From contig JAUJMU010000006.1 of NCBI GenBank assembly GCA_030446715.1, positions 124,001-188,000 of the forward strand: a stretch of 64,000 bases of DNA, read 5' to 3'. A model generated the notes under the pieces. The model saw only the letters and a program-made list of their open reading frames with translations, was not told the DNA's origin and did not search any database. Below, in pieces: positions 1 through 64,000 of the stretch (positions are counted from its first letter, which is position 1; each line of letters begins with the position of its first letter). The stretch is from Cytophagales bacterium (GTDB taxonomy: Bacteria > Bacteroidota > Bacteroidia > Cytophagales > 172606-1). The position numbers and the translations under genes are program-made.

Positions 1-721
1 TGCGTCGGATATTCTGGTACAGACTTTTTGGTCTGAGCGTAACCGGATGCCCCAGCAATATTACTTTCCGCCTTGTGAGCGTCTGGAAATAGCTTTTTTC
101 GCGGGACTGAATGGCCATCACAATATCGGCCCGGTTCAGTGCCTTCGCTTCCTGCCGGGGTGAAGTGTGGAAAACGTTCTGCAGAAACCTCCTGTCACGG
201 ATAGACTGAGCGTCAATGGTATCAATAATTTTCAGCGTGCGGTGATCAAAGCTTTCCAGTATTCTGGAGTAGAAAATGTAAGCACAGATTACAATACCGA
301 ACGACTTATCCTGAAGAATCTGCTCCACTTGCTTTTGGACAAAAGGCGTATATTTTTCATCCACCCCCATATGACCACCGTACACCAGCTGTCTCCTGAC
401 CTGATTCACCCTCAGGACCTTTTTTAACAGATTTTTTCCCCGCCGCCAGAGGGAATAATGCTGTGGGTTTGAAAGGACAAAAAAGAGCTTTTGCCCCCAG
501 TATTCCTGCATGGAGGGCAGGTCGCGTTCAGTACCACTGATATAGAGAAAGTACACATCAAGACCTCTGCTCTGTAACCATAGAATTAAAGCATAAAGTC
601 GGGCTCTGTCACCGGCATTTTGCGGATGAGTGGGAGACGGGGAAACAATCAGTACTTTTTTTACACACCGGTAATAAAATGCGCAGGTTAAAAAGCCGGA
701 TAAAATTTTGTGGTTTTGCAC
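1..721 (-). CDS. glycosyltransferase (GT-B type), N-terminal part, runs off the left edge
   Basis: Reading the minus strand from a GTG at 721 gives an open frame to base 1 (about 240 residues). It contains KKVLIVSPSPTHPQNAGDRAR, the N-terminal Rossmann start of GT-B glycosyltransferases that begin with a 'nucleotide-free' acceptor domain, and later a segment reading NRADIVMAIQSREKSYF and VILLGHPV, typical of the N-domain before the linker. The catalytic C-terminal domain lies outside the window. The GTG follows AGGGAA and starts 5 bases after the stop of the methyltransferase gene, so the two are probably co-transcribed. The role is inferred as adding a sugar to the surface polysaccharide; donor and acceptor cannot be told. 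An internal methionine further down is an alternative start. Confidence 0.72.
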   Translation of the reverse strand, partial: MQNHKILSGFLTCAFYYRCVKKVLIVSPSPTHPQNAGDRARLYALILWLQSRGLDVYFLYISGTERDLPSMQEYWGQKLFFVLSNPQHYSLWRRGKNLLKKVLRVNQVRRQLVYGGHMGVDEKYTPFVQKQVEQILQDKSFGIVICAYIFYSRILESFDHRTLKIIDTIDAQSIRDRRFLQNVFHTSPRQEAKALNRADIVMAIQSREKSYFQTLTRRKVILLGHPVTLRPKSLYQNIRR

Positions 722-725
722 TTCC

Positions 726-1494
726 CTACCTGGTCTTAAACCCGGCGGCGGCCATCAGCATGCCCAGTTTGACGCTGATTTTTTTGCCAGAGAAGCTTTC
801 TTTTTTAGCCCGTTGCATTGCATTGTAGTGATCAGCCAGGAAAGGCTGCATATGCCAGGCAACATTTCTGACATCATCTGTCGTCTTGCGGAATATTTCC
901 GTTCTGCCGTCCAGAATCTCCAGAAACTCCCAGTTGGGGTCTTTTTTCATAAAGTCGCACAGTATTTTTCCGGAAAGCAGATGAGTATCATCCACCATGA
1001 GAATTCCGTTTTTCCGGAGGTGAACCACCGAGTAAAACCAATCAATAAATGGCCACGGAAAGGCATGCTTGCCATCAATCAGAATAAAATTCAGGGGATT
1101 ATTCAACAGAAGCTTTGGCAATGCCTCCTCGGAAAGTTCATTGATAAACCTGTGGTGCAATAAACTGATTTTTTTCTCCGCCGCATATTTCCTGATCACA
1201 CTGATTTCCCGCTCGCCGGTGTGATACAAATATGATGACTCCCCTTGCTGCCAAACACCAGCGTCGAAATGCCCGAACCTATTTCGAGGGTATAATCTCC
1301 TGCATTTACATGATTGTATATGTACTCAAGCGCCGACTCCCCAAGCCCCAGCAGGCAGTGGCATTTGCGGCCAGACTCTCCTGCTGATGATCAGAAAAAA
1401 CGCTGAGAGGTGTTACCGCATAACCACCCGGCATTTCAGTCTCTCCCTGGTGGACAGGAGGAGCATCTCTGATGATTTCCTTTATGTGTAGCAT
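726..1494 (-). pseudogene. class I SAM methyltransferase, split by two frameshifts
   Basis: Three overlapping frames join into one protein of about 255 residues. It starts at an ATG at 1494 (MLHIKEIIRDAPP), continues through a SAM-binding motif I reading TLEIGSGISTLVFG, and ends with FILIDGKHAFPWPFIDW and ILMVDDTH, typical of the Methyltransf_24-like family found among glycosyltransferase genes. Frame changes fall near 1354 (GCCCTG read as GCCTG restores the frame if one C is added) and near 1209 (one G added to a G run restores it). Both are one-base losses in homopolymers, so sequencing error is at least as likely as true inactivation. The product would transfer a methyl group to a glycan or sugar nucleotide; the substrate is unknown. 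Confidence 0.7.
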
Positions 1495-1681
1495 GTATTT
1501 AAATAGCTGCGCAATTTTAAATTGTGAATGCTGAATTTTAGATTAGTATCTAACCTGTTGACTTTAAATGAGTTGATGTCACGGTTTGAATTTTTCTAAT
1601 ACCAAATTACTTCTACCCGGGTATTTAACTAATGGTGTAGGGATCCGGACAGAGAATCTTACTATTTTATATTGCCTGCCA

Positions 1682-2753
1682 CTATGATCGGTATCCGGAA
1701 CTTTCCCTCTGGCCCACAGATTGGGTTGAACGCAAATTTGCGGCAAGTTGGCCAATCCCGGCGGATATTCTGTCCAACTCTTTATTGAAACTCATTATTG
1801 CTTTCAGGGAATGCCATTCGAACAGGGCTTTTAAAACTTCCGCGTTTCCCTCCTGACCGGGGGCAGACAGAAGCCATCTCCATCTTTTGTAACTGATTCC
1901 CGAATAAACGTGCCTGAGCAGCAATTTCACCCACGAACCGGTACGGATTGCTGCCGGGGAAGGATTATTCAGGTGCCGCCGGTACTGACTCAGAATCAAC
2001 CCCATGGCTGCCCCCTCCTTTGCCAGCCGGGTCAGATATTTCCAGGTCAGTTTAGGTTTTGAGATAAAATGCTGAAAGTGCAGTTCCTCATTGTAGCAGA
2101 TCTTGTACCCAGCCAGCCGGATGGCCACACACAACTCAATGTCTTCGCCCCGCGCAATTTGGGGATACTTTTCGTAGGTGATGATCCGGCTGAAACCAGC
2201 CGCCCGTAACTGGAAATACGCTTCCCGGTTGATAACCGCCCCGGCCCCCCACAAAAAGCCCTTACTGGTAACCACTTCTCCCGATACCTGATTTTGCCTT
2301 CCGACTGCATAATAATTTTCAAACTGATCAAACCAGACCGGCTTTTCGCCCCAAAAACGGGAAACCCCGCCCTCCGAGCATGCCGGTCTCCGGATCAGCC
2401 GAAATAACTTCAAAAGCAGTCTGTACGTAGTGTTCACCGAGCCAGTTATCATCATCACAAATCAGTACGTACTGGTATCTGGCCTGCTGCAAACCGGTGT
2501 CAACTGCATTATTTTTGCCGGGCCGGGGTTCGTTCAGGACCTCAAACGAAACCGGGGACATTAAATCACTCCAGGTCTGTATTGCTATCTGTGCCGTATT
2601 ATCGGTAGAAGCATTATCAATCAGAATAATCTCCCATCTTAAATCTGGCCGGACCTGCTGCCTGCTCAGGTAAGTCAGCGTCTCTTTCAGGTTTTTGCCC
2701 CCGTTGCAGGTACAGATGATTACGGAAACGCCAGCCAGACCTTCAGACAACAT
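1682..2753 (-). pseudogene. family 2 glycosyltransferase, one frameshift
   Basis: The N-terminal part (from 2753) carries the GT-A nucleotide-sugar fold: VSVIICTCNGGKNLKETL, LIDNASTDNT and the metal-binding CDDDNWL motif. The C-terminal part continues in another frame with KPVWFDQFENYY, GAGAVINREAY and ARGEDIELCVAIRLAGY, the acceptor-side block of GT2 enzymes. The frame change lies at 2349-2357, where TTTTTGGGG in the coding strand is one base too long; removing one T or G joins the halves as GFPFWGEKPVWF. The whole enzyme would be about 355 residues, normal for the family. It lies 14 bp downstream of the next GT2 gene, same strand. Function is inferred as polysaccharide assembly on the cytoplasmic face of the membrane. 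Confidence 0.75.
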
Positions 2754-2766
2754 AATTATAAAAGGA

Positions 2767-3588
2767 TTAAGATACTTTACCAGTTAGCCTGCTCTTATAA
2801 TATTTTACGGACCGGCCTTTTTTAGTCAGCCATTCGCCGGCAACTTGTTTATACAACTGTAGTCTGAACCGGGAGCGCAAAGCGACGGGCAATTTACTGA
2901 CATATTTCTGGCGGAAGGTATAGTAATTGTCCCAGTACTGGCCGCTGTCACCGAGGTCCTTCGTCTTGGTGCCCTTCAGCATCCGGAAATTACCCCATAT
3001 TTCATCCACCCGGACCAGGTTAGCCTGCTGAACAGCATCATAGATAAACTCTACATCCATATTAAAGTGTTCAGTTACATTGTAAAAGCCGGTCAGGCCG
3101 TGCAGGGATTTATGGTAAAAATAAGAAGTGGGGTTCATGGGGAACTCACCCCGTTGCAGCAGTAAGTCCATGATGCTGAGGTGGTGGGGCCGGCTCACCC
3201 GTACCAGACTGCCGTCGTCATGCCAGATGTTGCAGTTACCTATCACCATTGAAGGCTCAGGCAAGTGCTGAAACAGGGGCAGCACCCGGTTAAATACTCC
3301 CGGCTCATAATAGTCGTCCACATTCAGAAATGAAATAACGGTGCCCTGTGCCATTCTGATTCCTTTATTCATAGCATCGGACTGCCCCCGGTCTTTTTCT
3401 GAAATCCAGCGGATGTGAGGATATCCGGCTGCATTTTCCCGGATTATTTCCACCGTGCCATCCGTTGATCCGCCGTCCACGATGATGTGCTCGGCGGCGG
3501 GACAATTCTGCTCCTTCATATTATCAATGCACTGCTGGATGTATTGTACATTGTTGAATACCGGGGTAATGATGGAAAGGGAGATCAC
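2767..3588 (-). CDS. family 2 glycosyltransferase (WcaA-like)
   Basis: This 273-residue protein begins MISLSIITPVFNNVQYIQQ and has HIIVDGGSTDGTVEII, SEKDRGQSDAMNKGI and ISFLNVDDYYEPG. These are the N-terminal strand, the nucleotide-binding segment and the DxD-type metal site of GT2 glycosyltransferases. Length and motif order match the WcaA-like group that adds single sugars in exopolysaccharide and O-antigen loci. There are no membrane segments, so it should act in the cytoplasm at the membrane surface. It is the first of two adjacent GT2 genes on the same strand. Donor sugar is unknown. Confidence 0.9.
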   Translation of the reverse strand: MISLSIITPVFNNVQYIQQCIDNMKEQNCPAAEHIIVDGGSTDGTVEIIRENAAGYPHIRWISEKDRGQSDAMNKGIRMAQGTVISFLNVDDYYEPGVFNRVLPLFQHLPEPSMVIGNCNIWHDDGSLVRVSRPHHLSIMDLLLQRGEFPMNPTSYFYHKSLHGLTGFYNVTEHFNMDVEFIYDAVQQANLVRVDEIWGNFRMLKGTKTKDLGDSGQYWDNYYTFRQKYVSKLPVALRSRFRLQLYKQVAGEWLTKKGRSVKYYKSRLTGKVS

Positions 3589-3731
3589 CGGGGATTGTAC
3601 AAAAGTTGAGGAAGGGAAAGAACAGCGACTTCAATCCCAAAATTAGCAATTATGAAAGTCAGTTGATCAATGAACAACCAAAAAACACCCGCACCGGATA
3701 CTTTCTTTAAAGATCAGTTTGACCAGCCTTG

Positions 3732-5657
3732 TCAAAACGGCTCAAAAACTGTCAGGTAAGGCGTAGTCATCACCGGTCTGTACCGTATCTCTCCCAGTGT
3801 GATCTGCCTGGTATGCCCGTGCACATTTGCGTCCACCAGTATACAATCAGGTTGAAAAAGTTTTTCTTTTACAATCTTCCCCGACGGGTTGTCTACCAGT
3901 ATATGTTCAATACGGTAAGGACTTTTTTGGTTTACTTCTATCAAAGACCATATGGGATACTCCCAGGTATCTTCGCCAAACAGCAGCCCGATTTTACGAC
4001 AGTTTTTTTGTACAATATATTCTTTCACTCCCTCAAATGAGTGCGCTATCTCCGGGCGGTTGGCAAACAGAAGGCTGTTTCCGGTTCGGTTGAAGATACT
4101 CCGGCTGGCAGGGAGCAACGGACGGCTTTCGTTGAGAAGCAATGCAGGCAAAGCTGCCAGGAATAATACCACCAAGGCACTGCTTACCACTTTTCGTCCT
4201 GCCATGGACAGCAGCAATATGCAGTAAGGGGCCAACAGCACAAAAATTGGCAAATGGAGGCGGGGTGCCCAGATCTGCCAACGCAGGTAGAAACAATAGA
4301 GCAGAAAGGATAGCAGGACCAGTCCTCCATATACCTTCGTAAGGGCAGGAACCCTTTGCCAGCGAAAAATCAATATCAATGTACACCCCATCGCCAGTAT
4401 AGTGTGGAAGAAATTTCCAATGTAATCTTCGTGATTACCAAATACCTGCTTGAATTCCAGTTCGCCGGCAAGGGTGGTGCGCGGATCATGAATATCCAGA
4501 CCTAAAGAGCGGTGCAGTTGCAGAGTAGGCCGGCGAAGCAACTGCTGCCAGTAATAATGATTCAGGCCCGGAGGGGCTTCCAGATGCAGGACAAGATTCC
4601 GGCTCACGTTTGAAAGCAGTACCCGCGGCGAAAATTCCGCATTTGAATACTTAGCCCTTTCTTCGGCAGTCCCGCCCAAAGGATGTCCATATACGGATAT
4701 ATTCCGGTAGTAATGCCCGGCATTCAGTACCAATGCAATCACAGCCATTGCTATTGAAGTTCTGACGAGTTTGGCTGACAGCCCTTCCCTTTTCAGAACA
4801 ATAAAGGCAAACCATAGCAGCCACGGAAAAACAAAGAGGTAAGCCGTTCCCTTGGTAAGAATGGCAAGACCCAGACTCAGGCCGGCAAAGCAAAAATTTT
4901 CTGAAGAAAGCTTCTCTCTCAGCCTCAGCAGCCAATACACAAAGCTCACCACAAAAAAAGAGACTACCAGGTCATTCTGCGTGCTGGATGCCTGCAGAAT
5001 CCCCATCGGCAGCGTAGCCACGAATACGACGGAGGCAATCTGATAAAAGGAATTTCCCCCCAGTTGCCTCGTTATTAAGGAGACTCCAACCATACACCCC
5101 ATCCATGCTCCCCACTGCACCAGATTTGCGTAACGGTCACCTCCCGAAAGGATCTGCAGGTGCAGGATAACCATCTCGGCAAAGGGAGGCTGGTAATGCT
5201 GCCGCGTGATATGGGATAGGTAATGCGCCAGATGCCCGTTCTGGATCCAGTGCACCACCCGCGCCATGTGGTAAGTCTGGGAATCCCAGTTGTTGGGAGG
5301 AGAAAGAAGGCCTACGATCAGGGGTATGAACAGTATAAATCCTACCAGCAGTAAAAACAGATGACCGGGAGTTCTTAGTTTTATCTCCGGCAAATTGACA
5401 GAAATAAATTTCCTTCTTTTGTAAATCAATCCGGATAGCAGAAGTGTAATCAATAACCATGCAATGGACAGGCTTACCTCGTTGACAATGGAAAGTGCAC
5501 TCAATCCTTCGGTGACCACTGCAAGTAAGGCACCAAAGAGAAATATTCCCTTTAACAACCCATCCCGGCTTGACGACCATTCTCCTGCAGCAGATTTATA
5601 AGTCTGTACAGCAAGGCATGAAAGCAGAAAAGCCGGCAACAAGAATAGGATCAACAT
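3732..5657 (-). CDS. GT-C / ArnT-PMT-like integral membrane glycosyltransferase
   Basis: A 641-residue protein with about ten or more hydrophobic segments from the N terminus on, and a soluble C-terminal tail of roughly 130 residues. Near residues 115-165 it has NNWDSQTYHMARVVHWIQNG followed by QPPFAEMVILHLQ. The acidic residue in the first periplasmic loop and this tyrosine/histidine-rich block are the hallmark of GT-C enzymes that use polyprenyl-phosphate sugars. It probably transfers a lipid-linked sugar on the outer face of the cytoplasmic membrane. It sits between GT genes in one orientation, with about 50 bp to the upstream gene. Family membership is clear; substrate is not. Confidence 0.8.
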   Translation of the reverse strand: MLILFLLPAFLLSCLAVQTYKSAAGEWSSSRDGLLKGIFLFGALLAVVTEGLSALSIVNEVSLSIAWLLITLLLSGLIYKRRKFISVNLPEIKLRTPGHLFLLLVGFILFIPLIVGLLSPPNNWDSQTYHMARVVHWIQNGHLAHYLSHITRQHYQPPFAEMVILHLQILSGGDRYANLVQWGAWMGCMVGVSLITRQLGGNSFYQIASVVFVATLPMGILQASSTQNDLVVSFFVVSFVYWLLRLREKLSSENFCFAGLSLGLAILTKGTAYLFVFPWLLWFAFIVLKREGLSAKLVRTSIAMAVIALVLNAGHYYRNISVYGHPLGGTAEERAKYSNAEFSPRVLLSNVSRNLVLHLEAPPGLNHYYWQQLLRRPTLQLHRSLGLDIHDPRTTLAGELEFKQVFGNHEDYIGNFFHTILAMGCTLILIFRWQRVPALTKVYGGLVLLSFLLYCFYLRWQIWAPRLHLPIFVLLAPYCILLLSMAGRKVVSSALVVLFLAALPALLLNESRPLLPASRSIFNRTGNSLLFANRPEIAHSFEGVKEYIVQKNCRKIGLLFGEDTWEYPIWSLIEVNQKSPYRIEHILVDNPSGKIVKEKLFQPDCILVDANVHGHTRQITLGEIRYRPVMTTPYLTVFEPF

Positions 5658-5705
5658 TCTGATAATGTTTGAAGAGAGGTGTTCAGCCAGCCGGAAAAGA
5701 CAGTT

Positions 5706-7004
5706 CTATCCGGCTAGTACGTTTTGATATATTGAAATATAAGCACCTGCCTGGACAATGGGGCTATACCGGGATCTGGCTGCTGACGCAATCTCCTCCC
5801 GGCTGAAAGTGACCTCTCCATTGACAAAAGCATTAATTGCAGCAGCCAGCGCTTCAGGTTCAGTTTTATCCACCAGAAGCCCATTGCTTCCAGACTGAAT
5901 CATGTCTGGTATTCCGCCCACTGTAAATCCGATCACCGGAGTGCCACAGGCCAGAGATTCCAAAACTACATTCGGGAGATTATCTTCCCTCGAAGGTATC
6001 ACGAAAGCATCCGCAGCATTGTATACAATACTCATCAGCCTCTCATCCTGAACTTTGCCAAGAGAAACATATTCGGCTCCCAAATCAGGAAGGGTGGCAT
6101 CTGTTTCCCCTACCGAACAAATAACCAGATCCCGCCCCCCCCCCGGTATGCTCAGACTCTTCAGCAACAGATCAAATCCTTTTCTGGTATTATTTAACTG
6201 GGAGCTTACAAAAAGCAATATTTTCTTGTCCATGGGCAGTGACAAAACCTGCCGGCAAGCCTTTTTCTCCAACGGTGTGAAAATTTCCGTCGGCAGGCTG
6301 TAGGGAATCGTGCAATGGGGCAGATGCCCAAAAAGTTTACTTGCTGAAGAACAACTGCTTAACCAACGGGAAGGTGTAACAATGGTTTTCAGACCATTTG
6401 GTTTCTCTAAAACCTTCATTTTTAAGGCCAGCGAAGTCTCTGCCTGATCAGGTAAATCTGAATCGCTTATTTGGGGACAGTTCTGGCAAGCCTCCCGATG
6501 TCGGTGGCATCCGGCAGAATAATGACAACCTCCCGTAAATGCATTCATATCATGCAGCGTCCATACAATCTTCTGCCCTGAGGTTGTCTCAAAAAAGGAA
6601 GGAAAATCCAGAAAATCAGAAACCCAGTGAAGATTGACAATATCTGCCTGCCTGACGAGCGGATGATCCCCTATTTGCCTGTATTTTGAATCTGGAAAAG
6701 AAAAGTACTCAAAATGACAGCGCACTGTATCTGCCAGTTTTTTTCTCTGTGCCTTTAACCGGAGCTGGGCCTGTACTTCTCTCTTTGCACTGCCTGTTAT
6801 GCGTTGCCAAACCTTGTCGGAAAAACTCAGTGGCGGAAGGTTTGTATTTTCAAAGTAAGGAAAATGCTGGGGTATGGCACCGGTCGGGGTTGAGAGGGTC
6901 AGCAGCGATGATTCGATTCCCTGTTCCAACAATGCCTCATGCAAACGAACGCAGGCTTTTGCCGCTCCCCCCTGTTCCCAGGTTGTCAAATGAACTACTT
7001 TCAT
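5706..7004 (-). CDS. family 4 glycosyltransferase
   Basis: This is a 432-residue GT-B enzyme. The N-terminal domain begins MKVVHLTTWEQGGAAKACVRL, the glycine-rich acceptor loop of GT4. A cysteine-rich stretch, GGCHYSAGCHRHREACQNCP, at about residues 157-177 is common in the WcaC-like subgroup (fucose/colanic-type transferases). The catalytic E-x7-E region reads SREDNLPNVVLESLACGTP followed by VGGIPDMI near residues 340-370. Its ATG at 7004 overlaps the stop of the upstream methyltransferase by 4 bases (ATGA), so translation is likely coupled. Cytoplasmic; donor sugar unknown. Confidence 0.9.
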   Translation of the reverse strand: MKVVHLTTWEQGGAAKACVRLHEALLEQGIESSLLTLSTPTGAIPQHFPYFENTNLPPLSFSDKVWQRITGSAKREVQAQLRLKAQRKKLADTVRCHFEYFSFPDSKYRQIGDHPLVRQADIVNLHWVSDFLDFPSFFETTSGQKIVWTLHDMNAFTGGCHYSAGCHRHREACQNCPQISDSDLPDQAETSLALKMKVLEKPNGLKTIVTPSRWLSSCSSASKLFGHLPHCTIPYSLPTEIFTPLEKKACRQVLSLPMDKKILLFVSSQLNNTRKGFDLLLKSLSIPGGGRDLVICSVGETDATLPDLGAEYVSLGKVQDERLMSIVYNAADAFVIPSREDNLPNVVLESLACGTPVIGFTVGGIPDMIQSGSNGLLVDKTEPEALAAAINAFVNGEVTFSREEIASAARSRYSPIVQAGAYISIYQNVLAG

Positions 7005-7822
7005 CGGAGTGGTTTGGTAGCCTCCATAAAAAGCGAATCTGGTTTATGGACCATGTTGTTTTCAGCATCCAGTTTGTAATCCGGCCATCCGGGAATACTG
7101 CTCTCCAGAGCAGAAAGTTTTCGGACATCAGCATAACCGCTTTCCTGCAGTAATCTGCCCAGTGAAAACCGGTCGTACATCCACTGGTGGATTTCGCCGC
7201 CCATCCTGAACTTTCCCACCGCCAGTGGTTGCTCTTCACCGGCCAGCAGGTATCTTTTCAAAATACCTCTGAACGATGGTAATCTGAACAGGCTACGAAT
7301 GGAACCCTTTGGTTTACGGGTTACTTTACTCTTTTTGTTCTGATGTTGTTCTCTCAGTTGTCTGGCTTCGTTGCCGAGCCGGCCGTATACATAATCCAGA
7401 TTTTCCACCCGATCCTGAAAGAGGTAAGCGGCCATATCTCCGCCGCTCCGGCTTCGTACTGCCTGATCATATAGCTCCAGCATAATCCATTCATAATCAG
7501 CAATTTTGTCTACATTCCCGGCAGTAACGGCATCCAGTTGAGCAATGTACTCCTTCGCAATCCCCTCCAGATCCGGCACTGCAACCCTGATGATCCCTCC
7601 CGGTTTGGTTACCCTGAAACATTCTTTCATGAATGCTTCTCCATCCCGCCTGGCAAAATGTTCAAGTACATGGGAGTGGTAAACCGCGTCAAATTGATTA
7701 TCCGGAAAGGGTATCCCTTTGGTTAGGTTGTGAGCTATTACCCCATCACCAGTCGAAACAAAATCTACATTTACCCAATCCCGGTGAAACCGGTGCCCAC
7801 ACCCGAGGTTAAGTAACTTCAT
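7001..7822 (-). CDS. class I SAM-dependent methyltransferase
   Basis: A 273-residue protein starting MKLLNLGCGHRFHRDWVNVD, with the SAM-binding LNLGCG motif at the very N terminus. SHVLEHF and RVTKPGGIIRVAVPDLE follow (motifs II and III of the Methyltransf_11/23 family). The C-terminal half, about 150 residues without a clear motif, is typical of members in cell-surface glycan loci, where it may recognise the glycan. It overlaps both neighbours (ATGA with the GT4 gene downstream, 14 bases with the GT4 gene upstream), which marks a tight operon. It probably methylates a sugar or caps the chain; the acceptor is inferred only from context. Confidence 0.85.
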   Translation of the reverse strand: MKLLNLGCGHRFHRDWVNVDFVSTGDGVIAHNLTKGIPFPDNQFDAVYHSHVLEHFARRDGEAFMKECFRVTKPGGIIRVAVPDLEGIAKEYIAQLDAVTAGNVDKIADYEWIMLELYDQAVRSRSGGDMAAYLFQDRVENLDYVYGRLGNEARQLREQHQNKKSKVTRKPKGSIRSLFRLPSFRGILKRYLLAGEEQPLAVGKFRMGGEIHQWMYDRFSLGRLLQESGYADVRKLSALESSIPGWPDYKLDAENNMVHKPDSLFMEATKPLR

Positions 7823-9020
7823 CTATTTTTTTGCTTGTAATTTCTCCCAAAAGGAGTTCATAATTGGTAATGCACGCATTCAGATCAAATTTGCTGAATG
7901 CCAGCAGCGCCTTTTGGCGGTGCTCCTGCAATAAGTGCGGCTGACTGGCGTACTGCGCCATAGTTTCTGCCAATGCCTTGACGCTGGCCCTCCCCTCTTC
8001 TATGGGTACCAATTGCCCCGCCTGCTGCCCTGTACCGGGCACGGTGATCATTTCGGCAATCCCGCCTACGTCCGTTGCAATTACCGGCTTCCCCAGGGCA
8101 AGGTATTCAATTACAGTATTTGGCAAGCTTTCGCCGGGAAAGTACGTAGGCAGCAGCCCGGCGTCAAAAATCTGCACCCATTGCTGGGGCTGATCAGTAT
8201 AGCCGGTAAAATAAACGGAACCTGAATGATACTGTGCTTTCAACTGCTGGAGATGTGGACTGTCTCCCACCAAAATTAAGAAAACCGGCGCATTCAGTTC
8301 TTTTTCAGCTTGCTGAAAAGCCAGAATAGCCTCTTCCCACCCCTTCTCGGGAATCCCCCTGGCCACCATGCCGAACACTACGGCACCTGACGGTATAACC
8401 GGCCCGGAGGGCAAAACTGATCCGGAAGACAGGATATTGCCAGCTTCAAAACCGTAGTAAATTTTACGGAGTATTCCGCGGTAGCCAGAGAGATAGGGTT
8501 GAATGGAGACCAGATTAGAGTCAGATATATACACCACCGCAGCGGCAACGCGGAAGATCTTCCGGACTGCCTCCGCGGTGGCCTGCCGCTGGCTGACCAC
8601 GTACCGGTAATCGCCGTGGTCGGTAATCACCAGCGGCACCCGGAGCACCGGGCAACCCGAAGCGGTAAAAGCATCTGAGTGATACAAATGGGAATTCACC
8701 AGATCAATCCGCCTTGACAGCAGAATCCATAAAAAGTGCACCTTCCGGAGAAATTCAAAGGCGTTGAACCGGGCTCCGGCCCTTGCCAGCCTCCGGTCGG
8801 CGGCGTGGATCAGGCGTGCCAGCCGCGCAGGCAGCGAAAAATGAAGGATCTCGATTCCAGCCGGAAAACTGGCATCAATCACTTTGTCCGTTGGTGGGTG
8901 AGGAAACCGATAGTTGTAGAGGTAAACGCTGTGTTTTTTTGCCAGCCCCGTTGCCTGCCTCAGTACAAACGTCTGGGCACCGCCTACCATCAGGTTTGTG
9001 ATGGAGATAAGAATGCGCAT
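7809..9020 (-). CDS. family 4 glycosyltransferase
   Basis: A 403-residue GT-B enzyme. It begins MRILISITNLMVGGAQTFVL, with the GGAQ acceptor-site loop, and near residues 290-340 has PTYFPGESLPNTVIEYLALG and VGGIAEMI, the E-x7-E donor-binding block. A low-complexity SSGSVLPSGPVIPSGAVV insert lies just before the second Rossmann domain; it is three copies of a five-residue unit (LPSG/IPSG) and probably a flexible linker. This is the most upstream gene of the first minus-strand block. About 180 bp separate it from the divergent methyltransferase at 9202, so a promoter pair is expected between them. Confidence 0.9.
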   Translation of the reverse strand: MRILISITNLMVGGAQTFVLRQATGLAKKHSVYLYNYRFPHPPTDKVIDASFPAGIEILHFSLPARLARLIHAADRRLARAGARFNAFEFLRKVHFLWILLSRRIDLVNSHLYHSDAFTASGCPVLRVPLVITDHGDYRYVVSQRQATAEAVRKIFRVAAAVVYISDSNLVSIQPYLSGYRGILRKIYYGFEAGNILSSGSVLPSGPVIPSGAVVFGMVARGIPEKGWEEAILAFQQAEKELNAPVFLILVGDSPHLQQLKAQYHSGSVYFTGYTDQPQQWVQIFDAGLLPTYFPGESLPNTVIEYLALGKPVIATDVGGIAEMITVPGTGQQAGQLVPIEEGRASVKALAETMAQYASQPHLLQEHRQKALLAFSKFDLNACITNYELLLGEITSKKIDEVT

Positions 9021-9201
9021 TGTGGATTACTACCTACGCCCCTATGTAAAGATGTAAAGACTTGAGTGATGGTATGCGGCAAATATAGCCAAATAACGCC
9101 GAGGGCTGCAAGCAAGGCGGCAGATGATGCAGTTGAATACCGTTACTGACGGGATTATCTTCTATATTACACCCAAAACCATTTTTTATTGAATAAAGGA
9201 A

Positions 9202-10170
9202 ATGAAAAGTCAGCTTATTAAATTCATTAATCAGTTGCCTTACGTGAACAAGTTGCATGGGGAAGTGACCAAGCTTCGTTCAGCTCTCAAAGCAGTGAAA
9301 GCTGAACTTGCAGAATCAAATGCTGCAATCCACTCGCAAACAAACCTGTCAGCTTTCCCGCCGGGGCATTATTATTCGCCCATCGCTGACCTGCAATACG
9401 TAAAAAGCCGTGAAACCCAAATCTGGGGCACAACGCTTCAGGAGCTTGAATATACAATTGATTTCAACGTTGCCGGCCAGTTGCATCTCCTAAAGGAATT
9501 CGAAGAATTTTATCCGGAGCTTCCCTTCGGGAAGACCCATGAACCCGGCCTGCGGTTCTACTTCGAAAATGAATATTACGCCTACACGGATGCCATTGTG
9601 TTATATTCTTTCATCCGGTATCTGAAACCAAAAAGAATCATTGAAGTAGGGTCTGGATTTTCTTCGTCGGTAATGTTAGACACCCGCACGTTATTCCATC
9701 CGGATTTGAATTTAACCTTTATAGAGCCTTACCCCGAACGCCTGTTCTCATTGATAAGTGAAGAAGACAGAACCAAATCGGAAGTAATTGTCAAGCCGGT
9801 CCAGGATGTAAGGGTTAGAGTGTTCAAGCAGTTAGAAAAAAATGATATTCTGTTTATTGATTCCTCGCACGTGGTAAAAACGGGAAGCGATTTGCATTAC
9901 TTGCTTTTTAACGTAATTCCTAACCTGAATCCCGGTGTGCATATTCATTTCCACGATGTATTTTATCCTTTCGAGTACCCGAAAGATTGGGTATACAAGG
10001 GAAGGAATTGGAACGAGGACTATTTCATCAGGGCTTTTCTGATGTACAACGACCAATTTCAGATCCAGTTATTCTCCCATTTTCTACACGTAATTCACCC
10101 CGGCGCCTTTAAGAATATGCCTCTTTGTTACAACGAATGGGGAGGAAATTTATGGCTGGCGAAGATTTAA
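9202..10170 (+). CDS. class I SAM methyltransferase (glycan locus type)
   Basis: A 322-residue protein and the only plus-strand gene in the first 26 kb. The ATG at 9202 is preceded by AAAGGA. A short coiled-coil-like N terminus (EVTKLRSALKAVKAELAESN) is followed by about 60 residues before KRIIEVGSGFSSSVMLDT, which is SAM motif I. DILFIDSSHVVKTGSD and VHIHFHDVFYP are the next methyltransferase motifs. The family is widespread among Bacteroidota and cyanobacterial polysaccharide loci. Its inverted orientation within an otherwise one-way operon, plus non-coding gaps on both sides (about 180 and 240 bp), suggests it was inserted as a separate unit. Confidence 0.82.
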   Translation: MKSQLIKFINQLPYVNKLHGEVTKLRSALKAVKAELAESNAAIHSQTNLSAFPPGHYYSPIADLQYVKSRETQIWGTTLQELEYTIDFNVAGQLHLLKEFEEFYPELPFGKTHEPGLRFYFENEYYAYTDAIVLYSFIRYLKPKRIIEVGSGFSSSVMLDTRTLFHPDLNLTFIEPYPERLFSLISEEDRTKSEVIVKPVQDVRVRVFKQLEKNDILFIDSSHVVKTGSDLHYLLFNVIPNLNPGVHIHFHDVFYPFEYPKDWVYKGRNWNEDYFIRAFLMYNDQFQIQLFSHFLHVIHPGAFKNMPLCYNEWGGNLWLAKI

Positions 10171-10407
10171 TTCCCTTGCCGCCCCGGCATGTTTGGAAGC
10201 CGCCCATAACCAGCCTTCCCGCAGCCAGTTATCTGCGCGTTCCGCCTGTTCTCTTGATCTGACTCCTGAAGGAATCTATCATCCCCGGGGCCAGAGAGCG
10301 CACTTTTTCTTTGACTACTTTCTTCCAAGTCCAGCCCCTCTTGTTCGAGAAGAGGTATATGAGCAAGTACCGGAACAGAATGCTATTTTTAATATCTGCC
10401 GAAAGCA

Positions 10408-11151
10408 TTAGAGTAATAAACTTTTGCAACTTTCCAGTTCCATCTTCCGCCACTTGTACGCGTCATGCTTCATGATCCCTACCGGTAACTTCTTTCGCCA
10501 CTTTTTCGAGAATTTTACCGCGTTTTCCACCCACGACCGGTTGATGCTGCCAGGGGAAATATGCTCAATCAACACGTCATACACCACGCAGACCCGGTGA
10601 CCGGCTTGGAAAACCTGCATGGCAAAGTCAAGGTCGTAGAAGTGAAATTCTTTGAAGGTCTCGCTGTCAAACCGGTTCTGCTGCCAGATCTCTTTTCGGC
10701 AGCAGAACCAGACGCCGTCCACGGTAACCACATCGCTGATGGGTTCCTTGTAGGGATTCACGAGCTCTTTCACGGACGGACTGCCATTTGGAAAACTCTG
10801 AATCAGGTGAATTCTGTTGAAGTCGTATGCAGGAATCCACCAAGGCTCGGGAATCCGGGTTTTTGCCTGCCCACCGGCTACTCCTATCAGTCCGATGGAA
10901 AGGTCGGCCAGCGTATTGATCACGTTTTGCCCCCAGTTCTCAGTATGGAACAGGATGTCTTCGTGCATAAAGCACAACACGTCGTATTTGCTCTGGGACG
11001 CTCCTGCGTTATATGCCTCGCAGATTCCGTATCTGCCATCGCTGTTTTCAATGGCAACTACCTCGAAGGGAATGCCCACAGTCCTTTCGACATTTTTGGT
11101 TACTTGCCTGAGTAACTCCTTGTTAGCCGAACAAATAATTATTGAGAGCAT
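10408..11151 (-). CDS. family 2 glycosyltransferase-like protein
   Basis: A 247-residue protein beginning MLSIIICSANKELLRQVTKNV. It has EAYNAGASQSKYDVLCFMHED, a variant GT2 signature where the usual DDD metal site is MHED, and FDSETFKEFHFYDLDFAMQV, matching the EDxD/FHFYDxD acceptor motif of the 'glycosyltransferase family 2' branch that starts with SANK. The fold should be GT-A. It is slightly shorter than common GT2 proteins but looks complete. It is encoded 40 bp downstream of the GT4 gene at 11192 and is presumably co-transcribed with it. Confidence 0.82.
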   Translation of the reverse strand: MLSIIICSANKELLRQVTKNVERTVGIPFEVVAIENSDGRYGICEAYNAGASQSKYDVLCFMHEDILFHTENWGQNVINTLADLSIGLIGVAGGQAKTRIPEPWWIPAYDFNRIHLIQSFPNGSPSVKELVNPYKEPISDVVTVDGVWFCCRKEIWQQNRFDSETFKEFHFYDLDFAMQVFQAGHRVCVVYDVLIEHISPGSINRSWVENAVKFSKKWRKKLPVGIMKHDAYKWRKMELESCKSLLL

Positions 11152-11191
11152 AACCGGTACTTTCTTTTTTAGGGGGTTTATTGTAGGAAAG

Positions 11192-12358
11192 CTACTGCTT
11201 TCCGAAATGTTGCCTGATGGTTGCTTCCCATTTTTTTACCTGCGCCTTCACGTCATACTCCTGGGCCGTACTTTTGGATAGTTCCTCATTAAAAGTTGTC
11301 TTTCCGCGCATTACGTCCTGCATTGCCTGCACCATCGCCTTAATGCTGAAGGTTTCTACCACCGTTCCCATCTCTTGGCGGAGGAATTCGACCACCCCGC
11401 CCGAACGAAACGAAACGATGGGTTTGCCTAGGGAAGCCGCTTCCAGCATCACCAGCGGAAATGGGTCTTCACGGGAAGTCAACACCAGGCCATCCGCCAG
11501 GTTCAGGTAATCGTAGTAGTCCTCTACCTGCTGCCCCAGAAAATGAACGTTGGTCAGATTCCGGCGCCGGGTTTCCTGCTCCATAAAGTAGGCATAGCCT
11601 GAATAGCCAGGCCCCAGCCAGATGAAATCAGCCTCTTCCTTCAAGGATTGAGCCAGTTCAATGAACAAATCGGTTCCTTTGCGGTATTCGATCGAACCTG
11701 ACATGGCCCAAACGAACTTATCCCCGCTGCCCAGGCTCTTTTTGAGTTGAGTAACCTTCGCGGGGTTGGTTTTGATGCGTTCAATGTCGATGCACTCGTA
11801 TTGAAGGGCGATGTTTTTCCCACCCAGCGTTTTTAACTTATCGCAAACCACCTCCGAACACCCGATCAGCAAATGGGCATGATCAACCATGAGTTGCAGG
11901 TCTTTGGCGGAAATGTGCTGGTACAGGAGCAGTAATTCGTGTACGTGCAGGGCGTAAGGAACTTTCAGCTCCACTGCCTTGGCGACGATGTCCTGACACA
12001 AGAGGGTGTTGATGTACCAGAAATCCGGATTAACCTGTTCGTGTACAATTTCAAGGTAAGGCCGGGGCAGAGGTGTGGGCCCCGGTAGGCGCTCTTTGCC
12101 CAAGGTTCGTTTTGCGTAGGTGAAGACCCTGTTCCGGGCGCGCCACAACAGGCTGCGCGGAATGGGTTGGGGCTTCGGCTTGGGCGGAGACGGTACAAAA
12201 TACGGAATTGACTTGGGAAGTTCAGAAAGCAACTCCCCAGGCTGTTTGCTGAATACCGCGCATTTGTACTGCTCAGGATCCAGACTCTTCATCATATACC
12301 ACAGCATCATTTCTGCTCCGTTCCGGAGAGCCATGGGAGTAAAAAAAAGAATATTCAT
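11192..12358 (-). CDS. family 4 glycosyltransferase
   Basis: A 388-residue GT-B enzyme starting MNILFFTPMALRNGAEMMLW. The N-terminal domain carries YALHVHELLLLYQ, and the donor site near residues 275-330 reads TSREDPFPLVMLEAASLGKP and SGGVVEFL. Residues 55-85 are unusually rich in proline and lysine (SPPKPKPQPIP), probably a surface loop. No signal peptide or membrane span is seen, so it acts on the cytoplasmic face. It lies in the same orientation as the neighbouring GT genes; 148 bp of non-coding sequence separate it from the next upstream gene. Confidence 0.9.
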   Translation of the reverse strand: MNILFFTPMALRNGAEMMLWYMMKSLDPEQYKCAVFSKQPGELLSELPKSIPYFVPSPPKPKPQPIPRSLLWRARNRVFTYAKRTLGKERLPGPTPLPRPYLEIVHEQVNPDFWYINTLLCQDIVAKAVELKVPYALHVHELLLLYQHISAKDLQLMVDHAHLLIGCSEVVCDKLKTLGGKNIALQYECIDIERIKTNPAKVTQLKKSLGSGDKFVWAMSGSIEYRKGTDLFIELAQSLKEEADFIWLGPGYSGYAYFMEQETRRRNLTNVHFLGQQVEDYYDYLNLADGLVLTSREDPFPLVMLEAASLGKPIVSFRSGGVVEFLRQEMGTVVETFSIKAMVQAMQDVMRGKTTFNEELSKSTAQEYDVKAQVKKWEATIRQHFGKQ

Positions 12359-12505
12359 CCGCAGGCTGTAATGATAAGTAGTTGTTGGTTGTTATTGGTT
12401 ATCCGTTGTCCGCCTGGCTGCTGCTTACTGGTCAGAATGTTATTATCGAACATACTATAAACTACTTTTGCCCAAGTATTTAACTGAAAACATAATTGCA
12501 AATGG

Positions 12506-13585
12506 CTACATGTTGTTCTGTAATACCTCGTTGTACAGGTTAAGCACCCGGTTTGCAACTACTTCCCACGAGAGGTTCTGCTCGGCAAAAGCCCTTGCAC
12601 CCTCCCCTCTCCTGGCGCATGCAGCGGGATCCTGAGCAAGTGCCAGTATGCATTGCGCCAATTGCTCCACTGCCTCGGGCGGGCAAAGGTCAGCAAAGGT
12701 ATCATCTACATAGTCCCGCATTCCGCCAATATCGGTAGTTACTACGGCCAGCCCGCAACTCATGGCCTCCAACAGGGCGTTGTTGGCCGTACAATCTATC
12801 AAAGGCAGCAACAGCACATCGGCCCGCTGGTACACGTCCCGCAAGTCTTCATCCGAAAGGCTGGAGTGCCAATGCACCTGTTCGTGCCGGGCCAATCTGA
12901 GCAAAGGTCCTTCCAGCCGGTGCCTCATCGGGTATATGATGTCAAACTGGATGGTTGGCTTCAGCCTTACTACCCGTTCTACCACCAGGATAAGCGTTTC
13001 GACGTCGCGCAGCCACTGACCCGAGAACACGCACCGAAACGCTTTGTTTACTTCTTTCTTCTCAGGTCGGAAAAAAACAGTATCCACGCCGTGGGGAATA
13101 AAATGCACCTTACCAGGTAGGAACTGCTCGAAATACCCCACATCCTTACGGGACAGCACGATCAGGGCGTCCAAGTTGTAAAGAATACTTCTGGTTAATG
13201 ACGGGCGTAGCCGCAGGCGCCACCAGCCAGCCGGCTGGTGCAATGTGGCTACGTAACGGGTTCGGGTGTACTTTTTCAACTTCCTGAGTACGGCGTAGTG
13301 GTTTTCCACATAGCCCAGGTGGAGCAGTTGGGGGCGCTGGGTAAGCATTTTCAGAAATGCTTTCCATTCGGCACCGGTACTCGTAAGGGAGTGCTGGGGA
13401 GTACTTTTCACTCTACGATCAAGATATTTCAGTAACTTCAGGTGAAAGTAACCGTACCGTTCGTGTTCGTACCTGTGCAAACTGATGCTGTTGTTGAGCT
13501 TCTGCTCCAGGGCAGTAAACAAACGGTCATAGCCGCTGTGCAGCCCCATATGGCTGAATTGCTCTCTGAGAAATGCTACCTTCAC
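12506..13585 (-). CDS. family 4 glycosyltransferase
   Basis: A 359-residue GT-B enzyme. The N-terminal domain is basic with YVATLHQPAGWWRLRL. VLSRKDVGYFEQFLPGKVHFIPHGVD is the interdomain block (shown here only in part as VHFIPHGVD). The C-terminal donor site reads LPLIDCTANNALLEAMSCG and TDIGGMRDYV. It appears complete and lies 45 bp downstream of the GT2 gene at 13630 on the same strand. Sugar specificity cannot be read from the sequence. Confidence 0.88.
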   Translation of the reverse strand: MKVAFLREQFSHMGLHSGYDRLFTALEQKLNNSISLHRYEHERYGYFHLKLLKYLDRRVKSTPQHSLTSTGAEWKAFLKMLTQRPQLLHLGYVENHYAVLRKLKKYTRTRYVATLHQPAGWWRLRLRPSLTRSILYNLDALIVLSRKDVGYFEQFLPGKVHFIPHGVDTVFFRPEKKEVNKAFRCVFSGQWLRDVETLILVVERVVRLKPTIQFDIIYPMRHRLEGPLLRLARHEQVHWHSSLSDEDLRDVYQRADVLLLPLIDCTANNALLEAMSCGLAVVTTDIGGMRDYVDDTFADLCPPEAVEQLAQCILALAQDPAACARRGEGARAFAEQNLSWEVVANRVLNLYNEVLQNNM

Positions 13586-13629
13586 CGTCTGCGTATTTAA
13601 CTGAGTAGTTTGTTTAGAAGAGCCTATTG

Positions 13630-14604
13630 TCAGGATTTGCGCCTGTGCCTCTTCTTGTACCGCTTATAGTTATAATTAGCCAGCTTCAACAGACTCCTGA
13701 ATGGATTAATGTTCCAGAGCTTGCCGAAATGACGAGCAAGATACAGGCAATCCTGCGGAGTAAGATAGCTATCCAGTAAGTCAAGATGCATGTAAAGCCA
13801 TTTCCGCTCCTCAAACTTTAGCTTGGCATCCAGGCTGCCCTTGCTGGTAGACCGGATCCAATCATTCAGCCAGTACAGGTACTGTACCAGGGCGATCATT
13901 TTGGGTCCTTTGTGCCGGCTGTCGTTGGTGGAAATGTTCAGGCCGCTGGTACGCCAGTGCACCCGTGGGCCTGCGATGGTATAAATGCCCCGGTTCCCGG
14001 AAAATTTTATCCACGTGGCGTCATCGGAGCACCAGGCGAGCGGAAATTCTACAATACCGGCCTTTTCGGAATACGCCCGCCGGGAGAAGATGTACTCACA
14101 GGCCGAACTGATGCGTTCGGCCCGCAGCCGGGCCCGGGCAAAATCAAAGCCGCTCTCGGTGGCCGGATGCTGGGGGCTCACCAGGGTAACGGCTCCGTCT
14201 GCATCGGTCATGTAATTATTGAAGCGGTAGACGTCAAAGGCTTCCTTGGTATCACTGAGTGACCGGTAAAACCACTCCACACACTGTGGTTCCATCACGT
14301 CGTCGTCGGAGAACAACCAGATCCAGGGTTCCTCTTTGCTGAGTGCAATGCAGCGTTGCCACTGCTGCACCAGAGAGATGCCCCCTAGATTCTCAGGAAA
14401 CCGGTGGTACTCCAGATCTATCTCACCGGCAAAAGACAGGCAGATATCTTTCAGATTTTCGGGGCTGTGATCGTCTCCAATGTAAACTTTGAAATCTTTT
14501 ACGGTTTGATTGGCAATAGAGGCGAGTGAATCTTTTAAATACCGGGCTTTATAAGCAGGAATGATAATGCACAGCCGGTGGGCGTCTGAATAACCTTCAT
14601 CCAT
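13630..14604 (-). CDS. family 2 glycosyltransferase
   Basis: A 324-residue GT-A enzyme: CIIIPAYKARYLKDSLASI at the N terminus, VYIGDDHSPENLKDI, LVQQWQRCIAL, and the metal-site segment WLFSDDDVMEP. The C-terminal 100 residues are basic (NYKRYKKRHRRKS), which may help it bind the membrane surface. It is followed 30 bp upstream by the FkbM methyltransferase, same strand. Family assignment is firm, substrate unknown. Confidence 0.9.
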   Translation of the reverse strand: MDEGYSDAHRLCIIIPAYKARYLKDSLASIANQTVKDFKVYIGDDHSPENLKDICLSFAGEIDLEYHRFPENLGGISLVQQWQRCIALSKEEPWIWLFSDDDVMEPQCVEWFYRSLSDTKEAFDVYRFNNYMTDADGAVTLVSPQHPATESGFDFARARLRAERISSACEYIFSRRAYSEKAGIVEFPLAWCSDDATWIKFSGNRGIYTIAGPRVHWRTSGLNISTNDSRHKGPKMIALVQYLYWLNDWIRSTSKGSLDAKLKFEERKWLYMHLDLLDSYLTPQDCLYLARHFGKLWNINPFRSLLKLANYNYKRYKKRHRRKS

Positions 14605-14634
14605 GGAAAGAATAATATAATACCGGGCTTATGA

Positions 14635-15387
14635 TCAGGTTCTGTAAGCAAAAATGTCCAGTTGCAGGTCATTTCCCCAACTGTGGGGCTCCCTCGTCAC
14701 GAAAGGATGCTTTGCAACAAATGCTTCTTTAATCTGGTATCTAAAGCCGGTGTCCCTGAGCACATGTAAAATTTCATCCAGGGTCTGGGGCTCGGTAGCG
14801 TGCGAATGATATTCGATGAACATATTTTTCACGTTTCGCAACTGATCTGAGCAATCTCTAATTACCCGTGTTTCGGCTCCCTCAATGTCCATCTTCAAGA
14901 AATCAACTTCTCCCTGCAGATAGTCTTTCAGCCTGGCTGTATTTACCTCAATTACTCTTTCCGTATCTGCATCGCCCGGCTTGGTCAATCGCCCGGAAAC
15001 GCTTCCCTCAGCCATGAAACGCAACACAGTCTGGGCATCCCATATTGCCTTTTTGTGCAGTTCAACCTCTTTGTAACCGAAAAGACCTACATTATATTTC
15101 AATGCATTGAATACAACCGGGTCTGGCTCGAAAGTTACAATTCTACAATCGGGAAAAAGTTTTTTAAAGTATATGACTGATAAACCTATGTTGGCCCCGC
15201 AATCAATGATAAACGGAGAATCCTTTACTGACCTAAATAGATAGTTTTCTTTGGCAAATATCTCTTCGTAAGCAGCCAGATAAGAAGGAGCATCTACAAT
15301 TTGAATATTCTTGCCCAAGAAGTTTGTATAAGTCATTATATACCTTCGGACCTGACTGAGTCTCTGCTTTTCTAATTCTGATATCAA
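14635..15387 (-). CDS. FkbM family methyltransferase
   Basis: A 250-residue protein with FIIDCGANIGLSVIYFKKLFP (SAM motif I of the FkbM family, D-C-G-A-N-I-G) around residues 60-80, IVTFEPDPVVFNALKYN, and VDFLKMDIEGAETRVIRD, the D-x-E-G-x-E signature of FkbM. These enzymes usually O-methylate sugars, and many lie in polysaccharide loci. It sits at the boundary where the sequence turns AT-rich downstream of 15.4 kb on the plus coordinate. It probably belongs to the same operon as the GT genes on either side. Confidence 0.88.
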   Translation of the reverse strand: MISELEKQRLSQVRRYIMTYTNFLGKNIQIVDAPSYLAAYEEIFAKENYLFRSVKDSPFIIDCGANIGLSVIYFKKLFPDCRIVTFEPDPVVFNALKYNVGLFGYKEVELHKKAIWDAQTVLRFMAEGSVSGRLTKPGDADTERVIEVNTARLKDYLQGEVDFLKMDIEGAETRVIRDCSDQLRNVKNMFIEYHSHATEPQTLDEILHVLRDTGFRYQIKEAFVAKHPFVTREPHSWGNDLQLDIFAYRT

Positions 15388-15466
15388 TTAATCTTTTATT
15401 TAAGATTTATTACTTTATTAAAAACTCTGTAAAAGGCGTGCAAAAAGCAATGAAGTAAAATTTATT

Positions 15467-16341
15467 TTAAGCTACAGTTTTCTCAATAAGTGAGTGACGG
15501 ATTTTTACCATTATTGGGGGGATAAAATCAGTCCATCTAAATTTATAACGAATCATTTTTGTCTCCTTCTGCCTTTCGCCATATAAAGACAAGTTGTCCG
15601 AATTTTCAAACTTCTCTTCAACATCTTCTTTAGAAGCTTCTTTTTGAAAAGTTGGAATCCATTTATCTAGATGAATTATATAATGAAAATCCAAATTGTT
15701 ATAAACTCTGTATAACGCGAAGGGACTGTGAAAATGAGCAAAAGCAGACTCCATTGCTGCCGAAAGTATTACTCCTCGAAAATTAAGGTCAATTTGACTT
15801 ATGGCATATCTTAATTTTTCTCTTGAAAGTATTAGTATTCCGAATGCGGATTAAGAGCAACTCTTAGTTCTATTCCATGGTATCTCCTTCTTTGGAAAGT
15901 CCAACTATCCAGCGCAAGGATGTCCACACAATATTTATTACCATTATCATCGGTTTCATGCCTATTAGGATGTAACACTTCGTTCAAAAAGGCGGTTTTG
16001 TCAAACTCAACTACGTTGTTGAAAGTTTCTTCTGGAAGATAAATATCATCTTCAATATTAATAAAATAATCATATGAATCCAGAAAATTTACCATATGAT
16101 TCAAGCTTTCATATATGAGAAGGGTAGGATTATTTTTTATGTTAGAAAAATCTATATCAGGTTTTACTAGCGAATGTCCCTCAATTCCACAAATTTTGAT
16201 TTCAACCCCTTTAATATTAGCAAGTTGCGCAATACATTTTTCAATTATTTCTTTACGTACCGATGATTCTTGGGTAGAAGACTTCCCTTCAAAGTATAGG
16301 CTTTTACCATAAAAGTGATTTAAATAACACAATATTTTCAT
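15467..16341 (-). pseudogene. putative GT-A-like glycosyltransferase, one frameshift
   Basis: The frame from ATG 16341 (MKILCYLNHFYGKSLYFEGK) runs 169 residues to a stop at 15832. A second frame then continues as ILSREKLRYAISQIDLNF to 15467. Adding one T at 15832-15834 (TAC-TTA in place of TAC-TA) joins them into about 290 residues. YDYFINIEDDIYLPEE resembles the DxD metal site of GT-A glycosyltransferases, but I do not recognise a named family. The region is markedly AT-rich compared with the flanks. It follows the GT2 gene by 8 bp, so it is in the operon. Its function is inferred from the DxD-like motif and neighbourhood only. Confidence 0.55.
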
Positions 16342-16349
16342 TTACCTGA

Positions 16350-17317
16350 CTATAAAATACTTTTAACAAACTTAATTTTTATTCTAACTTTCTTATATTT
16401 CCCCATCAGATCAGGGTATAAAATAGTTAAGGCTTTAAAGAGCATAGCCTTATTATCATTTTTGTAATTATTAATTAGCCCCTTAATGGCAAGCTTTGCA
16501 GCGTATTTAGTTGCGTGTTTGTAGTTTGCTTCCTTCATTATTTCTGCAAATCGCAAGAAGTACCCTCCTGGCGGCTCACTTGAGTATTTCTGAATCTCAT
16601 GAAAGGACACAGCTTTTAAAAAACTTAACCTTAATTTATCATTTTCAGCTATCACAGTTTCTTTAAGGCTCACCTGTCCCATCATATCGTGTAGTCTGAC
16701 TTTGACCAGTTTTTTAGGAATGTGGACAAAGTTATACTTCAATGACAGCCTATAAATCATTTCTAAGTCTTGTGATGTTATGAGTTCAATATTAAATACA
16801 CCACTCTGCCTAAAGCATTCTCTTGGAACGAGGGTAGTACAAAAGTGCAATATCCATCCCCGGATAAAATCAAGTTTGAAGCTTCTGGTTTCTATTTGTG
16901 GACATACATGTTCTCCAATTATAACGCCGTCATTGTTTATGTAATCTTGATCAGAATACAGTACCGTTAATTTATTTTCAAATTTTTCTAAGTAATTAAC
17001 CTGAACTTCTATTTTTGAAGGATAGTACACATCATCGTGGCTCAGCCAGGAGAAGTATTCTCCGCGCATTTCTGCGATCCCTTTATTGAGGGCAGTGGCC
17101 ACGCCCCGTTTTCCTTGGCGAAATAACGGATTCTGTCGCCGTAAGAAAGCGCAACGGCTTCCGTTTTCCCGTCATCTCTGGAGCCGTCGTTGATTACCAG
17201 CACCTCAATGTTACGGTAGATCTGAGCCAAGGCGCTGTCAATGGCTTCTCTCAGGTAATTGGAGCCGTTATAGACGGGGATTACAATAGAAACAAGAGGA
17301 TTGAAAGTATTGCTCAT
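16350..17317 (-). pseudogene. family 2 glycosyltransferase, one frameshift
   Basis: The N-terminal frame from ATG 17317 gives [19 protein letters not shown] and [14 protein letters not shown]. The second frame continues with [30 protein letters not shown], of which [10 protein letters not shown] is the metal-binding motif. The frame change is at 17104-17107: adding one G to a run of four restores [13 protein letters not shown]. The joined protein is about 322 residues, normal for GT2. Its ATG overlaps the stop of the WecB-like gene (ATGA). The first quarter is GC-rich like the WecB gene, while sequence below about 17.04 kb is AT-rich, so the breakpoint between two sequence sources lies inside this gene. 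Confidence 0.72.
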
Positions 17318-18401
17318 GAATGCTTGTAGCTTAAAACGATGTTGGCTACCGTCTTGCTGACGTGGGGAACCGTATACTCAACCGGCGGCACCCAGTGGTA
17401 AGTTTTGTCAGTAACGGCACACACGGCCCGCAAGATGGTATCCTTATCAGCCCCGGCAATAAAATTAGACCCGGCCTCCATCGTCTCGGGCCGTTCGGTT
17501 ACGTCGCGCAGGGTAACATTCGGCACATTAAACAGGGAACATTCTTCCTGCACGGTACCGCTGTCGCTGAGCACGCAGAAAGCGTTTTTCTCCAGGTGCA
17601 CAAAATCAAACAGGCCCAAAGGCTCCATGGCCGTGATTCTGGTCTCATCCAGGTGCTTGCCTTGCTTCGCTAGTTGAGAACGGGTCCGGGGATGCAGGCT
17701 GCAAATAATGGGTACTGAGTACTCCTGCTGCAACGCGTAAAGTGCTTCCAGGTAATTGCTCAACCGTTCGGGCACGTCTACGTTTTCAGCCCGGTGCAGC
17801 GTTACCAGGAAATACTTTCCGCCGGTAAGCTGCAAAGTGCTCATTACTTTGCTGGCCGCTATGCGGGGCTCGAAGTGATCGAGTACTTCCTTAATGGGGT
17901 TCCCCGTCACGTAAATCCGGTTGCCCGCAATGCCTTCACGCAGCAGGTTGGCCCGGCTCCTTTCGGTGTAGGGCAGCAGGATATCACTGGAGTGGTCTAC
18001 GATCCGGCGGTTTTTACCTCCTCGGGCACCCGGTCATCGAAGCAGCGGTTGCCCGCCTCCATGTGGTACACGGGTATGGCCGTCCTTTTGGCTACAATCG
18101 CCGACAAGGCACTGTTGGTGTCTCCCAGGATCAACAACTTGTCAGGCTTTTCTTTGGCCATTGCATCTTCGCAGCCCACCAGAATTTTGCTTACCTGGCC
18201 CATCAGAGTGTCTGAGCGGGAATCAAGTATATAGTCGGGCTGCCGCAGGCCTAGTTGCTCAAAAAAGATATCGTTCAGGGTGCGGTCGTAATTCTGCCCG
18301 GTGTGAACCACTACGTGGTCACATAACTTGTCCAGCAGGGGTATGATCAGGCTCAGGCGAATGATTTCGGGCCGGGTGCCTAATACCGTCATCACTTTCA
18401 T
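17314..18401 (-). pseudogene. UDP-HexNAc 2-epimerase (WecB/FnlC/CapG type), one frameshift
   Basis: The N-terminal frame from 18401 has MTVLGTRPEIIRLSLIIPLL, VVVHTGQNYD, ILGDTNSALSAI and YHMEAGNRCFDDRVPEE. The second frame has LLPYTERSRANLLREG, YVTGNPIKEVLDH, LVTLHRAENVD and LSDSGTVQEECSLFNVP. These are all conserved WecB motifs, including the catalytic Asp/Glu/His positions. The frames join in the A run at 18011-18015 as VPEEV(K)NRRIVDHSSD. Next to FnlA/CapE and a reductase, it most likely performs the last step to UDP-N-acetyl-L-fucosamine rather than making UDP-ManNAc. It is translationally coupled to the upstream gene by ATGA. Confidence 0.8.
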
Positions 18402-19462
18402 CGCAGGAACTCTCCTTCCTCTACCTCCTGGTCAACAAGTAGGTTATACTGCTTGAGCAGTTGATGGGTACCCGCCAGATCAAGCACCGTATCGGCCGAA
18501 CTGTACTCTTTGTGCAGGGAGGCTTTTGCCGGAGTAGCCTCCGCAAGTTCGGGCAGCATGGGTTTTATGGCGTAGTAATCGCCCCGGTCAAAAGCGCGCC
18601 AGGCTTCTTCGTCGGAAACCATGATTTCGTGTACCTTTTCGCCCGGCCGTATGCCATTTACCGTAATGGAAATGTCCCGGTCGCCGATCAGGGCCTTTGC
18701 TACATTGACCATACTGGCGGCGGGCACTTTCGGAACAATCGTTTCCCCGGCGCCGCCATGTTCTACCGCAAATACAATCGTATCCACGGCCCTTTCCAGC
18801 GGCAGCAGGAAGCGGGTCATTTCTTCCGTTGTGATAGTGACCGGCCCTCCGCTTTTGATCTGCTCGTGAAACAGGGGGATTACGGAGCCCCGGGAGGCCA
18901 GCACGTTGCCGTATCGTACGCAAATGAAACGGGTTTCGGAGGCAGTAATATTGGCCGCAATAAAGATCCGCTCCTGAAGCGCCTTGGTCATGCCCATTAC
19001 ATTTACGGGCTTGCAGGCTTTATCGGTTGACACGCCAACTACCGTTTGTACCGGCAGATTATGTTCACGGATGGCCCGCACGATGTTCTCGGCACCGGCA
19101 ATGTTGGTTTGCACCGCCTCGTAGGGAAAATATTCGCAGGAAGGCACCTGCTTGAGGGCGGCGGCATTCACTACGATGTCGGCCTGCTTCAGCACGGCGC
19201 ACACGGAGTGGTAGTCCCGCACGTCGCCGATCCGGAATTCAAGGAGTCGTTCAAAATTATGATAGATGGCTTCGTCGGTCACCCGCTTCCGCATCTGCTG
19301 GTACTCCACCCGCATGTAATGCTGCTTGGCTTCGTCCCTCGAAAACACGATGATCTTGCGGGGCTTGCCGTGACGGCCCGATAATAGTCTTTTGGTAAAC
19401 ACCTTGCCCAACGAACCGGTACCACCGGTTACAACCACTACTTTATTCTCAAAAATAGACAT
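18398..19462 (-). CDS. UDP-GlcNAc 4,6-dehydratase/5-epimerase (FnlA/WbjB/CapE type)
   Basis: A 354-residue SDR. VVVVTGGTGSLGKVFTKRLL is the NAD-binding glycine motif; FSRDEAKQHYMRVEYQQ is the signature of the FnlA/CapE group, acting on UDP-GlcNAc. VVNAAALKQVPSCEYFPYEA and VSTDKACKPVNVMGMTK provide the active site, where the usual Tyr of the YxxxK is replaced by Met, as is typical of this branch. The reaction starts the route to UDP-L-FucNAc. It sits second in the three-gene cassette: reductase (19462), this enzyme, and epimerase (17314), all overlapping by 1 to 4 bases. Confidence 0.9.
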   Translation of the reverse strand: MSIFENKVVVVTGGTGSLGKVFTKRLLSGRHGKPRKIIVFSRDEAKQHYMRVEYQQMRKRVTDEAIYHNFERLLEFRIGDVRDYHSVCAVLKQADIVVNAAALKQVPSCEYFPYEAVQTNIAGAENIVRAIREHNLPVQTVVGVSTDKACKPVNVMGMTKALQERIFIAANITASETRFICVRYGNVLASRGSVIPLFHEQIKSGGPVTITTEEMTRFLLPLERAVDTIVFAVEHGGAGETIVPKVPAASMVNVAKALIGDRDISITVNGIRPGEKVHEIMVSDEEAWRAFDRGDYYAIKPMLPELAEATPAKASLHKEYSSADTVLDLAGTHQLLKQYNLLVDQEVEEGEFLR

Positions 19463-20364
19463 TAACTTGTAACTGGTTTCCTGTAAAAAGAAGATGAAAG
19501 GAAGTGCGCCTGCATTCGGCCCACCAACTCGGGCCAGGCCGGTGCCTGGTAGCCGGTCGCGTCTGCAAACTTACGCCCATTTAACGAACGGTCGCAGAAA
19601 AACTGATCATCCGGCCGGATTTGAATCTCCTTCCCGTAGGTGTGGGCCACGAGTTTCAGCAATTCGTATTTGTTGATGGGATCGGCAGCTACCTGGTACA
19701 GGCCCTTGAGAGACGGCTCGGGAAGTACGTACTCGGCTATGATGCGGGCAAGCTCCACGGTAGGGAAGCCCGTGTAAATGGCCCGGGTAAAGCCTTTTAC
19801 CTCCCCTTGCTGGGCCAGAAACCACTCCACCAAACCATAATGCGTTTCCAGTTCGTGGCCGATGATGGAAGTACGCAGCGTGACGCAGTGGTCGTACGCG
19901 TGCAGTTCTCCCAGGTACTTGGTCCGGCCGTACAGGTCAACCGCGTCGGAGGGGTCGGCCTCGGTATAGTTTCCTTTGAGGCCACTGAAAACGCAATCGG
20001 TACTGATGTGGATCAGGCGGGTTGCGGCCTGGGCGCAAACAGCCGCCAACTGGTGCGGAAACAACGCATTGATGCCAATGGATGTAACCGGGTCGTAAGC
20101 CTCCTTAAGCTGCTTGATAATGCCGATGCAGTTAATGACAGCGTGAGGCTTCTCTTTCAGGATCAGCTCTTTTAGCGTACTTATATCATTGGCTTCAATT
20201 CCGGGAATAATGTTCTCGGTTGTCTTCTTGTCGAAATACCTGTTTAATCCTTTTGCTTTACGAACAGTTCCGGAAACAGTATAGCCTTGAACTTGGGAAA
20301 GTTGCTGCATTAAGGTATGACCAAGCATGCCGGTTGCGCCTAATATGATGACCTTAACACTCAT
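19462..20364 (-). CDS. NAD(P)-dependent sugar reductase (RmlD-like SDR; WbjC/FnlB position)
   Basis: A 300-residue extended SDR: VIILGATGMLGHTLMQQLS at the N terminus, VINCIGIIKQLKEAYDP, LIHISTDCVFSG, and the catalytic Y-x-x-x-K reading LYGRTKYLGE. The length fits RmlD-type reductases. FnlB/WbjC/CapF usually has an extra C-terminal cupin domain, which is absent here. Its place between a CapE-type dehydratase and a WecB-type epimerase says it reduces the 4-keto sugar in UDP-L-FucNAc synthesis; a dTDP-rhamnose role is less likely because no RmlA, B or C is present in the window. Its ATG overlaps the stop of the upstream GT4 gene. Confidence 0.82.
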   Translation of the reverse strand: MSVKVIILGATGMLGHTLMQQLSQVQGYTVSGTVRKAKGLNRYFDKKTTENIIPGIEANDISTLKELILKEKPHAVINCIGIIKQLKEAYDPVTSIGINALFPHQLAAVCAQAATRLIHISTDCVFSGLKGNYTEADPSDAVDLYGRTKYLGELHAYDHCVTLRTSIIGHELETHYGLVEWFLAQQGEVKGFTRAIYTGFPTVELARIIAEYVLPEPSLKGLYQVAADPINKYELLKLVAHTYGKEIQIRPDDQFFCDRSLNGRKFADATGYQAPAWPELVGRMQAHFLSSSFYRKPVTS

Positions 20365-21586
20365 CTCTTACGTTTCTGAATTAAATCTTCGTATAAATCG
20401 ATATGACGATTAACATATGTATTGATATCATAATGTTCTCTAGCCAACTGAAGCGCATTCTCACCCATCTTCTCTCTCATTTCTTTATTCGAGATCAATT
20501 CTTCAATTTGTTTCAGCAATGCTTCGGAACTCTGGTCTACCGCAATTCCTCCTTTCGGATGGAAGATTACCTCTGGCAAAGACGTTCCCTTAAATGCAAT
20601 TACTGGCTTTCCACAAGCCATAGCTTCTGCTGCCATCATCCCGAAAGCCTCAGCAGTTGATGGCATTAGGAAAATATCTGTTGCATTGTATGCCCTAGAT
20701 ATAAGTTCTGTATCTTCAGTCCATCCTAAATCTAATATCTGAAATTTATCTTCAAACTGATTTAATAAATCTTTTTCATTAAAGGTTATTAGGCAAATCT
20801 TACTATTAACATCTAATTTTTTTAAAGCGTCAATGATATATGGCAATCCCTTTAAACCTCTAATTGTTGCTCTGAACGATAATACAATAGTACTAGGATT
20901 TATTCCCATGCTGAGTTTCGCCTTATCAGAATCAGTCGGTTTAAAAACATTTAAATCAAGACCGTATGGAATATGATGTATTTTAAATCTGTTTATCAGT
21001 GGACTTTCTTCTGCCATTTTTAGCATCCATTTAGAGGCAACAATTACATCTAATCTTGAATGCTTATAAAAGAAGTCTTTAGTCTTCCATACAAAGGCTG
21101 TATTATCCTTTTTTACTGCAAATTATATATCTAGCGAAGGACATTTCCCACAACCAATCTTCCACCTTTCACAATTGAAAGGATAAACACAATGGCCTGT
21201 CATAGCCCAGGGATCATGTAAAGTCCAAACCGATGGCTTTTTCCTAGTTAGTGCTGGAAAGGCACTAATGCTAAAAAAACCTGTATGTATCAAATGGTAG
21301 TGAGCTAAGTCAGCTGTTTTAAATCTGCTATCATAATATAAATGCCATGAGAATGGATATAGAAGTGATTGAAGAGATAGTTTACTTTCATATTCGGCTG
21401 CCTTTACAGCAGCTTTATGTCTATAAGATACGTTTTCGGCTAACCGCCAGGTGTTCTCTTCGTTAGTTCTCTTATCCCAAACACAATGCTGTGATTGTAT
21501 TCCTCTTTTATTAATTGCTTATGCAGTTCTGTTCCATTAAAACGCTGACCTAAAGTATCAACATTGCCTATTTGTAGAATGTTCAT
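20361..21586 (-). pseudogene. family 4 glycosyltransferase with a frameshift and an in-frame stop
   Basis: The start MNILQIGNVDTLGQRFNGTE lies at 21586. The frame changes at 21467 (an A run one base short; adding A gives GIRETNEENTWRL) and then reads WTLHDPWAMTGHCVYPFNC and GCGKCPSLDI. A TAA at 21123-21125 interrupts it, after which it continues as FAVKKDNTAFVWKTKDFFY and the donor site PSTAEAFGMMAAEAMACGKP. The restored protein is about 408 residues, of the WcaC-like GT4 subgroup (compare the cysteine-rich segment in the gene at 5706). The TAA is not a homopolymer slip, so this gene may be truly inactive or carry a base error. The region is AT-rich. Confidence 0.7.
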
Positions 21587-21640
21587 AGTTATATTAACGA
21601 GGAGTAGCCGCAATGAAGCACCTTCCATCGTATTCCTCTT

Positions 21641-22493
21641 TTAAAAATCAATTTTATAGTCTCTAAAGGCTAGAAATTCATATGCATTGAACATGTTATA
21701 AATGGAATGAATTTCCATCAGTACCGTCGGCTTAGCCTCAGCAAGTGTATTCTTCTGCACCTTCAATACATAATTCTCAGCACCTTCTACGTCAATTTTA
21801 ATTATATAGGGGTCCTCTGTGATTCCTAAATGGGATAAATTATCTATAAGAATAGTCTTGACCTTCGATCTTTCAAATCCAATACTTTCATAAGTATTAG
21901 CATCAAATGGTGTATGAGCGCCTTTCACAAAACTGCCACTGCTATGCCTGTTGTCAATTGACGAAGAGAAATTAAATTCGATTTCTCCTTCTTGATTTGA
22001 AATTGCTTTATCAACTAAAACAATTCGGCTTGCTAAGTCTTGATTCTTATCTAGAATCAGGTTTAGTCTTTTCGCGGTTAAATTTATTTGGTTCAAATGC
22101 GTATACTTTTCCGCCTGCTCCAACAAGTTGTGCAAAACACATGGCATGATACCCGATATGTGCCCCTATTTCGAACACCACTTTGTCCTTCAAATCAAGG
22201 CTAGTTAAGTAATCAAAGAAGAATTGGTCATAGTTCCCTTCCACTATGTCCTTTTGCCAATACCCATCTTTGGTATCTACAAAGAATTCTCTCCCTTGCA
22301 GAATGCCGCTTTTGATCGTATGCCACTCCGGGTTATACCCCTGCTTCTCTTCATCCTGCCCTTGCGGCGGTTGATCAACAGGATGGTTGCCGGCAACTGT
22401 AGTTGCCGGTGACGACTTTTTATTGTTTAGGAGTCTGCTACCTAGGCGGTACAAAACAGGAGGGGTAATCCCTCTTACTAGTGCTTTTATCAT
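21641..22493 (-). pseudogene. FkbM family methyltransferase, one frameshift
   Basis: From ATG 22493 the frame gives a hydrophobic, basic N terminus, then KVVFEIGAHIGYHAMCFAQL and VYAFEPNKFN (SAM-binding motifs). After 22069-22072, where an A run appears one base too long, another frame continues with RLNLILDKNQDL and YIIKIDVEGAENYVLK, the FkbM signature D-V-E-G-A-E. Joined, it is about 283 residues. The start overlaps the stop of the Wzt gene (ATGA), so it is coupled to the exporter operon. Wzt-linked methyltransferases often cap O-antigen chains to set length; that role here is inference. Confidence 0.72.
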
Positions 22494-23770
22494 TTGAATA
22501 TTAGTGGCTGAACCAAGGGAACAAATTTCACATTAACGTCACATAAGATCGGCCAAGTTCGGTATTTTGGCAGTGTGGGATCGCGGTCATAATCTATTAC
22601 CCGGCAAGCAAGTGCATCAATTACATGATCATAGAAAGGTGTTCCACCCTTTGGGCCAGCAGCCAGATGCACAAAAATTTCCTCAACTGTTAATTTCGGT
22701 GGATAGAATGTAAATTCACACACAACACTTTCACCGCCCGGCATAGGCTTTAGCCCATACATAGCGTGAGTAAAATTCCAGAGTGGCGTTTGAAAGTTGT
22801 CAAAAAAAGCAATCGATATTTCCGTATCCAACTGCTCTTTGTTTATAATTTCCACTTTTAAGGAAAGCGGCTGACTATTTCTGTGCATCTCTGTCGGTCG
22901 CCCCTCTTCGTCTTCAAACCATGCCCTCTTTATAAAAGGAAATTTTTCAACGACAGAAGAATGTCTTTCATAAACTGAAGTAGTTTCCCTACTGTCCTGC
23001 TTTAGATAAGAAGCAACTACTTCCTCTGTTGGCCCTGCCATACGAAGCTTTCCTTTTTCCAGATACAAGGCTTTATTACAAAGGTCAACTACTGATTGCA
23101 TTCCATGACTTACATAAATTACTGTTCTCCCCTGTTTACGAGTTACATCATCCATCTTCCCAATACACTTCCGCTGGAATTCGGCATCACCCACCGCTAA
23201 CACTTCATCGAGAATGAGTATTTCCGAATCGAGGTGGGCGGCTACGGCAAAGGCTAGCCGCACGTACATACCCGAAGAATATCGCTTCACCGGGGTATCA
23301 ATGAACTTCTCCACGCCCGAAAAGTCTACGATTTCGTCGAACTTACGCTGCACGTCCCGCTTGGTCATGCCCAGGATGGCGCCGTTGAGGAAAATGTTTT
23401 CGCGTCCCGAAAGGTCAGGATTAAAACCCGTCCCTACTTCGAGCAGGGAGGCGATGCGGCCCTTTACGCGCAAACGGCCCGTGGTGGGTAATGTGATGCG
23501 GGAGAGGATTTTGAGCAAAGTAGACTTGCCGGCCCCGTTCTTGCCGATAATGCCGATTGCATCGCCTTGGTGAATGTCGAAACTAACGTCTCTAAGCGCC
23601 CAGAAATCACCGCTGCGGTTGTTATCCTCTTCTCCAATTTTGGCAAAGGGGTCTTCTTTTCCGCTTTTGCGGGCCCACCAACGCTGGATATCCCCTTTCA
23701 GACTCTGGGTACCCGTCTTTCCCAGTTGGTACTTCTTGGAAACATTCTCAACCCGAACAACTACGGACAT
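22490..23770 (-). CDS. ABC transporter ATPase for polysaccharide export (Wzt/TagH type)
   Basis: A 426-residue protein. Residues about 1-260 form the nucleotide-binding domain: Walker A GIIGKNGAGKSTLLKIL, signature RYSSGMYVRLAFAVAAHLD, Walker B EILILDEVLAVGDAEF, and the switch histidine in IYVSHGM. Residues about 270-420 form a beta-rich extension (KVEIINKEQLDTEISIAFFD) like the Wzt C-terminal domain that recognises the terminal group of the O-antigen. It pairs with the permease at 23902. The C-terminal half is visibly more AT-rich than the ATPase half (change near 23.2 kb), suggesting exchange of the specificity domain. Confidence 0.92.
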   Translation of the reverse strand: MSVVVRVENVSKKYQLGKTGTQSLKGDIQRWWARKSGKEDPFAKIGEEDNNRSGDFWALRDVSFDIHQGDAIGIIGKNGAGKSTLLKILSRITLPTTGRLRVKGRIASLLEVGTGFNPDLSGRENIFLNGAILGMTKRDVQRKFDEIVDFSGVEKFIDTPVKRYSSGMYVRLAFAVAAHLDSEILILDEVLAVGDAEFQRKCIGKMDDVTRKQGRTVIYVSHGMQSVVDLCNKALYLEKGKLRMAGPTEEVVASYLKQDSRETTSVYERHSSVVEKFPFIKRAWFEDEEGRPTEMHRNSQPLSLKVEIINKEQLDTEISIAFFDNFQTPLWNFTHAMYGLKPMPGGESVVCEFTFYPPKLTVEEIFVHLAAGPKGGTPFYDHVIDALACRVIDYDRDPTLPKYRTWPILCDVNVKFVPLVQPLIFK

Positions 23771-23901
23771 ATATCAGATAACAAATAGCAAATAACAAAT
23801 AACAATCAGCAGTTAGTGATTAGCGGTTAGCTTTGGGTTCCTGCCACGGGCGGGTTAGGCTTAGTCCGAACAACGGATAACCAATAACAAACAACGAATA
23901 C

Positions 23902-24801
23902 CTACACCGAATCCATGGCTACTTTTTCGGCGCGGTTGAAGACCAAAGCGCCCCATATGACAGCTACTATCATAAACGAGGTGCTGTAGAGCAAATTGCC
24001 CCACGCGAAGCTGCCCGTGCCCAGCCACACGTAGCGGAAAGTCTCTACCACGGCCGTCATCGGGTTGAGCCGGATGATCCAGAGGTACTTTTCCGGCACT
24101 TTGGACAGCGGATAAATAATGGGTGTGGCAAACATGAGCAGGCGCATACTGACCGATACCAGTTTTTGCAGGTCGCGGTATTTGGTGGTCACGGAAGAGA
24201 GCAGCATACCGAGCCCCAGTCCCATTCCACCGGCCAGCAGCACCAGCAACGGCGTGGCAAGGGCATAGGGGGTAATCCGGATATCGGCTCCGGCACCCAG
24301 GTAGACCAGCACCAGCGCCACAAAAAGGGTGATCTGAAGCCCGAGCGAAATAAGATTGGTAATCACAGTTGCCAATGGCACCACCAGCCGCGGAAAATAG
24401 ACCTTACCGAAAATACCGGCATTGGCGTTGAAAGTACCAGCTACGTTCAGAAGCGTATTGGAAAAAAATGTCCAGAGGGTAATACCGGGCAGGTAAAACA
24501 GAATCCGGGGCAGGCCATTGGTAGAAATATTGGCGATTGCCCCGAAGATAAAGGCATAGGTAAGGGTGGTCACCAGCGGCTCAGTGAGGTGCCAGATGGG
24601 GCCAAGGACCGTCTGCTTGTAAAAAGCCACAAAATCGCGGCGCACGATCAGGGCCAGCAGGTCCCGGTACCGCCAGATTTCTTTCAGGTCAATGTCCAGC
24701 AGGCCGGGGTTGGCCTCAATATCCATGGTCCAGTCTTCTTCGGGATCTTCGGTGCCGTTGCGGCCGGGGGGTATTTCCGTTTTGATAGAGTCAGTAATCA
24801 T
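23902..24801 (-). CDS. ABC-2 type polysaccharide/polyol phosphate export permease (Wzm/TagG)
   Basis: A 299-residue membrane protein. A soluble N terminus of about 45 residues is followed by WRYRDLLALIVRRDFVAFYKQ, the conserved amphipathic entry helix of Wzm/TagG permeases. Six hydrophobic segments follow (for example VTTLTYAFIFGAIANIS and LATPLLVLLAGGMGLGLG). FATPIIYPLSKVPEKY and LNPMTAVVETFRYVWLG are typical of the last third. It forms the channel that carries the undecaprenyl-linked glycan across the inner membrane, driven by the ATPase downstream (130 bp gap). Confidence 0.92.
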   Translation of the reverse strand: MITDSIKTEIPPGRNGTEDPEEDWTMDIEANPGLLDIDLKEIWRYRDLLALIVRRDFVAFYKQTVLGPIWHLTEPLVTTLTYAFIFGAIANISTNGLPRILFYLPGITLWTFFSNTLLNVAGTFNANAGIFGKVYFPRLVVPLATVITNLISLGLQITLFVALVLVYLGAGADIRITPYALATPLLVLLAGGMGLGLGMLLSSVTTKYRDLQKLVSVSMRLLMFATPIIYPLSKVPEKYLWIIRLNPMTAVVETFRYVWLGTGSFAWGNLLYSTSFMIVAVIWGALVFNRAEKVAMDSV

Positions 24802-24889
24802 GTTTATTACAAGTCCGGCAGCTGTAGCAGGCTACCAATCAAGGAACGTCAGCCTCCGTCAGGTTAAGTAATTGGTCAGGCGGACAAAT

Positions 24890-25879
24890 TTACAGTTTTC
24901 CGATGATATCGTGGAGGTGAATCAGGCCAATTACCCGGTTTTCCTCGTCTACTACGGGCAATACGGTAATCTGGGCGGCCCGTTTTTCCATCAGTTGCAG
25001 GGCGTCGTAAGCCAGCATGCCGGGGCGGGCCACCACCGGCCGGGCCGTCATTATTTCCGCCGCGGTGAGGCTTTCGAACCGATCCACCGGAAAACGCCCG
25101 GCCAGCCGCCGCAGGTCGCCGTCGGTGATGATGCCGAGCAACTGCCCCGCGTTGTCCACCACGGATACGGCCCCGAGATTACCGGTGCTGATGCGGTCAA
25201 TGATCTCCGCCCAGCGGGTACCGGAGCCGGCGGTGGGGTTTTTGTCGCCGCTGTGCATGAGACCGGCTACCTTCAGCGCCAGCCGCTTGCCGAGTCGGCC
25301 GGCCGGGTGGTTGATGGCGAACCTATCGGAAGTCACCCCTTTGGTCTGCATGAGCGTCATGGCGAGGGCGTCCCCGACGGCAAGGGCAACGGTGGTGCTG
25401 GTGGTGGGTGCGAGGTTCAGCGGGCAGGCCTCCCGGTCAATGGAAGTGTCGAGCACGGCCTCCGCGTGGGCGGCAAGGGTCGAGCTGGTATTGCCTACCA
25501 CCGCAATCAGGGGCACTTTGCGTAACTGCAAATGGGGCAACAGGGCCACGATTTCATCGGTCACCCCGCTGTTGCTGATGGCAATCACTACGTCGCGGCT
25601 GTCCACGAGGCCAAGGTCGCCGTGTACGGCATCGGAGGCGTGCAGGTGGATGGCGGGTGTACCGGTGCTTGACAGCGTAGCGGCGATTTTATGGGCAATA
25701 ATGCCAGATTTTCCTACGCCCAGCACCACTACTTTCCCGCGGCAATCCAGCAGCAGCCTCACGGCTTTCTCCGTCTCTACTGGGTCGAGTCTGTCGGTGC
25801 AGCGGCGATTTGATTCCGCCTCTACGCGCATGCAGTCGAGCATTTGCTGATGGAAGGTAGTAAGAGTTTCGTGGGGCAT
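24890..25879 (-). CDS. kdsD: arabinose-5-phosphate isomerase
   Basis: A 329-residue protein with an N-terminal SIS sugar-isomerase domain and two C-terminal CBS domains, the KdsD/GutQ layout. Seen: VVVLGVGKSGIIAHKIAATLSSTGT, written here in part as GVGKSGIIAHKIA; HASDAVHGDLGLV; ISNSGVTDEI; LAPTTSTTVALAVGDALA with the APTTST active-site loop; and VVDNAGQLLGIITDGDLRR at the first CBS. It converts ribulose-5-phosphate to arabinose-5-phosphate, the first step to Kdo. The divergent kdsA lies about 300 bp away, supporting a Kdo role. Confidence 0.95.
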   Translation of the reverse strand: MPHETLTTFHQQMLDCMRVEAESNRRCTDRLDPVETEKAVRLLLDCRGKVVVLGVGKSGIIAHKIAATLSSTGTPAIHLHASDAVHGDLGLVDSRDVVIAISNSGVTDEIVALLPHLQLRKVPLIAVVGNTSSTLAAHAEAVLDTSIDREACPLNLAPTTSTTVALAVGDALAMTLMQTKGVTSDRFAINHPAGRLGKRLALKVAGLMHSGDKNPTAGSGTRWAEIIDRISTGNLGAVSVVDNAGQLLGIITDGDLRRLAGRFPVDRFESLTAAEIMTARPVVARPGMLAYDALQLMEKRAAQITVLPVVDEENRVIGLIHLHDIIGKL

Positions 25880-26184
25880 GGAAAAATTTTTAAATGCTGG
25901 TTTTTCAGTTCAGGACTAAGGGCCGGTTTTTCTGACCCGGAAAAGGGAATCCAGTTGGTTCGGGAGAGGCAAAATTAGCAATTTGCGGGGAGAGCGGGTC
26001 TTTATGAGGCGAGTGACTTTCTTACGGTGCCATCCCGCCAAAGGATGGCATCCGTACCTCCTTCCATGGCAAATTTAATTCTGATAAAATATTACAATCG
26101 CCTCCTTTTCTTACAACCGTCCCGGCGAGGCTCAGGTAGTGCACCGTTGAAAAAGGGTAATTTCCCCTTTTCATTCGGGTAACC
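25880..26184. promoter_or_regulatory. divergent intergenic region between kdsD and kdsA
   Basis: This is about 305 bp without a gene, between two divergent Kdo genes, so it must hold both promoters. Two hairpins are visible: TGCCATCC...GGATGGCA at about 26029-26050, and AAAAGGG...CCCTTTT at about 26152-26172, shortly before the kdsA start. Neither has a T run in the right place to be a convincing terminator of a neighbouring gene. No -33/-7 Bacteroidota promoter match could be assigned with confidence. Confidence 0.4.
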
Positions 26185-27021
26185 ATGCACATTTCAATAT
26201 TAAAAAAATATTCAGCCAACAATTTTTTCCTCATTGCCGGCCCCTGCGCCATTGAGGGGCGGGAGATGGCCCTGCAGATCGCGGGTCAGATCAGGGAAAT
26301 CAGCGGCCGGCTTCAGATTCCGTATATCTTCAAGGGCTCCTTCCGGAAAGCAAACCGGACCAAAACGGATTCATTTACCGGCATCGGTGACACCGAGGCG
26401 CTGGAAATCCTGCAGGAGGTGGGCGAAACATTCGGCCTCCCTACCCTCACTGATATTCACGAAAACGACCAGGCGGCCCTTGCGGCAAAGTACGTGGATG
26501 TGCTGCAGATTCCGGCCTTCCTCTGCCGCCAGACGGAACTATTGGTAGCCGCCGCCGAAACGGGCAAAGTGGTGAACGTAAAGAAGGGCCAGTTTATGAG
26601 CGGTCACGGGATGGGGTTTGCCGTGGAAAAAATCAAAGCCTGCGGCAACCCAAACGTAATCCTGACCGACCGGGGCAACAGCTTCGGGTACTCGGATCTG
26701 GTGGTTGATTTCCGGAACATTCCGGAAATGCAGGCATTCGGCGTGCCGGTGGTAATGGACTGTACGCATTCCCTGCAGCAGCCCAACCAGGGATCGGGGG
26801 TAACCGGTGGCCGCCCGGCTCTGATTGCCACCATTGCAAGAGCGGCAATTGCCGTCGGTGCGGACGGGCTGTTTATCGAAACCCATCCCCGCCCCCATGA
26901 AGCAAAATCCGATGCGGCCAATATGCTGCCGCTGGCGCAGCTGGAAGGGATGCTGACGCAGCTGGTCCGGATCAGGCAGGCAGTGACGGGAGAAGTGAAG
27001 GTTGAAGAGTTTGGGAGGTGA
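26185..27021 (+). CDS. kdsA: 3-deoxy-8-phosphooctulonate synthase
   Basis: A 278-residue TIM-barrel enzyme that condenses arabinose-5-phosphate with phosphoenolpyruvate to give Kdo-8-phosphate. Seen: FLIAGPCAIEGREMA, IFKGSFRKANRTKTDSFTG, LTDIHENDQA, VLQIPAFLCRQTELL, VNVKKGQFM, VILTDRGNSFGY, MDCTHSLQQPNQGSGVTGG and DGLFIETHPRPHEAKSD. These are all the substrate- and metal-site blocks of KdsA in the right order. Length matches the family (about 270-285). It is plus strand, divergent from kdsD. Kdo is needed for lipopolysaccharide core. Confidence 0.97.
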   Translation: MHISILKKYSANNFFLIAGPCAIEGREMALQIAGQIREISGRLQIPYIFKGSFRKANRTKTDSFTGIGDTEALEILQEVGETFGLPTLTDIHENDQAALAAKYVDVLQIPAFLCRQTELLVAAAETGKVVNVKKGQFMSGHGMGFAVEKIKACGNPNVILTDRGNSFGYSDLVVDFRNIPEMQAFGVPVVMDCTHSLQQPNQGSGVTGGRPALIATIARAAIAVGADGLFIETHPRPHEAKSDAANMLPLAQLEGMLTQLVRIRQAVTGEVKVEEFGR

Positions 27022-27255
27022 TGATTTTAGTGTTTGAGAATTCCGTACTGGCACTTGCCCGAACCAGAAACCCGAAAGGTTATTAAAAACCTTCCGGAAT
27101 TCCGATAGTGCGAAGCTCCCTTTCATACTTCGCAGCCGCACCGCCTCCGGCGGCTTTGCCGGCATCTGATAAAAAGTAACCGCAAAAGAATTCTTTTTCA
27201 CAAACGGGAGGTTTGAAAATCAAAAGCACGAAGCAGAGCTTCGCGCTATCAGGAA

Positions 27256-27367
27256 CCTCACCCCCGACCCCTCTCCGAAAGAGCTACGATCAGGACACAT
27301 CTTTCAACTCACTGTAAACCAGCTTGCTGTAGCTCCCCTCTCCCAAGGAGAGGGGCCGGGGGTGAGG
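27256..27367. repeat. REP-like long inverted repeat
   Basis: A 21-bp sequence, CCTCACCCCCGACCCCTCTCC, at 27256-27276 is found inverted at 27347-27367 with one mismatch. Inside the right arm, CCCCTCTCC-caa-GGAGAGGGG forms its own hairpin. Such C-rich inverted units occur as dispersed intergenic repeats in many bacterial genomes. It lies between the convergent ends of kdsA (plus) and the kdsC-like gene (minus), so it could also work as a transcription barrier. Copy number in the genome is unknown. Confidence 0.7.
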
Positions 27368-27377
27368 CCCCGGACTC

Positions 27378-27896
27378 CTAATTTCCCTTCAACGTGCTGT
27401 GGTCAGGGTGCCCCCTCAGCGATGGAGTGGTGTAAGTGGCAAGGATCAGCTCGGCAAACTCCCGGACAGCCCCGTCACCGCCCTTCTTTTCGAGGTGAAT
27501 GATATTGGGTATGGCTTTTACCTTCGGCAGGGCATTGGCCGGGCAAGCCGCCAGCCCTACATTGGACAAAAGTTCAATGCAATTGATATCGTCCCCGATG
27601 TACGCTGTTTCTTTGATTGATATATTCTCTTTGGCGCAGATTTCAAGGGCTGCCTCCAGTTTTTTCCAGGTGCCCTGGTAGAGGTAATCAACTTTGAGTT
27701 TGGCAGCCCGCCGTTCCACAATCCGGGTGGTTTCGGAGGTGATAAAGCCGGTTTTGATGCCTTGCTGCATCAGCAGCTTGATGCCCATCCCGTCGTGGGT
27801 ATTGAACTTCTTGAATTCATCACCGCTTTCGGTGTAGTACATGCCGGCATCGGTGAGTACGCCATCAACGTCGGTCAGGAAAAGTTTAATGTTCAT
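27378..27896 (-). CDS. kdsC: HAD-family ulosonate phosphatase (KdsC-like)
   Basis: About 172 residues from ATG 27896 (MNIKLFLTDVDGVLTDAGMY). An upstream TTG start would add eight residues with no support. Motifs of C0-type HAD phosphatases: LTDVDGVLTD (nucleophile D-x-D), FITSETTRIVERRA (motif II, Ser/Thr), TAYIGDDINCIELL (motif IV). The capless, about 170-residue form is typical of KdsC, which removes phosphate from Kdo-8-P as a tetramer. Because NeuB- and NeuA-like genes are in the same block, it could instead or also act on a nonulosonate 9-phosphate, as a KdsC homologue does in Bacteroides. It begins 33 bp after the GMD-like gene. Confidence 0.88.
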   Translation of the reverse strand: MNIKLFLTDVDGVLTDAGMYYTESGDEFKKFNTHDGMGIKLLMQQGIKTGFITSETTRIVERRAAKLKVDYLYQGTWKKLEAALEICAKENISIKETAYIGDDINCIELLSNVGLAACPANALPKVKAIPNIIHLEKKGGDGAVREFAELILATYTTPSLRGHPDHSTLKGN

Positions 27897-27928
27897 TCTT
27901 TTGCTTGACAACCAGATCAATCCTGAAT

Positions 27929-28930
27929 TTACCCGGCAGCCTGGCCGGCGATAACCGGCCGTTTGGCTCTGGTACTTCCCATCTCGGCTTCGATCATCAT
28001 TTCCACCACATCCGGCATGTGGTAGCGGGCCGCCCAGCCCAGTTCCCGGCGGGCCTTGCCCGGGTTACCTACTCCCATAAAGTGATCAGCAGGCCTCAAC
28101 AGCCCCGGATTGGTAAGCGTATGTTCTTTCCAGTCCATATCCAGCTTTTGGAAGGTAATCCGGATAAAATCTTCCAGTGCGTAGCTTTTACCGGTGGCAA
28201 TCACGAAGTCGTCAGCGTGGTCCTGCTGCAGCATCAGGTACATGGCCTCTACATATTCGGGGGCCCACCCCCAGTCGCGGCGGATGTTGATATTACCCAA
28301 TTGCAGCTTTTCTTTGCTTCCTCCGGCGATGCGGCAGGCCGAAGCGATGATTTTCCGGGTCACGAACCGTTCGGGGCGCAGTGGTGACTCATGGTTGAAC
28401 AGCAACCCGGAGCATGCGTAGAGTTTATAGGCTTCGCGGTAGTTGGCTACTTCCCAGAACGCAGCGGCTTTGGCAACGGCATAGGGGCTCCGGGGCCGGA
28501 AGGGAGTGTCTTCGGTGGCACCTTCTTCGGTGGTGCTGCCAAAACATTCACCCGAACAGGCATTGTAAAAACGGATGGGCATTTCGGTAAACCGGATGGC
28601 CTCCAGCAGGTTAAGGGTTCCCACCGAAATGCTCTCCAAGGTTTCTACCGGCTGCTCAAATGATAACCCAACTGAACTCTGCCCGGCCAGATTATAGACT
28701 TCGTCAGGCTTTATTTTTCTCAATATCTGAAACACGCTCCGGAAGTCGTTGATGGACATGGACTCATATCTGACCTGATCTTTGATGCCCAGCCTGGCAA
28801 GGTTACCAAAGCCCGACATCTGCACGTCGCGGGAGGTGCCGTGTACTTCGTATCCTTTGTCCAGCAGCAATTTTGCCAGATACGCCCCATCCTGTCCGGA
28901 TACGCCGCAGATAAGTGCTTTCTTATTCAT
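27929..28930 (-). CDS. GDP-mannose 4,6-dehydratase-like extended SDR
   Basis: A 333-residue extended SDR of the GMD family: ALICGVSGQDGAYLAKLLL (the GxxGxxG NAD motif with QDGAYL typical of GMD), VYNLAGQSSVGLSFEQPVET, SGECFGSTTEEGATEDTPF, catalytic YAVAKAAAF (Y-x-x-x-K), LLFNHESPLRPERFVTRKI, and GNINIRRDWGWAPEYVEAMY. GDP-mannose is the usual substrate, giving GDP-4-keto-6-deoxymannose for fucose, rhamnose or perosamine. No GDP-fucose synthase follows it here, so the final product is open. It lies in one operon with the KdsC-like and NeuB-like genes. Confidence 0.88.
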   Translation of the reverse strand: MNKKALICGVSGQDGAYLAKLLLDKGYEVHGTSRDVQMSGFGNLARLGIKDQVRYESMSINDFRSVFQILRKIKPDEVYNLAGQSSVGLSFEQPVETLESISVGTLNLLEAIRFTEMPIRFYNACSGECFGSTTEEGATEDTPFRPRSPYAVAKAAAFWEVANYREAYKLYACSGLLFNHESPLRPERFVTRKIIASACRIAGGSKEKLQLGNINIRRDWGWAPEYVEAMYLMLQQDHADDFVIATGKSYALEDFIRITFQKLDMDWKEHTLTNPGLLRPADHFMGVGNPGKARRELGWAARYHMPDVVEMMIEAEMGSTRAKRPVIAGQAAG

Positions 28931-28985
28931 GAAACCAGCTTTTTAAATTGTATATGCGGTCTGATTATTCCAAAATCCGTCAGCC

Positions 28986-29810
28986 TCACCACGCAGTCCA
29001 CCCTCCATCCACTACCATCACCGAACCTGTCATGTAACTGGAGGCATCGGAGGCAAGAAAGATAAACGGGCCGTTCAGTTCGGACCGGTCGCACATGCGG
29101 CCCAATGGGGAGTATTTGCTGAAGTTACGCAGGAACTTATCCTCATGGTCATTGTAGATGCCGTGGGGGACAATGGCGTTGCAGCGGATGCCCTCTTTTG
29201 CGTAGAAGGTGGCTATGTACCGGGTAAAATTAGGAATGAATGACTTGGTGGCAATGTAATCTACCGGCTTGTACCTGATTTCCTCCCCTGCTCCGTAGTC
29301 ATATAACTGCTGATTGGGTGCCACCAGTGAATAGGTAGAGGCAACGTTGATGATATTGCCGCTCCCCTGCTTCAGCATCTGCCGGCATACGGCCTGGGTG
29401 ATCCGTACCGTGCCGGTGAGATTTACCTCAATTGATTTCTGGAGCAGTTCAACCGGATAATTCTCAAACCGGCTGACATTCACCGAACCCTGATTGTGCT
29501 TATCGAACTTGGCGTCAATGGCTGCGTTATTGATCAGGACATCAATCCGGCCAAACTTTCCGGCAATCCGCTCCAGACATTGTGCAATACTCTCTTCATC
29601 TGTAATATCCAATTCTGTTGCAAGAAACGCATCTTCCGGGAATACCGCGGCCAACTGATCATGCACAGCTGGGAGAGCTTTCAGGTTCACATCAGCCAGT
29701 ATCACTTTTGCGCCGTGCTCCAGGAGACTGCGGCTTACTTCGCGACCGATCAGGCCAAAGGCTCCGGTCAGAAATATTACTTTGCTTTCGACAGAAATGG
29801 CGTGGTTCAT
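28986..29810 (-). CDS. short-chain dehydrogenase (PtmA-like position)
   Basis: About 274 residues from ATG 29810, chosen because it overlaps the stop of the upstream gene (ATGA); a GTG four codons earlier is the alternative. Classical SDR motifs: VIFLTGAFGLIGREVSRSLL, LINNAAIDAKFD (a long insert follows), GNIINVASTYSLVAPN with the catalytic Ser, YIATKSFI (Y-x-x-x-K), and PHGIYNDHEDKFL. SDRs of this type are found beside CMP-sugar-acid genes such as ptmB in flagellin-modification loci, where they help make the precursor. Exact reaction unknown. Confidence 0.82.
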   Translation of the reverse strand: MNHAISVESKVIFLTGAFGLIGREVSRSLLEHGAKVILADVNLKALPAVHDQLAAVFPEDAFLATELDITDEESIAQCLERIAGKFGRIDVLINNAAIDAKFDKHNQGSVNVSRFENYPVELLQKSIEVNLTGTVRITQAVCRQMLKQGSGNIINVASTYSLVAPNQQLYDYGAGEEIRYKPVDYIATKSFIPNFTRYIATFYAKEGIRCNAIVPHGIYNDHEDKFLRNFSKYSPLGRMCDRSELNGPFIFLASDASSYMTGSVMVVDGGWTAW

Positions 29811-30772
29811 GCTTGCCGGCACATGCCGATGATCCGGGCTGAATCCTCAATGTTCTGGAGGGAATCTTCCGGCCGGAATGTTTTTAGCTGGTTAAAAAAG
29901 TGAATTGTCTGATCAACGAAAAGTTGATTGCGGTCAAAATTAGGCAATTCATCTGAGTTGTTTCCTGCTTTGGAGTAAACCCTCAATGCGGAGGCGTAGT
30001 AGTCGAAATGAACCGCACTCCCTTCAAATACAAAATGCATATACCGGCAGGGCGGTTTCTCGAAGAAATTAAGGTGGACGTGCCCCGTTACCCCATTCAC
30101 AAACCGAAGCAGAAAATCAATCCCACCCTCCACATCCACTTCCAGCAGGGATGCGAAATTCGGCAACGCGTAGTATTTATCTAACGGAACATCATTCAGC
30201 CAAAGCACCAGATCAAGATCATGACTCAAGGTCAGGGCCGCGCCACCCCCTAACTCTTTCCGGGCCGCGTAAGAGGTGCGGTAATCCTCCCACGGATGCC
30301 AGTCGGGCAAGTACTCGCCCCAGCGGGTGGTAAAGGAAAGCAGCTTACCGAAGCGTTCTGACCGGATTATTTCCTTTAGCTCCCGGACAAGCGGGTGAAA
30401 ACGCATCATGTATCCCACGTATAGGTAGATTCCCTTCCGTGCCACTGTTTCTTTTAGTTGCTCAAGACCTTCCGGGGTATGAGACAACGGCTTTTCGATG
30501 AACAGGTGCATGCCAGACTCCGCGCAGGCGATGGCCTGAGACAAATGCTGAGCCGTGGGTGAGGTGATAAAAGCAACTTCAGGCTGCAGGCTTAACGCTT
30601 CTGCAAAATTTGTTACCACCTTTACCTGATTTGCCCCGATCGTGCGAAAGGCCAGGTTTCGTTGCCGGTACACCACCAGGTTGTGATACCCCAGTGAAAG
30701 CAGATTCCGGATGTGCCGCTCTCCGATGGAGCCGGCACCGATGATCAGGATGGGATCGTCGTGTTTAATCAT
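29807..30772 (-). CDS. Gfo/Idh/MocA family oxidoreductase
   Basis: A 321-residue protein. ILIIGAGSIGERHIRNLLSLG is the NAD(P)-binding start; AFITSPTAQHLSQAI, LFIEKPLSHTPEGLEQL (the EKP motif with catalytic Lys) and YLYVGYMMRFHPLVREL follow; GGAALTLSHDLDLVLWL carries the catalytic His/Asp region. This is the normal two-domain Gfo/Idh/MocA layout, oxidising or reducing a sugar hydroxyl. It overlaps the CMP-sugar synthetase upstream by 8 bases and the SDR downstream by 4, so the three should be expressed together. Its substrate is probably a sugar-phosphate or ulosonic acid precursor (inference). Confidence 0.85.
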   Translation of the reverse strand: MIKHDDPILIIGAGSIGERHIRNLLSLGYHNLVVYRQRNLAFRTIGANQVKVVTNFAEALSLQPEVAFITSPTAQHLSQAIACAESGMHLFIEKPLSHTPEGLEQLKETVARKGIYLYVGYMMRFHPLVRELKEIIRSERFGKLLSFTTRWGEYLPDWHPWEDYRTSYAARKELGGGAALTLSHDLDLVLWLNDVPLDKYYALPNFASLLEVDVEGGIDFLLRFVNGVTGHVHLNFFEKPPCRYMHFVFEGSAVHFDYYASALRVYSKAGNNSDELPNFDRNQLFVDQTIHFFNQLKTFRPEDSLQNIEDSARIIGMCRQA

Positions 30773-31505
30773 TAAACTTTATGCATGCTGCATTCTGAAT
30801 GATCCTGGCAGCTCGTTCAAAACTGCCCATGTCGTCTATATCTACTGCGTATTGGTTCTCAATCACGAAGGGCAGGATTTTATCACCGGTCATCGAATTC
30901 AGCTGGAGCAGGGTTTCCCGCTTCATGATATCAAGGGTACCGGTTTGCCAGTACGTTTGCGGCAGCGCCTGCCGGGGCTCATTGAAGGGCTCCTTTACAT
31001 CTGGCAGGTGTAACAAAGGCCGCATAGGCTGATCAGGCGCATCTGCCCACCACATCTTGAATGGCGTGATGGGTGAGGGTGTTACCCCGCGTAAGCTGGT
31101 TGCCTCCGGATGTCCAGCCAGCGCTTTTATTCCTTTTTCCACATCTGCCGCAAAGCGGATGGGCGAGGTAGGCCGCAATTGCACGATCAGGTCCGGCTGG
31201 TACCCTTCGTGCGCTTCCAGCCACTTCAGCGCATGGATAAATACTTCGAGATCCCGGCTATAATCCTGAGCCAATTCGCCCGGACGCATAAAGGGTACCT
31301 CTGCCCTATACTGCCGGGCTACGGCGGCAATTTTTTGGGAATCCGTAGACACTATAGTCCGGTCTATTAACCCGCAGCCCAGTCCGGCTCTGATGCTGTA
31401 GGCAATAAGCGGATGCCCGAGCAGCGGAAGTATATTCTTATCAGGGAGACCTTTGCTGCCCCCCCGGGCCGGCACAATAGCCAGGACCTTTTTGCCATTT
31501 ATCAT
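30765..31505 (-). CDS. CMP-acylneuraminate synthetase-like cytidylyltransferase
   Basis: A 246-residue protein of the CTP_transf_3 family. VLAIVPARGGSKGLPDKNILPL is the CTP-binding signature (the part ARGGSKGLPDKN is diagnostic of NeuA/PseF/LegF rather than KdsB). TIVSTDSQKIAAVA, LIVQLRPTSPIRFAADVE (the LLQPTSP-type motif) and FVIENQYAVDIDDMGSF follow. It activates a nonulosonic acid with CMP. Start ATG 31505 is 3 bases after the NeuB-like stop. The sugar acid itself is not defined: no obvious aminotransferase or acetyltransferase is near, arguing against legionaminic or pseudaminic acid. Confidence 0.88.
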   Translation of the reverse strand: MINGKKVLAIVPARGGSKGLPDKNILPLLGHPLIAYSIRAGLGCGLIDRTIVSTDSQKIAAVARQYRAEVPFMRPGELAQDYSRDLEVFIHALKWLEAHEGYQPDLIVQLRPTSPIRFAADVEKGIKALAGHPEATSLRGVTPSPITPFKMWWADAPDQPMRPLLHLPDVKEPFNEPRQALPQTYWQTGTLDIMKRETLLQLNSMTGDKILPFVIENQYAVDIDDMGSFERAARIIQNAACIKFND

Positions 31506-31508
31506 GGT

Positions 31509-32390
31509 TCAGCGGGAGCGGTACTTTAGCTTGTCGCGCTGAAAACTTTCAATTTCCAGAATTTCGTTTTCCTTGTAGCGCAGTGACTCGTGCGTCTGGT
31601 GGAGGTTACGGACCAGTTTCTGCAATCCGGGCATTTCCAGCGACGCTGCGTGATCAGTACCTTTCCAGGTACGGTCTTTGGTAAAGTGCCGTTCGATCCA
31701 GTGGGCACCCAGGGTATAGGCTGCCAGATCGATGCCAATACCTAAGTGGTGACCGGAAAAACCAACTGACTGCACCCGGCTACCGAACACGTCATACAAT
31801 CGTTTGATTTCCAGCAGGCAAACGTCTTTAAAAGGCACCGGGTATCCGGAAGTGCAGGAGTAAATCACCAGCCTTGACTTAGCCTGACCGGTTTCCTCAA
31901 AAAACTGCACCACCAGTTCTTCTTCCTCCTGGGTGGTCATGCCAAAGGAAAGATGAATGTCTCCGCTGTAATTGTCCCTCAGTAACCGAAGCATTTCAAA
32001 ATGGTTATTGCAGGCGGAAGGCACTTTAATGAATCGGGGGTTCAACTCAATGATTTCCTGAGCTGAGGTTACGTCCCAAACGGAAGTTGAATAACCAATT
32101 CCGATGCTTTCGGCGTATGCTTTCAATTGGGCATGCTGGGCCTGGGTAAACTCCAGAAACTCCCGGTGGGCACCGTAAGTACTTCCGTACGCATGGTACG
32201 GATTGGGGTGCGGAGCATTATACTGAGATTCTGTGAGTAATTCCCTTGAATTTCTCTTTTGAAATTTGGCTACGTCGGCACCGCAGCTTTTGGCCAGCTG
32301 AACAAACTCGATGGCTGTTTCAAATTGCCCCATGTGGTTGCAGCCGATTTCGGCAATTACTTTAGGGGTCTCGTATTGAAAATTAAACAT
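31509..32390 (-). CDS. NeuB-family sialic/ulosonic acid synthase lacking the SAF domain
   Basis: A 293-residue protein: KVIAEIGCNHMGQFETAIEF (NeuB start AEIGCNH), DVAKFQKRNSRELLT, STSVWDVTSAQEIIEL, FIKVPSACNNHFEMLRLL, and SVGFSGHHLGIGIDLAAYTLG with ERHFTKDRTWKGTDHAASLE near residues 235-260. The catalytic barrel is complete, but the roughly 60-residue C-terminal antifreeze-like SAF domain of standard NeuB (about 340 aa) is missing. It condenses a hexose derivative with phosphoenolpyruvate. Short NeuB homologues of this kind include a Bacteroides KDN-9-phosphate synthase, so a KDN-like product is plausible. First gene of this sub-operon. Confidence 0.88.
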   Translation of the reverse strand: MFNFQYETPKVIAEIGCNHMGQFETAIEFVQLAKSCGADVAKFQKRNSRELLTESQYNAPHPNPYHAYGSTYGAHREFLEFTQAQHAQLKAYAESIGIGYSTSVWDVTSAQEIIELNPRFIKVPSACNNHFEMLRLLRDNYSGDIHLSFGMTTQEEEELVVQFFEETGQAKSRLVIYSCTSGYPVPFKDVCLLEIKRLYDVFGSRVQSVGFSGHHLGIGIDLAAYTLGAHWIERHFTKDRTWKGTDHAASLEMPGLQKLVRNLHQTHESLRYKENEILEIESFQRDKLKYRSR

Positions 32391-32484
32391 CTCAAAAAGT
32401 ATTTAGAGCGAAGTTAGGGAATAATTAAAAACTCCTCCTGACCTGAATAAACTCTGGAAAAGAGAACCAATATGACTGAAAAAA

Positions 32485-32519
32485 AGAGATTCCGCATTTA
32501 AAAATGCGGAATCTCTTTT
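32485..32519. terminator. bidirectional intrinsic terminator
   Basis: A 15-bp arm AGAGATTCCGCATTT at 32485-32499 pairs with AAATGCGGAATCTCT at 32502-32516, flanked by an A run on the left and a T run on the right. It can therefore stop transcription on both strands. It lies downstream of the T9SS-protein gene on the minus strand and just upstream of the NeuB-like gene start, insulating the two. Confidence 0.9.
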
Positions 32520-32551
32520 AAACGGCTTTTCAAAAAAGCAAAGACTTTAAC

Positions 32552-35500
32552 TTACTGCTTCACAATCCGGCGGGTCTCCTTTACGCCATCGGCATCCAGC
32601 ACCTGAATGATGTACACGCCGGCCGGCCACTCCAGACCCAGCGGTATCGTATCGCCGCCGGTTGCCTCTCTCACCATCAATACCCTGCCGGTAAGGTCAG
32701 TGGCACGGACCTGCACCTTCTCATAACCCGTGTTCAGCTGCAGGTGCGTCTGCTCCCGGAACGGATTGGGCAGGATAACGGATGGCAGGAACTCTGCCGT
32801 ACCGGCAGCAGCCACATCATTGGAGGACCTTGCCGCATTGGAGGCAACCGTAAACTCCGCCACCACCGGCAGGCTGTAGCCGGCCGATTCTGACTCCTGA
32901 CCACTGGCGAAAGCCTTTACTTCAAGGCGGTAAGATGCTCCCTGCACGAGGTACTCGCTGAAGGTGGTATTCACCCAATCCGTAATCTTTTCCGGGTGCG
33001 ATACTGACGGAGCCGAAGTACGGATCAGCGTCCATTCGTAGCGGTCGGCCACGCCTACCTGTGCTACTGATACCAGCGCATTGCGGTTGGTGGTAATATC
33101 TCTTAAGTCAATGTAAGCCGGGGCGGGCATCCCTTTGGTGGTGAAAGAAATTCCTTCATTGATACCACCAGCCACCGGATCCGTCCAGGGAGAAGCTTCT
33201 CCTGCCACTCCGTCTTCCGTCCCGATGGAGCGGGCTCTTACGTAATACCTTTGTGCCGAACTTCAGGCCGGGTACGAAGAAATGAGGATCATACTGGGTA
33301 ACTCCCCAATTGAATAAACCGTTCCCTGTGCGGTGCTATTATCCGTAAACGGGGTTTCACTGACCTGCAGCTGATACTCCGTTAAATCCCAGTTCAATCC
33401 CAGTCCCACTACTACAATTCTTGTGTATTGCTGGCTCTCCCGGTTTTCTACGCCGGCTTCTCCATCGGCAATGTTCCGGATCGGGTGGGTCCTTGGTGGA
33501 ATTCCCATGGTGCCAAAGGTGGTGATTCCGCCAATCACGCTTTGCTGTACCACCTCTCCATTCACCCGGCGCACGGCTACTACCCGGCTCCGGTAAAGGG
33601 TGCGGGGCTGTACCAGCAGCGTACCATATGATACTTCAACGCCCCAGTCGAATTGGCGCCAACGGTTGTTCAGAATTACGTTACCAGTTAATGTCTGCAC
33701 TGGTTCCACAGTGGCACCGGATGCGCGCGCATAGGTGGTATTTCCTCCATAGGCGTTTACGAAGATGAGAGAAGGATTATTGAAATCAGCCTCAGGGCCG
33801 GCATCAGTAGCCCTTACCACCTGAAAATAGTATTCATTGGCATTCCCCACTGTAGTTGACTTGATGCTGGTTACGCTGCGCCCAGTCGGTGGTGACCGGC
33901 GAGGTCATCTGCGGCTGGAAGAGCGGGTGGTGGTAACTCACAATAGCTGGGCTGCCCGGTTCGGGATAGGTTCCGGAAGTACCGTTGCCCGTTGCCCGAA
34001 CCCTTACGTAATACAGGGCACCTGACACAAAACGTGGATCAGTGGCGCTGAAAGTAAAGTCATCGCTTTGACGTAAAAATTCGACTGGTGACCCGAACTG
34101 GGGATCATCGTCAAACTGCCAGTCGTAAGAACCCGGATCAGCTCCGATTACAGGGAACGCCCGGAAACGCTGGGTCAGTGAATTGCGGTAAGCACCATTC
34201 AAAAAGAGGGTTTCAACTCCGTTGTTATAATAACTGACTGGCCGGGTCTGCTGGAGGAAGTTGCCGGTAGTGAAACCGGTTTCCGAAAAAAAGGAATCAC
34301 TGAGATTGTTTACGACATACGTCGCCCGGACCGTATAGGCTGTACTGGGCAACAGACTGGGCGAAACGTAATAATCGTAGGAGGATGGCTGGCTTCCGGT
34401 GGGAGTCGAGTTGAAAGTAACGGTCTGAACCCGGGTACCGGTAGTGTTCTGGAAGACCTCAATTGTCAGCTGCACCAGATCCCCGCAACCGGCAAATGGG
34501 GCTACGCGGATGGTTGGATTCAGCGTTACTCCGGTGGCCCCGTTAGCCGGGGTAGGCGGATAGACGAATACCGGGTTGCTGCCGGGGGTAGTGTTATTGG
34601 TGGTAATGGTAAAATCAGTGTAGCCCAGCAATACACCGTTACCTCCGGTTCCGCTCCATGCCTCAACCCGGATTACGTAGGAGGTAGTGGGCTGCAGGTC
34701 TGGCCACAGCCACTTCGTAAGGACCGGTTCCGTTGACAAAGCTGGAAGCACCGCTGAAAGTGGTCTCGGTGGTAAGCCGCCACCTTGCCCGCACTGACTG
34801 CGCCCCTTCATAAGCATCTACGCTAACCCGGAAACAAGTGGGCAGGCTGCTGTACTGGTCAGCCGTGGGGAAAGAACCACCGGGCCGGCAATCGTGCTGA
34901 AGGTAAAAGGTTGGGTATTGTAGTAAATCTCCGTTTTTCCGTTCAGGGTTACTGGAAAGCCCACCTGCACGTAGTAGGTAGTACCACTTTTAAGCGGCTG
35001 ACTGAAGGAAACGGAATAAGGCCCCGTACCGGATACATTGTAGGTAGTGGGAACTTACTGAATCCGCACCGGTAAAATCACCATTTTCATCAAAATTCTA
35101 CTATTGGGGTGCCAATAGTACCGCATCCACCTGCATAGGCGGCAATGGTGATAGTTGGGAAAATGGACAAATTGGTTGCCCCATTGGCTGGTGAAGTTAT
35201 TACGGGGCTGGCATTGGGCACCGGACCGGTAGAAAAATTTTTAGTGGTGGTCAGGGCTCCTCGTATCGGTGAAAACACACCGTCAACCAAGTCGGGCACA
35301 ATCCGCATCTGGTAATCAGCGACATTGGGCTGCAACTGAGTGTTGCCGAAGGTGGCAGTGTATGGACCAGTTGTGCTTACATTACTTGAAATGGAAGGGT
35401 GTTATTATTGAAATTCGGACCAGACGACAGCCGGTATTGAATGGAAAAAACAGTAGCACCCGGATAGGGACTGATTCCGAAGCTGAAGCCGCACGGATTT

Positions 35501-35945
35501 GACAGGCTCAGATTCTCCGAGTAGTGACCGGGGCTGTCGGTGTAACGGCCAGAATGTTGGTGACAGTAGCAGATCCAACCGCAGGAGGAGTAAGATTGAT
35601 ATTACTGAAAGTTTCGACCAGTATGTTATATGTTTGTCCTGTAGTCAGAAAATCAGAAAAATTCGCCGAATATACCCTGTTTGGATCCGTTGACTGAGCA
35701 AGGGGAATATTCACTACAATGAAATCTGTATCGTCAGGGTTATTCACATTAACGTAAGTAACCCTGACACGCCTGATCCCGGTGCTGCCGACAGTACCGG
35801 TAACGGTAAAATTGGCAGGGTCCACGTTGGTTCCACTGGTCGGGTAAGTAATGGTAGGGTTCTGGTTCTGCGCCCAGGCAGGATCAACAGTCAGCCCGGC
35901 AAGGCAGAGCAGTGCTGCGTAAAAAATCAGTATTTGTTTTTTCAT
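32552..35945 (-). pseudogene. large secreted T9SS-sorted protein, broken by several frameshifts
   Basis: The start at 35945 has a signal peptide (MKKQILIFYAALLCLAGL, cleavage after AWA). The end carries the T9SS type A sorting domain (LPNPFREQTHLQLNTGYEKV, then WPAGVYIIQVLDADG). Between them the reading frame changes at least six times, in parallel with the intact paralogue at 36715, so about 1130 residues can be restored. Two changes were resolved: near 33250 (one A too many; fixed it reads GLKFGTRYYVRARS, as in the paralogue) and near 33297 (one C missing; fixed ELPQYDPHFFVPGL). Repeated segments such as NPTIRVAPFAGCGDLVQLTI resemble beta-sandwich, Ig/FN3-like domains. The role is an extracellular or cell-surface protein of unknown target. 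Confidence 0.8.
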
Positions 35946-36655
35946 AAAGGGTATTACTTAAAATTTGGATGACTGGAAAAGGAGAAATTGCTCCGGGAGC
36001 TGTCAGTTGCCTCAGTCCGGTCTGCGCTGAAGCGCAGACTTTCCCGAAGCTAAAATTTATCAATCAATTGTCTTCAAAAGTATTTCCGGCCTAATGTAAC
36101 GGATTCATGGAAAATTAGCTAAAAGGGTATACGCAACTTTTTCACGGCTTCATCCGGTCCTGGCCCCTCTCCCGCCGGCTTCCCGGGCAGCCGAACCTTG
36201 CAAAAAGGCTCCCCAAAAACAAACTCCTTGAAAATCCGGTGTTACCAGGCAACAATTTAATTCAGACAGCAACGTACCCCAGTGCCTGATCAAACCCTTT
36301 TTGCCATTCTTGTAAGAAGAAGCCACATTTATCAAATCCGGCGGCAAACTGCAATAATCCACTTTATCGCTTCCGTTGTACCCGGTATCCGGAAACCTTT
36401 CCTGAGCTTTTTACCATTGGCTTTCGCCAACAATACTCCCGAAACAACGGACGTAGTATTTGTCCGGTTTATATTCAGTCAGGCGACGCTGACAGCTAGT
36501 TCTTATACGGAGCAAAACCGCTATGGATTCCAACGGATGAATGGGCTGCAATGTAAATTATTTTTGCCGTAAACCTGAGAGCGGCTCAATATTTCTGTTT
36601 CTTGTGTCTCACAAACGCTGCTCTGAATTTTTTGCGCGAGGTCCTGTACCAATAA
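35946..36655. other. intergenic region without a recognised gene
   Basis: About 700 bp between the broken and intact T9SS-protein genes. No frame here shows a recognisable protein or a good start, and no RNA structure stood out. The promoter for the broken gene should lie at its left part, just above 35945. Confidence 0.5.
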
Positions 36656-36663
36656 AAAATAAA

Positions 36664-36689
36664 AAGGCTGAGAAATCATATCCCCAGCC
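36664..36689 (-). terminator. probable intrinsic terminator of the 1240-aa protein gene
   Basis: AGGCTG (36664-36669) pairs with CAGCCT (36684-36689). On the minus strand the right arm is read first and the left arm is followed by a short T run (A run at 36656-36663 on the plus strand). The stem is short and the loop is 14 nt, so confidence is moderate. It lies 25 bp after the stop codon at 36715. Confidence 0.5.
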
Positions 36690-36714
36690 TCTGCAGAATA
36701 AACTTGTCCCCGTC

Positions 36715-39700
36715 TTAGTGCTTCACAATCCGGTACGTCTCACTCACACCCTTTTCAGTAACAACCTGCACGATGTACATACCCACCGGCCAGTTAAGGC
36801 CTAACAGAATAGCGTCCCCGCCGGTCGCTTCTTTAAGCAGCATTACCTGTCCGGTCAGACCAACTGCCTTTACCTGTACCTTCCCGTAGCCGGTATTTAA
36901 CTGCAGCCTGGTCTCCCGCTGGAAAGGATTCGGGAACAGGGCCGAAGAAAGGAACTCAGTTGTGCCTGCCGCTGCCGGATCATTTGCGTTCCGGGCGGCG
37001 TTGCTGTTGATGGTGAAGGTCGTGGATATTGGCAGGCTGTACGCTGCATCATCCGGTGCCTGGGCGCTGCTGAAGGCTCGTACAGTCAATCTATACTGAA
37101 CACCCTGCACCAGGTTTTCTGTGAAAGTAGCATTTACCCAGTCGGTTACCTTTGCCGGGTACGTAGCCGCCCCGTCTGAAAGTCTTTCCAGCGTCCATTC
37201 GTAGCGGTCTGCCACGGATACCAGGCCCACCGAAATCTGAGCGCTGCGGTTGCTGGTCACATTATTGAGGTTTATGCCAGCCGGAGTGGGTACCCGCTTG
37301 GTAGTGAAGGAGATACCTCCCTCCGCCGGATCGGACCATGCAGACCACTGCGGGACACCATTCACATTGGCCAGAGAGCGGGCCCTGACGTAGTATCGGG
37401 TCATAAAATTCAGCCCTGGCACGAAGAACACCGGATTTCCTTCTGATACGCCGTCAATGTTCTGAATAATACCTCTAGAGTCGTCTGGTCCGCTGAAGGA
37501 GGTTTCGCTTACCTGAAGCTGATACTGGGTGATGTCCCACAGCAGGGCTGAGCCCAGAACAGTGATCCGGGTGTACCCCATGCTTTCCCGGTTTTCGACG
37601 TCAGTCTCATTATCGGCAATATTCAGAATCGGGTGCTTCCGGTCAGTTATGCCCATTGTGCCGAAGTTGGTGATGCCCACCAGTCCCAGATCCGTCTGCT
37701 GCACAAATTGTCCGTTCACCATTCTGGCCGCTATCACCCGTACCCGATATCTGGTCTGGGGTTGCATCTGCAGGTAGTTGAAGCGAACTTCTACGCCCCA
37801 CCAGTACTGCCGCCAGTCGAGGGCATGGAAAAGACTGCCGCCTGGATTTGCGACACCTTCTACCGGTAATCCGCTACTCTCTGTTGTCAAAGAAAAGGAA
37901 GACATATTTGACTGGGGAAAGTTAGGTGGGTTCTGGAAATAGTTTCCATCCACAAAGTCAGCCAAAGGGGTCTGGTCATTCGCCGGATTGGCCTTCACGA
38001 TCTGAAAGAAGAAGTTTGTACCGTTGCCCACTATGGTTGACTTTACCGTAAAGCGTCGGGAATTGAGATTATCAACCGTAGGAGAAGTCACATACGGCGC
38101 AAACAATGGGTGGTGGTAATTGACAATGGCTGCACCGGAAGCAGCAGGCCACAAGCTTGCATTGCCGTTATTGTCCCGGCCTCTCACTCGCACAAAATAA
38201 CGCTCCCCTGACTCAAACCCATTGGCGGCTGCATTGAACTCGAGCAGTATGTCTGGACTCGTCAGCGTGATGGGATTGGAGAAGTTTACCGGGTCTTTAC
38301 TGAATTGCCACTCATAAAAAGTAGCCTGCGCAATCAGTTGGGTTCTGAACCGCTGAATCACACCATTGCGGTAAGCTCCGTTCACGAACGGGACAAAGCT
38401 TGCGCCATTGTTAAACTGCAGTACCCTGGTTGGCAACAGGTAATTGCCCGTCGTAAAAGTGATGGTTGTCTGGTTGTCCGGCTGCCGGGATGTGGTATAG
38501 AAGGTAAACCGGGCGGCATACCCCCTCTGCGGCAACAACGACATACCCTCAGGAATTGAGTAATTGTAAGGACCCGGGTTATTGTTGAAGAAGGGAACTG
38601 CAATGTAATTGGCCCCGCTCCATGCCGGTGTACCCGAAGTGCCGGTCACATCGATTTCCAGCAGACCAAGCAGAGCCGATGGACCAGTCGGAATGACAGT
38701 GGCACACCCTTTATAGGCATCTATCTTGAAGGTGGGCGTAACGGCCACATTCGTTGAACCATCAGCCGGTACCGTCACCATGGCATTGTCAGGTGCAGGA
38801 GCCCGTTCTTCCGCACCAAAAACCGGCTTATAGGTAGTATTGGAGGGGTTGGTCCGGACCGTCCTCAATACAGTTGTCATCAAAGTATTTCCGGCGTTGA
38901 AGGCTTGAATACGCAAGGTATAATCTGTGGATGGTTCAAGTCTGAGAGCTGAGGGCTTAGGAACTGTCCCTGAAAAACTACCATCACCAGAGGCTGCAAT
39001 GGTTACTCCGTTGTTGATAACAGTGGAAGTACTCCAGATAGAATTATCGGCCGCCAGGCCGGAACCGACTGCGTAGGTAACCAGCAGTCTGGTGGCAGCG
39101 GCAAAAGGGTCAGCCGTTACAGGGAAACCACACACATCTACCGTAGCACCGTTAGCTGGAGAAGTAACATTTAAAGGATTGGTGGTGGTAAACCGAATGT
39201 ATGGTATCGGCGTCTGGTTTGGCAACAATCCGCTCAAAACTCCTCCGCCTCCTGATGCTACTCTCCCGCTGACCACCCTGGCAAAATAGGTTCTTTGTGG
39301 CTCCAGGGCGGTAGTTGGTATCCACTGAAAATTGCCGGTTGCCGGTACTTCCGGATAGGACATGGGAACAATAGAGGTGAAAGCCTCGTCAGTGGCGATC
39401 TCATACACCACTGAGGCAACAGTACCACAGGTAGCACTCCGGGCTGATGCAGTAAAAGTAGGCGTTACCGAAACACCGGTTGAATTATCGGGAGGATTGG
39501 TAACTTGAGCAATAATATTTCCGGTTACAAAACCAGTTTTAATGTAAACAATGGCCGGAAGCGTCCGGGGCTGAAAATCTTTTCCCTCCGGGTCAGTACC
39601 CGTACCTCCGATAATCTCCAGCTCGTAATTCTGATTCTGCCGAAGCGTCCGGGGCTGAACAGCCGGTCCCTCCGGCTCAGTCCCCGTACCTCCGATACTC

Positions 39701-40437
39701 TCCAGCTCGTAATGCTGATTCTGCCGAAGCAGGCCCCCCAATGCAATAGTGGTAGTCGGAGAAACATGTACGCTCACTCTTGCACTGTTCTTTCCAATGG
39801 AGTTTTCGGATTCAAATTTATACCTGCGCCATCTTACGCGGATGCTTGTGATAGCGGAGTTGTTGTAAAAAGCAGTCTGGATTGGAATTGAGCATGGGTT
39901 ACTGAATATAAATGGATCATTAGGCTCATTACCGGATGAAGATGATGTAACAGGTGGGTTGGTAACGGTGGGGGCGGCCAGACTATTACTGATGGTTATT
40001 CTTGGGATTATAAAGGGAGTACCTATCTCACTGTTTTCTCTGGCAGGGTCAGATACCGCAACCATCCGGATATCGTGAGGCCCTTGGGGAATATAATAAG
40101 ATATGGGGAAATAAGTGTTATCCGAAAAATCAGTATAGATGATCTCTGTCTTTTGATTAAAATTGCTCGCTCCCGACTTCCGGTAACTTATTTTGATACC
40201 TTTTGCATTACCTCCGTTTAACAGGGATGCGGTGATAACTACCGGGTTAAATTCTAAGGTAAGCGAGAAATCAGAAGAATTTGAAGAGGGTACCGGTACA
40301 ATGGTCCCAGGGGTTCCATCATCATTGAAGGAAGTAATAATACCTGTAGCACTAAACGTTTGCCCGAAAGCCGGCAAACCGCCAAAGCAAAAAAGACACA
40401 GTAATCCCAGCAGGATTGGGGGCAGGAATTTCTTCAT
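36715..40437 (-). CDS. large secreted protein with T9SS type A sorting domain
   Basis: 1240 residues. The N-terminal signal peptide MKKFLPPILLGLLCLFCFGG is followed by AFGQ. Several repeated modules follow: TPTFTASARSATCGTVASVV and TPTFKIDAYKGCATV belong to units introduced by 'NP..G..NV/GVSVTPTF', and stretches such as RTYFARVVSG and RYFVRVRGRDNNG resemble fibronectin-III strands. The C terminus has FPNPFQRETRLQLNTGYGKV, ATGGDAILLGLNWPVGMYIV and a basic end, the T9SS sorting signal that is cut off during secretion or attachment. It contains an 84-bp tandem duplication (see repeat at 39561). It is a paralogue of the broken gene at 32552. Likely a surface or matrix protein; ligand unknown. Confidence 0.88.
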   Translation of the reverse strand: MKKFLPPILLGLLCLFCFGGLPAFGQTFSATGIITSFNDDGTPGTIVPVPSSNSSDFSLTLEFNPVVITASLLNGGNAKGIKISYRKSGASNFNQKTEIIYTDFSDNTYFPISYYIPQGPHDIRMVAVSDPARENSEIGTPFIIPRITISNSLAAPTVTNPPVTSSSSGNEPNDPFIFSNPCSIPIQTAFYNNSAITSIRVRWRRYKFESENSIGKNSARVSVHVSPTTTIALGGLLRQNQHYELESIGGTGTEPEGPAVQPRTLRQNQNYELEIIGGTGTDPEGKDFQPRTLPAIVYIKTGFVTGNIIAQVTNPPDNSTGVSVTPTFTASARSATCGTVASVVYEIATDEAFTSIVPMSYPEVPATGNFQWIPTTALEPQRTYFARVVSGRVASGGGGVLSGLLPNQTPIPYIRFTTTNPLNVTSPANGATVDVCGFPVTADPFAAATRLLVTYAVGSGLAADNSIWSTSTVINNGVTIAASGDGSFSGTVPKPSALRLEPSTDYTLRIQAFNAGNTLMTTVLRTVRTNPSNTTYKPVFGAEERAPAPDNAMVTVPADGSTNVAVTPTFKIDAYKGCATVIPTGPSALLGLLEIDVTGTSGTPAWSGANYIAVPFFNNNPGPYNYSIPEGMSLLPQRGYAARFTFYTTSRQPDNQTTITFTTGNYLLPTRVLQFNNGASFVPFVNGAYRNGVIQRFRTQLIAQATFYEWQFSKDPVNFSNPITLTSPDILLEFNAAANGFESGERYFVRVRGRDNNGNASLWPAASGAAIVNYHHPLFAPYVTSPTVDNLNSRRFTVKSTIVGNGTNFFFQIVKANPANDQTPLADFVDGNYFQNPPNFPQSNMSSFSLTTESSGLPVEGVANPGGSLFHALDWRQYWWGVEVRFNYLQMQPQTRYRVRVIAARMVNGQFVQQTDLGLVGITNFGTMGITDRKHPILNIADNETDVENRESMGYTRITVLGSALLWDITQYQLQVSETSFSGPDDSRGIIQNIDGVSEGNPVFFVPGLNFMTRYYVRARSLANVNGVPQWSAWSDPAEGGISFTTKRVPTPAGINLNNVTSNRSAQISVGLVSVADRYEWTLERLSDGAATYPAKVTDWVNATFTENLVQGVQYRLTVRAFSSAQAPDDAAYSLPISTTFTINSNAARNANDPAAAGTTEFLSSALFPNPFQRETRLQLNTGYGKVQVKAVGLTGQVMLLKEATGGDAILLGLNWPVGMYIVQVVTEKGVSETYRIVKH
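39561..39728 (-). repeat. 84-bp tandem duplication inside the T9SS protein gene
   Basis: Two direct copies of an 84-bp unit (39561-39644 and 39645-39728) encode a 28-residue repeat beginning RQNQHYELESIGGTGTEPEG in one copy and RQNQNYELEIIGGTGTDPEG in the other. The period keeps the reading frame. The copies have diverged at several bases, so the duplication is not an immediate assembly error. It corresponds to one beta-strand pair plus loop and lengthens a module. Confidence 0.9.
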
Positions 40438-40956
40438 AGGGTGCTCGTTGAGAGAGTATCAAAATAATACCATTTTCACTGAATACCTTATATGAGCAGG
40501 AAGTAAGCGGAAAGAAAAAATTCAATCCTGCTTTGTATCAACCAAAGAAGAGTGTTTCTATAAGCCTTTAGCTGTTACAGGGCAGGCAATAGAAATAATC
40601 CGACAATATTAGTATATAAACGGCTGATATTTAAACGATTGAAATATCAATATTGGGAGTAACTACCATTTGCTCACCCATAAGAAAGGAGCAACTATTC
40701 AGTAAAGGCTACATTCATGCCAGGCAAAAAAGATGAGTCAACCATGCAAAATCATCCTCATCATCTGATCAGGCCAAAATATGTTACCACTCGGTTTCAG
40801 GATTCTGTGTGCAAAAGTACCCGTGGAGTGTAGGAAACTCAAAGTCCTGATCCTTGAATCAAAAAGCCAATCCGGTACCCTAACCAATCCCACTCCCCTC
40901 CCGAACCTTTCCCCCCCACCCTTACGTTCTCACACAAAGATCTAAAACGAGAAGGT
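40438..40956. other. intergenic region between the T9SS protein gene and trxA
   Basis: About 520 bp between divergent genes, with no plausible coding frame. It should hold the promoters of the 1240-aa protein gene (minus) and of trxA (plus). GAGAAGGT directly before the trxA ATG looks like a weak ribosome-binding site. A C-rich run (CCCCCCCACCC-like) occurs around 40910-40920. Confidence 0.45.
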
Positions 40957-41250
40957 ATGCAATTTCACGAACTCATCAATTCCGATACGCCCGTGCTGGT
41001 GGATTTCTACGCGACCTGGTGCGGCCCCTGTAAAATGATGGCCCCCATGCTGGAAGAACTGGCCGATAAAATCGGTGAAACCGCCAGGATTATCAAGGTG
41101 GACGTGGACAAAAATCCGGGAGCTGCCAGCAAGTACGGGGTCCGGAGTGTACCGACGCTGATGGTATTCAAAAACGGCGAAATCAAATGGCGTCAGTCAG
41201 GGGTGGTGCCCATCTCTCAACTGGAGCAGGTAATCGAAAAATATGCCTGA
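40957..41250 (+). CDS. trxA: thioredoxin
   Basis: 97 residues, slightly shorter than E. coli TrxA because the first helix is trimmed. VLVDFYATWCGPCKMMAPML contains the redox-active W-C-G-P-C. DVDKNPGAASKYGVRSVPTL has the cis-proline before strand beta4. It has no signal peptide, so it is a cytoplasmic protein-disulfide reductase fed by thioredoxin reductase. The ATG at 40957 is preceded by GAAGGT. The next gene starts 198 bp downstream. Confidence 0.95.
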   Translation: MQFHELINSDTPVLVDFYATWCGPCKMMAPMLEELADKIGETARIIKVDVDKNPGAASKYGVRSVPTLMVFKNGEIKWRQSGVVPISQLEQVIEKYA

Positions 41251-41448
41251 TTGGCAGCCTTACCGAAGACCAGGCCTGATCAGTGACGCCACACGCCGGA
41301 AGCAATAGCTGCCTCCCTGCTGCAGTCGTGCTTCCCGGCCTGCGGGTTTTTATTTATCTTGCCGGTATGACAGGCCCGGCTGCCTGTCCCCCGAACAACC
41401 AGTAACCAACAACTACTTACCGTCTGCATCTGACAATGCTCATTCCTC

Positions 41449-41703
41449 ATGGGTCTGTTTGACTTTTTCAAAAAAAAGAACACGCCTCCGCCCCTGCCAA
41501 CGCCGGAAATGGCCGACCTGTCCAACAATGCCTTGCAGGAGGGTGATGTCGTGGAGGCGCTGCGCTACGGCCTCGGCCCCTGCAAAGTCATCCGGGTGGA
41601 AAAAGGTTTTGAATACGAATCCATCGGGACGGGTCAGCGGGTGAGTTATCTCCGGATGGTGGACGCCATCACCGGGTTGCAGAAGGTAAAAAAAGCAGAC
41701 TGA
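41449..41703 (+). CDS. small conserved hypothetical protein
   Basis: 84 residues: MGLFDFFKKKNTPPPLPTPEM, then EGDVVEALRYGLGPCKVIRVEKG and GQRVSYLRMVDAITG. The N terminus has the 'GLFDFFKKK' amphipathic start often seen in small membrane-associated proteins. The rest could form a small beta-barrel (KOW- or SH3-like by eye, not established). It lies 40 bp before arginine deiminase on the same strand and may share its transcript. Function unknown. Confidence 0.7.
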   Translation: MGLFDFFKKKNTPPPLPTPEMADLSNNALQEGDVVEALRYGLGPCKVIRVEKGFEYESIGTGQRVSYLRMVDAITGLQKVKKAD

Positions 41704-41743
41704 ATAGATCACTACTGCCGGCAACCAACCTAAAAGTTTTTTT

Positions 41744-43213
41744 ATGATTGATACTGAACAGATTAAGGGCACTACCCGTCAGGTGAACGTGAACGTGGGG
41801 TCTGAAGTAGGCACCCTCCGCCGGGTCATCGTGCACAGCCCCGACAGCGGCCTTGGCAAGGTGGTACCCTCCAAAGCGCAGGACTGGCTCTTTGAAGACA
41901 TTGTGCACCTGGAAACCATGCGCCGGGGCGAATATGATATCTACCTCAAAATCCTGCTCTATTTTCTGGACCCGGCCAAAGTGCAGGGCAAACTAAAGGA
42001 AATTGATGCGCCCGACGCCAAACGGGCATTCTACAAGCCCGGCCACCCCGATTATTTCAACTCGGACAAGGTAATTGACCCTCAGTTTCTGTTAGCTGAC
42101 ATTCTGCTGGACGAAACCGTCAAGATGCGGCTGATTGCTGCCATCTGCGCCGTGGAACGGGTTTCCTACCAGATGCAGGCCACCCTCAGTTCGATGGAGC
42201 CGGTGGAGCTGTCCAAGACGCTGATCTCGGGTACGATGCCCGACAAAACGATGATCTTTGCCCCGATCCCCAATTTTATCTTCACCCGCGACATCGGCAT
42301 CACCATCAACGGACACATTCTGCTCAACAAGCCCGCCAAAATTGCCCGGACCCGGGAGGCGCTGCTCACGCAGTACGTGTTTTACAACCACCCGATGTTC
42401 CGGCACCTGCGGGATAAGATCATTGAAATTCCCGAAAGTGAACACCACTTCCTGCTGCCGGACGGCGAGAAGGACTACAAGCGGGCTACCCTCGAAGGCG
42501 GCGATGTGATGATTGTGGGTAAAAATCACCTTGTGATCGGCATCAGCGAACGGACCTCAGCCTACGCCGTAAATCAGGTCATCCGGATTTTATTCGAGAA
42601 GGATGTGGTTTCCAAGGTTTCCGTGGTGAAAATTCCCAGGAAACGGGACTACATGCACATTGACACGATCTTCACGCAGGTGAAAAAAAACGTGTGGGTG
42701 CTGCTCGGAGCCCTTTCCCGCAAAGGACAGGAACTGGAGGAAAGCGACTTCATGGAGAGCCTGCAGGACGTGAAAGTGACCGATCAGCTGAAAATAATGC
42801 AGTTTACCCGGGAGCACGGCGACCGGCCGGTGCATTTTGAGTACCTGGAAGACCTGCTCGAAGACATCAGCCGCAACGACCTCGGCTGCCGCGAACGGAC
42901 GCAGTTTATCTATTCGGGCAACAATGAATTTCCGTTCGGTGCCCGCGAGCAATGGACTGATTCCTGCAACCTGCTCGCCCTGAAGGACGGCGTGGTGGTG
43001 GGTTATGACCGGAACGACAAAACTGCCGAGGCTTTCCGCGAAAAGGGTTTCAAAGTGATCAGAGCCACTGAACTGCTTCAGAAATTTGAACGGGGCGAAA
43101 CTTCCCCTGATAAGATCAAAGACACGCTGATCCTGCTGCCGTCCGCCGAATTGTCGCGGGCCCGGGGTGGTTCCCACTGCATGAGCATGCCCCTGCTGAG
43201 GGATGAGTTGTAG
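41744..43213 (+). CDS. arcA: arginine deiminase
   Basis: 489 residues, longer than the usual roughly 410-residue ArcA but matching the long form seen in Bacteroidota. It has VGSEVGTLRRVIVHSPDSGLG at the N terminus, FIFTRDIGITINGHILLNKP, ATLEGGDVMIVGKNHLVIGIS (substrate carboxylate and metal-free pocket), and HIDTIFTQV with the catalytic His-Asp pair. Near the end, RARGGSHCMSMPL carries the catalytic cysteine (about residue 479). It hydrolyses arginine to citrulline and ammonia. No arcB or arcC follows, so it may serve nitrogen or acid homeostasis rather than a complete ADI operon. An IS remnant begins right after its stop. Confidence 0.93.
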   Translation: MIDTEQIKGTTRQVNVNVGSEVGTLRRVIVHSPDSGLGKVVPSKAQDWLFEDIVHLETMRRGEYDIYLKILLYFLDPAKVQGKLKEIDAPDAKRAFYKPGHPDYFNSDKVIDPQFLLADILLDETVKMRLIAAICAVERVSYQMQATLSSMEPVELSKTLISGTMPDKTMIFAPIPNFIFTRDIGITINGHILLNKPAKIARTREALLTQYVFYNHPMFRHLRDKIIEIPESEHHFLLPDGEKDYKRATLEGGDVMIVGKNHLVIGISERTSAYAVNQVIRILFEKDVVSKVSVVKIPRKRDYMHIDTIFTQVKKNVWVLLGALSRKGQELEESDFMESLQDVKVTDQLKIMQFTREHGDRPVHFEYLEDLLEDISRNDLGCRERTQFIYSGNNEFPFGAREQWTDSCNLLALKDGVVVGYDRNDKTAEAFREKGFKVIRATELLQKFERGETSPDKIKDTLILLPSAELSRARGGSHCMSMPLLRDEL

Positions 43214-43362
43214 AGACTGCCCGAGGTTCTATGCTGAATTCCAAAATAATACCTGTTCATACAAAATGGGGATGAAGAGTTGCTTTGTCAGATAATCTTC
43301 ATGGTAAACCAGCTCTGTTTTCAGCGTTTTAAAGAAGCTTTCGGCTACTGCGTTATCCCGGC

Positions 43363-43393
43363 GGACCCCAAATCAGGCCTTGGTCTGAGGTCC
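43363..43393. repeat. ~30-bp GGACC...GGTCC dyad insert, copy 1
   Basis: 31 bp, starting GGACCCCAAATCAGG and ending CTGAGGTCC, with a central AGGCCT. It interrupts the IS3 OrfB code between MSRKGN and CRDNAVAE on the minus strand. Taking it out and restoring one base brings back the frame. An identical 31-mer lies at 51467-51497. Confidence 0.75.
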
Positions 43394-43576
43394 ATTGCCT
43401 TTTCTGCTCATGCTTTGCAGTACAGGCAATCCTTTCAGTTGCTCTCTGAAATCGTTACAGGCATACTGCACCCCTCTGTCAGAATGGAATAACAGATCCT
43501 GCTTTACAGGTCTGTTTCTGACCGCCATTTTCCAGGCCGCTATGGTGGTATCACCAGCTTTCATGGTATCACTCAT

Positions 43577-43606
43577 GGACCTGAGATCAGATCTCATCTG
43601 AGGTCC
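43577..43606. repeat. ~30-bp GGACC...GGTCC dyad insert, copy 2
   Basis: 30 bp, GGACCTGAGATCAGATCTC... ending CATCTGAGGTCC, almost wholly palindromic around AGATCT. It interrupts OrfB code between RKVAGW and MSDTMKAGDTT (minus strand); one base is missing beside it. Confidence 0.75.
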
Positions 43607-43868
43607 GCCCAGCCAGCCACCTTTCTGTCAGCTAAATCCGGGATAGCTGTCAGGTACAGCCATCCCTCTTCAGTTCTGATATAAGTCAGATCACCGGATC
43701 CAATCAGATCCGTCACCCACTTCTGTCCGGTGACTTGTGCAGAAAAATCTCTGTTGAGGTGGTTTTCAGCTATCGCGTATTCTCAGCTATGGCGTATTCA
43801 TAGTCAGAATCAGTAGTCTGCACCCGGTATTTCTTCCTGATGATACTTTTAATGTTAGCTTTTTTCAT

Positions 43869-43897
43869 GGACCTGCACGTGCCTGAGCATTGGGTCC
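43869..43897. repeat. ~30-bp GGACC...GGTCC dyad insert, copy 3
   Basis: 29 bp, GGACCTGCACGTGCC... ending GAGCATTGGGTCC, with a central GCACGTGC palindrome. It interrupts OrfB code between PRVAR and MKKANIKS (minus strand). Confidence 0.75.
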
Positions 43898-44000
43898 GCC
43901 TGGCTACCCGTGGACGAGAAGCCTGAATACCCAGTTCTTTCAACTCACTGGTGATCCTGGGACTGCCATAGCGCTTTTTACTCTCATTATATAGAGGGGG

Positions 44001-44900
44001 TCACAACTTGTCGGAAAAGGGAATAGGATTATTCTCAAAGACCTGATTCCAGACCTTCTCAATCCAGGATTTGGCGAAAGAGAGCTTCTTGGCGCAGGCT
44101 TCAAAAGCGGTCTGAATCAAGCGTTCAAGTTGTTTGAGGTCTTCAACGGTGCCGGCCTCACTAATGGCTTTCTTGATTTGTTTCCAGATTCTTTCAATGG
44201 GGTTGAGGTTAGGCGAGTAAGGAGGCAAGTTCACCAGTACGATCTGTAAGTCTCTTGCCGTCTGTTCTACCAAGGGAGTCAGATGGGCTTTGTGATTGTC
44301 CCAAATGAGAATAATGGTTTGGGCCTTCGGGTTAGCCTCCCGGATCAAAGTGAGCATTTTGACCATCGTCTCCTGATTGCCTTTGCCAATGCTACTGATG
44401 ATACTATTGCCCTTCAAAGCATAGAAACCAAAACTGTTGCGTCTCTTTTTATCCGTGTTGACCTTTTTGATCACTCCTTTCTTTGTGGACCAGAGCCGGG
44501 CAGAATTTGAATGCAATTGAGGAGAAGTTTCATCGGCAAACCCGATACACAGCTTGTCGGGGTCTTTGCCTTTCAGGCCTAATGCATCGGCTACGGCTCT
44601 TAAGCGTTCTTTGAGCTTTTCATCGGCCTTGTCGGGCTGACGAAAGTCTCGGGGCTGGGGCTTATAACAATACAGGCCCGATTGCCTTAAGATGCGCTGC
44701 AGCTGCCGCTTACCGTAGCTCACCCCGTAGTGGGCTTTGACCAGATTGCGTACTTGCCCCACACTCCAGTAATCCTTCTGGTCCAACGTCTGCTTTAACT
44801 CCTGTTTCTGCTCTTTGGTTAAGCGCGCTTTTAAGCCCCCGCCTTTGCCCTGATGGTTCTCTAAGCCAGTCTCTTTTTTTCGTTCCAGTCCTTTACCCAG
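44001..44900 (-). CDS. IS630-family transposase, copy 1 (DDE part intact)
   Basis: Frame 44001-44786 (at least 261 residues, open further to about 44880) reads YWSVGQVRNLVKAHYGVSY (helix-turn-helix, winged part), LCIGFADETSPQLHSNSARLW (first catalytic Asp), IILIWDNHKAHLTPLV (second Asp) and LPPYSPNLNPIERIWKQIKK (catalytic Glu). This is the DDE_3/IS630 pattern. The N-terminal helix-turn-helix lies in another frame above an A7 run at about 44875-44881 (GLENHQGKGGGLKAR versus VKDWNEKK). IS630 elements often use a frameshift between two ORFs, but a base-calling slip is equally possible. It may be an active or recently active transposase. Confidence 0.82.
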   Translation of the reverse strand: MGKGLERKKETGLENHQGKGGGLKARLTKEQKQELKQTLDQKDYWSVGQVRNLVKAHYGVSYGKRQLQRILRQSGLYCYKPQPRDFRQPDKADEKLKERLRAVADALGLKGKDPDKLCIGFADETSPQLHSNSARLWSTKKGVIKKVNTDKKRRNSFGFYALKGNSIISSIGKGNQETMVKMLTLIREANPKAQTIILIWDNHKAHLTPLVEQTARDLQIVLVNLPPYSPNLNPIERIWKQIKKAISEAGTVEDLKQLERLIQTAFEACAKKLSFAKSWIEKVWNQVFENNPIPFSDKL

Positions 44901-44974
44901 TCATAGAGCGTACTTTTACCAGAGCATTCCCTGAAAGCCGATTGAATCAAGTATTCCAGGTGTTTTACGTGTTC

Positions 44975-45900
44975 AATAAGGTCGGCCCTCACTGATGGTT
45001 TTTTGATTTGCTTCCAGATTCTTTCAATCGGGTTGAGATCAGGTGAGTAAGGGGCAGGTTCACCAGTACGATCTGGAGGTCTTTGGCTGTCTGTTCGACC
45101 AGCGGAGTCAGGTAAGGGCCGGGTGGTTATCCTAGATCATGAGGATGATGGTCTGTGGCTCTGGGCTGGCCTCCCGGATCAAAGTGAGCATTTTGACAAT
45201 GTCTCCTGGTTGCCTTTGCCCATACTGGCAATGACACTCGTGCCCTGAGAGCATAGAAGCCAAAGCTGTTTTGCTTCTTTTATCGGTATTGACCTTTTTG
45301 ATCACCCCTTTCCTTGTCGACCAGAGCCGGGCAGAATTTGAATGAATCTGAGGCGAGCTTTCATCGGCAAAGCCAATGGAAAGCTGCCTAAATCCCCTTG
45401 CCTTTGAGGCCTGATGCATCGGCAACGGCTGTAATCGTTCTTTGAGTTTCTCGTCGGCTTTCCGGGGCTGACGAAAGTCCCGGGCTGGGGCTTATAGCCA
45501 TACAAGCCTGACTTTGCCTCAGGATGCCCTGCATCTGCCGCGGCCCGTAGCTCACTCCGTATATGCGCTTTTGACCAGATTGCGTACCTGCCCTGCCGTC
45601 CGGGAGTCCTCCTGGCCGAGCCTCTGCTTTAACGCCTGCTTCTGCTCTTTATTCAGCGCGCTTTGGCTCCCGCCTTGCCCCTGTTGGTTGTCTGAGCCAG
45701 TCTCTTTTTTCATTCCAGTCCTTTACCCAACCATAGAGTGTACCAGGCTTACCCCGCTTATAGCCGATACACTCTCAGACTTTGTCCCGACTCAACCAGC
45801 TTCAACACTAGCCCCTTGAAATCCTCACTGTGACTTGCTCCAAACGATTTTACAAACCGCTCCAGCCGGGCCGGCTCATCTATAGCTATTTTTTTCATCG
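44975..45900 (-). pseudogene. IS630-family transposase, copy 2 (degraded)
   Basis: The sequence follows copy 1 closely but with many one-base losses. Recognisable pieces are SIGFADESSPQIHSNSARLW with KKVNTDK, PEPQTIILMI and, at the start of the frame in plus coordinates, the 'PFERIWKQIKK' region cut off at about 44975. The C-terminal end and left inverted repeat are missing. Parts such as the helix-turn-helix (near 45560-45640 and 45690-45790) are present in broken frames. It is not expected to encode a working protein. Confidence 0.75.
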
Positions 45901-45968
45901 TCTTTGCCTTTTGTACTTCTTCAAGCCTGTTTTACGAATCTTTCCGACAAGTTGTGACGCTCTCTATA

Positions 45969-46228
45969 ATGTACAATTCAAAGCTGTGGAAGGCGCCTTG
46001 CAGAAAGCCATTTATGTGGTACTCGATGATACCCTGCGAAAAGACCTAGCCCAGAAAATTGTGAAGGTAGCCGTAGCCTGTCCGGGTAATTGCGGGCAGG
46101 AAGATAAGATAGAATACATCCGCACGGAGTTTCCCAGGCTGGAATTAAAGAATATTGCCCAGGTGATCTCCCAGCTCCAAGCCATTGAAGAGAACTTAGC
46201 CAAAAATAATGAGTCTTTGGAGGAATAA
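45969..46228 (+). pseudogene. 3' fragment of an unrecognised gene cut by IS630
   Basis: A plus-strand frame continues through the IS630 right end and then gives about 85 residues: FKAVEGALQKAIYVVLDDTL, LRKDLAQKIVKVAVACPGNC, IRTEFPRLELKNIAQVISQL, ending NNESLEE. Composition and length look like the C-terminal part of a real protein rather than noise, but I do not recognise the family. The upstream part is missing, so no start codon belongs to it. It lies 120 bp before the metal ATPase operon. Confidence 0.5.
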
Positions 46229-46347
46229 TTTTTCAAGTAGGCCTTGGCAAACACCCCCCTGCTGCTTCATCTTTGGGAAAACTACCCCTAGTGCTTACCT
46301 GCTTGTGAGTGCCAGGTAAGGTGATTGCTACCTATAGCTAAAAATAT

Positions 46348-48744
46348 ATGGCAACAGAAACGGTTCAAATGAAAGTATCGGGGCTCATGTGCTCCTTCTG
46401 CACGATGAGTGTGGAAACGGCCCTGAAGCGTTACCCCGGCGTTAAAAGCGTGCTGGTGAATCTCGTGCATGGCATCGTTCTCGTGGAAGCCGATACCAGG
46501 CAGATCAATCGCGAGCAGCTGGCGGAAGCCGTAGAAAAACTTGGGTATAGTGTCTCAGCCACTCAGGTGCAGCAATACAAGGCGGATGAGGATTTATTTA
46601 CTGTAATCAAGCAACGGGGTACCATAGGAATGGTACTCTCCATCCTGGATTTGCTTATTGATCCCATCAACCTGTTTGCCTTGCCTGCCCACTACCGGGC
46701 CTGGTTCAGTTTCGCAGTAGCCGTGGTTGTTCTCCTGTGGGTAGGATACCCCGTTTTGCGTAAAACATGGATGGCTGTTAGCCAACGCGTAATTAATGCC
46801 AATGTCCTTTTATCTGCCGGTGCCTGGGGTTCTTTTATCGTGGGCACTTTATCTCTTTTCAATCCCGGCTGGCCAAATTTCTTGCCCGTAGCGGCCTGGC
46901 TAATGTCCTTGCACCTCTTCTTTGCTTATTTCAAATTAGATACGCGAAAAAAAGCTTCGGAAGCAGTACGGAAGCTTCTGTCGCTGCAACCGCCAAAGGC
47001 ACGAGTACTGAGGGGAAACGAGACCGTGGAGGTATTAACCAGAGATATTACCATCGGCGAAGTGGTGGAAGTGCGGCCCGGAGAAAGATTACCCTTGGAC
47101 GGAGAAGTGATCTCAGGGGCAGCCAGTGTGGATGAATCCAGTTTTACGGGGGAGTCCGTACCGGTGACCAAGGAAGCGGGAGATAAGGTAACCGGCGGAA
47201 CGATGAATTTAGACGGTGCCCTTCAGGTCCGGGTGACCAAAATCGGGGAAGACGGCTTTCTAAGTCAGATCGTCAGGCTTATGAGTACAATTGCCGAACG
47301 CAAACCGCCCATTGAGCTCCTGGCGGATCGCTTGATGAACTATTACGGTCCGGTGGTTTTCATCATCGCCGGTCTTGCTTTTACGGCATGGGCCCTTTTG
47401 ACTGGTGACTTCACAAAGGCTACACTAGCGCTCATTACTACTATCATTATGGGGTACCCTTGTGCCTTGGGCATCACTACCCCGATGCTGGCTGCCATTG
47501 CCGGGGGTAAAGGTATTTCTATTGGCCTATTGGTAAAGGCAAGCGAGGTGTTTCATGGCCTCTCTATTGTGGATACGGTAGTTTTTGATAAGACTGGCAC
47601 GCTTACCTACGGCAAACCAACGGTGACTGATCTGGAAACCTTTGGCCTCCCAAAGCATCAAATGCTCTCCTTGCTGGCAGCTATCGAACGCCAATCCGAG
47701 CATCCTATCGGACAAGCCATTTCGTTTTATGCCCAGCGGGAAGGAGCCGGCAATTGGGAAGTGGAAAATTTTCGGGCCATTCCTGGTAAAGGAGTCACGG
47801 CGACTTATCAAGGGGAACTGGTATTGGCAGGTAAGCGCTCCTTTCTTGAGGAAAGAGGCGTATCGCTTTCACAGGCCGCCAAGAGTGGGCTAATTCGTTT
47901 AAGTGCCGAAGGGAAAACCGTCATCGGATTAGCCCTGGGGACAAAGATAGTGGGTATTGTAGGGCTCCAGGATACCCCGCGGCAGGGAGCGGCTCAGGCC
48001 ATTAAAAAGCTAACCCATCGAGGCATTCACACGGTCATGCTGACCGGCGATGCCCTTCCGGTAGCGACTGCTATTGCCGGGCAACTGGGCCTGGGAGAGG
48101 TAAAGGCGGAACTGCTGCCAACCGACAAAGTAGCGGCCATTGAATCCCTGCAGAAAAACGGGAGAAAGGTAGCAATGGTAGGAGATGGCATCAATGATGC
48201 GCCTGCACTTGCCCAATCCGATGTGGGTATTGCCATCGGCGCTGGCACTGATGTAGCCATTGAATCAGCGGGGGTAATCTTAATCGGCGATAAGCTGATG
48301 GATGTGGTGAACGCCTTGATTCTGGGTAAAGCGTCTTACCGCACCATGACCGGAAACGTACTCGTAGCGGTACTCTTTAATATCGTGGGAATGGCCCTGG
48401 CGGCAATGGGCTTTATTACACCCCTGCTGGCCATTGCGGTGATGATTGTGAGCATTTTTGCCATTCTGGTCAATACGCTTCGCATTCGCTCCCTCCGGCT
48501 TGAGCAGGCGGAGGAGAAAATAACCGGTCCCCTGGCTCAGGTGGAATTCAGCGTACCCAATATGGTTTGTGAGGGGTGTGCCGGCAAAATCTCTACTACC
48601 TTAAAAGGGCTCAACGGCGTACAGGAAGTAAAGCCTAAAGTTGCGCAAAAGCAGGTGTACGTGCGTTATGAGCCGGCTAAAGTGAAGCAGCAACAGATGA
48701 AGGAAGCGCTTACCGCCTCTGGGTTTACAGCCATGGAAGCTTAA
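46348..48744 (+). CDS. heavy-metal P1B-type ATPase with N- and C-terminal HMA domains and YPC motif
   Basis: 798 residues. N-terminal HMA domain with KVSGLMCSFCTMSVETAL (C-x-x-C), about 6-7 membrane segments, SSFTGESVPVTKE (actuator TGE), IIMGYPCALGITTPMLAA in the transport segment, VVFDKTGTLTYGKP (phosphorylated Asp), RQSEHPIGQA (HP), VAMVGDGINDAPALAQSDVG, and a second HMA domain at the C terminus (VPNMVCEGCAGKI). The ion-binding segment has Tyr-Pro-Cys instead of Cys-Pro-Cys. A C-terminal HMA is rare. With the HMA lipoprotein and CcdA/ArsG-like permease that follow, it forms a metal-handling operon; copper, silver, mercury or another soft metal is possible. Confidence 0.9.
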   Translation: MATETVQMKVSGLMCSFCTMSVETALKRYPGVKSVLVNLVHGIVLVEADTRQINREQLAEAVEKLGYSVSATQVQQYKADEDLFTVIKQRGTIGMVLSILDLLIDPINLFALPAHYRAWFSFAVAVVVLLWVGYPVLRKTWMAVSQRVINANVLLSAGAWGSFIVGTLSLFNPGWPNFLPVAAWLMSLHLFFAYFKLDTRKKASEAVRKLLSLQPPKARVLRGNETVEVLTRDITIGEVVEVRPGERLPLDGEVISGAASVDESSFTGESVPVTKEAGDKVTGGTMNLDGALQVRVTKIGEDGFLSQIVRLMSTIAERKPPIELLADRLMNYYGPVVFIIAGLAFTAWALLTGDFTKATLALITTIIMGYPCALGITTPMLAAIAGGKGISIGLLVKASEVFHGLSIVDTVVFDKTGTLTYGKPTVTDLETFGLPKHQMLSLLAAIERQSEHPIGQAISFYAQREGAGNWEVENFRAIPGKGVTATYQGELVLAGKRSFLEERGVSLSQAAKSGLIRLSAEGKTVIGLALGTKIVGIVGLQDTPRQGAAQAIKKLTHRGIHTVMLTGDALPVATAIAGQLGLGEVKAELLPTDKVAAIESLQKNGRKVAMVGDGINDAPALAQSDVGIAIGAGTDVAIESAGVILIGDKLMDVVNALILGKASYRTMTGNVLVAVLFNIVGMALAAMGFITPLLAIAVMIVSIFAILVNTLRIRSLRLEQAEEKITGPLAQVEFSVPNMVCEGCAGKISTTLKGLNGVQEVKPKVAQKQVYVRYEPAKVKQQQMKEALTASGFTAMEA

Positions 48745-48813
48745 ATGAAGATCAAAGCGAAAGAAGCTACTCGAAACACCTATAATCCACTAAACTTTAA
48801 AAGTAAAAAAGGT

Positions 48814-49185
48814 ATGAAAGCAATCCATGAATTCAGCGTAAAGGGTATGCCAAAATTGCTGCTTCTGTTTTCTCTTTCCGTTGTAGGCCTCATTACTCCT
48901 TCCTGCGGGCAGGATACCAAAAAAGAAGCACAAGGAGTGGCCAGGGAAGCATCCCTGAAAAAGGTGACAGTGCCCGTAGAAGGCATGTCCTGTAGTTCCT
49001 GTGTTTCCACGGTAAAGAAAACAGTGAAAGCCTTGAATGGGGTACAAAACGTTGAGGTTAGTCTCGAAAAACGGGAAGCGACCATTACCTTTACTGACGA
49101 AAAAATATCCACCGGGCAAATCAGTAAGGCGATCAGCGATAAAGGCTATAAGACCGGGAAAGCCGCGGAAGTAAAGAGCTTATAA
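48814..49185 (+). CDS. HMA-domain lipoprotein (MerP-like)
   Basis: About 123 residues from ATG 48814, chosen because AAAAAAGGT precedes it and the signal peptide starts there; an in-frame ATG at 48745 would add 23 residues. LLLLFSLSVVGLITPSC is a lipoprotein signal with a lipobox Cys, then a linker (KKEAQGVAREASLKK), then an HMA domain with VEGMSCSSCVSTVKKTVKAL (C-x-x-C). It should be anchored in a periplasm-facing membrane and pass a metal ion to a transporter. It overlaps the next gene's ATG by one base (TAATG). Confidence 0.85.
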   Translation: MKAIHEFSVKGMPKLLLLFSLSVVGLITPSCGQDTKKEAQGVAREASLKKVTVPVEGMSCSSCVSTVKKTVKALNGVQNVEVSLEKREATITFTDEKISTGQISKAISDKGYKTGKAAEVKSL

Positions 49186-49877
49186 TGACGCTTGAAGAGT
49201 TTTTTCACAGTTTTGGTTCAAGTCTCTCGGAAGGCTCCTTGCTGGCCCTGGGCACCGCTCTACTGGCTGGTATAGTGGCCAGTGCGGTTTGCCCTTGCAC
49301 CTTGCCGGTAGGACTAGGGATGGCAGGTCTGGCAAGCACCAGCGCGCAAGGAAATACCACCCGGCAGGGAATGAGCATTGCCTTAGCTTTTTTTGCCGGC
49401 ATTGCAGTAAACCTGACGCTGCTGGGCGCCCTGGCCGGTAGACTGGGAGCTATCCTGACCGAATCCTTTGGCCGCTACTGGGCGTTAGGCATGGCCCTTT
49501 TTTCTCTGCTGGCCGCCATACTGGCCTTTTATGGTCCTCGCTTGCAAGAGACCCAGTTGGATGCCCTGCGCAAGCCCGGCATTGGTGGGGCATTTTCGTA
49601 CGGTTTTATCTTTAGCCTGGGCACCTCGGCAGCCCCGCTCCTGCTATTACTTTCGGTAGCCGCCGCGACAAAGAGCCCGCTTTATGGATTGCTGCTGGCC
49701 CTCACTTTTGGGATTGGCCGGGGGCTGCCCTTTCTCATCGTCGGTCTATTTGCCGGGGCTGTTTCGCGCCTGGCCAGGCTCACCTGGCTCCGGCGAAGCA
49801 TTCAACTGGTGAGTGGTTGTGCCCTTTTGTTCGTCTGCTACTATTACGTTCGCACCTTTCTTAATTTAATGGCTTAA
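49185..49877 (+). CDS. CcdA/DsbD-like permease (ArsG-family-like)
   Basis: A 230-residue membrane protein with about six hydrophobic helices. GIVASAVCPCTLPVGLGMAG carries a C-P-C in the first helix, and SLGTSAAPLLLLLSVAA a second conserved helix; the 'xPCxLP' and 'GTSAAPLLL' patterns are those of the DsbD/CcdA superfamily, including ArsG-type and mercury-linked permeases. Translation is coupled to the HMA lipoprotein gene. It may take electrons or a metal ion from the HMA proteins; which one is not clear from sequence. Confidence 0.8.
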   Translation: MTLEEFFHSFGSSLSEGSLLALGTALLAGIVASAVCPCTLPVGLGMAGLASTSAQGNTTRQGMSIALAFFAGIAVNLTLLGALAGRLGAILTESFGRYWALGMALFSLLAAILAFYGPRLQETQLDALRKPGIGGAFSYGFIFSLGTSAAPLLLLLSVAAATKSPLYGLLLALTFGIGRGLPFLIVGLFAGAVSRLARLTWLRRSIQLVSGCALLFVCYYYVRTFLNLMA

Positions 49878-49920
49878 AAGAATCAAATGGTGAAGTAATG
49901 TGTATTTAATTATCCTAAGT

Positions 49921-50121
49921 CTATAAGCTCATCAGGGCCACCTGAAATAAAGTACCGACACCTTCACCAGTGTTTCTGAGGAGTCTGAAGAATACTTCCT
50001 GCACAATATCATCGGCTAGGGCGGGTTCTTTCACCTGCTTCAAGACAAACTTCTGCAAAGGAGCCCGGAAGTCAAGTCACAACTGATCAATGGGTAAAGT
50101 CAAAGAAGGATTGGATTGCAT
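49921..50121 (-). pseudogene. sigma-70 family (SigZ-like) gene remnant
   Basis: From ATG 50121 on the minus strand: MQSNPSLTLPIDQL, a TGA, LDFRAPLQKFVLKQVKEPAL, ADDIVQEVFFRLLRN, ending at a stop at 49921. The part ADDIVQEVF is the region 2 core of ECF sigma factors, and the start matches the SigZ type (LPIDQLW.DFR..L..F). The TGA sits where Trp (TGG) is expected. Only region 2 is left, so this is a truncated remnant. It lies next to the ArsO-like remnant; SigZ and arsenic or redox genes may once have formed one unit. Confidence 0.55.
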
Positions 50122-50135
50122 CGTATGAAAGGGTT

Positions 50136-50641
50136 TTAAAAGTGTTCCCGAACGTATTGCTCAACCTCCTGGACGGTTTCCCGGGCACTTCGTTCTACGC
50201 CAATTAAGGTCGCGGAAGCAAAGCTGGTCCAGTTGCCATAGCCGACTATCCAGAGCCCGGCCGCTTTCAGGGCGCGGGTTCCGGAGGTGGCTACTTTTCC
50301 ATCTGGTTCCACTACCCCAAGTGGTTGCAGATGATCCAGGGCGGCCCGGAAACCAGTACACCAGATCACTGCATCTACCGGCGTTTCCTGCCCATCGGGC
50401 CAAACCACGCCAGCAGCCGTGAACCGCGGAAAAGGGCCGACGCTCCGCAGTACGCCCCGCTTCCGCGCTTCTTTGACCGGCGGTACCATAACAATGTCTC
50501 CCAGCTTGCCTTGTGGTGCGGTCCCTTTTCCGGCCTGCTGGGACAGGTAGTGCTGCGTAGCCGCCGCGAACAGATACCGGCCGTCTACTCGTCGGGCAGG
50601 AAAGTGGGCACTGTGGGCGTTACCCAGGTAACCGTGTACGT
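50136..50641 (-). pseudogene. ArsO-like flavin monooxygenase, 3' part, cut by IS and frameshifted
   Basis: The minus-strand frame 50136-50489 (from [15 protein letters not shown]) and its upstream continuation read [62 protein letters not shown] and [20 protein letters not shown]. The W-C-T-G-F and the SATLIGV blocks are characteristic of the C-terminal half of ArsO-type FAD monooxygenases. Above it a frame slip (GAG-GTA read as GAGTA near 50588) changes the frame from VTWVT...FLPDE. The N-terminal FAD-binding half is missing because the IS3-type element inserted at 50642. Confidence 0.75.
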
Positions 50642-50960
50642 TGTCAAATAAAAGTGGACAACTGAAGGGGTATGGGAAGGAGCGGATTCATGGGTTTTGG
50701 AGTTGCTGGCCAATATAACTTCTTTTTCTTCTTTTGGTGATGGTAAGGTCTTTGATTTTTCTCTTTGCCGGAGTTTCTCGCTTTCGGCCAAAGAATACAT
50801 CAGCCAGGGTCAGGTTGTCAAGCGACTCGTGATAAGGATGGTGGTTGTAATACTCCACCCATTGGCCGATACGCTGCTCCAGTTCCTGAGGCAGGTAGCA
50901 GAATTCCAATAGCAGAAGATTCTTCATGGAAGGGTGGTAACGTTCGGTCTTGCCCTGGGT

Positions 50961-50991
50961 GGACCTCACACGTTCAGCATGACCGGCTACC
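50961..50991. repeat. ~30-bp insert, copy 4 (one end diverged)
   Basis: 31 bp starting GGACCTCACACGTTCAGCAT and ending GACCGGCTACC, so only one end is GGACC. It lies in OrfB between HHP and TQGKTERYH (minus strand); two bases are replaced. The internal CAGCAT is shared with copies 5, 6 and 9. Confidence 0.65.
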
Positions 50992-51064
50992 TGGGATGAT
51001 GGGGCGCACAACGGGTGTGACGGATGTTTTGCTCCTTGAAGTACTCCTTCAAATATCTGGACAC

Positions 51065-51094
51065 GGACCAGCAGAAGATGTCAGCATCGGGTCC
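51065..51094. repeat. ~30-bp GGACC...GGTCC insert, copy 5
   Basis: 30 bp, GGACCAGCAGAAGATGTCAG... ending CATCGGGTCC, with a GATG...CATC inner dyad. It lies in OrfB between LTDNGSA and VSRYLKE. It differs at one base from the reverse complement of copy 9. Confidence 0.75.
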
Positions 51095-51199
51095 AGGCTG
51101 AGCCGTTATCGGTAAGTACCCCTGGTCTTTGCTCTTTTGGCAAGCCTGCTGCCTGCATGGCTTTCTCAAGTGTACGTTCGGCATCCACTGCCTGCATGA

Positions 51200-51219
51200 A
51201 TGGAGCAGCTTCGCTCCAT
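51200..51219. repeat. 20-bp perfect hairpin (7-6-7) inside OrfB
   Basis: ATGGAGC-agcttc-GCTCCAT. Removing exactly these 20 bases gives an in-frame join WNCVLMQAVDAERT on the minus strand, which suits IS3 OrfB between its first and second catalytic Asp. Confidence 0.6.
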
Positions 51220-51255
51220 GAACACAGTTCCACGACAAGATGTAGCGGGAGTAGT

Positions 51256-51285
51256 GGACCCGATGCTCACGCGTGGCAGGTGTCC
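51256..51285. repeat. ~30-bp insert, copy 6
   Basis: 30 bp, GGACCCGATGCTCACGCGTG... ending CAGGTGTCC, with a central CACGCGTG palindrome. It lies in OrfB between STVMD and YSRYILSWN (minus strand). Confidence 0.72.
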
Positions 51286-51466
51286 GTCCATCACAGTAGA
51301 TAAATAATACCAGCCCCAGCCCTGAATCTTAAAGCAGGTAAAATCAGTTTGCCAGAGTTGGTGAACAGCCGTAGCTGGATTGGCAAAATGATCTGCTGCT
51401 TCAATCAACTTGTAAGCTGGGGTAGTGATCAGGCCCCTGTTTTCAAAATGCGGTAAACTGAAGACT

Positions 51467-51497
51467 GGACCCCAAATCAGGCCTTGGTCTGAGGTCC
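51467..51497. repeat. ~30-bp GGACC...GGTCC insert, copy 7 (identical to copy 1)
   Basis: Identical over all 31 bp to 43363-43393, but it lies at a different place in a different transposase (OrfB between EAWFIS and SSVYRIL). Two bases of the original code are missing beside it. Confidence 0.78.
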
Positions 51498-51608
51498 GAG
51501 ATGAACCAGGCTTCGGAATCGGTAATATGCCAGGCCAGTTCCCGGCATGAGAGGTCCGGCCGGTCCAGGGCCAGTGCTACCACCCGTTCTTTTTCCCCTG
51601 GCGGCACA

Positions 51609-51628
51609 GTGGATCAGATACGATCCAC
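51609..51628. repeat. 20-bp perfect hairpin (7-6-7) inside OrfB
   Basis: GTGGATC-agatac-GATCCAC. It lies near the WNVDRI...PPGEKERVV part of OrfB and introduces a stop codon. It has the same 7-6-7 layout as the hairpin at 51200, but the border of the extra sequence is less clear here. Confidence 0.5.
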
Positions 51629-51898
51629 ATTCCAGTGTCCCCGGCGTATGACCGGCGTATCAGCCAGACCGTCATAGCCCTTTTCCGGATAGCGTTTATA
51701 CCACTCACAGAACGTACTGCGGTGAATGGCTGACTCCCCTGAGCGTTGCCTTCACGCTGAGCGGGGATTGCTCTGCCAGCGTGATGATTTCCATTTTCCC
51801 GGCCTGTTTCATGTGCTGATAAGGTTTGTCTGCTGCTCCGCTTTCAAGCTCCATTTAGCAGCCTGTTCTCCAGACTCAGCTCAGCTACCAGTTGCTTT

Positions 51899-51928
51899 GG
51901 ACCCCGATCAAGCTCTGGTTTGAGGTCC
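51899..51928. repeat. ~30-bp GGACC...GGTCC insert, copy 8
   Basis: 30 bp, GGACCCCGATCAAGCTCTGG... ending TTTGAGGTCC; similar to copies 1 and 7 but with a different centre. It lies in OrfA between MKTENEA and KQLVAELS (minus strand). Confidence 0.72.
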
Positions 51929-52044
51929 GGCTTCGTTCTCCGTTTTCATCGTCTGCACCTCAGGAGCAGTGGCTTCCCGAAGGGTATCGCCCGTCAGACG
52001 TTTCTTGCCCGCTTCTGAAAACTCCTTACTCCAGCGGTAGCAGC

Positions 52045-52074
52045 GGACCCGATGCTGACATCGTCTGCTGGTCC
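52045..52074. repeat. ~30-bp GGACC...GGTCC insert, copy 9
   Basis: 30 bp, GGACCCGATGCTGACATCGT... ending CTGCTGGTCC. Reverse-complement of copy 5 apart from one base. It lies in OrfA between REGLNTN and YRWSKEF (minus strand). Confidence 0.75.
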
Positions 52075-52384
52075 GTTGGTATTCAAGCCTTCTCTGCGGC
52101 AGATTTCAGCTACTGACGACTCGCCCCGAAGGCCTTCCGGTACAATGCGTATTTTTTCCTCAGCAGAGTACTGCTTGCGGCTCTGCCGCTGAATGTCTTT
52201 GATAACCGACAGGACAGGTTGTTTTGCCGGAGCTGCCTTTGCAGACTCTTAGACTCTTGTGCAGGTGGAGTAGCTTGAGTAGCGGCTGTGCGTGTGGATT
52301 TGGACATAACTAAGAGAATTGAGGGTGAAACAAGTTAACTAACCCTCTCTTCCCTTCCCCCTCAGTTGTCCACTTTTATTTGAC

Positions 52385-52677
52385 GACGTACAGTAGTAGC
52401 CAGTCAATTAGGGGATGAGGGCAACGAGCAAGACCAAGCAGCAGGGTACGAAGACAGGGCTGCACGAAAAGCCTGCCACGCATCAGTAGGCTTTTGAGAA
52501 TGTTCAAACCAAGATAAGAGCTAGACCTTGGGCATTACCATCATTAACAGGCGGGAATAAATCCACATAATTTTACTGCCCCTCACAAATCGAACCTTTT
52601 CGTTTACTGTAGCAGTAACTTCAGCAGCGTGAGTGTCTTTTATACCCATTCCTGCCAAGCAGTTACGGATAAGTCCA
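52385..52677. other. region right of the IS without a recognised gene
   Basis: About 290 bp. A minus-strand frame reads LQPCLRTLLLGLARCPHPL and IDWLLLYVV toward the IS end, which is hydrophobic but not recognisable as the missing N-terminal half of the ArsO-like gene. A 61-aa frame at 52521-52706 overlaps the next gene and has no support. Confidence 0.4.
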
Positions 52678-53094
52678 TTATGCGGTATGCAGCAAAGAGA
52701 TTTCATCCAGGTAGGCAGTTGCCTCCTCTAAGGAGTTGAACTGCCGCAAGGGCATGGAGCTTTGCTTAGAAAGCGATTCGGTCTGGAACTGGACGATGCT
52801 GCTGGAGACTACTTCCGCCGTTTGGGTCAACCCCCTGCTCAATAATAATTGCTGAGCCTGTAGGTGTACCGGTTTGAGCGTCTGGGGATGGGTTTTCATT
52901 TGAGAAAGGTCCGTAAGCAGGGTAAAGCCGGGCTGTAGCTGCAGCAGCGCCCGGTCTAAATCCTTTAGATACTCACTTACTTCCTCAGGGCTACGCCAGA
53001 AGCCAATGATTGTGATGAAAGCGCGTTTTTTGTCCTTGTCAATGCCGATCTGGTAATGCTTGTTTTGAGTAGTCACCTGTTGCATAACACGCAC
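52678..53094 (-). CDS. hypothetical protein, STAS-like size and pattern
   Basis: 138 residues starting MRVMQQVTTQNKHYQIGIDK. RAFITIIGFWRSPEEVSEYL, LQLQPGFTLLTDLSQMKTHP and ATAYLDEISLL suggest an alternating strand/helix layout like STAS- or SpoIIAA-like domains, where DLS would be the conserved loop. This assignment is by eye only. It has no signal peptide or membrane span, so it is cytoplasmic. It is transcribed away from the M48 peptidase gene across about 530 bp of non-coding DNA. Confidence 0.7.
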   Translation of the reverse strand: MRVMQQVTTQNKHYQIGIDKDKKRAFITIIGFWRSPEEVSEYLKDLDRALLQLQPGFTLLTDLSQMKTHPQTLKPVHLQAQQLLLSRGLTQTAEVVSSSIVQFQTESLSKQSSMPLRQFNSLEEATAYLDEISLLHTA

Positions 53095-53621
53095 GTTTGT
53101 TTATCGAAATTTTACCTTTTTCTTATCCTCTATACCCAAGGGCGAAGCAAAGTGATGCTGCTTTCGATCAAATACCGCTTTCGCGCTACCAAACAGCCCG
53201 TATCAGCAATTATAATGGGAAAACCGTTGGATAGTACTTTAACTTGTCCCCTAGAAAGAAGACTGGTGTTTCTGCTTCCAGTGCAAGCACTCCGGCTGCA
53301 CTCCTGATCAATCTTTTACCCACGGAGGGTTCCTGCAAGCAGATAAAAAGAGTCCCCGGAACGGGGAGACCCAAAGGTGCCTGTGCCCATCCCGGCAACT
53401 CCTTCCCGATCGTTTGGGGCGCCTTAGAAGAACCATAAGCTGTCGCGGAAGGAAAATTTCTACTGCCCGCAGGTAAGTGTCGCCGGTAAACACCCAGGTC
53501 CGGCACGTACCTGATGTAAGGCTATCGGTTGGCTTGAAGGTAAATACGCGCTGCCTTCAGAATTCCTCCAAAATGCCATCGTACTCATAGGATATCGCTT
53601 CATCCTATAGAGATTCATGCC
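53095..53621. other. long divergent intergenic region
   Basis: About 530 bp between divergent genes. A 98-residue minus frame at 53210-53506 has no recognisable motif and unusual composition, so it is not called. The promoter of the M48 peptidase gene should lie in the right part. Confidence 0.45.
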
Positions 53622-55070
53622 ATGAAAAAGATGCTCTTGCCGTGCCTTTGGGCATTCACATTCTGCTTGTTTGGTTCCTGCGCCCGGAATCCTGTCACGG
53701 GAAAAAGGGACTTCGTGCTCCTGTCCCAGGAACAGGAGCTTGCCATGGGAAAACAGGCCGACCCCGAAATTGTAAGTTACTTTGGCCTCTACCAGGACGA
53801 AGCGTTGCAAAAGTTCATCCAGGAAAAGGGGCAACGGATGGCTGATATCTCCCACCGCGATGAGTTGACCTACCAGTTCAAGATTGTGGATTCTCCGGTG
53901 GTAAATGCTTTTGCCGTTCCCGGCGGGTACGTATACTTCACGCGGGGCATCATGGCTCATTTCAACAACGAAGCCGAATTTGCCGGCGTGCTGGGCCACG
54001 AAATCGGCCACGTAGCCGCCCGTCATTCAGCCCAGGCCTACAGCCGGTCCCTGCTGGCCCAGTTAGGGCTGGTGGCCGGGCTCGTCATTGCCCCGGAGCT
54101 TTCCCAGTTTGCTGACCTTGCCCAAACTGGGGTAGGCCTACTTTTCCTCAAGTTCGGCCGGGACGACGAACGGGAATCCGACCGCCTGGGGGTGGAGTAT
54201 TCCACCAAGATCGGCTACGATGCCCAGGAAATGGCCGAATTTTTTCGGACGCTTGACCGCTTGGCCAAACAGACCGGCGCTGCGGAAGTGCCCGCTTTTC
54301 TCTCCACGCATCCCGACCCGCTCAACCGGTACGAACGCGTCACCAAGCTGGCCGCCGAGTGGCAGGACAAACTCGACGCGACCGACCCGGAGGTCAATCG
54401 CAACCGGTACCTGAGAATGATCGACGGAATGGTGTACGGGAAAGACCCCCGGCAAGGGTACGTGGAGCAGAACACCTTCTACCATCCCGAGCTGAAATTC
54501 CAGTTTCGGGTGCCCGGCGACTGGGCTTTGCAGAACTCCCCGCAGCAGGTACAAATGGCCCCCAAGAGTGGCAAGGCCCTGATGGCCATGACCCTCGCAC
54601 CGGGAGAGTCATTGCAAGCGGCGGCCGAGGCGGTAATCCAGAAAAACGGGCTTACCCTGCTCGAGTCCAGCAATGTACAGGTAAACGGTTTGCCGGCCGT
54701 TGCCCTGGTTGCCTGGCAGAAACAAGCCCAGCAGAAGGTCCGGGCCCTGTTCTACCTGATCCAGTACGGGAATGCGATCTACCAGCTCATGGGAATCAGC
54801 AATGAGAGAGATTTTAGCAGTTATATTCCGCTCTTTAAAGCAACTATGACTAGTTTCCGCAAGCTGGATGACCTGGAAAAGCTAAACCGGCAACCGGACC
54901 GGGTCAGGATCAAAGGGGTAAGGCAAGCCGGTACGCTGGCGGCGGTCCTGCGTGAGCTGGGCACCCCGGAAGATAAGATCCCGGAGCTATCCATTCTGAA
55001 CGGTATGCAGCCGGAGGCCAGGGTTGAGCAGGGAACGCTGGTAAAGGTTATTGATCAGTACGAGCAGTAA
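53622..55070 (+). CDS. M48 family metalloprotease lipoprotein
   Basis: 482 residues. MKKMLLPCLWAFTFCLFGSC is a lipoprotein signal peptide with the lipobox Cys. The M48 domain has AEFAGVLGHEIGHVAARHSA (zinc-binding H-E-x-x-H), DDERESDRLGVEYSTKIGYD (third ligand Glu), and THPDPLNRYERV. The C-terminal half (about residues 280-480) includes FYHPELKFQFRVPGDWALQN and a final segment ending TLVKVIDQYEQ that resembles the 'TLAAVLRELG' LysM-like tail found in Bacteroidota members. It probably degrades misfolded outer-membrane or periplasmic proteins, as the BepA/YggG group does. Confidence 0.92.
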   Translation: MKKMLLPCLWAFTFCLFGSCARNPVTGKRDFVLLSQEQELAMGKQADPEIVSYFGLYQDEALQKFIQEKGQRMADISHRDELTYQFKIVDSPVVNAFAVPGGYVYFTRGIMAHFNNEAEFAGVLGHEIGHVAARHSAQAYSRSLLAQLGLVAGLVIAPELSQFADLAQTGVGLLFLKFGRDDERESDRLGVEYSTKIGYDAQEMAEFFRTLDRLAKQTGAAEVPAFLSTHPDPLNRYERVTKLAAEWQDKLDATDPEVNRNRYLRMIDGMVYGKDPRQGYVEQNTFYHPELKFQFRVPGDWALQNSPQQVQMAPKSGKALMAMTLAPGESLQAAAEAVIQKNGLTLLESSNVQVNGLPAVALVAWQKQAQQKVRALFYLIQYGNAIYQLMGISNERDFSSYIPLFKATMTSFRKLDDLEKLNRQPDRVRIKGVRQAGTLAAVLRELGTPEDKIPELSILNGMQPEARVEQGTLVKVIDQYEQ

Positions 55071-55161
55071 TGGCGTCGGCTGGAAATGTTTTCTCCGGCA
55101 AGAAGCACTTTCTTCAATTCACTTCAAACCAATCAATTCGCTTATGAAAAAGAGATAAATC

Positions 55162-56949
55162 ATGAAAACAGCAGGGCTCGCTTTCCTCCTGGTGGCAGGG
55201 GGAAGCGGAATTGCCTTTGCCCAGGTATTTGACGGAACCGTGGCTACCCCCGTGTCGTTTGAATCTCCCCAGTTTTTTATCTGCGTCATCGCCGGGGTGC
55301 TGCTGACCATTGGCTTCCAGGTGCTGCTCACCATCCTTTCGGCCGCTACGGGTATTTCCTTGGTGGGCAAGGTGAACCGCTTCAACCACAACGATCCATC
55401 AAGGGCGAACGGGAATACCCATTCCAGCCGAAATGCGGAGAATGGGCACGGTAATAAGACGTCGGCGGTAGTGAAAATCGGCGGGCTGGGTATCTGGACG
55501 CTGATCACGGTAAGCCTTTCGCTTTTTTTCGCCAGTTGGCTGGCCTTAAAGCTCAGCCTGGTAGCCGATAATACAATTGGCGTTACTTTGGGCCTGGTGA
55601 TCTGGGCTGCCTTCTTTACTTTGATGGCTTACCTGGAGATGAAGTCAGTGTCCACGCTGATCGGAGGCATTTTCCACGTGGCCTTGCAGGGGCTCCGGTC
55701 TTCCTTTCGGGCGGTGAGCAGTATTTTGGCTCCTCTCCCCAGGCCCGCACCGGCAGGGCCATCGATGATGCGGCCACTACGATCCGCAAGGAAGACCGGA
55801 GCCCTTGACAACAGCCAGCTGGTGGACAAACTGGAGAACTACCTGGACCGGATGCAGGCCAGGGAGCCCGACTATGACCGCATGCGCAAGGAACTGGCGG
55901 GGCTGCTGGACGACGTGGAATTGCGGGAGGTTGCCGACCGGGGCAGCAACGGGGAGGTGATCAAAAAAACTTTCCTTGACGTAGCCAGTCAGCATTCCGG
56001 CTTTTCCAAAGCGCACGTCGCCAAACTCTCGGAAGTATTTGACCAGGTGAAAGGCATTGCGCAATCCGGCGGCAGTACCCCCGATAAAGCCATGCGGGCG
56101 TTTGATTCGTTTACGCCCGGCCGGGAGGAAGACACGCAGCGGCTCCGGGAAAAACCGGGGGAATACTTACGCCGCTCGGGTCGCCAGGAAGTGAGCCCGG
56201 AAGCCTTGCAGCGCGACCTGGAAGTCATGATCCACGCGCCCGGCAGTACGCCGGAGGTGTTGCGCAACCGGCTCAGCCAGTTGGACCGCAATACATTGGT
56301 AGCCCTGGTAGCGGCCCATCCGGACATTCCGCAACAACGCGCTGACCAGCTTGTGCACTACGCCGAAAAAGCAATTGAAACGATTATGGAAAAGTTTGGC
56401 AGCACGCAGGCGGCTCCCAACTCAAGACAGGATGCCATCCGTTCCAACGGCCCTTCGGCAAACAATTCTCCCGAGACGGATGCTTCCGGCTGGAAGGGCC
56501 GTTTTGAAGACAAGTTGCGCCATTATTTCGACGGGTTGCAGCGGCCCGAACTGAACTACACCCGGCTCCAGCGTGATTTTGAGCACATTCTGCAAGATCC
56601 GGCTGCTACCTTTGGTATACTAAAGAGCCGCCTGAGCCGCATGGACTGTGATACGCTGCTTGCCCTGCTCTCCTCGCGGGAGAACGTTTCAAAGGAGGAT
56701 GCCGAAAGAATGATGCGGATCATAGAAGAGGCGCGGAATTCAGTGCTCCGGAAAGGTGAAAGTGTGGAGCAGGTAGTAGCCAGCCGGCTGGCGCAAGTCG
56801 AGGCAGTAGCCCTCAGCAAAGCAGAACACGTGCGGAAAGCGGCGGCAACTGCCGCCTGGTGGCTCTTTGCATCGGCAGCCGCCTCGGAGGTAGCCGCAGC
56901 AGTAGGGGGAGCCCTGGCGATCCAACCCGGTCTTATTCTTCTCTTCTGA
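55162..56949 (+). CDS. large membrane protein with three repeats of a soluble helical unit, unknown function
   Basis: 595 residues. MKTAGLAFLLVAGGSGIAFA looks like a signal peptide. Hydrophobic segments follow near residues 37-62, 108-130 and 142-160. A soluble region of about 350 residues contains three related units: LVDKLENYLDRMQAREPDYD with MRKELAGLLDD; ALQRDLEVMIHAPGSTPEVL with RLSQLDRNTLVALVAAHPDI; and KLRHYFDGLQRPELNYTRLQ with RLSRMDCDTLLALLSSRENV. A last hydrophobic segment (WWLFASAAASEVAAAVGGAL) closes it. The unit could bind proteins or lipids. It is not a family I can name. It lies 90 bp downstream of the M48 gene, same strand. Confidence 0.72.
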   Translation: MKTAGLAFLLVAGGSGIAFAQVFDGTVATPVSFESPQFFICVIAGVLLTIGFQVLLTILSAATGISLVGKVNRFNHNDPSRANGNTHSSRNAENGHGNKTSAVVKIGGLGIWTLITVSLSLFFASWLALKLSLVADNTIGVTLGLVIWAAFFTLMAYLEMKSVSTLIGGIFHVALQGLRSSFRAVSSILAPLPRPAPAGPSMMRPLRSARKTGALDNSQLVDKLENYLDRMQAREPDYDRMRKELAGLLDDVELREVADRGSNGEVIKKTFLDVASQHSGFSKAHVAKLSEVFDQVKGIAQSGGSTPDKAMRAFDSFTPGREEDTQRLREKPGEYLRRSGRQEVSPEALQRDLEVMIHAPGSTPEVLRNRLSQLDRNTLVALVAAHPDIPQQRADQLVHYAEKAIETIMEKFGSTQAAPNSRQDAIRSNGPSANNSPETDASGWKGRFEDKLRHYFDGLQRPELNYTRLQRDFEHILQDPAATFGILKSRLSRMDCDTLLALLSSRENVSKEDAERMMRIIEEARNSVLRKGESVEQVVASRLAQVEAVALSKAEHVRKAAATAAWWLFASAAASEVAAAVGGALAIQPGLILLF

Positions 56950-57018
56950 TTTGATATTGCCAATGCGTAATTGCGGGTACCCTGGTAGGTATCCGCAATT
57001 ACGCCATTTTTCAGAACT

Positions 57019-57405
57019 TTACTTCGCGCTGATCAGAACGCGGATCAGTTCCCCAACGGCCGGTCCAAACAACTGATTCACCGGCGGGCAATCTTCTCCT
57101 TGCAGATACTCTCCCCATATCCTTCGGGCCAGGGTAAGCAATCTGGATTTGGATGAACTGCTGAGCGCATTAAAGCCGGCAGTGAATACCAATACTTCTT
57201 CCTGCTCGGCCAGCACGCTGGCTTCCAGGTGGATCATTGCTTGTGTGAGTGCAAGCGTGGTGAGGTTTTGCTGGTGCATCTCAACCGGCATTTGAAATGG
57301 TGAAACAATAACACGAGTCCCCGGGAGCGGAGCAGTTCCGTAGGCGGGATCAGAAAAGAGGCCGCAATGAGCATTCCCCCGGAACGCCTGGTGTATCCTG
57401 GTCAC
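57019..57405 (-). CDS. hypothetical protein
   Basis: 128 residues, start at 57405, overlapping the stop of the gene at 57402-57668 by 4 bases, so coupled. Pieces such as MTRIHQAFRGNAHCGLFSDP, NLTTLALTQAMIHLEASVLA and ARRIWGEYLQGEDC show no known motif. A run of Ser (SSSSKSRL) lies in the middle. The gene end faces the membrane protein gene end, convergent. Function unknown. Confidence 0.6.
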   Translation of the reverse strand: MTRIHQAFRGNAHCGLFSDPAYGTAPLPGTRVIVSPFQMPVEMHQQNLTTLALTQAMIHLEASVLAEQEEVLVFTAGFNALSSSSKSRLLTLARRIWGEYLQGEDCPPVNQLFGPAVGELIRVLISAK

Positions 57406-57668
57406 CGGCTCCGGACGGCCTGCGCCGCTTTACCTGCCGAATGCACTACGTACCTGAAAGTGACGGCAATACCGGGAGATATCACCCGTGCGCGCTGCAA
57501 ACCCTGGAGGGCCAGCTTGAAGTGGTCGTAGGCGTCCCCAAGCGTAGCCCCCTCTACCGATAAGCGGGCCGTTTGCTGCCCGGAGAGGTGCAGCCCTTGC
57601 GCGCTTTCAATGATGACTCTGAAACGGCTGGATTTGTGAACAAATCGCACAACGAGGTTAGGTTCCAT
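57402..57668 (-). CDS. small hypothetical protein
   Basis: 88 residues, MEPNLVVRFVHKSSRFRVII, then ESAQGLHLSGQQTARLSVEG and ARVISPGIAVTFRYVV. Strand-helix-strand pattern with a basic end; no family recognised. It is the middle gene of a three-gene set on the minus strand (57886 to 57019) with tight spacing (11 bp before it, 4-bp overlap after it). Confidence 0.6.
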   Translation of the reverse strand: MEPNLVVRFVHKSSRFRVIIESAQGLHLSGQQTARLSVEGATLGDAYDHFKLALQGLQRARVISPGIAVTFRYVVHSAGKAAQAVRSR

Positions 57669-57679
57669 GATTAAAATGG

Positions 57680-57886
57680 TTAGGTGGGTTGGTGCTGAAT
57701 CTGCCAGGGGCGGGTGATTGCCAAAGCGTCTTTTTGATGCGGGCCGATTACCCGGAAGTGCGCCTGGCCGTATGACCGGGCCCGGGTGCGTATTTCAAAT
57801 GGACGCAATTGCATAAAGGTTTGGTAGTCATCATAATCATATCCTGTTAATGCCCCTGCATTCGTGGGGTTTTCAATGCATTGCAA
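57680..57886 (-). CDS. small hypothetical protein
   Basis: 68 residues, MQCIENPTNAGALTGYDYDD, then YQTFMQLRPFEIRTRARSYG and FRVIGPHQKDALAITRPW. It is the first gene of the three-gene minus-strand set. Support comes from spacing and normal-looking composition only; function unknown. Confidence 0.5.
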   Translation of the reverse strand: MQCIENPTNAGALTGYDYDDYQTFMQLRPFEIRTRARSYGQAHFRVIGPHQKDALAITRPWQIQHQPT

Positions 57887-58119
57887 AGAGGTACATCCGG
57901 CCGAGGCGAATTTATTTTGTCCAAGGTACTGGGTGATTCTGTAGAAAGTCTGTGGTTAATGCACAGGCTGGAAATAAAAGTTATTTTTTTACGCTTCGCC
58001 TTCGCCAATGGCGGCGTAACCTGCGGCCGGACCGCAAACGTATACGCTCTACAGCAACAGCAACGGGCAGATTCGTTTTCACGTGCACAACGGGGAAAGC
58101 CTTTTGGCAACCAACCAGA

Positions 58120-58941
58120 ATGGCCGACATCGCATCATACCTTCCTTCCGTCCCCGGTAAATGGGTAAAGCACTTTGCCCAGGCCGGCTTAACGGCGAAA
58201 GGCATTCTTTACTTCCTGCTGGGAGTACTGGCGTTCATGGCGGCCTTCGAACTGGGCAGCACCACCCGGCACGTTGGCCGGAAGGGCGTGTTGTCCTTTA
58301 TCGAGCAACTCGTGATCGGCAGAGTCCTGCTGGGGCTTGAGGCGGTGGGGCTGGTGTGCTACAGCATCTGGAAACTGTTGCAGGCGGCCAAAGACACGGA
58401 GGGAAAAGGGACCAGCCTCAAAGGTATCGTCTACCGGTTGCGTTACGCCGCCAGTGGCGCTTCCTACGGGCTGCTGGCACTCATTGCCTGCGAACTGGTC
58501 TTCGATACGGACGGGGAAAACGGCAGCGGCAGCCTCAGACGGACGATCACCGCCGCAATGCTGCAAAATCCCTTAGGCCGGTGGCTCGTGATCGCGTCAG
58601 CGGTAGTGATTGCCCAGGGCGGCGTGTACTACATCTACCAGGCGCTCACCGGGAGGTACCAGCGGAAAATAAAAGAGGCCGGCCTGAAGCATAAAGCCGA
58701 AAGAGCCATGATCAAAGCCGGTAAAGCCGGGTACGCTGCCCGGGGCATCGTGTGGATCATCGTCGGTTACCTGCTGCTGAGAGCCGCCCTCGATACCCGG
58801 TCGGGTGGTACCCGGAACGCCTTCCGGTTCCTGGAGAACTCCTTTTACGGATCTTACCTGCTGGGGGGCGTAGCCCTTGGCTTGATCTGCTATAGCCTGT
58901 TTGCCTTTATGGAAGCCAGGTTCCAGGCCAGCAGCAGGTAG
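58120..58941 (+). CDS. DUF1206-like integral membrane protein
   Basis: About 273 residues from ATG 58120 (MADIASYLPSVPGKWVKHFA); longer upstream frames read basic, unlikely sequence. It has three repeated two-helix modules: GLTAKGILYFLLGVLAFMAA, ASGASYGLLALIACELV, and KAGYAARGIVWIIVGYLLLR, each 'G.AARGIVY.L.G' in type, which is the DUF1206 pattern. It has six membrane spans. Function unknown in the family; it is common in Bacteroidota and Actinobacteria. The gene stands alone on the plus strand, with diverging small genes on the left. Confidence 0.82.
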   Translation: MADIASYLPSVPGKWVKHFAQAGLTAKGILYFLLGVLAFMAAFELGSTTRHVGRKGVLSFIEQLVIGRVLLGLEAVGLVCYSIWKLLQAAKDTEGKGTSLKGIVYRLRYAASGASYGLLALIACELVFDTDGENGSGSLRRTITAAMLQNPLGRWLVIASAVVIAQGGVYYIYQALTGRYQRKIKEAGLKHKAERAMIKAGKAGYAARGIVWIIVGYLLLRAALDTRSGGTRNAFRFLENSFYGSYLLGGVALGLICYSLFAFMEARFQASSR

Positions 58942-59165
58942 CACCCCCGTTTTTATGGATCAGGCTATCGGCAGAACCGGCAGGCTATCGGGCTGCCCGT
59001 AGCGATGCGTGGAGCAGCATAGCCCCGCATGCATGTCCCCCGTATGCCGGCCCATCGGGCTGCTCACTCCTGATTTGCTTCAGACTCCCTCCAGATTTGC
59101 TATAGAATTGCACCGTAAGGGGTAGTAGTAAGCGTAAATGAATTTCCATTTAAACAACTACGATC

Positions 59166-59747
59166 ATGAAAACAAATGCGATAAACAACTGGACTCGGAT
59201 GGCTATGGGCATTGGGGTAACGTGCCTGCTGAGCTTCTCCTCGTGCGGGGTAGCCGAAAACGCCGACGAAGTGGACACGGAAACAACCGGCGCCGAGGAA
59301 GGAGCCAAAACAGATGACGGGCTGTTTGAGTCAAACGAATTTTTTGATCGGTTCAACACGGCCAATCTCTTCGAAGACCGGGACCTGAACCATGACAATT
59401 TCCTGGATGAGAATGAGTTCAACGACAGCAATTACAACATGTGGGATACCGACAATGACGGATTGCTGGAGGAAACCGAGTGGAATGACGATGTTAAGAA
59501 TTTTGGCTTAGGCGACGAAAACTGGGGTTCCTGGGATGCCAATAAAGACAACCAGGTGGACAGGAATGAATTCAACTCGGCCCTGAAAGATAAGAACTAC
59601 TTTTCGGCCTGGGACGCCGACAGAAACAACAAGATTACCGAGCGGGAGTACACGGACGGAGTTTTTGGGTTATGGGATGACAATGACGACGGCTTTGTTG
59701 AAAAGGACAGATACGATACCCATTACAACACCTATTTCGGAGACTGA
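59166..59747 (+). CDS. EF-hand calcium-binding lipoprotein
   Basis: 193 residues. The N terminus ends in VTCLLSFSSC, a lipoprotein signal. The mature part contains five Ca-binding loops of the type D-x-D-x-D-G-x-x-x-x-x-E: DRDLNHDNFLDENEF, DTDNDGLLEETEW, DANKDNQVDRNEF, DADRNNKITEREY and DDNDDGFVEKDRY. The loops follow one another with short helices, so it should bind several calcium ions, probably outside the cytoplasm on the membrane surface. It has very acidic composition. The gene is monocistronic; partner unknown. Confidence 0.88.
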   Translation: MKTNAINNWTRMAMGIGVTCLLSFSSCGVAENADEVDTETTGAEEGAKTDDGLFESNEFFDRFNTANLFEDRDLNHDNFLDENEFNDSNYNMWDTDNDGLLEETEWNDDVKNFGLGDENWGSWDANKDNQVDRNEFNSALKDKNYFSAWDADRNNKITEREYTDGVFGLWDDNDDGFVEKDRYDTHYNTYFGD

Positions 59748-59947
59748 CTTTCCGGTGGACCGGCCAGGGGCTGGTGTACTGCCCCTGCTACTGAAAAAAG
59801 CAGCTTTCAGGTATCCGGGCCAGATAAAGTATAAGTTCCGGTGAGAGTGGTTTATTGTATATCAGCGCGTGATCTGCCCATCTGCATCTCCTTAAATCTA
59901 TTCATCTGCTTATCGTATTTGTACCGAGCCCGACAATCATTCCGATC

Positions 59948-60910
59948 ATGATAGAAAGAACCCGGTTGCCCTTTGTTTTTGTGTTGTTGCTCACTGGTTT
60001 CCACCTGTTCCAGGCGCACCTGCCTTCCCGCTACCCGTTTGAAACCTTTGGCCTGCCTGCTATTTTTGCAACCTCAGCATTAACAAGGGATACAACCCAT
60101 CTTCCCCGCGTCAGGTTCATTACAAATGGTCCGGCCCTGAGCCCGCCGGTAGAGGCTAAACTGCGGAAGGGCATTCACTTTCTGTATAAGTTCTATATTA
60201 CGCAGCTCGGTTACGCCTTTCCCCAGGAAATGCCCATCGTAATCCGCATTTTTGGGGATCACAATGCGTACATGGCTTATACCGCGCAAGTGACGACCAG
60301 CCCCGTCAACACGCACGTCGGATTGTACGTGTATGACACGCGGGAGATAGTGGTATGGAGAGGAGCCAATAACGCTCTTTTCAAGAAGATTGTTTTCCAT
60401 GAAACCAGCCATTTGTTACTGCGGAGCCGGAAAGGCTTCTGTCCGCGTTGGCTGAGTGAGGGGTTATCGGAGTATTTCGAGGAACTGGACCTGTCGGGGA
60501 ATGTAACAGTAGTGCGCCCTCAGCTTAACAGGGATAAACGGATGAAGAAACGGTTGCTGGCAGGCAGGTTGCCGGCATTGGAAGCCTTTCTTGCGCAGAC
60601 TGACCAGCAGTGGTCCCGTGCGGACAATAATTCTGCCATGCCTCGTACGCTTGCCTGGTCGCTGGTATACTTTCTGATGGAAAGTGAAGGAGGGCAGCAG
60701 GTCATCAAAGAATTGCTTTCTTATTACCAGAACCGGCGGATGCATCCGGGCCAATCGGTTTCTTTGGTAAATACCTTGACGGGAACGGGGTCTTTTGTTT
60801 CTCTTCGTCCGGGGATGGCCGTGAAACTGGAAAAAGAATGGCACCGGTGGGTAGCACAGGAAAGAGAGGAGCAGCAAATTATGCTTGGGCCTCTCTGGAA
60901 TACAACTTAA
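59948..60910 (+). CDS. putative HExxH metallopeptidase (gluzincin-like, DUF1570-type)
   Basis: 320 residues. MIERTRLPFVFVLLLTGFHL looks like a signal peptide or anchor. KIVFHETSHLLLRSRKGFCP carries the zinc motif H-E-x-x-H, followed 20 residues later by RWLSEGLSEYFEE, which supplies the third ligand (gluzincin pattern). The preceding part (PIVIRIFGDHNAYMAYTAQV) fits the N-terminal half of that family. The protein probably acts in the periplasm. Function unknown. The gene stands alone on the plus strand, 200 bp after the EF-hand gene. Confidence 0.75.
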   Translation: MIERTRLPFVFVLLLTGFHLFQAHLPSRYPFETFGLPAIFATSALTRDTTHLPRVRFITNGPALSPPVEAKLRKGIHFLYKFYITQLGYAFPQEMPIVIRIFGDHNAYMAYTAQVTTSPVNTHVGLYVYDTREIVVWRGANNALFKKIVFHETSHLLLRSRKGFCPRWLSEGLSEYFEELDLSGNVTVVRPQLNRDKRMKKRLLAGRLPALEAFLAQTDQQWSRADNNSAMPRTLAWSLVYFLMESEGGQQVIKELLSYYQNRRMHPGQSVSLVNTLTGTGSFVSLRPGMAVKLEKEWHRWVAQEREEQQIMLGPLWNTT

Positions 60911-61052
60911 AGACAAGTGTCCACGGCTAATTCTCTATGAGGGGAAATCTACTTATCGGACAATAATTTACTTTCTGTATAGAACAGAGTTGCACAAAAC
61001 GTGAACTAAAAGGTTCAATTCAAAAGAGGGCAGGAACAGCCTTTCCCTCTCT

Positions 61053-61752
61053 TTACAGGAGTACATTGTCTACCGGGGTTAGGGGGCAGGCAGGGGCTGC
61101 TCCTGAAGAATGCCCCTCAGGTTGACGTTCAATGGTGCGGCAAATGGCTTCCAGCGGCAGGTGGTGGGGACAGTCGCCGAAGAGGTCTTCGATCTCCCCA
61201 CCGATCACGTCCAGCCCGAAGAAGGCGTGCGATACCAGAAACACCACTACCGGGGTAAACACACCCGCCGTGTCCACCAGACCCAGCGGCAGCAGAAAAC
61301 AGAAGAAGGCCACGATGCGGTGACTGAGTGAGTACCGAGTAAGTGAAGGGCACGGGCGTATTTCTGATGCGTTCACAGCCGCCCAGTATGTCCGTCATCT
61401 GTCTGAGGCTTTCCTCCAGCAGGGGCACGTAGTAGGCGTGCACCCACCCTTGCCGGCGTACCTGCTGCAACTCAAGTCCCATCAGGTGCAGGAGGGCGAA
61501 GGGCGCATGGGCTGGCTGCGCAGGTAAGTGATTTGCCGGGCAGGGAGCAGAAGTTCCATATCCGGCCTAGGAGCCGTATCGCGGAGGTGGTGCCTGAGGG
61601 CATGGGCCAGTGCAATGGCCTGATACACCAGCTTTCTGCCAGACTCATCCGGGGAATTGTCAGACTCCTTCTGCCGGCCGTTGCCGTGTACCTGATGGCT
61701 GGCATGTTGTTCACCGGCTAAGGCTGACTGACTGGCTGGCGGTGCCTCCACC
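61053..61752 (-). pseudogene. bestrophin/YneE-like chloride-channel family gene, 5'-truncated and frameshifted
   Basis: The minus strand reads GRKLVYQAIALAHALRHHLR, MELLLPARQITYLRSQ, then (after a slip near 61508, where one A is missing) APFALLHLMGLELQQVRRQG, YVPLLEESLRQMTDILGGCE, RIRNTPVPFTYS, then (another slip near 61320) HRIVAFFCFLLPLGLVDTAG and FFGLDVIGGEIEDLFGD. That is the C-terminal half of bestrophin-family anion channels, with the GCERI(R/P)NTP signature. The N-terminal half is missing: above about 61750 the sequence belongs to another gene. Confidence 0.72.
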
Positions 61753-61765
61753 AGGGTGAGCACCT

Positions 61766-62680
61766 GCCGACCGGACCATAATAAGCTTTTACAAGGCTGA
61801 CATCCTGCTGTACTTTGATATCGTTTGCGGGGATTACTATCTGTCGATAAACCCTTTGCAGTGGCAGCTGGCCCCCAGTGCACAGAGTCACATCTTTATT
61901 CCCTTCAACAGCTACGATGAATGGCACACCTTTGAAATTCCGGTTCCCAATCCGCCCGCTGAAGGAGATTTCACCATCAGGATTTACCAGCCGGTGTTTT
62001 ACCATCCGGAACTGGCCATTGAGTACAAAAACACCGCCCGGCAACCCAGAGGGGCTGATGCTGATCTGGGCATCGGTTTTAATCCGGTTCCCATAGACGT
62101 GATTGCCAATGGACCGGGATCAGACGGCCGTCTGCTGATTGACAATGTATTCGCCCGCCTGCTGTTTACGGGGGTTGAGCCGGCAAAGGAAAGCAGCGTG
62201 ACGGAGGTAAGGAACCCTAAAAATACCCTGATCGGGAAAGAAGTGGTAACGCAGTATGCGGATGTACCCGAATACAGGAACAGGGAACTGATCTACCCCA
62301 CGGCCTGGCGGGTGATAAAGGCTGACGGCACCCGTGAACTTACAAGGGCGTGGACCCGCCCCGGTTACGACGAGGACGAACGGCTGACAGACCTGCTGCT
62401 GAATGCCCGGGTGGAGGCATCCGCCCGGCCCCACGAAAAGATCACGGGAACGCTGGACGGTAACGTGTTACCCATTGATTACCTCAGAATTACCTACCAC
62501 AGAAACAAAGTGTACAAGATTAACGGGTTCACCTGGGATGTGCGCAAACGCAGTGTGCAGGTGGAACTGATTGAGGTACTTACGGACCTTCCGGTGCGGC
62601 CTGATTACCTGCTGACGGAAGAATACCTGATTATTACAACAGAAGAAAATACGGCAATCATAACTGAAAGACGCACTTAA
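61766..62680 (+). pseudogene. 5'-truncated gene, prophage-tail-like protein
   Basis: The frame is open upstream to a TGA at about 61760 and reads ISFYKADILLYFDIVCGDYY, HIFIPFNSYDEWHTFEIPVP, IRIYQPVFYHPELAIEYKNT, VEASARPHEKITGTLDG and ITYHRNKVYKINGFTWDVRK, ending at 62680. A TTG at 61856 is a possible, weak start. The beta-rich character and the 'NARVEASARPHEKITG' segment resemble tail- or fibre-associated proteins of Bacteroidota prophages, but I do not have a firm family. Its 5' end abuts the broken bestrophin gene, so this is a deletion or insertion junction. Confidence 0.5.
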
Positions 62681-62838
62681 AAACTTAAACGGTTCACAAA
62701 TCAGTCCTGACTTCAATGACCCGGCAGCAGGCGGTGTTTTGAGAAAAACACAGTATCAATCTGGATCAGGGAATGCAGCGGGGACGGCACCCTGATCAGC
62801 CGCAACATGAAAACAGGGCAGATCAGACCGGTAATCCA

Positions 62839-63159
62839 ATGATAACACAAGATCAGGATACACTGCCACCGCCGCCGTTCGGCATCAAACCATTTCCTAC
62901 ACCCTTTGAGCTGATTGGCATCAACCGGGAGCAGGAGCAGGCTTACCGGGAAATCATTGCAAAGCCGTTCTGGACTGCTACGGACAACTGGCTGATTTAC
63001 CACGCCCGGATGGAGTGGCGGCAGGAAGAAAGGCTGTGGTATATTCCGTATTCTCATCCGGAGCTGCTGGCCTTTGATCCCCGTACGGATGATCAGATTG
63101 CCGGCAGGGTGCAGAAGCTGCTGATTGAGGAGCGCAGCCGGGAGGGCGTCCCACAATAA
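62839..63159 (+). CDS. small hypothetical protein
   Basis: About 106 residues from ATG 62839 (MITQDQDTLPPPPFGIKPFP); an in-frame ATG at 62773 would add 22 residues of low quality. ELIGINREQEQAYREIIAKP, LIYHARMEWRQEERLWYIPY and IEERSREGVPQ follow. No known domain. It lies in the same orientation as the prophage-tail-like gene and may come from the same element. A minus-strand frame over the same bases (62713-63156) has poorer composition and is taken as a shadow. Confidence 0.55.
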   Translation: MITQDQDTLPPPPFGIKPFPTPFELIGINREQEQAYREIIAKPFWTATDNWLIYHARMEWRQEERLWYIPYSHPELLAFDPRTDDQIAGRVQKLLIEERSREGVPQ

Positions 63160-63182
63160 AAAAGGGGCACTGGTGCCCCTTA
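63157..63182. terminator. intrinsic terminator between convergent genes
   Basis: GGGGCAC-tg-GTGCCCC at about 63165-63180 has an A6 run on its left side. On the minus strand this becomes a T run after the stem, so it stops transcription of the minus gene ending at 63180. It may also stop the plus gene ending at 63159. Confidence 0.85.
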
Positions 63183-64000
63183 CCTGTTATTCACCTCAGA
63201 TATAAGCTGATCAATTATGCCGGCTCGTTTAGGCTTACCCAATCCGCCATTTGTTTGTTTGTTTCCTAAGGTTTTATTAAACAGGTCCGGCAGATTGGTT
63301 CCTGCCAGATCTCCCGGCGATTCTTTAAAAAAGACGTTTTGTGCAATAGACCACTTCAAGTCATAGGAGTCTTTATCTATCATAGGTTTTAGCTCATAGA
63401 GTAAATAAGATAACAGAGTGGGTCCGCCTTTCCACTGCAGCGAAACGGGCACAGTGTTTTTGCATTCTAATCCCATAATGGCTTGCAGGTTCTCCATTTT
63501 ACAGTTAATCACCTTTGCATCTGTCAGCCCTTCAAATAATGTAGCTAATGCGTCAGGAGACTTTTGCCACCTGAAGATTTTATCTGGCTTGAAACAAAAA
63601 CCACTCTTTGACTGTCCCATGTCAACAACATCCTGATGAAGTGCTGTTGCTGTTGCTGAACAGGGTTGTGGGCTCGGGGACAGCACTTCATATAGTTCTG
63701 AAGGATAAATGTCTTCCTTATTGATAAACGGCTCTTTACCTTCCCTCTGCTCATCCTTTTTGAACCACATCAACCATTCCAGATATTTCAGATGGATAAT
63801 TAAATCAAGGTGGGTGCCCTCAATGGGCCAAATGCCTTCATAATGGTTGTGAATCAAATCAATATGGTGGGGTTCAAGAGCATATCTCCCATCTTCGCCC
63901 TTCAATGTCTGAATATAAATCTTCTTATAATTGGTTCTGTAAAGACCAATCCGTTTCTTTGTCATAGCTATTTCAAGCCTGAGCAACTCCTCCTTTATGA
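63180..64000 (-). CDS. hypothetical protein, start probably beyond the right edge
   Basis: At least 268 residues; the frame is still open at base 64000. Pieces: MTKKRIGLYRTNYKKIYIQT, HHIDLIHNHYEGIWPIEGTH, LIIHLKYLEWLMWFKKDEQR, LQAIMGLECKNTVPVSLQWK, GGPTLLSYLLYELKPM. A TTG at 63986 after AAGGAGG or an ATG at 63965 could be the start if the frame does not continue. No known domain recognised; the Asn/Tyr/Lys-rich N terminus and charged middle suggest a soluble protein. It is followed by the terminator at 63157-63182. Confidence 0.6.
   Translation of the reverse strand, partial: IKEELLRLEIAMTKKRIGLYRTNYKKIYIQTLKGEDGRYALEPHHIDLIHNHYEGIWPIEGTHLDLIIHLKYLEWLMWFKKDEQREGKEPFINKEDIYPSELYEVLSPSPQPCSATATALHQDVVDMGQSKSGFCFKPDKIFRWQKSPDALATLFEGLTDAKVINCKMENLQAIMGLECKNTVPVSLQWKGGPTLLSYLLYELKPMIDKDSYDLKWSIAQNVFFKESPGDLAGTNLPDLFNKTLGNKQTNGGLGKPKRAGIIDQLISEVNNR

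Follow-up and report, generated by a model that had tools for sequence, protein, structure and literature searches.

A YPC-type P1B-ATPase with an HMA lipoprotein and a CcdA-like permease in a Cytophagales bacterium: a possible soft-metal module, perhaps for mercury

The metal carried by a P1B pump is assigned from its membrane motifs, and the P1B-1 copper ATPases are marked by CPC in TM6, YN in TM7 and MxxSS in TM8. Pumps that read YPC in TM6 have also been described. The metagenomic CopA-like protein CopAL6 has, by its published description (PMC11082258), YPC in TM6 and an HMA domain at both ends, and as an isolated gene in Escherichia coli it lowered copper resistance rather than restoring it and gave the highest copper accumulation. 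The CopA of Sulfolobus solfataricus is stated to be YPC, with a verified copper function, in a 2015 paper (PMC4541151). Our literature search found no paper linking YPC P1B-ATPases with mercury, or mer genes with a P-type ATPase and CcdA.

Here, we analyzed a window of 64,000 nucleotides from a Cytophagales bacterium (contig JAUJMU010000006.1), whose features are collected in Table 1. The preliminary description was right in placing there a P1B-ATPase that starts and finishes with an HMA domain, together with a lipoprotein carrying one such domain and a permease resembling CcdA, and right in its reading of MGYPCALGI, where tyrosine replaces one cysteine of CPC. All three frames are open, and the catalytic and metal motifs are present, with DKTGT at residues 414-418 of the ATPase. 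The lipoprotein frame abuts that of the ATPase when the first ATG is taken, while the inner ATG would make the lipoprotein about as long as that of a relative, L128; its LITPSCG resembles a lipobox when judged by eye. The permease frame overlaps the lipoprotein frame by one base. The YPC is neither a local oddity nor a sequencing error, since six plasmid relatives of the ATPase (69-79% identity) and a copy in a Planctomycetales MAG read likewise.

Table 1. Features of the operon and its flanks, in window positions.
Feature	Position	Strand	Basis or remark
YPC-type P1B-ATPase, 798 aa	46348..48744	+	ORF, motifs, Pfam and NCBIfam models, three trees
N-terminal HMA domain, MCSFC	46369..46548	+	two HMA stretches in the ATPase per Pfam
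YPC of TM6 (Y370-P371-C372), within MGYPCALGI	47455..47463	+	
C-terminal HMA domain of the ATPase, MVCEGC	48547..48726	+	
Lipoprotein with one HMA domain (MSCSSC)	48745..49185	+	start perhaps 48814; HMA at 48967-49152
CcdA-like (DsbD_TM) permease	49185..49877	+	motif cysteines C36 and C38 (VCPCTLP), both in first half
CsoR-like repressor, 3' remnant	45971..46228	+	PF02583 19.6 bits, below cut-off 22.8
Inverted repeat CTTACCTG-N11-CAGGTAAG, possible operator	46294..46320	.	precedes the ATPase
Degenerate DDE_3 (IS630-like) transposase remnants	44001..45819	-	adjoin the broken repressor
Degenerate rve (IS3-like) transposase remnants	50688..51408	-	downstream of the operon
Flavoprotein-like fragment	50136-50489		

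The window pump is a heavy-metal P1B-ATPase by the model TIGR01525 (519 bits against a cut-off of 346.25), DKTGT, its HMA domains and the proline motif of TM6. It also passes the NCBIfam copper ATPase model TIGR01511 (427.4 bits, cut-off 397), and the solved folds nearest to its AlphaFold model (mean pLDDT 74.2) are copper pumps, as expected. However, it reads YPC where P1B-1 pumps have CPC, and FN and MxxSI where they have the TM7 and TM8 motifs, and plain CopA was rejected as its name. The ZntA-type pumps are likewise P1B-ATPases, but the window ATPase reaches only 397.8 bits on their NCBIfam model (cut-off 1005), and Cd/Zn-type sequences form a separate branch in three trees. The name of that model covers zinc, cadmium, mercury and lead, so a P-type mercury route has already been named.

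For the phylogeny, 32 ATPases from several bacterial phyla and archaea, chosen by the YPC motif, were set against 109 CPC pumps, with the TM6 motif itself deciding the class. Beforehand we removed extra copies of the window locus along with L137, L138, L149, L150, L003 and L165, the YPC sequences of L131 and L132 (which nearly duplicate L130) and every sequence with a core below 560 residues, including the truncated L160. In the trees obtained, the YPC ATPases fall apart from the CPC ATPases across one branch, with SH-aLRT support of 97 when the motif is included and of 90 and 93 when it is masked, but in the masked tree with support of 90 a rival grouping of window-type with CPC pumps is not rejected (p-AU 0.396). 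The YPC ATPases do not nest within the CPC copper pumps in any of three trees, so the clear grouping of the two that would have counted against the preliminary description is not seen, and its view that YPC marks something distinct is supported; the copper model match and the copper-pump folds temper that claim.

The YPC ATPases share with the P1B-1 copper ATPases (LpCopA and the CopA proteins of A. fulgidus and E. coli) the fold, the domains, DKTGT and, in LpCopA numbering, C384, N689, M717 and S720. In contrast, besides C382, whose replacement defines the class, M148, E205, Y688 and S721 are replaced in all 32 YPC sequences; the 109 CPC sequences have the TM7 tyrosine in every case and the TM8 serine in 108. 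In the window ATPase, the copper entry path lacks M148 and E205, with tyrosine for C382, phenylalanine for Y688 and isoleucine for S721, whereas D337 is kept together with the four shared residues; D337 is found in 31 of the 32 YPC sequences. The N-terminal HMA domain carries CS[FL]C in 31/32 YPC but 0/109 CPC sequences. The C-terminal HMA domain had been called unusual, and few CPC sequences do have a C-terminal CxxC (13/109, against six window-type sequences, the window included), but it is not unique, as CopAL6 and one archaeal YPC ATPase have it too. These sequence comparisons support the view that the window pump belongs to a distinct subgroup of copper-pump relatives with a rebuilt metal site.

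Many of the relatives have mercury genes in their surroundings, which the preliminary description did not mention. In a first comparison, merA lay within 6 kb in 1/9 YPC against 1/71 CPC loci, which is not significant, and the later counts, with longer flanks and a genome-level MerA search, stand beside this result and do not replace it. MerA above the curated cut-off was found in 8 of 12 YPC genomes and 5 of 50 CPC genomes (50 of the 71 CPC loci entered, with at most 25 candidates scored per CPC genome), and in 14 of 23 YPC against 0 of 4 CPC plasmid records; nearly all candidates were scored in the YPC genomes and plasmid records. Within one scan, the figures were 6/9 and 5/50 genomes (Fisher p = 7e-4). 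With mer and CcdA queries taken from the YPC loci, mer genes lay at most 5.5 kb away in 5/14 YPC genome loci against 1/92 CPC loci (p = 1e-4), and a CcdA-like gene was close to 10/14 and 2/92, respectively.

Some of these arrangements are close to that of the window. In Adhaeribacter, of the window subfamily, ArsR-MerTP-GDCCVxC immediately precedes CsoR-ATPase-HMA-CcdA. In Manganitrophus, of the same subfamily, an annotated MerR gene lies directly before the ATPase in two of three plasmids, and a promoter with a 20-bp spacer lies ahead of it in all three; the regulator passes the MerR model by a margin of 1 bit (151.8 bits, cut-off 150.85), and merA is annotated whole in one and in pieces in two. 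Haloarchaeal plasmids have merA near wHTH-ATPase-HMA in 4/6 loci. The three Manganitrophus plasmids are near-kin, as are five of the six haloarchaeal loci. At L160, the truncated ATPase is directly adjoined by a mer element of the Tn3 type, and at L142 the mer operon adjoins a recombinase, so these mer genes may be chance neighbors. By our reading of the gene tables, the YPC plasmid loci are multi-metal islands, with mer named in 17/23, copper in 9/23 and arsenic in 6/23. In the genome of the window no MerA exceeded the cut-off of 454.45 bits (best matches 369.5 and 352); with MerA in neither operon nor genome, membership of a mer operon is rejected for this locus. MerTP is present on another contig of that genome (252.2 bits, cut-off 180).

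Because the metal site is rebuilt and the genes often lie beside mer genes, mercury or another soft metal is suggested rather than simple copper export, and we tentatively favor a soft-metal module gained by horizontal transfer and organized around the distinct YPC subgroup, with mercury as its most likely metal. It is possible, if somewhat doubtful, that the pump instead carries Cu(I)/Ag(I) with altered affinity or speed and that the mer neighbors reflect multi-metal islands only. Copper stays a live rival because the Sulfolobus CopA is reported to share YPC with the window ATPase; moreover, copper pumps are the closest known relatives in model, sequence and fold comparisons, C384, N689 and M717 are kept, and copper genes are named in those nine plasmid loci. 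CopAL6 matches the window ATPase by its published description (two HMA domains and YPC) and not by sequence; as it raised cell copper, it may bind or move copper, but it lowered resistance. The four replaced positions of the copper path likewise argue against copper. A pattern search of 250 Thermoproteota genomes gave four matches, two of them not ATPases. One Thermoproteota sequence, L194, which we take to be Sulfolobales-like and putatively kin to the S. solfataricus CopA, has GYPCA and MACSFC; it may not represent the other YPC ATPases, since its TM7 tyrosine is retained, its end branch measures 3.26 and merA lies 4.7 kb away, and it has no C-terminal HMA domain. The regulators of the subfamily also speak against copper. 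The ligands of the CsoR copper repressor are Cys-His-Cys; in the intact CsoR-like proteins from L128 and L129 these are replaced, and the window fragment has other residues at the last two and lacks the stretch that would hold the first.

The permease passes the DsbD_TM model (PF02683, 47.5 bits, cut-off 27.1), a domain it shares with CcdA. CcdA has one redox cysteine per half, whereas the window permease has both motif cysteines in one half; the first half holds them in all seven window-type permeases, and in the three aligned the second-half motif is TSAAP or TSVAP. With the second-half cysteine motif lost, the metal-reduction route proposed earlier finds no support in this permease, nor does anything in the analysis favor the ArsG-like label of the preliminary description. 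Judged by sequence, a CPC in the first half is more in line with a path like that of MerT/MerC than with redox transfer by CcdA. The mer transport genes (MerP, MerT, MerC and MerTP) similarly combine an outside HMA protein with a membrane protein whose first part holds a cysteine pair, but the window permease is of the DsbD_TM family and its operon lacks MerA. The HMA lipoprotein stays below the cut-off of the MerP model TIGR02052 (55.4 bits against 92.55). The AlphaFold model of the permease (mean pLDDT 52.7) was not used, and its sequence matched no solved structure up to E 0.1. In plasmids, the P0003-type permease occurs in four records, each with a YPC ATPase.

We consider it improbable that the operon is a thiol-redox module, in which the CcdA-like protein would send reductant across the membrane to maintain the HMA cysteines of the lipoprotein in reduced form. 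The DsbD_TM domain is in keeping with it, as are five plasmid loci of the main clade where a thioredoxin-like gene accompanies CcdA, and several CcdAs close to other YPC pumps that retain a cysteine in each half. The window permease has two further cysteines in the region of its last helix, which may still allow a redox role, but the first-half position of the motif cysteines argues against it, and the window operon contains no thioredoxin gene.

In the favored soft-metal module, the cytosolic HMA domains would pick up the metal, perhaps Hg(II) bound to a thiol, or an organic mercury compound, the pump would carry it across the inner membrane, probably in the direction of export, and the lipoprotein HMA domain would take or give metal on the far side. 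A single membrane cysteine would suit a cation that already carries a thiol or carbon ligand. The permease may form a MerT/MerC-like path linking the lipoprotein and the cytosolic HMA domains, its first-half CPC replacing the split CcdA pair. A wider proposal, which we regard as rather unlikely, is that YPC P1B-ATPases form a separate subgroup of primary mercury pumps (perhaps for methylmercury or Hg-thiol adducts) and the CPC-type CcdA-like proteins a new class of mercury permease, giving a dedicated ATP-driven arm beside MerA reduction that metal islands have carried between bacteria and archaea. The YPC group covers many phyla, with half of the copper site kept and the other half rebuilt in the same way in its bacterial and archaeal members; it often travels with mer genes and may be misnamed as copper pumps. 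If it were a mercury pump, a dedicated ATP-driven step would be added to a resistance based on reduction and volatilization, and it would offer a direct test of how a single cysteine with a tyrosine sets metal choice.

That the locus is a decayed island without function, as its truncated repressor, the degenerate transposases on both sides and the flavoprotein-like fragment might suggest, is quite improbable given three open frames with catalytic and metal motifs in place and an ATPase 79% identical to a plasmid copy. Upstream, DDE_3 gives 76.8 bits for 44001-44786, and the remnant at 45132-45425 has no Pfam match but resembles a DDE_3 remnant by eye; downstream, rve_3 gives 26.5 bits (at its cut-off of 26.5) and rve 27.4 (below its cut-off of 32.6). 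The CsoR-like remnant was overlooked in the preliminary description. Its N-terminal CsoR part is missing, it has CPGNCG in a C-terminal extension, and it can be aligned with the complete CsoR-like genes found in L128 (40% identity) and L129. The inverted repeat may be due to chance, since 4% of random 123-bp stretches drawn from the window contain an 8-bp repeat of this kind, and a conserved operator is rejected, as the repeat is not found in the examined stretches of L040, L128, L129, L131 and L133. Since the repressor copy is truncated beside insertion sequence remnants, expression of the operon may be constitutive or under poor control.

Gene frames and Pfam/NCBIfam models bore out the preliminary description of a three-gene operon made up of a P1B ATPase, an HMA protein and a CcdA-like permease. 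The ATPase has the P1B domains, is flanked at both termini by an HMA domain and reads Y370-P371-C372 at the site of the copper-pump CPC motif in TM6, the second gene encodes a lipoprotein-like HMA protein, and the product of the third is a DsbD_TM protein of 230 residues. We compared 32 YPC ATPases from related loci, with copies dropped and the class set by the TM6 motif itself, with 109 CPC copper pumps, placing residues by alignment to the reference pump LpCopA (numbers hand-counted from the printed alignment). LpCopA M148, E205, C382, Y688 and S721, which with their companions we take to be copper path residues, correspond to A151, K196, Y370, F677 and I703 in the window ATPase. The first position is M in all 109 CPC rows but Q (26) or A (6) in the YPC rows, and the second is E in all 109 CPC rows but S (24), A (2) or K (6) in the YPC rows. 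Y688 is Y in 109/109 versus F in 32/32, S721 is S in 108/109 versus V, I or L in 32/32, and C382 is C in 109/109 versus Y in 32/32 by construction of the class. C384, N689, M717 and S720 are retained in all 32 YPC rows and D337 in 31. The N-terminal HMA motif CS[FL]C occurs in 31 YPC rows and in 0/109 CPC rows, the sole exception (L133) having a short N-terminus. Of two Thermoproteota rows found later, L192 has all the YPC-type site changes by eye, while L194 fits partially and retains the TM7 tyrosine. Judged from these positions, the YPC ATPases form a conserved subgroup in which the copper path has been rebuilt.

In a 145-row tree, a branch with SH-aLRT 97 separated the YPC rows from the others, the 109 CPC rows formed a second branch (98) and four Cd/Zn-type rows a third (100), and the stem of the window subclade was long (2.21). 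When the motif was masked, in trees of 47 or 49 rows, support was 90 and 93 for the YPC branch and 99 for the CPC branch, and an alternative topology that puts the window subclade next to the CPC pumps was not rejected (p-AU 0.396). By the phylogeny called for in the preliminary description, the window pump is not nested among the CPC copper pumps, while a single origin of the YPC ATPases is favoured but, given the unrejected alternative, not proven.

The neighbourhoods of the pumps also differ. The counts within 5.5 kb, with queries drawn from YPC loci and three of the 14 YPC genome loci (L040, L192 and L200) short-flanked on at least one side, gave mer genes at 5/14 YPC versus 1/92 CPC genome loci and at 12/23 YPC versus 0/4 CPC plasmid loci, and CcdA-like genes at 10/14 versus 2/92 and 12/23 versus 0/4, respectively. 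A first count, which took merA no farther than 6 kb from the ATPase and covered the genome-contig set, gave no signal (1/9 YPC versus 1/71 CPC). MerA above the curated cut-off was present in 8 of 12 YPC genomes, the window's own not among them, and in 14/23 YPC versus 0/4 CPC plasmid records. In the same scan, nine YPC genomes gave 6/9 and the CPC genomes 5/50 (Fisher p = 7e-4), the latter taken from 50 of 71 loci with at most 25 candidates scored per genome, compared with nearly all candidates for the YPC genomes and the plasmid records. The YPC loci in these samples are thus enriched in mer and CcdA neighbours. The annotation of the 23 YPC plasmid stretches names mer in 17, copper in 9 and arsenic in 6 (0, 3 and 0 of the four CPC stretches), and these loci are multi-metal islands, several of them near-kin.

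The mer genes of L160 and L142 seem to belong to an adjoining transposon. More telling are the three Candidatus Manganitrophus plasmids, where merR is annotated directly 5' of the ATPase in two, a promoter with a 20-bp spacer precedes the ATPase in all three, and merA is complete in one but fragmented in the other two. Equally so are the orders ArsR-MerTP-GDCCVxC, then CsoR-ATPase-HMA-CcdA, in Adhaeribacter and MerR-ATPase-HMA-CcdA-HMA-MFS in Methylobacterium, with merT, merF, merA and merB 6-9 kb downstream, and haloarchaeal plasmids, where merA is near wHTH-ATPase-HMA in 4/6 loci (adjoining the wHTH gene in two, two genes off in two others); the annotation of the Halorarius and Halorussus loci holds no merA. 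An ArsR-MerTP-GDCCVxC set also occurs on another contig of the window genome (C13, L151), where metal-efflux genes and a CPC ATPase are close by, and its Adhaeribacter counterpart directly precedes the CsoR-YPC operon. At L046, a gene beside the YPC ATPase encodes, as judged by eye, a fusion of a MerR-like regulator with a thioredoxin-like domain.

Seven permeases of the window type carry their motif cysteines as CPC in the first half, the Hymenobacter copies having a third cysteine there and those of the window and the MAG one or two more in the region of the last helix. Seven others near YPC pumps have CPxC in the second half, and most remaining CcdA-like proteins near these pumps have one motif cysteine per half. 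Since the cysteine pair is united in two permease kinds, a MerT- or MerC-like metal path would fit these better than a transmembrane disulfide relay. The CPC-type permease was found in four plasmid records, all four with a YPC pump. Four CPxCTP permeases (L084, L140, L142 and L143) adjoin MerR genes and thioredoxin-like genes.

Upstream of the window operon, a CsoR-like repressor gene is reduced to its 3' part, which carries CPGNC; IS630-like remnants adjoin the missing 5' part. The intact Adhaeribacter and Hymenobacter genes lack the three residues presumed to be the CsoR metal ligands and have CPGDC in a C-terminal extension; such repressors may sense another thiophilic metal or thiol stress and are a possible new sensor type.

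We tentatively read the operon as a horizontally acquired soft-metal module, most likely for mercury, built round the YPC subgroup, in which the pump would export mercury and the permease would act like MerT. A bolder reading, in which the YPC ATPases would be a separate mercury-pump subgroup and the CPC-type CcdA-like protein a new class of mercury permease, is less likely. The mercury reading is weakened by the seemingly separate transposons at L160 and L142, by the broken merA of two of the three Manganitrophus plasmids, and by the C382 change being built into the class definition. Copper or silver is a possible substrate: the structural model of the window ATPase (pLDDT 74, normal P1B fold) has copper pumps as its nearest matches, although it does not decide the metal, and PMC4541151 states that Sulfolobus solfataricus CopA, of verified copper function, has YPC. 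The metagenomic CopAL6, as described in PMC11082258, resembles the window ATPase in its terminal HMA pair and YPC; Escherichia coli without copA became less resistant to copper with this gene and had the highest copper content. For actinomycetes, tables in PMC12195606 list CcdA-region proteins as mercury transporters and a Nocardia P-type cation ATPase among mercury genes, in passages that do not give its TM6 motif. The relevant passages of PMC3600143 and PMC6391923 contain nothing on this pump, and literature term searches, thin on subscription journals, returned no paper linking YPC ATPases to mercury.

Features of the window and of related loci
Feature	Locus	Position	Remarks
P1B ATPase	window	46348-48744 (+)
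HMA lipoprotein	window	48745-49185 (+)	possible start 48814
CcdA-like permease	window	49185-49877 (+)
Perfect inverted repeat	window	46294-46320	8 bp, 11-bp spacer; before ATPase; expected by chance in about 4% of such stretches
Flavin oxidoreductase C-terminal-like fragment	window	50136-50489	by eye, no Pfam match; between operon and IS3-like remnants
Surface-polysaccharide cluster	window	1-32400	mainly minus strand; by eye only
CsoR-like repressor	L128 (Adhaeribacter)	11570-11935	C-terminal CPGDC
CsoR-like repressor	L129 (Hymenobacter)	11139-11531	C-terminal CPGDC
ArsR-MerTP-GDCCVxC	L151	18313-19501
MerR-thioredoxin-like fusion	L046	5175-5864
CPxCTP permease	L084	9603-10298	second half
CPxCTP permease	L140	13502-14200	second half
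CPxCTP permease	L142	12553-13380	second half
CPxCTP permease	L143	12749-13441	second half

Among 59 genomes including the window's own (E up to 1e-100), the best ATPase match outside that genome was about 38% identical, and the YPC DNA pattern occurred in 2/395 Bacteroidota genomes, the window's own being one, and in 2/398 Pseudomonadota genomes, including the Rhizobium genome at the sample centre. Plasmids of Adhaeribacter, Hymenobacter and Candidatus Manganitrophus hold the nearest copies (69-79% identical), along with a 5.4-kb Planctomycetales MAG contig whose copy is 74% identical. These scarce genome relatives and plasmid and MAG copies, with the IS remnants on both sides (IS3-like downstream, beside a flavoprotein-like fragment), point to horizontal gain of the operon. 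Elsewhere in the window, the long surface-polysaccharide cluster contains glycosyltransferase genes and NeuB-like and cytidylyltransferase-like genes, as judged by eye.
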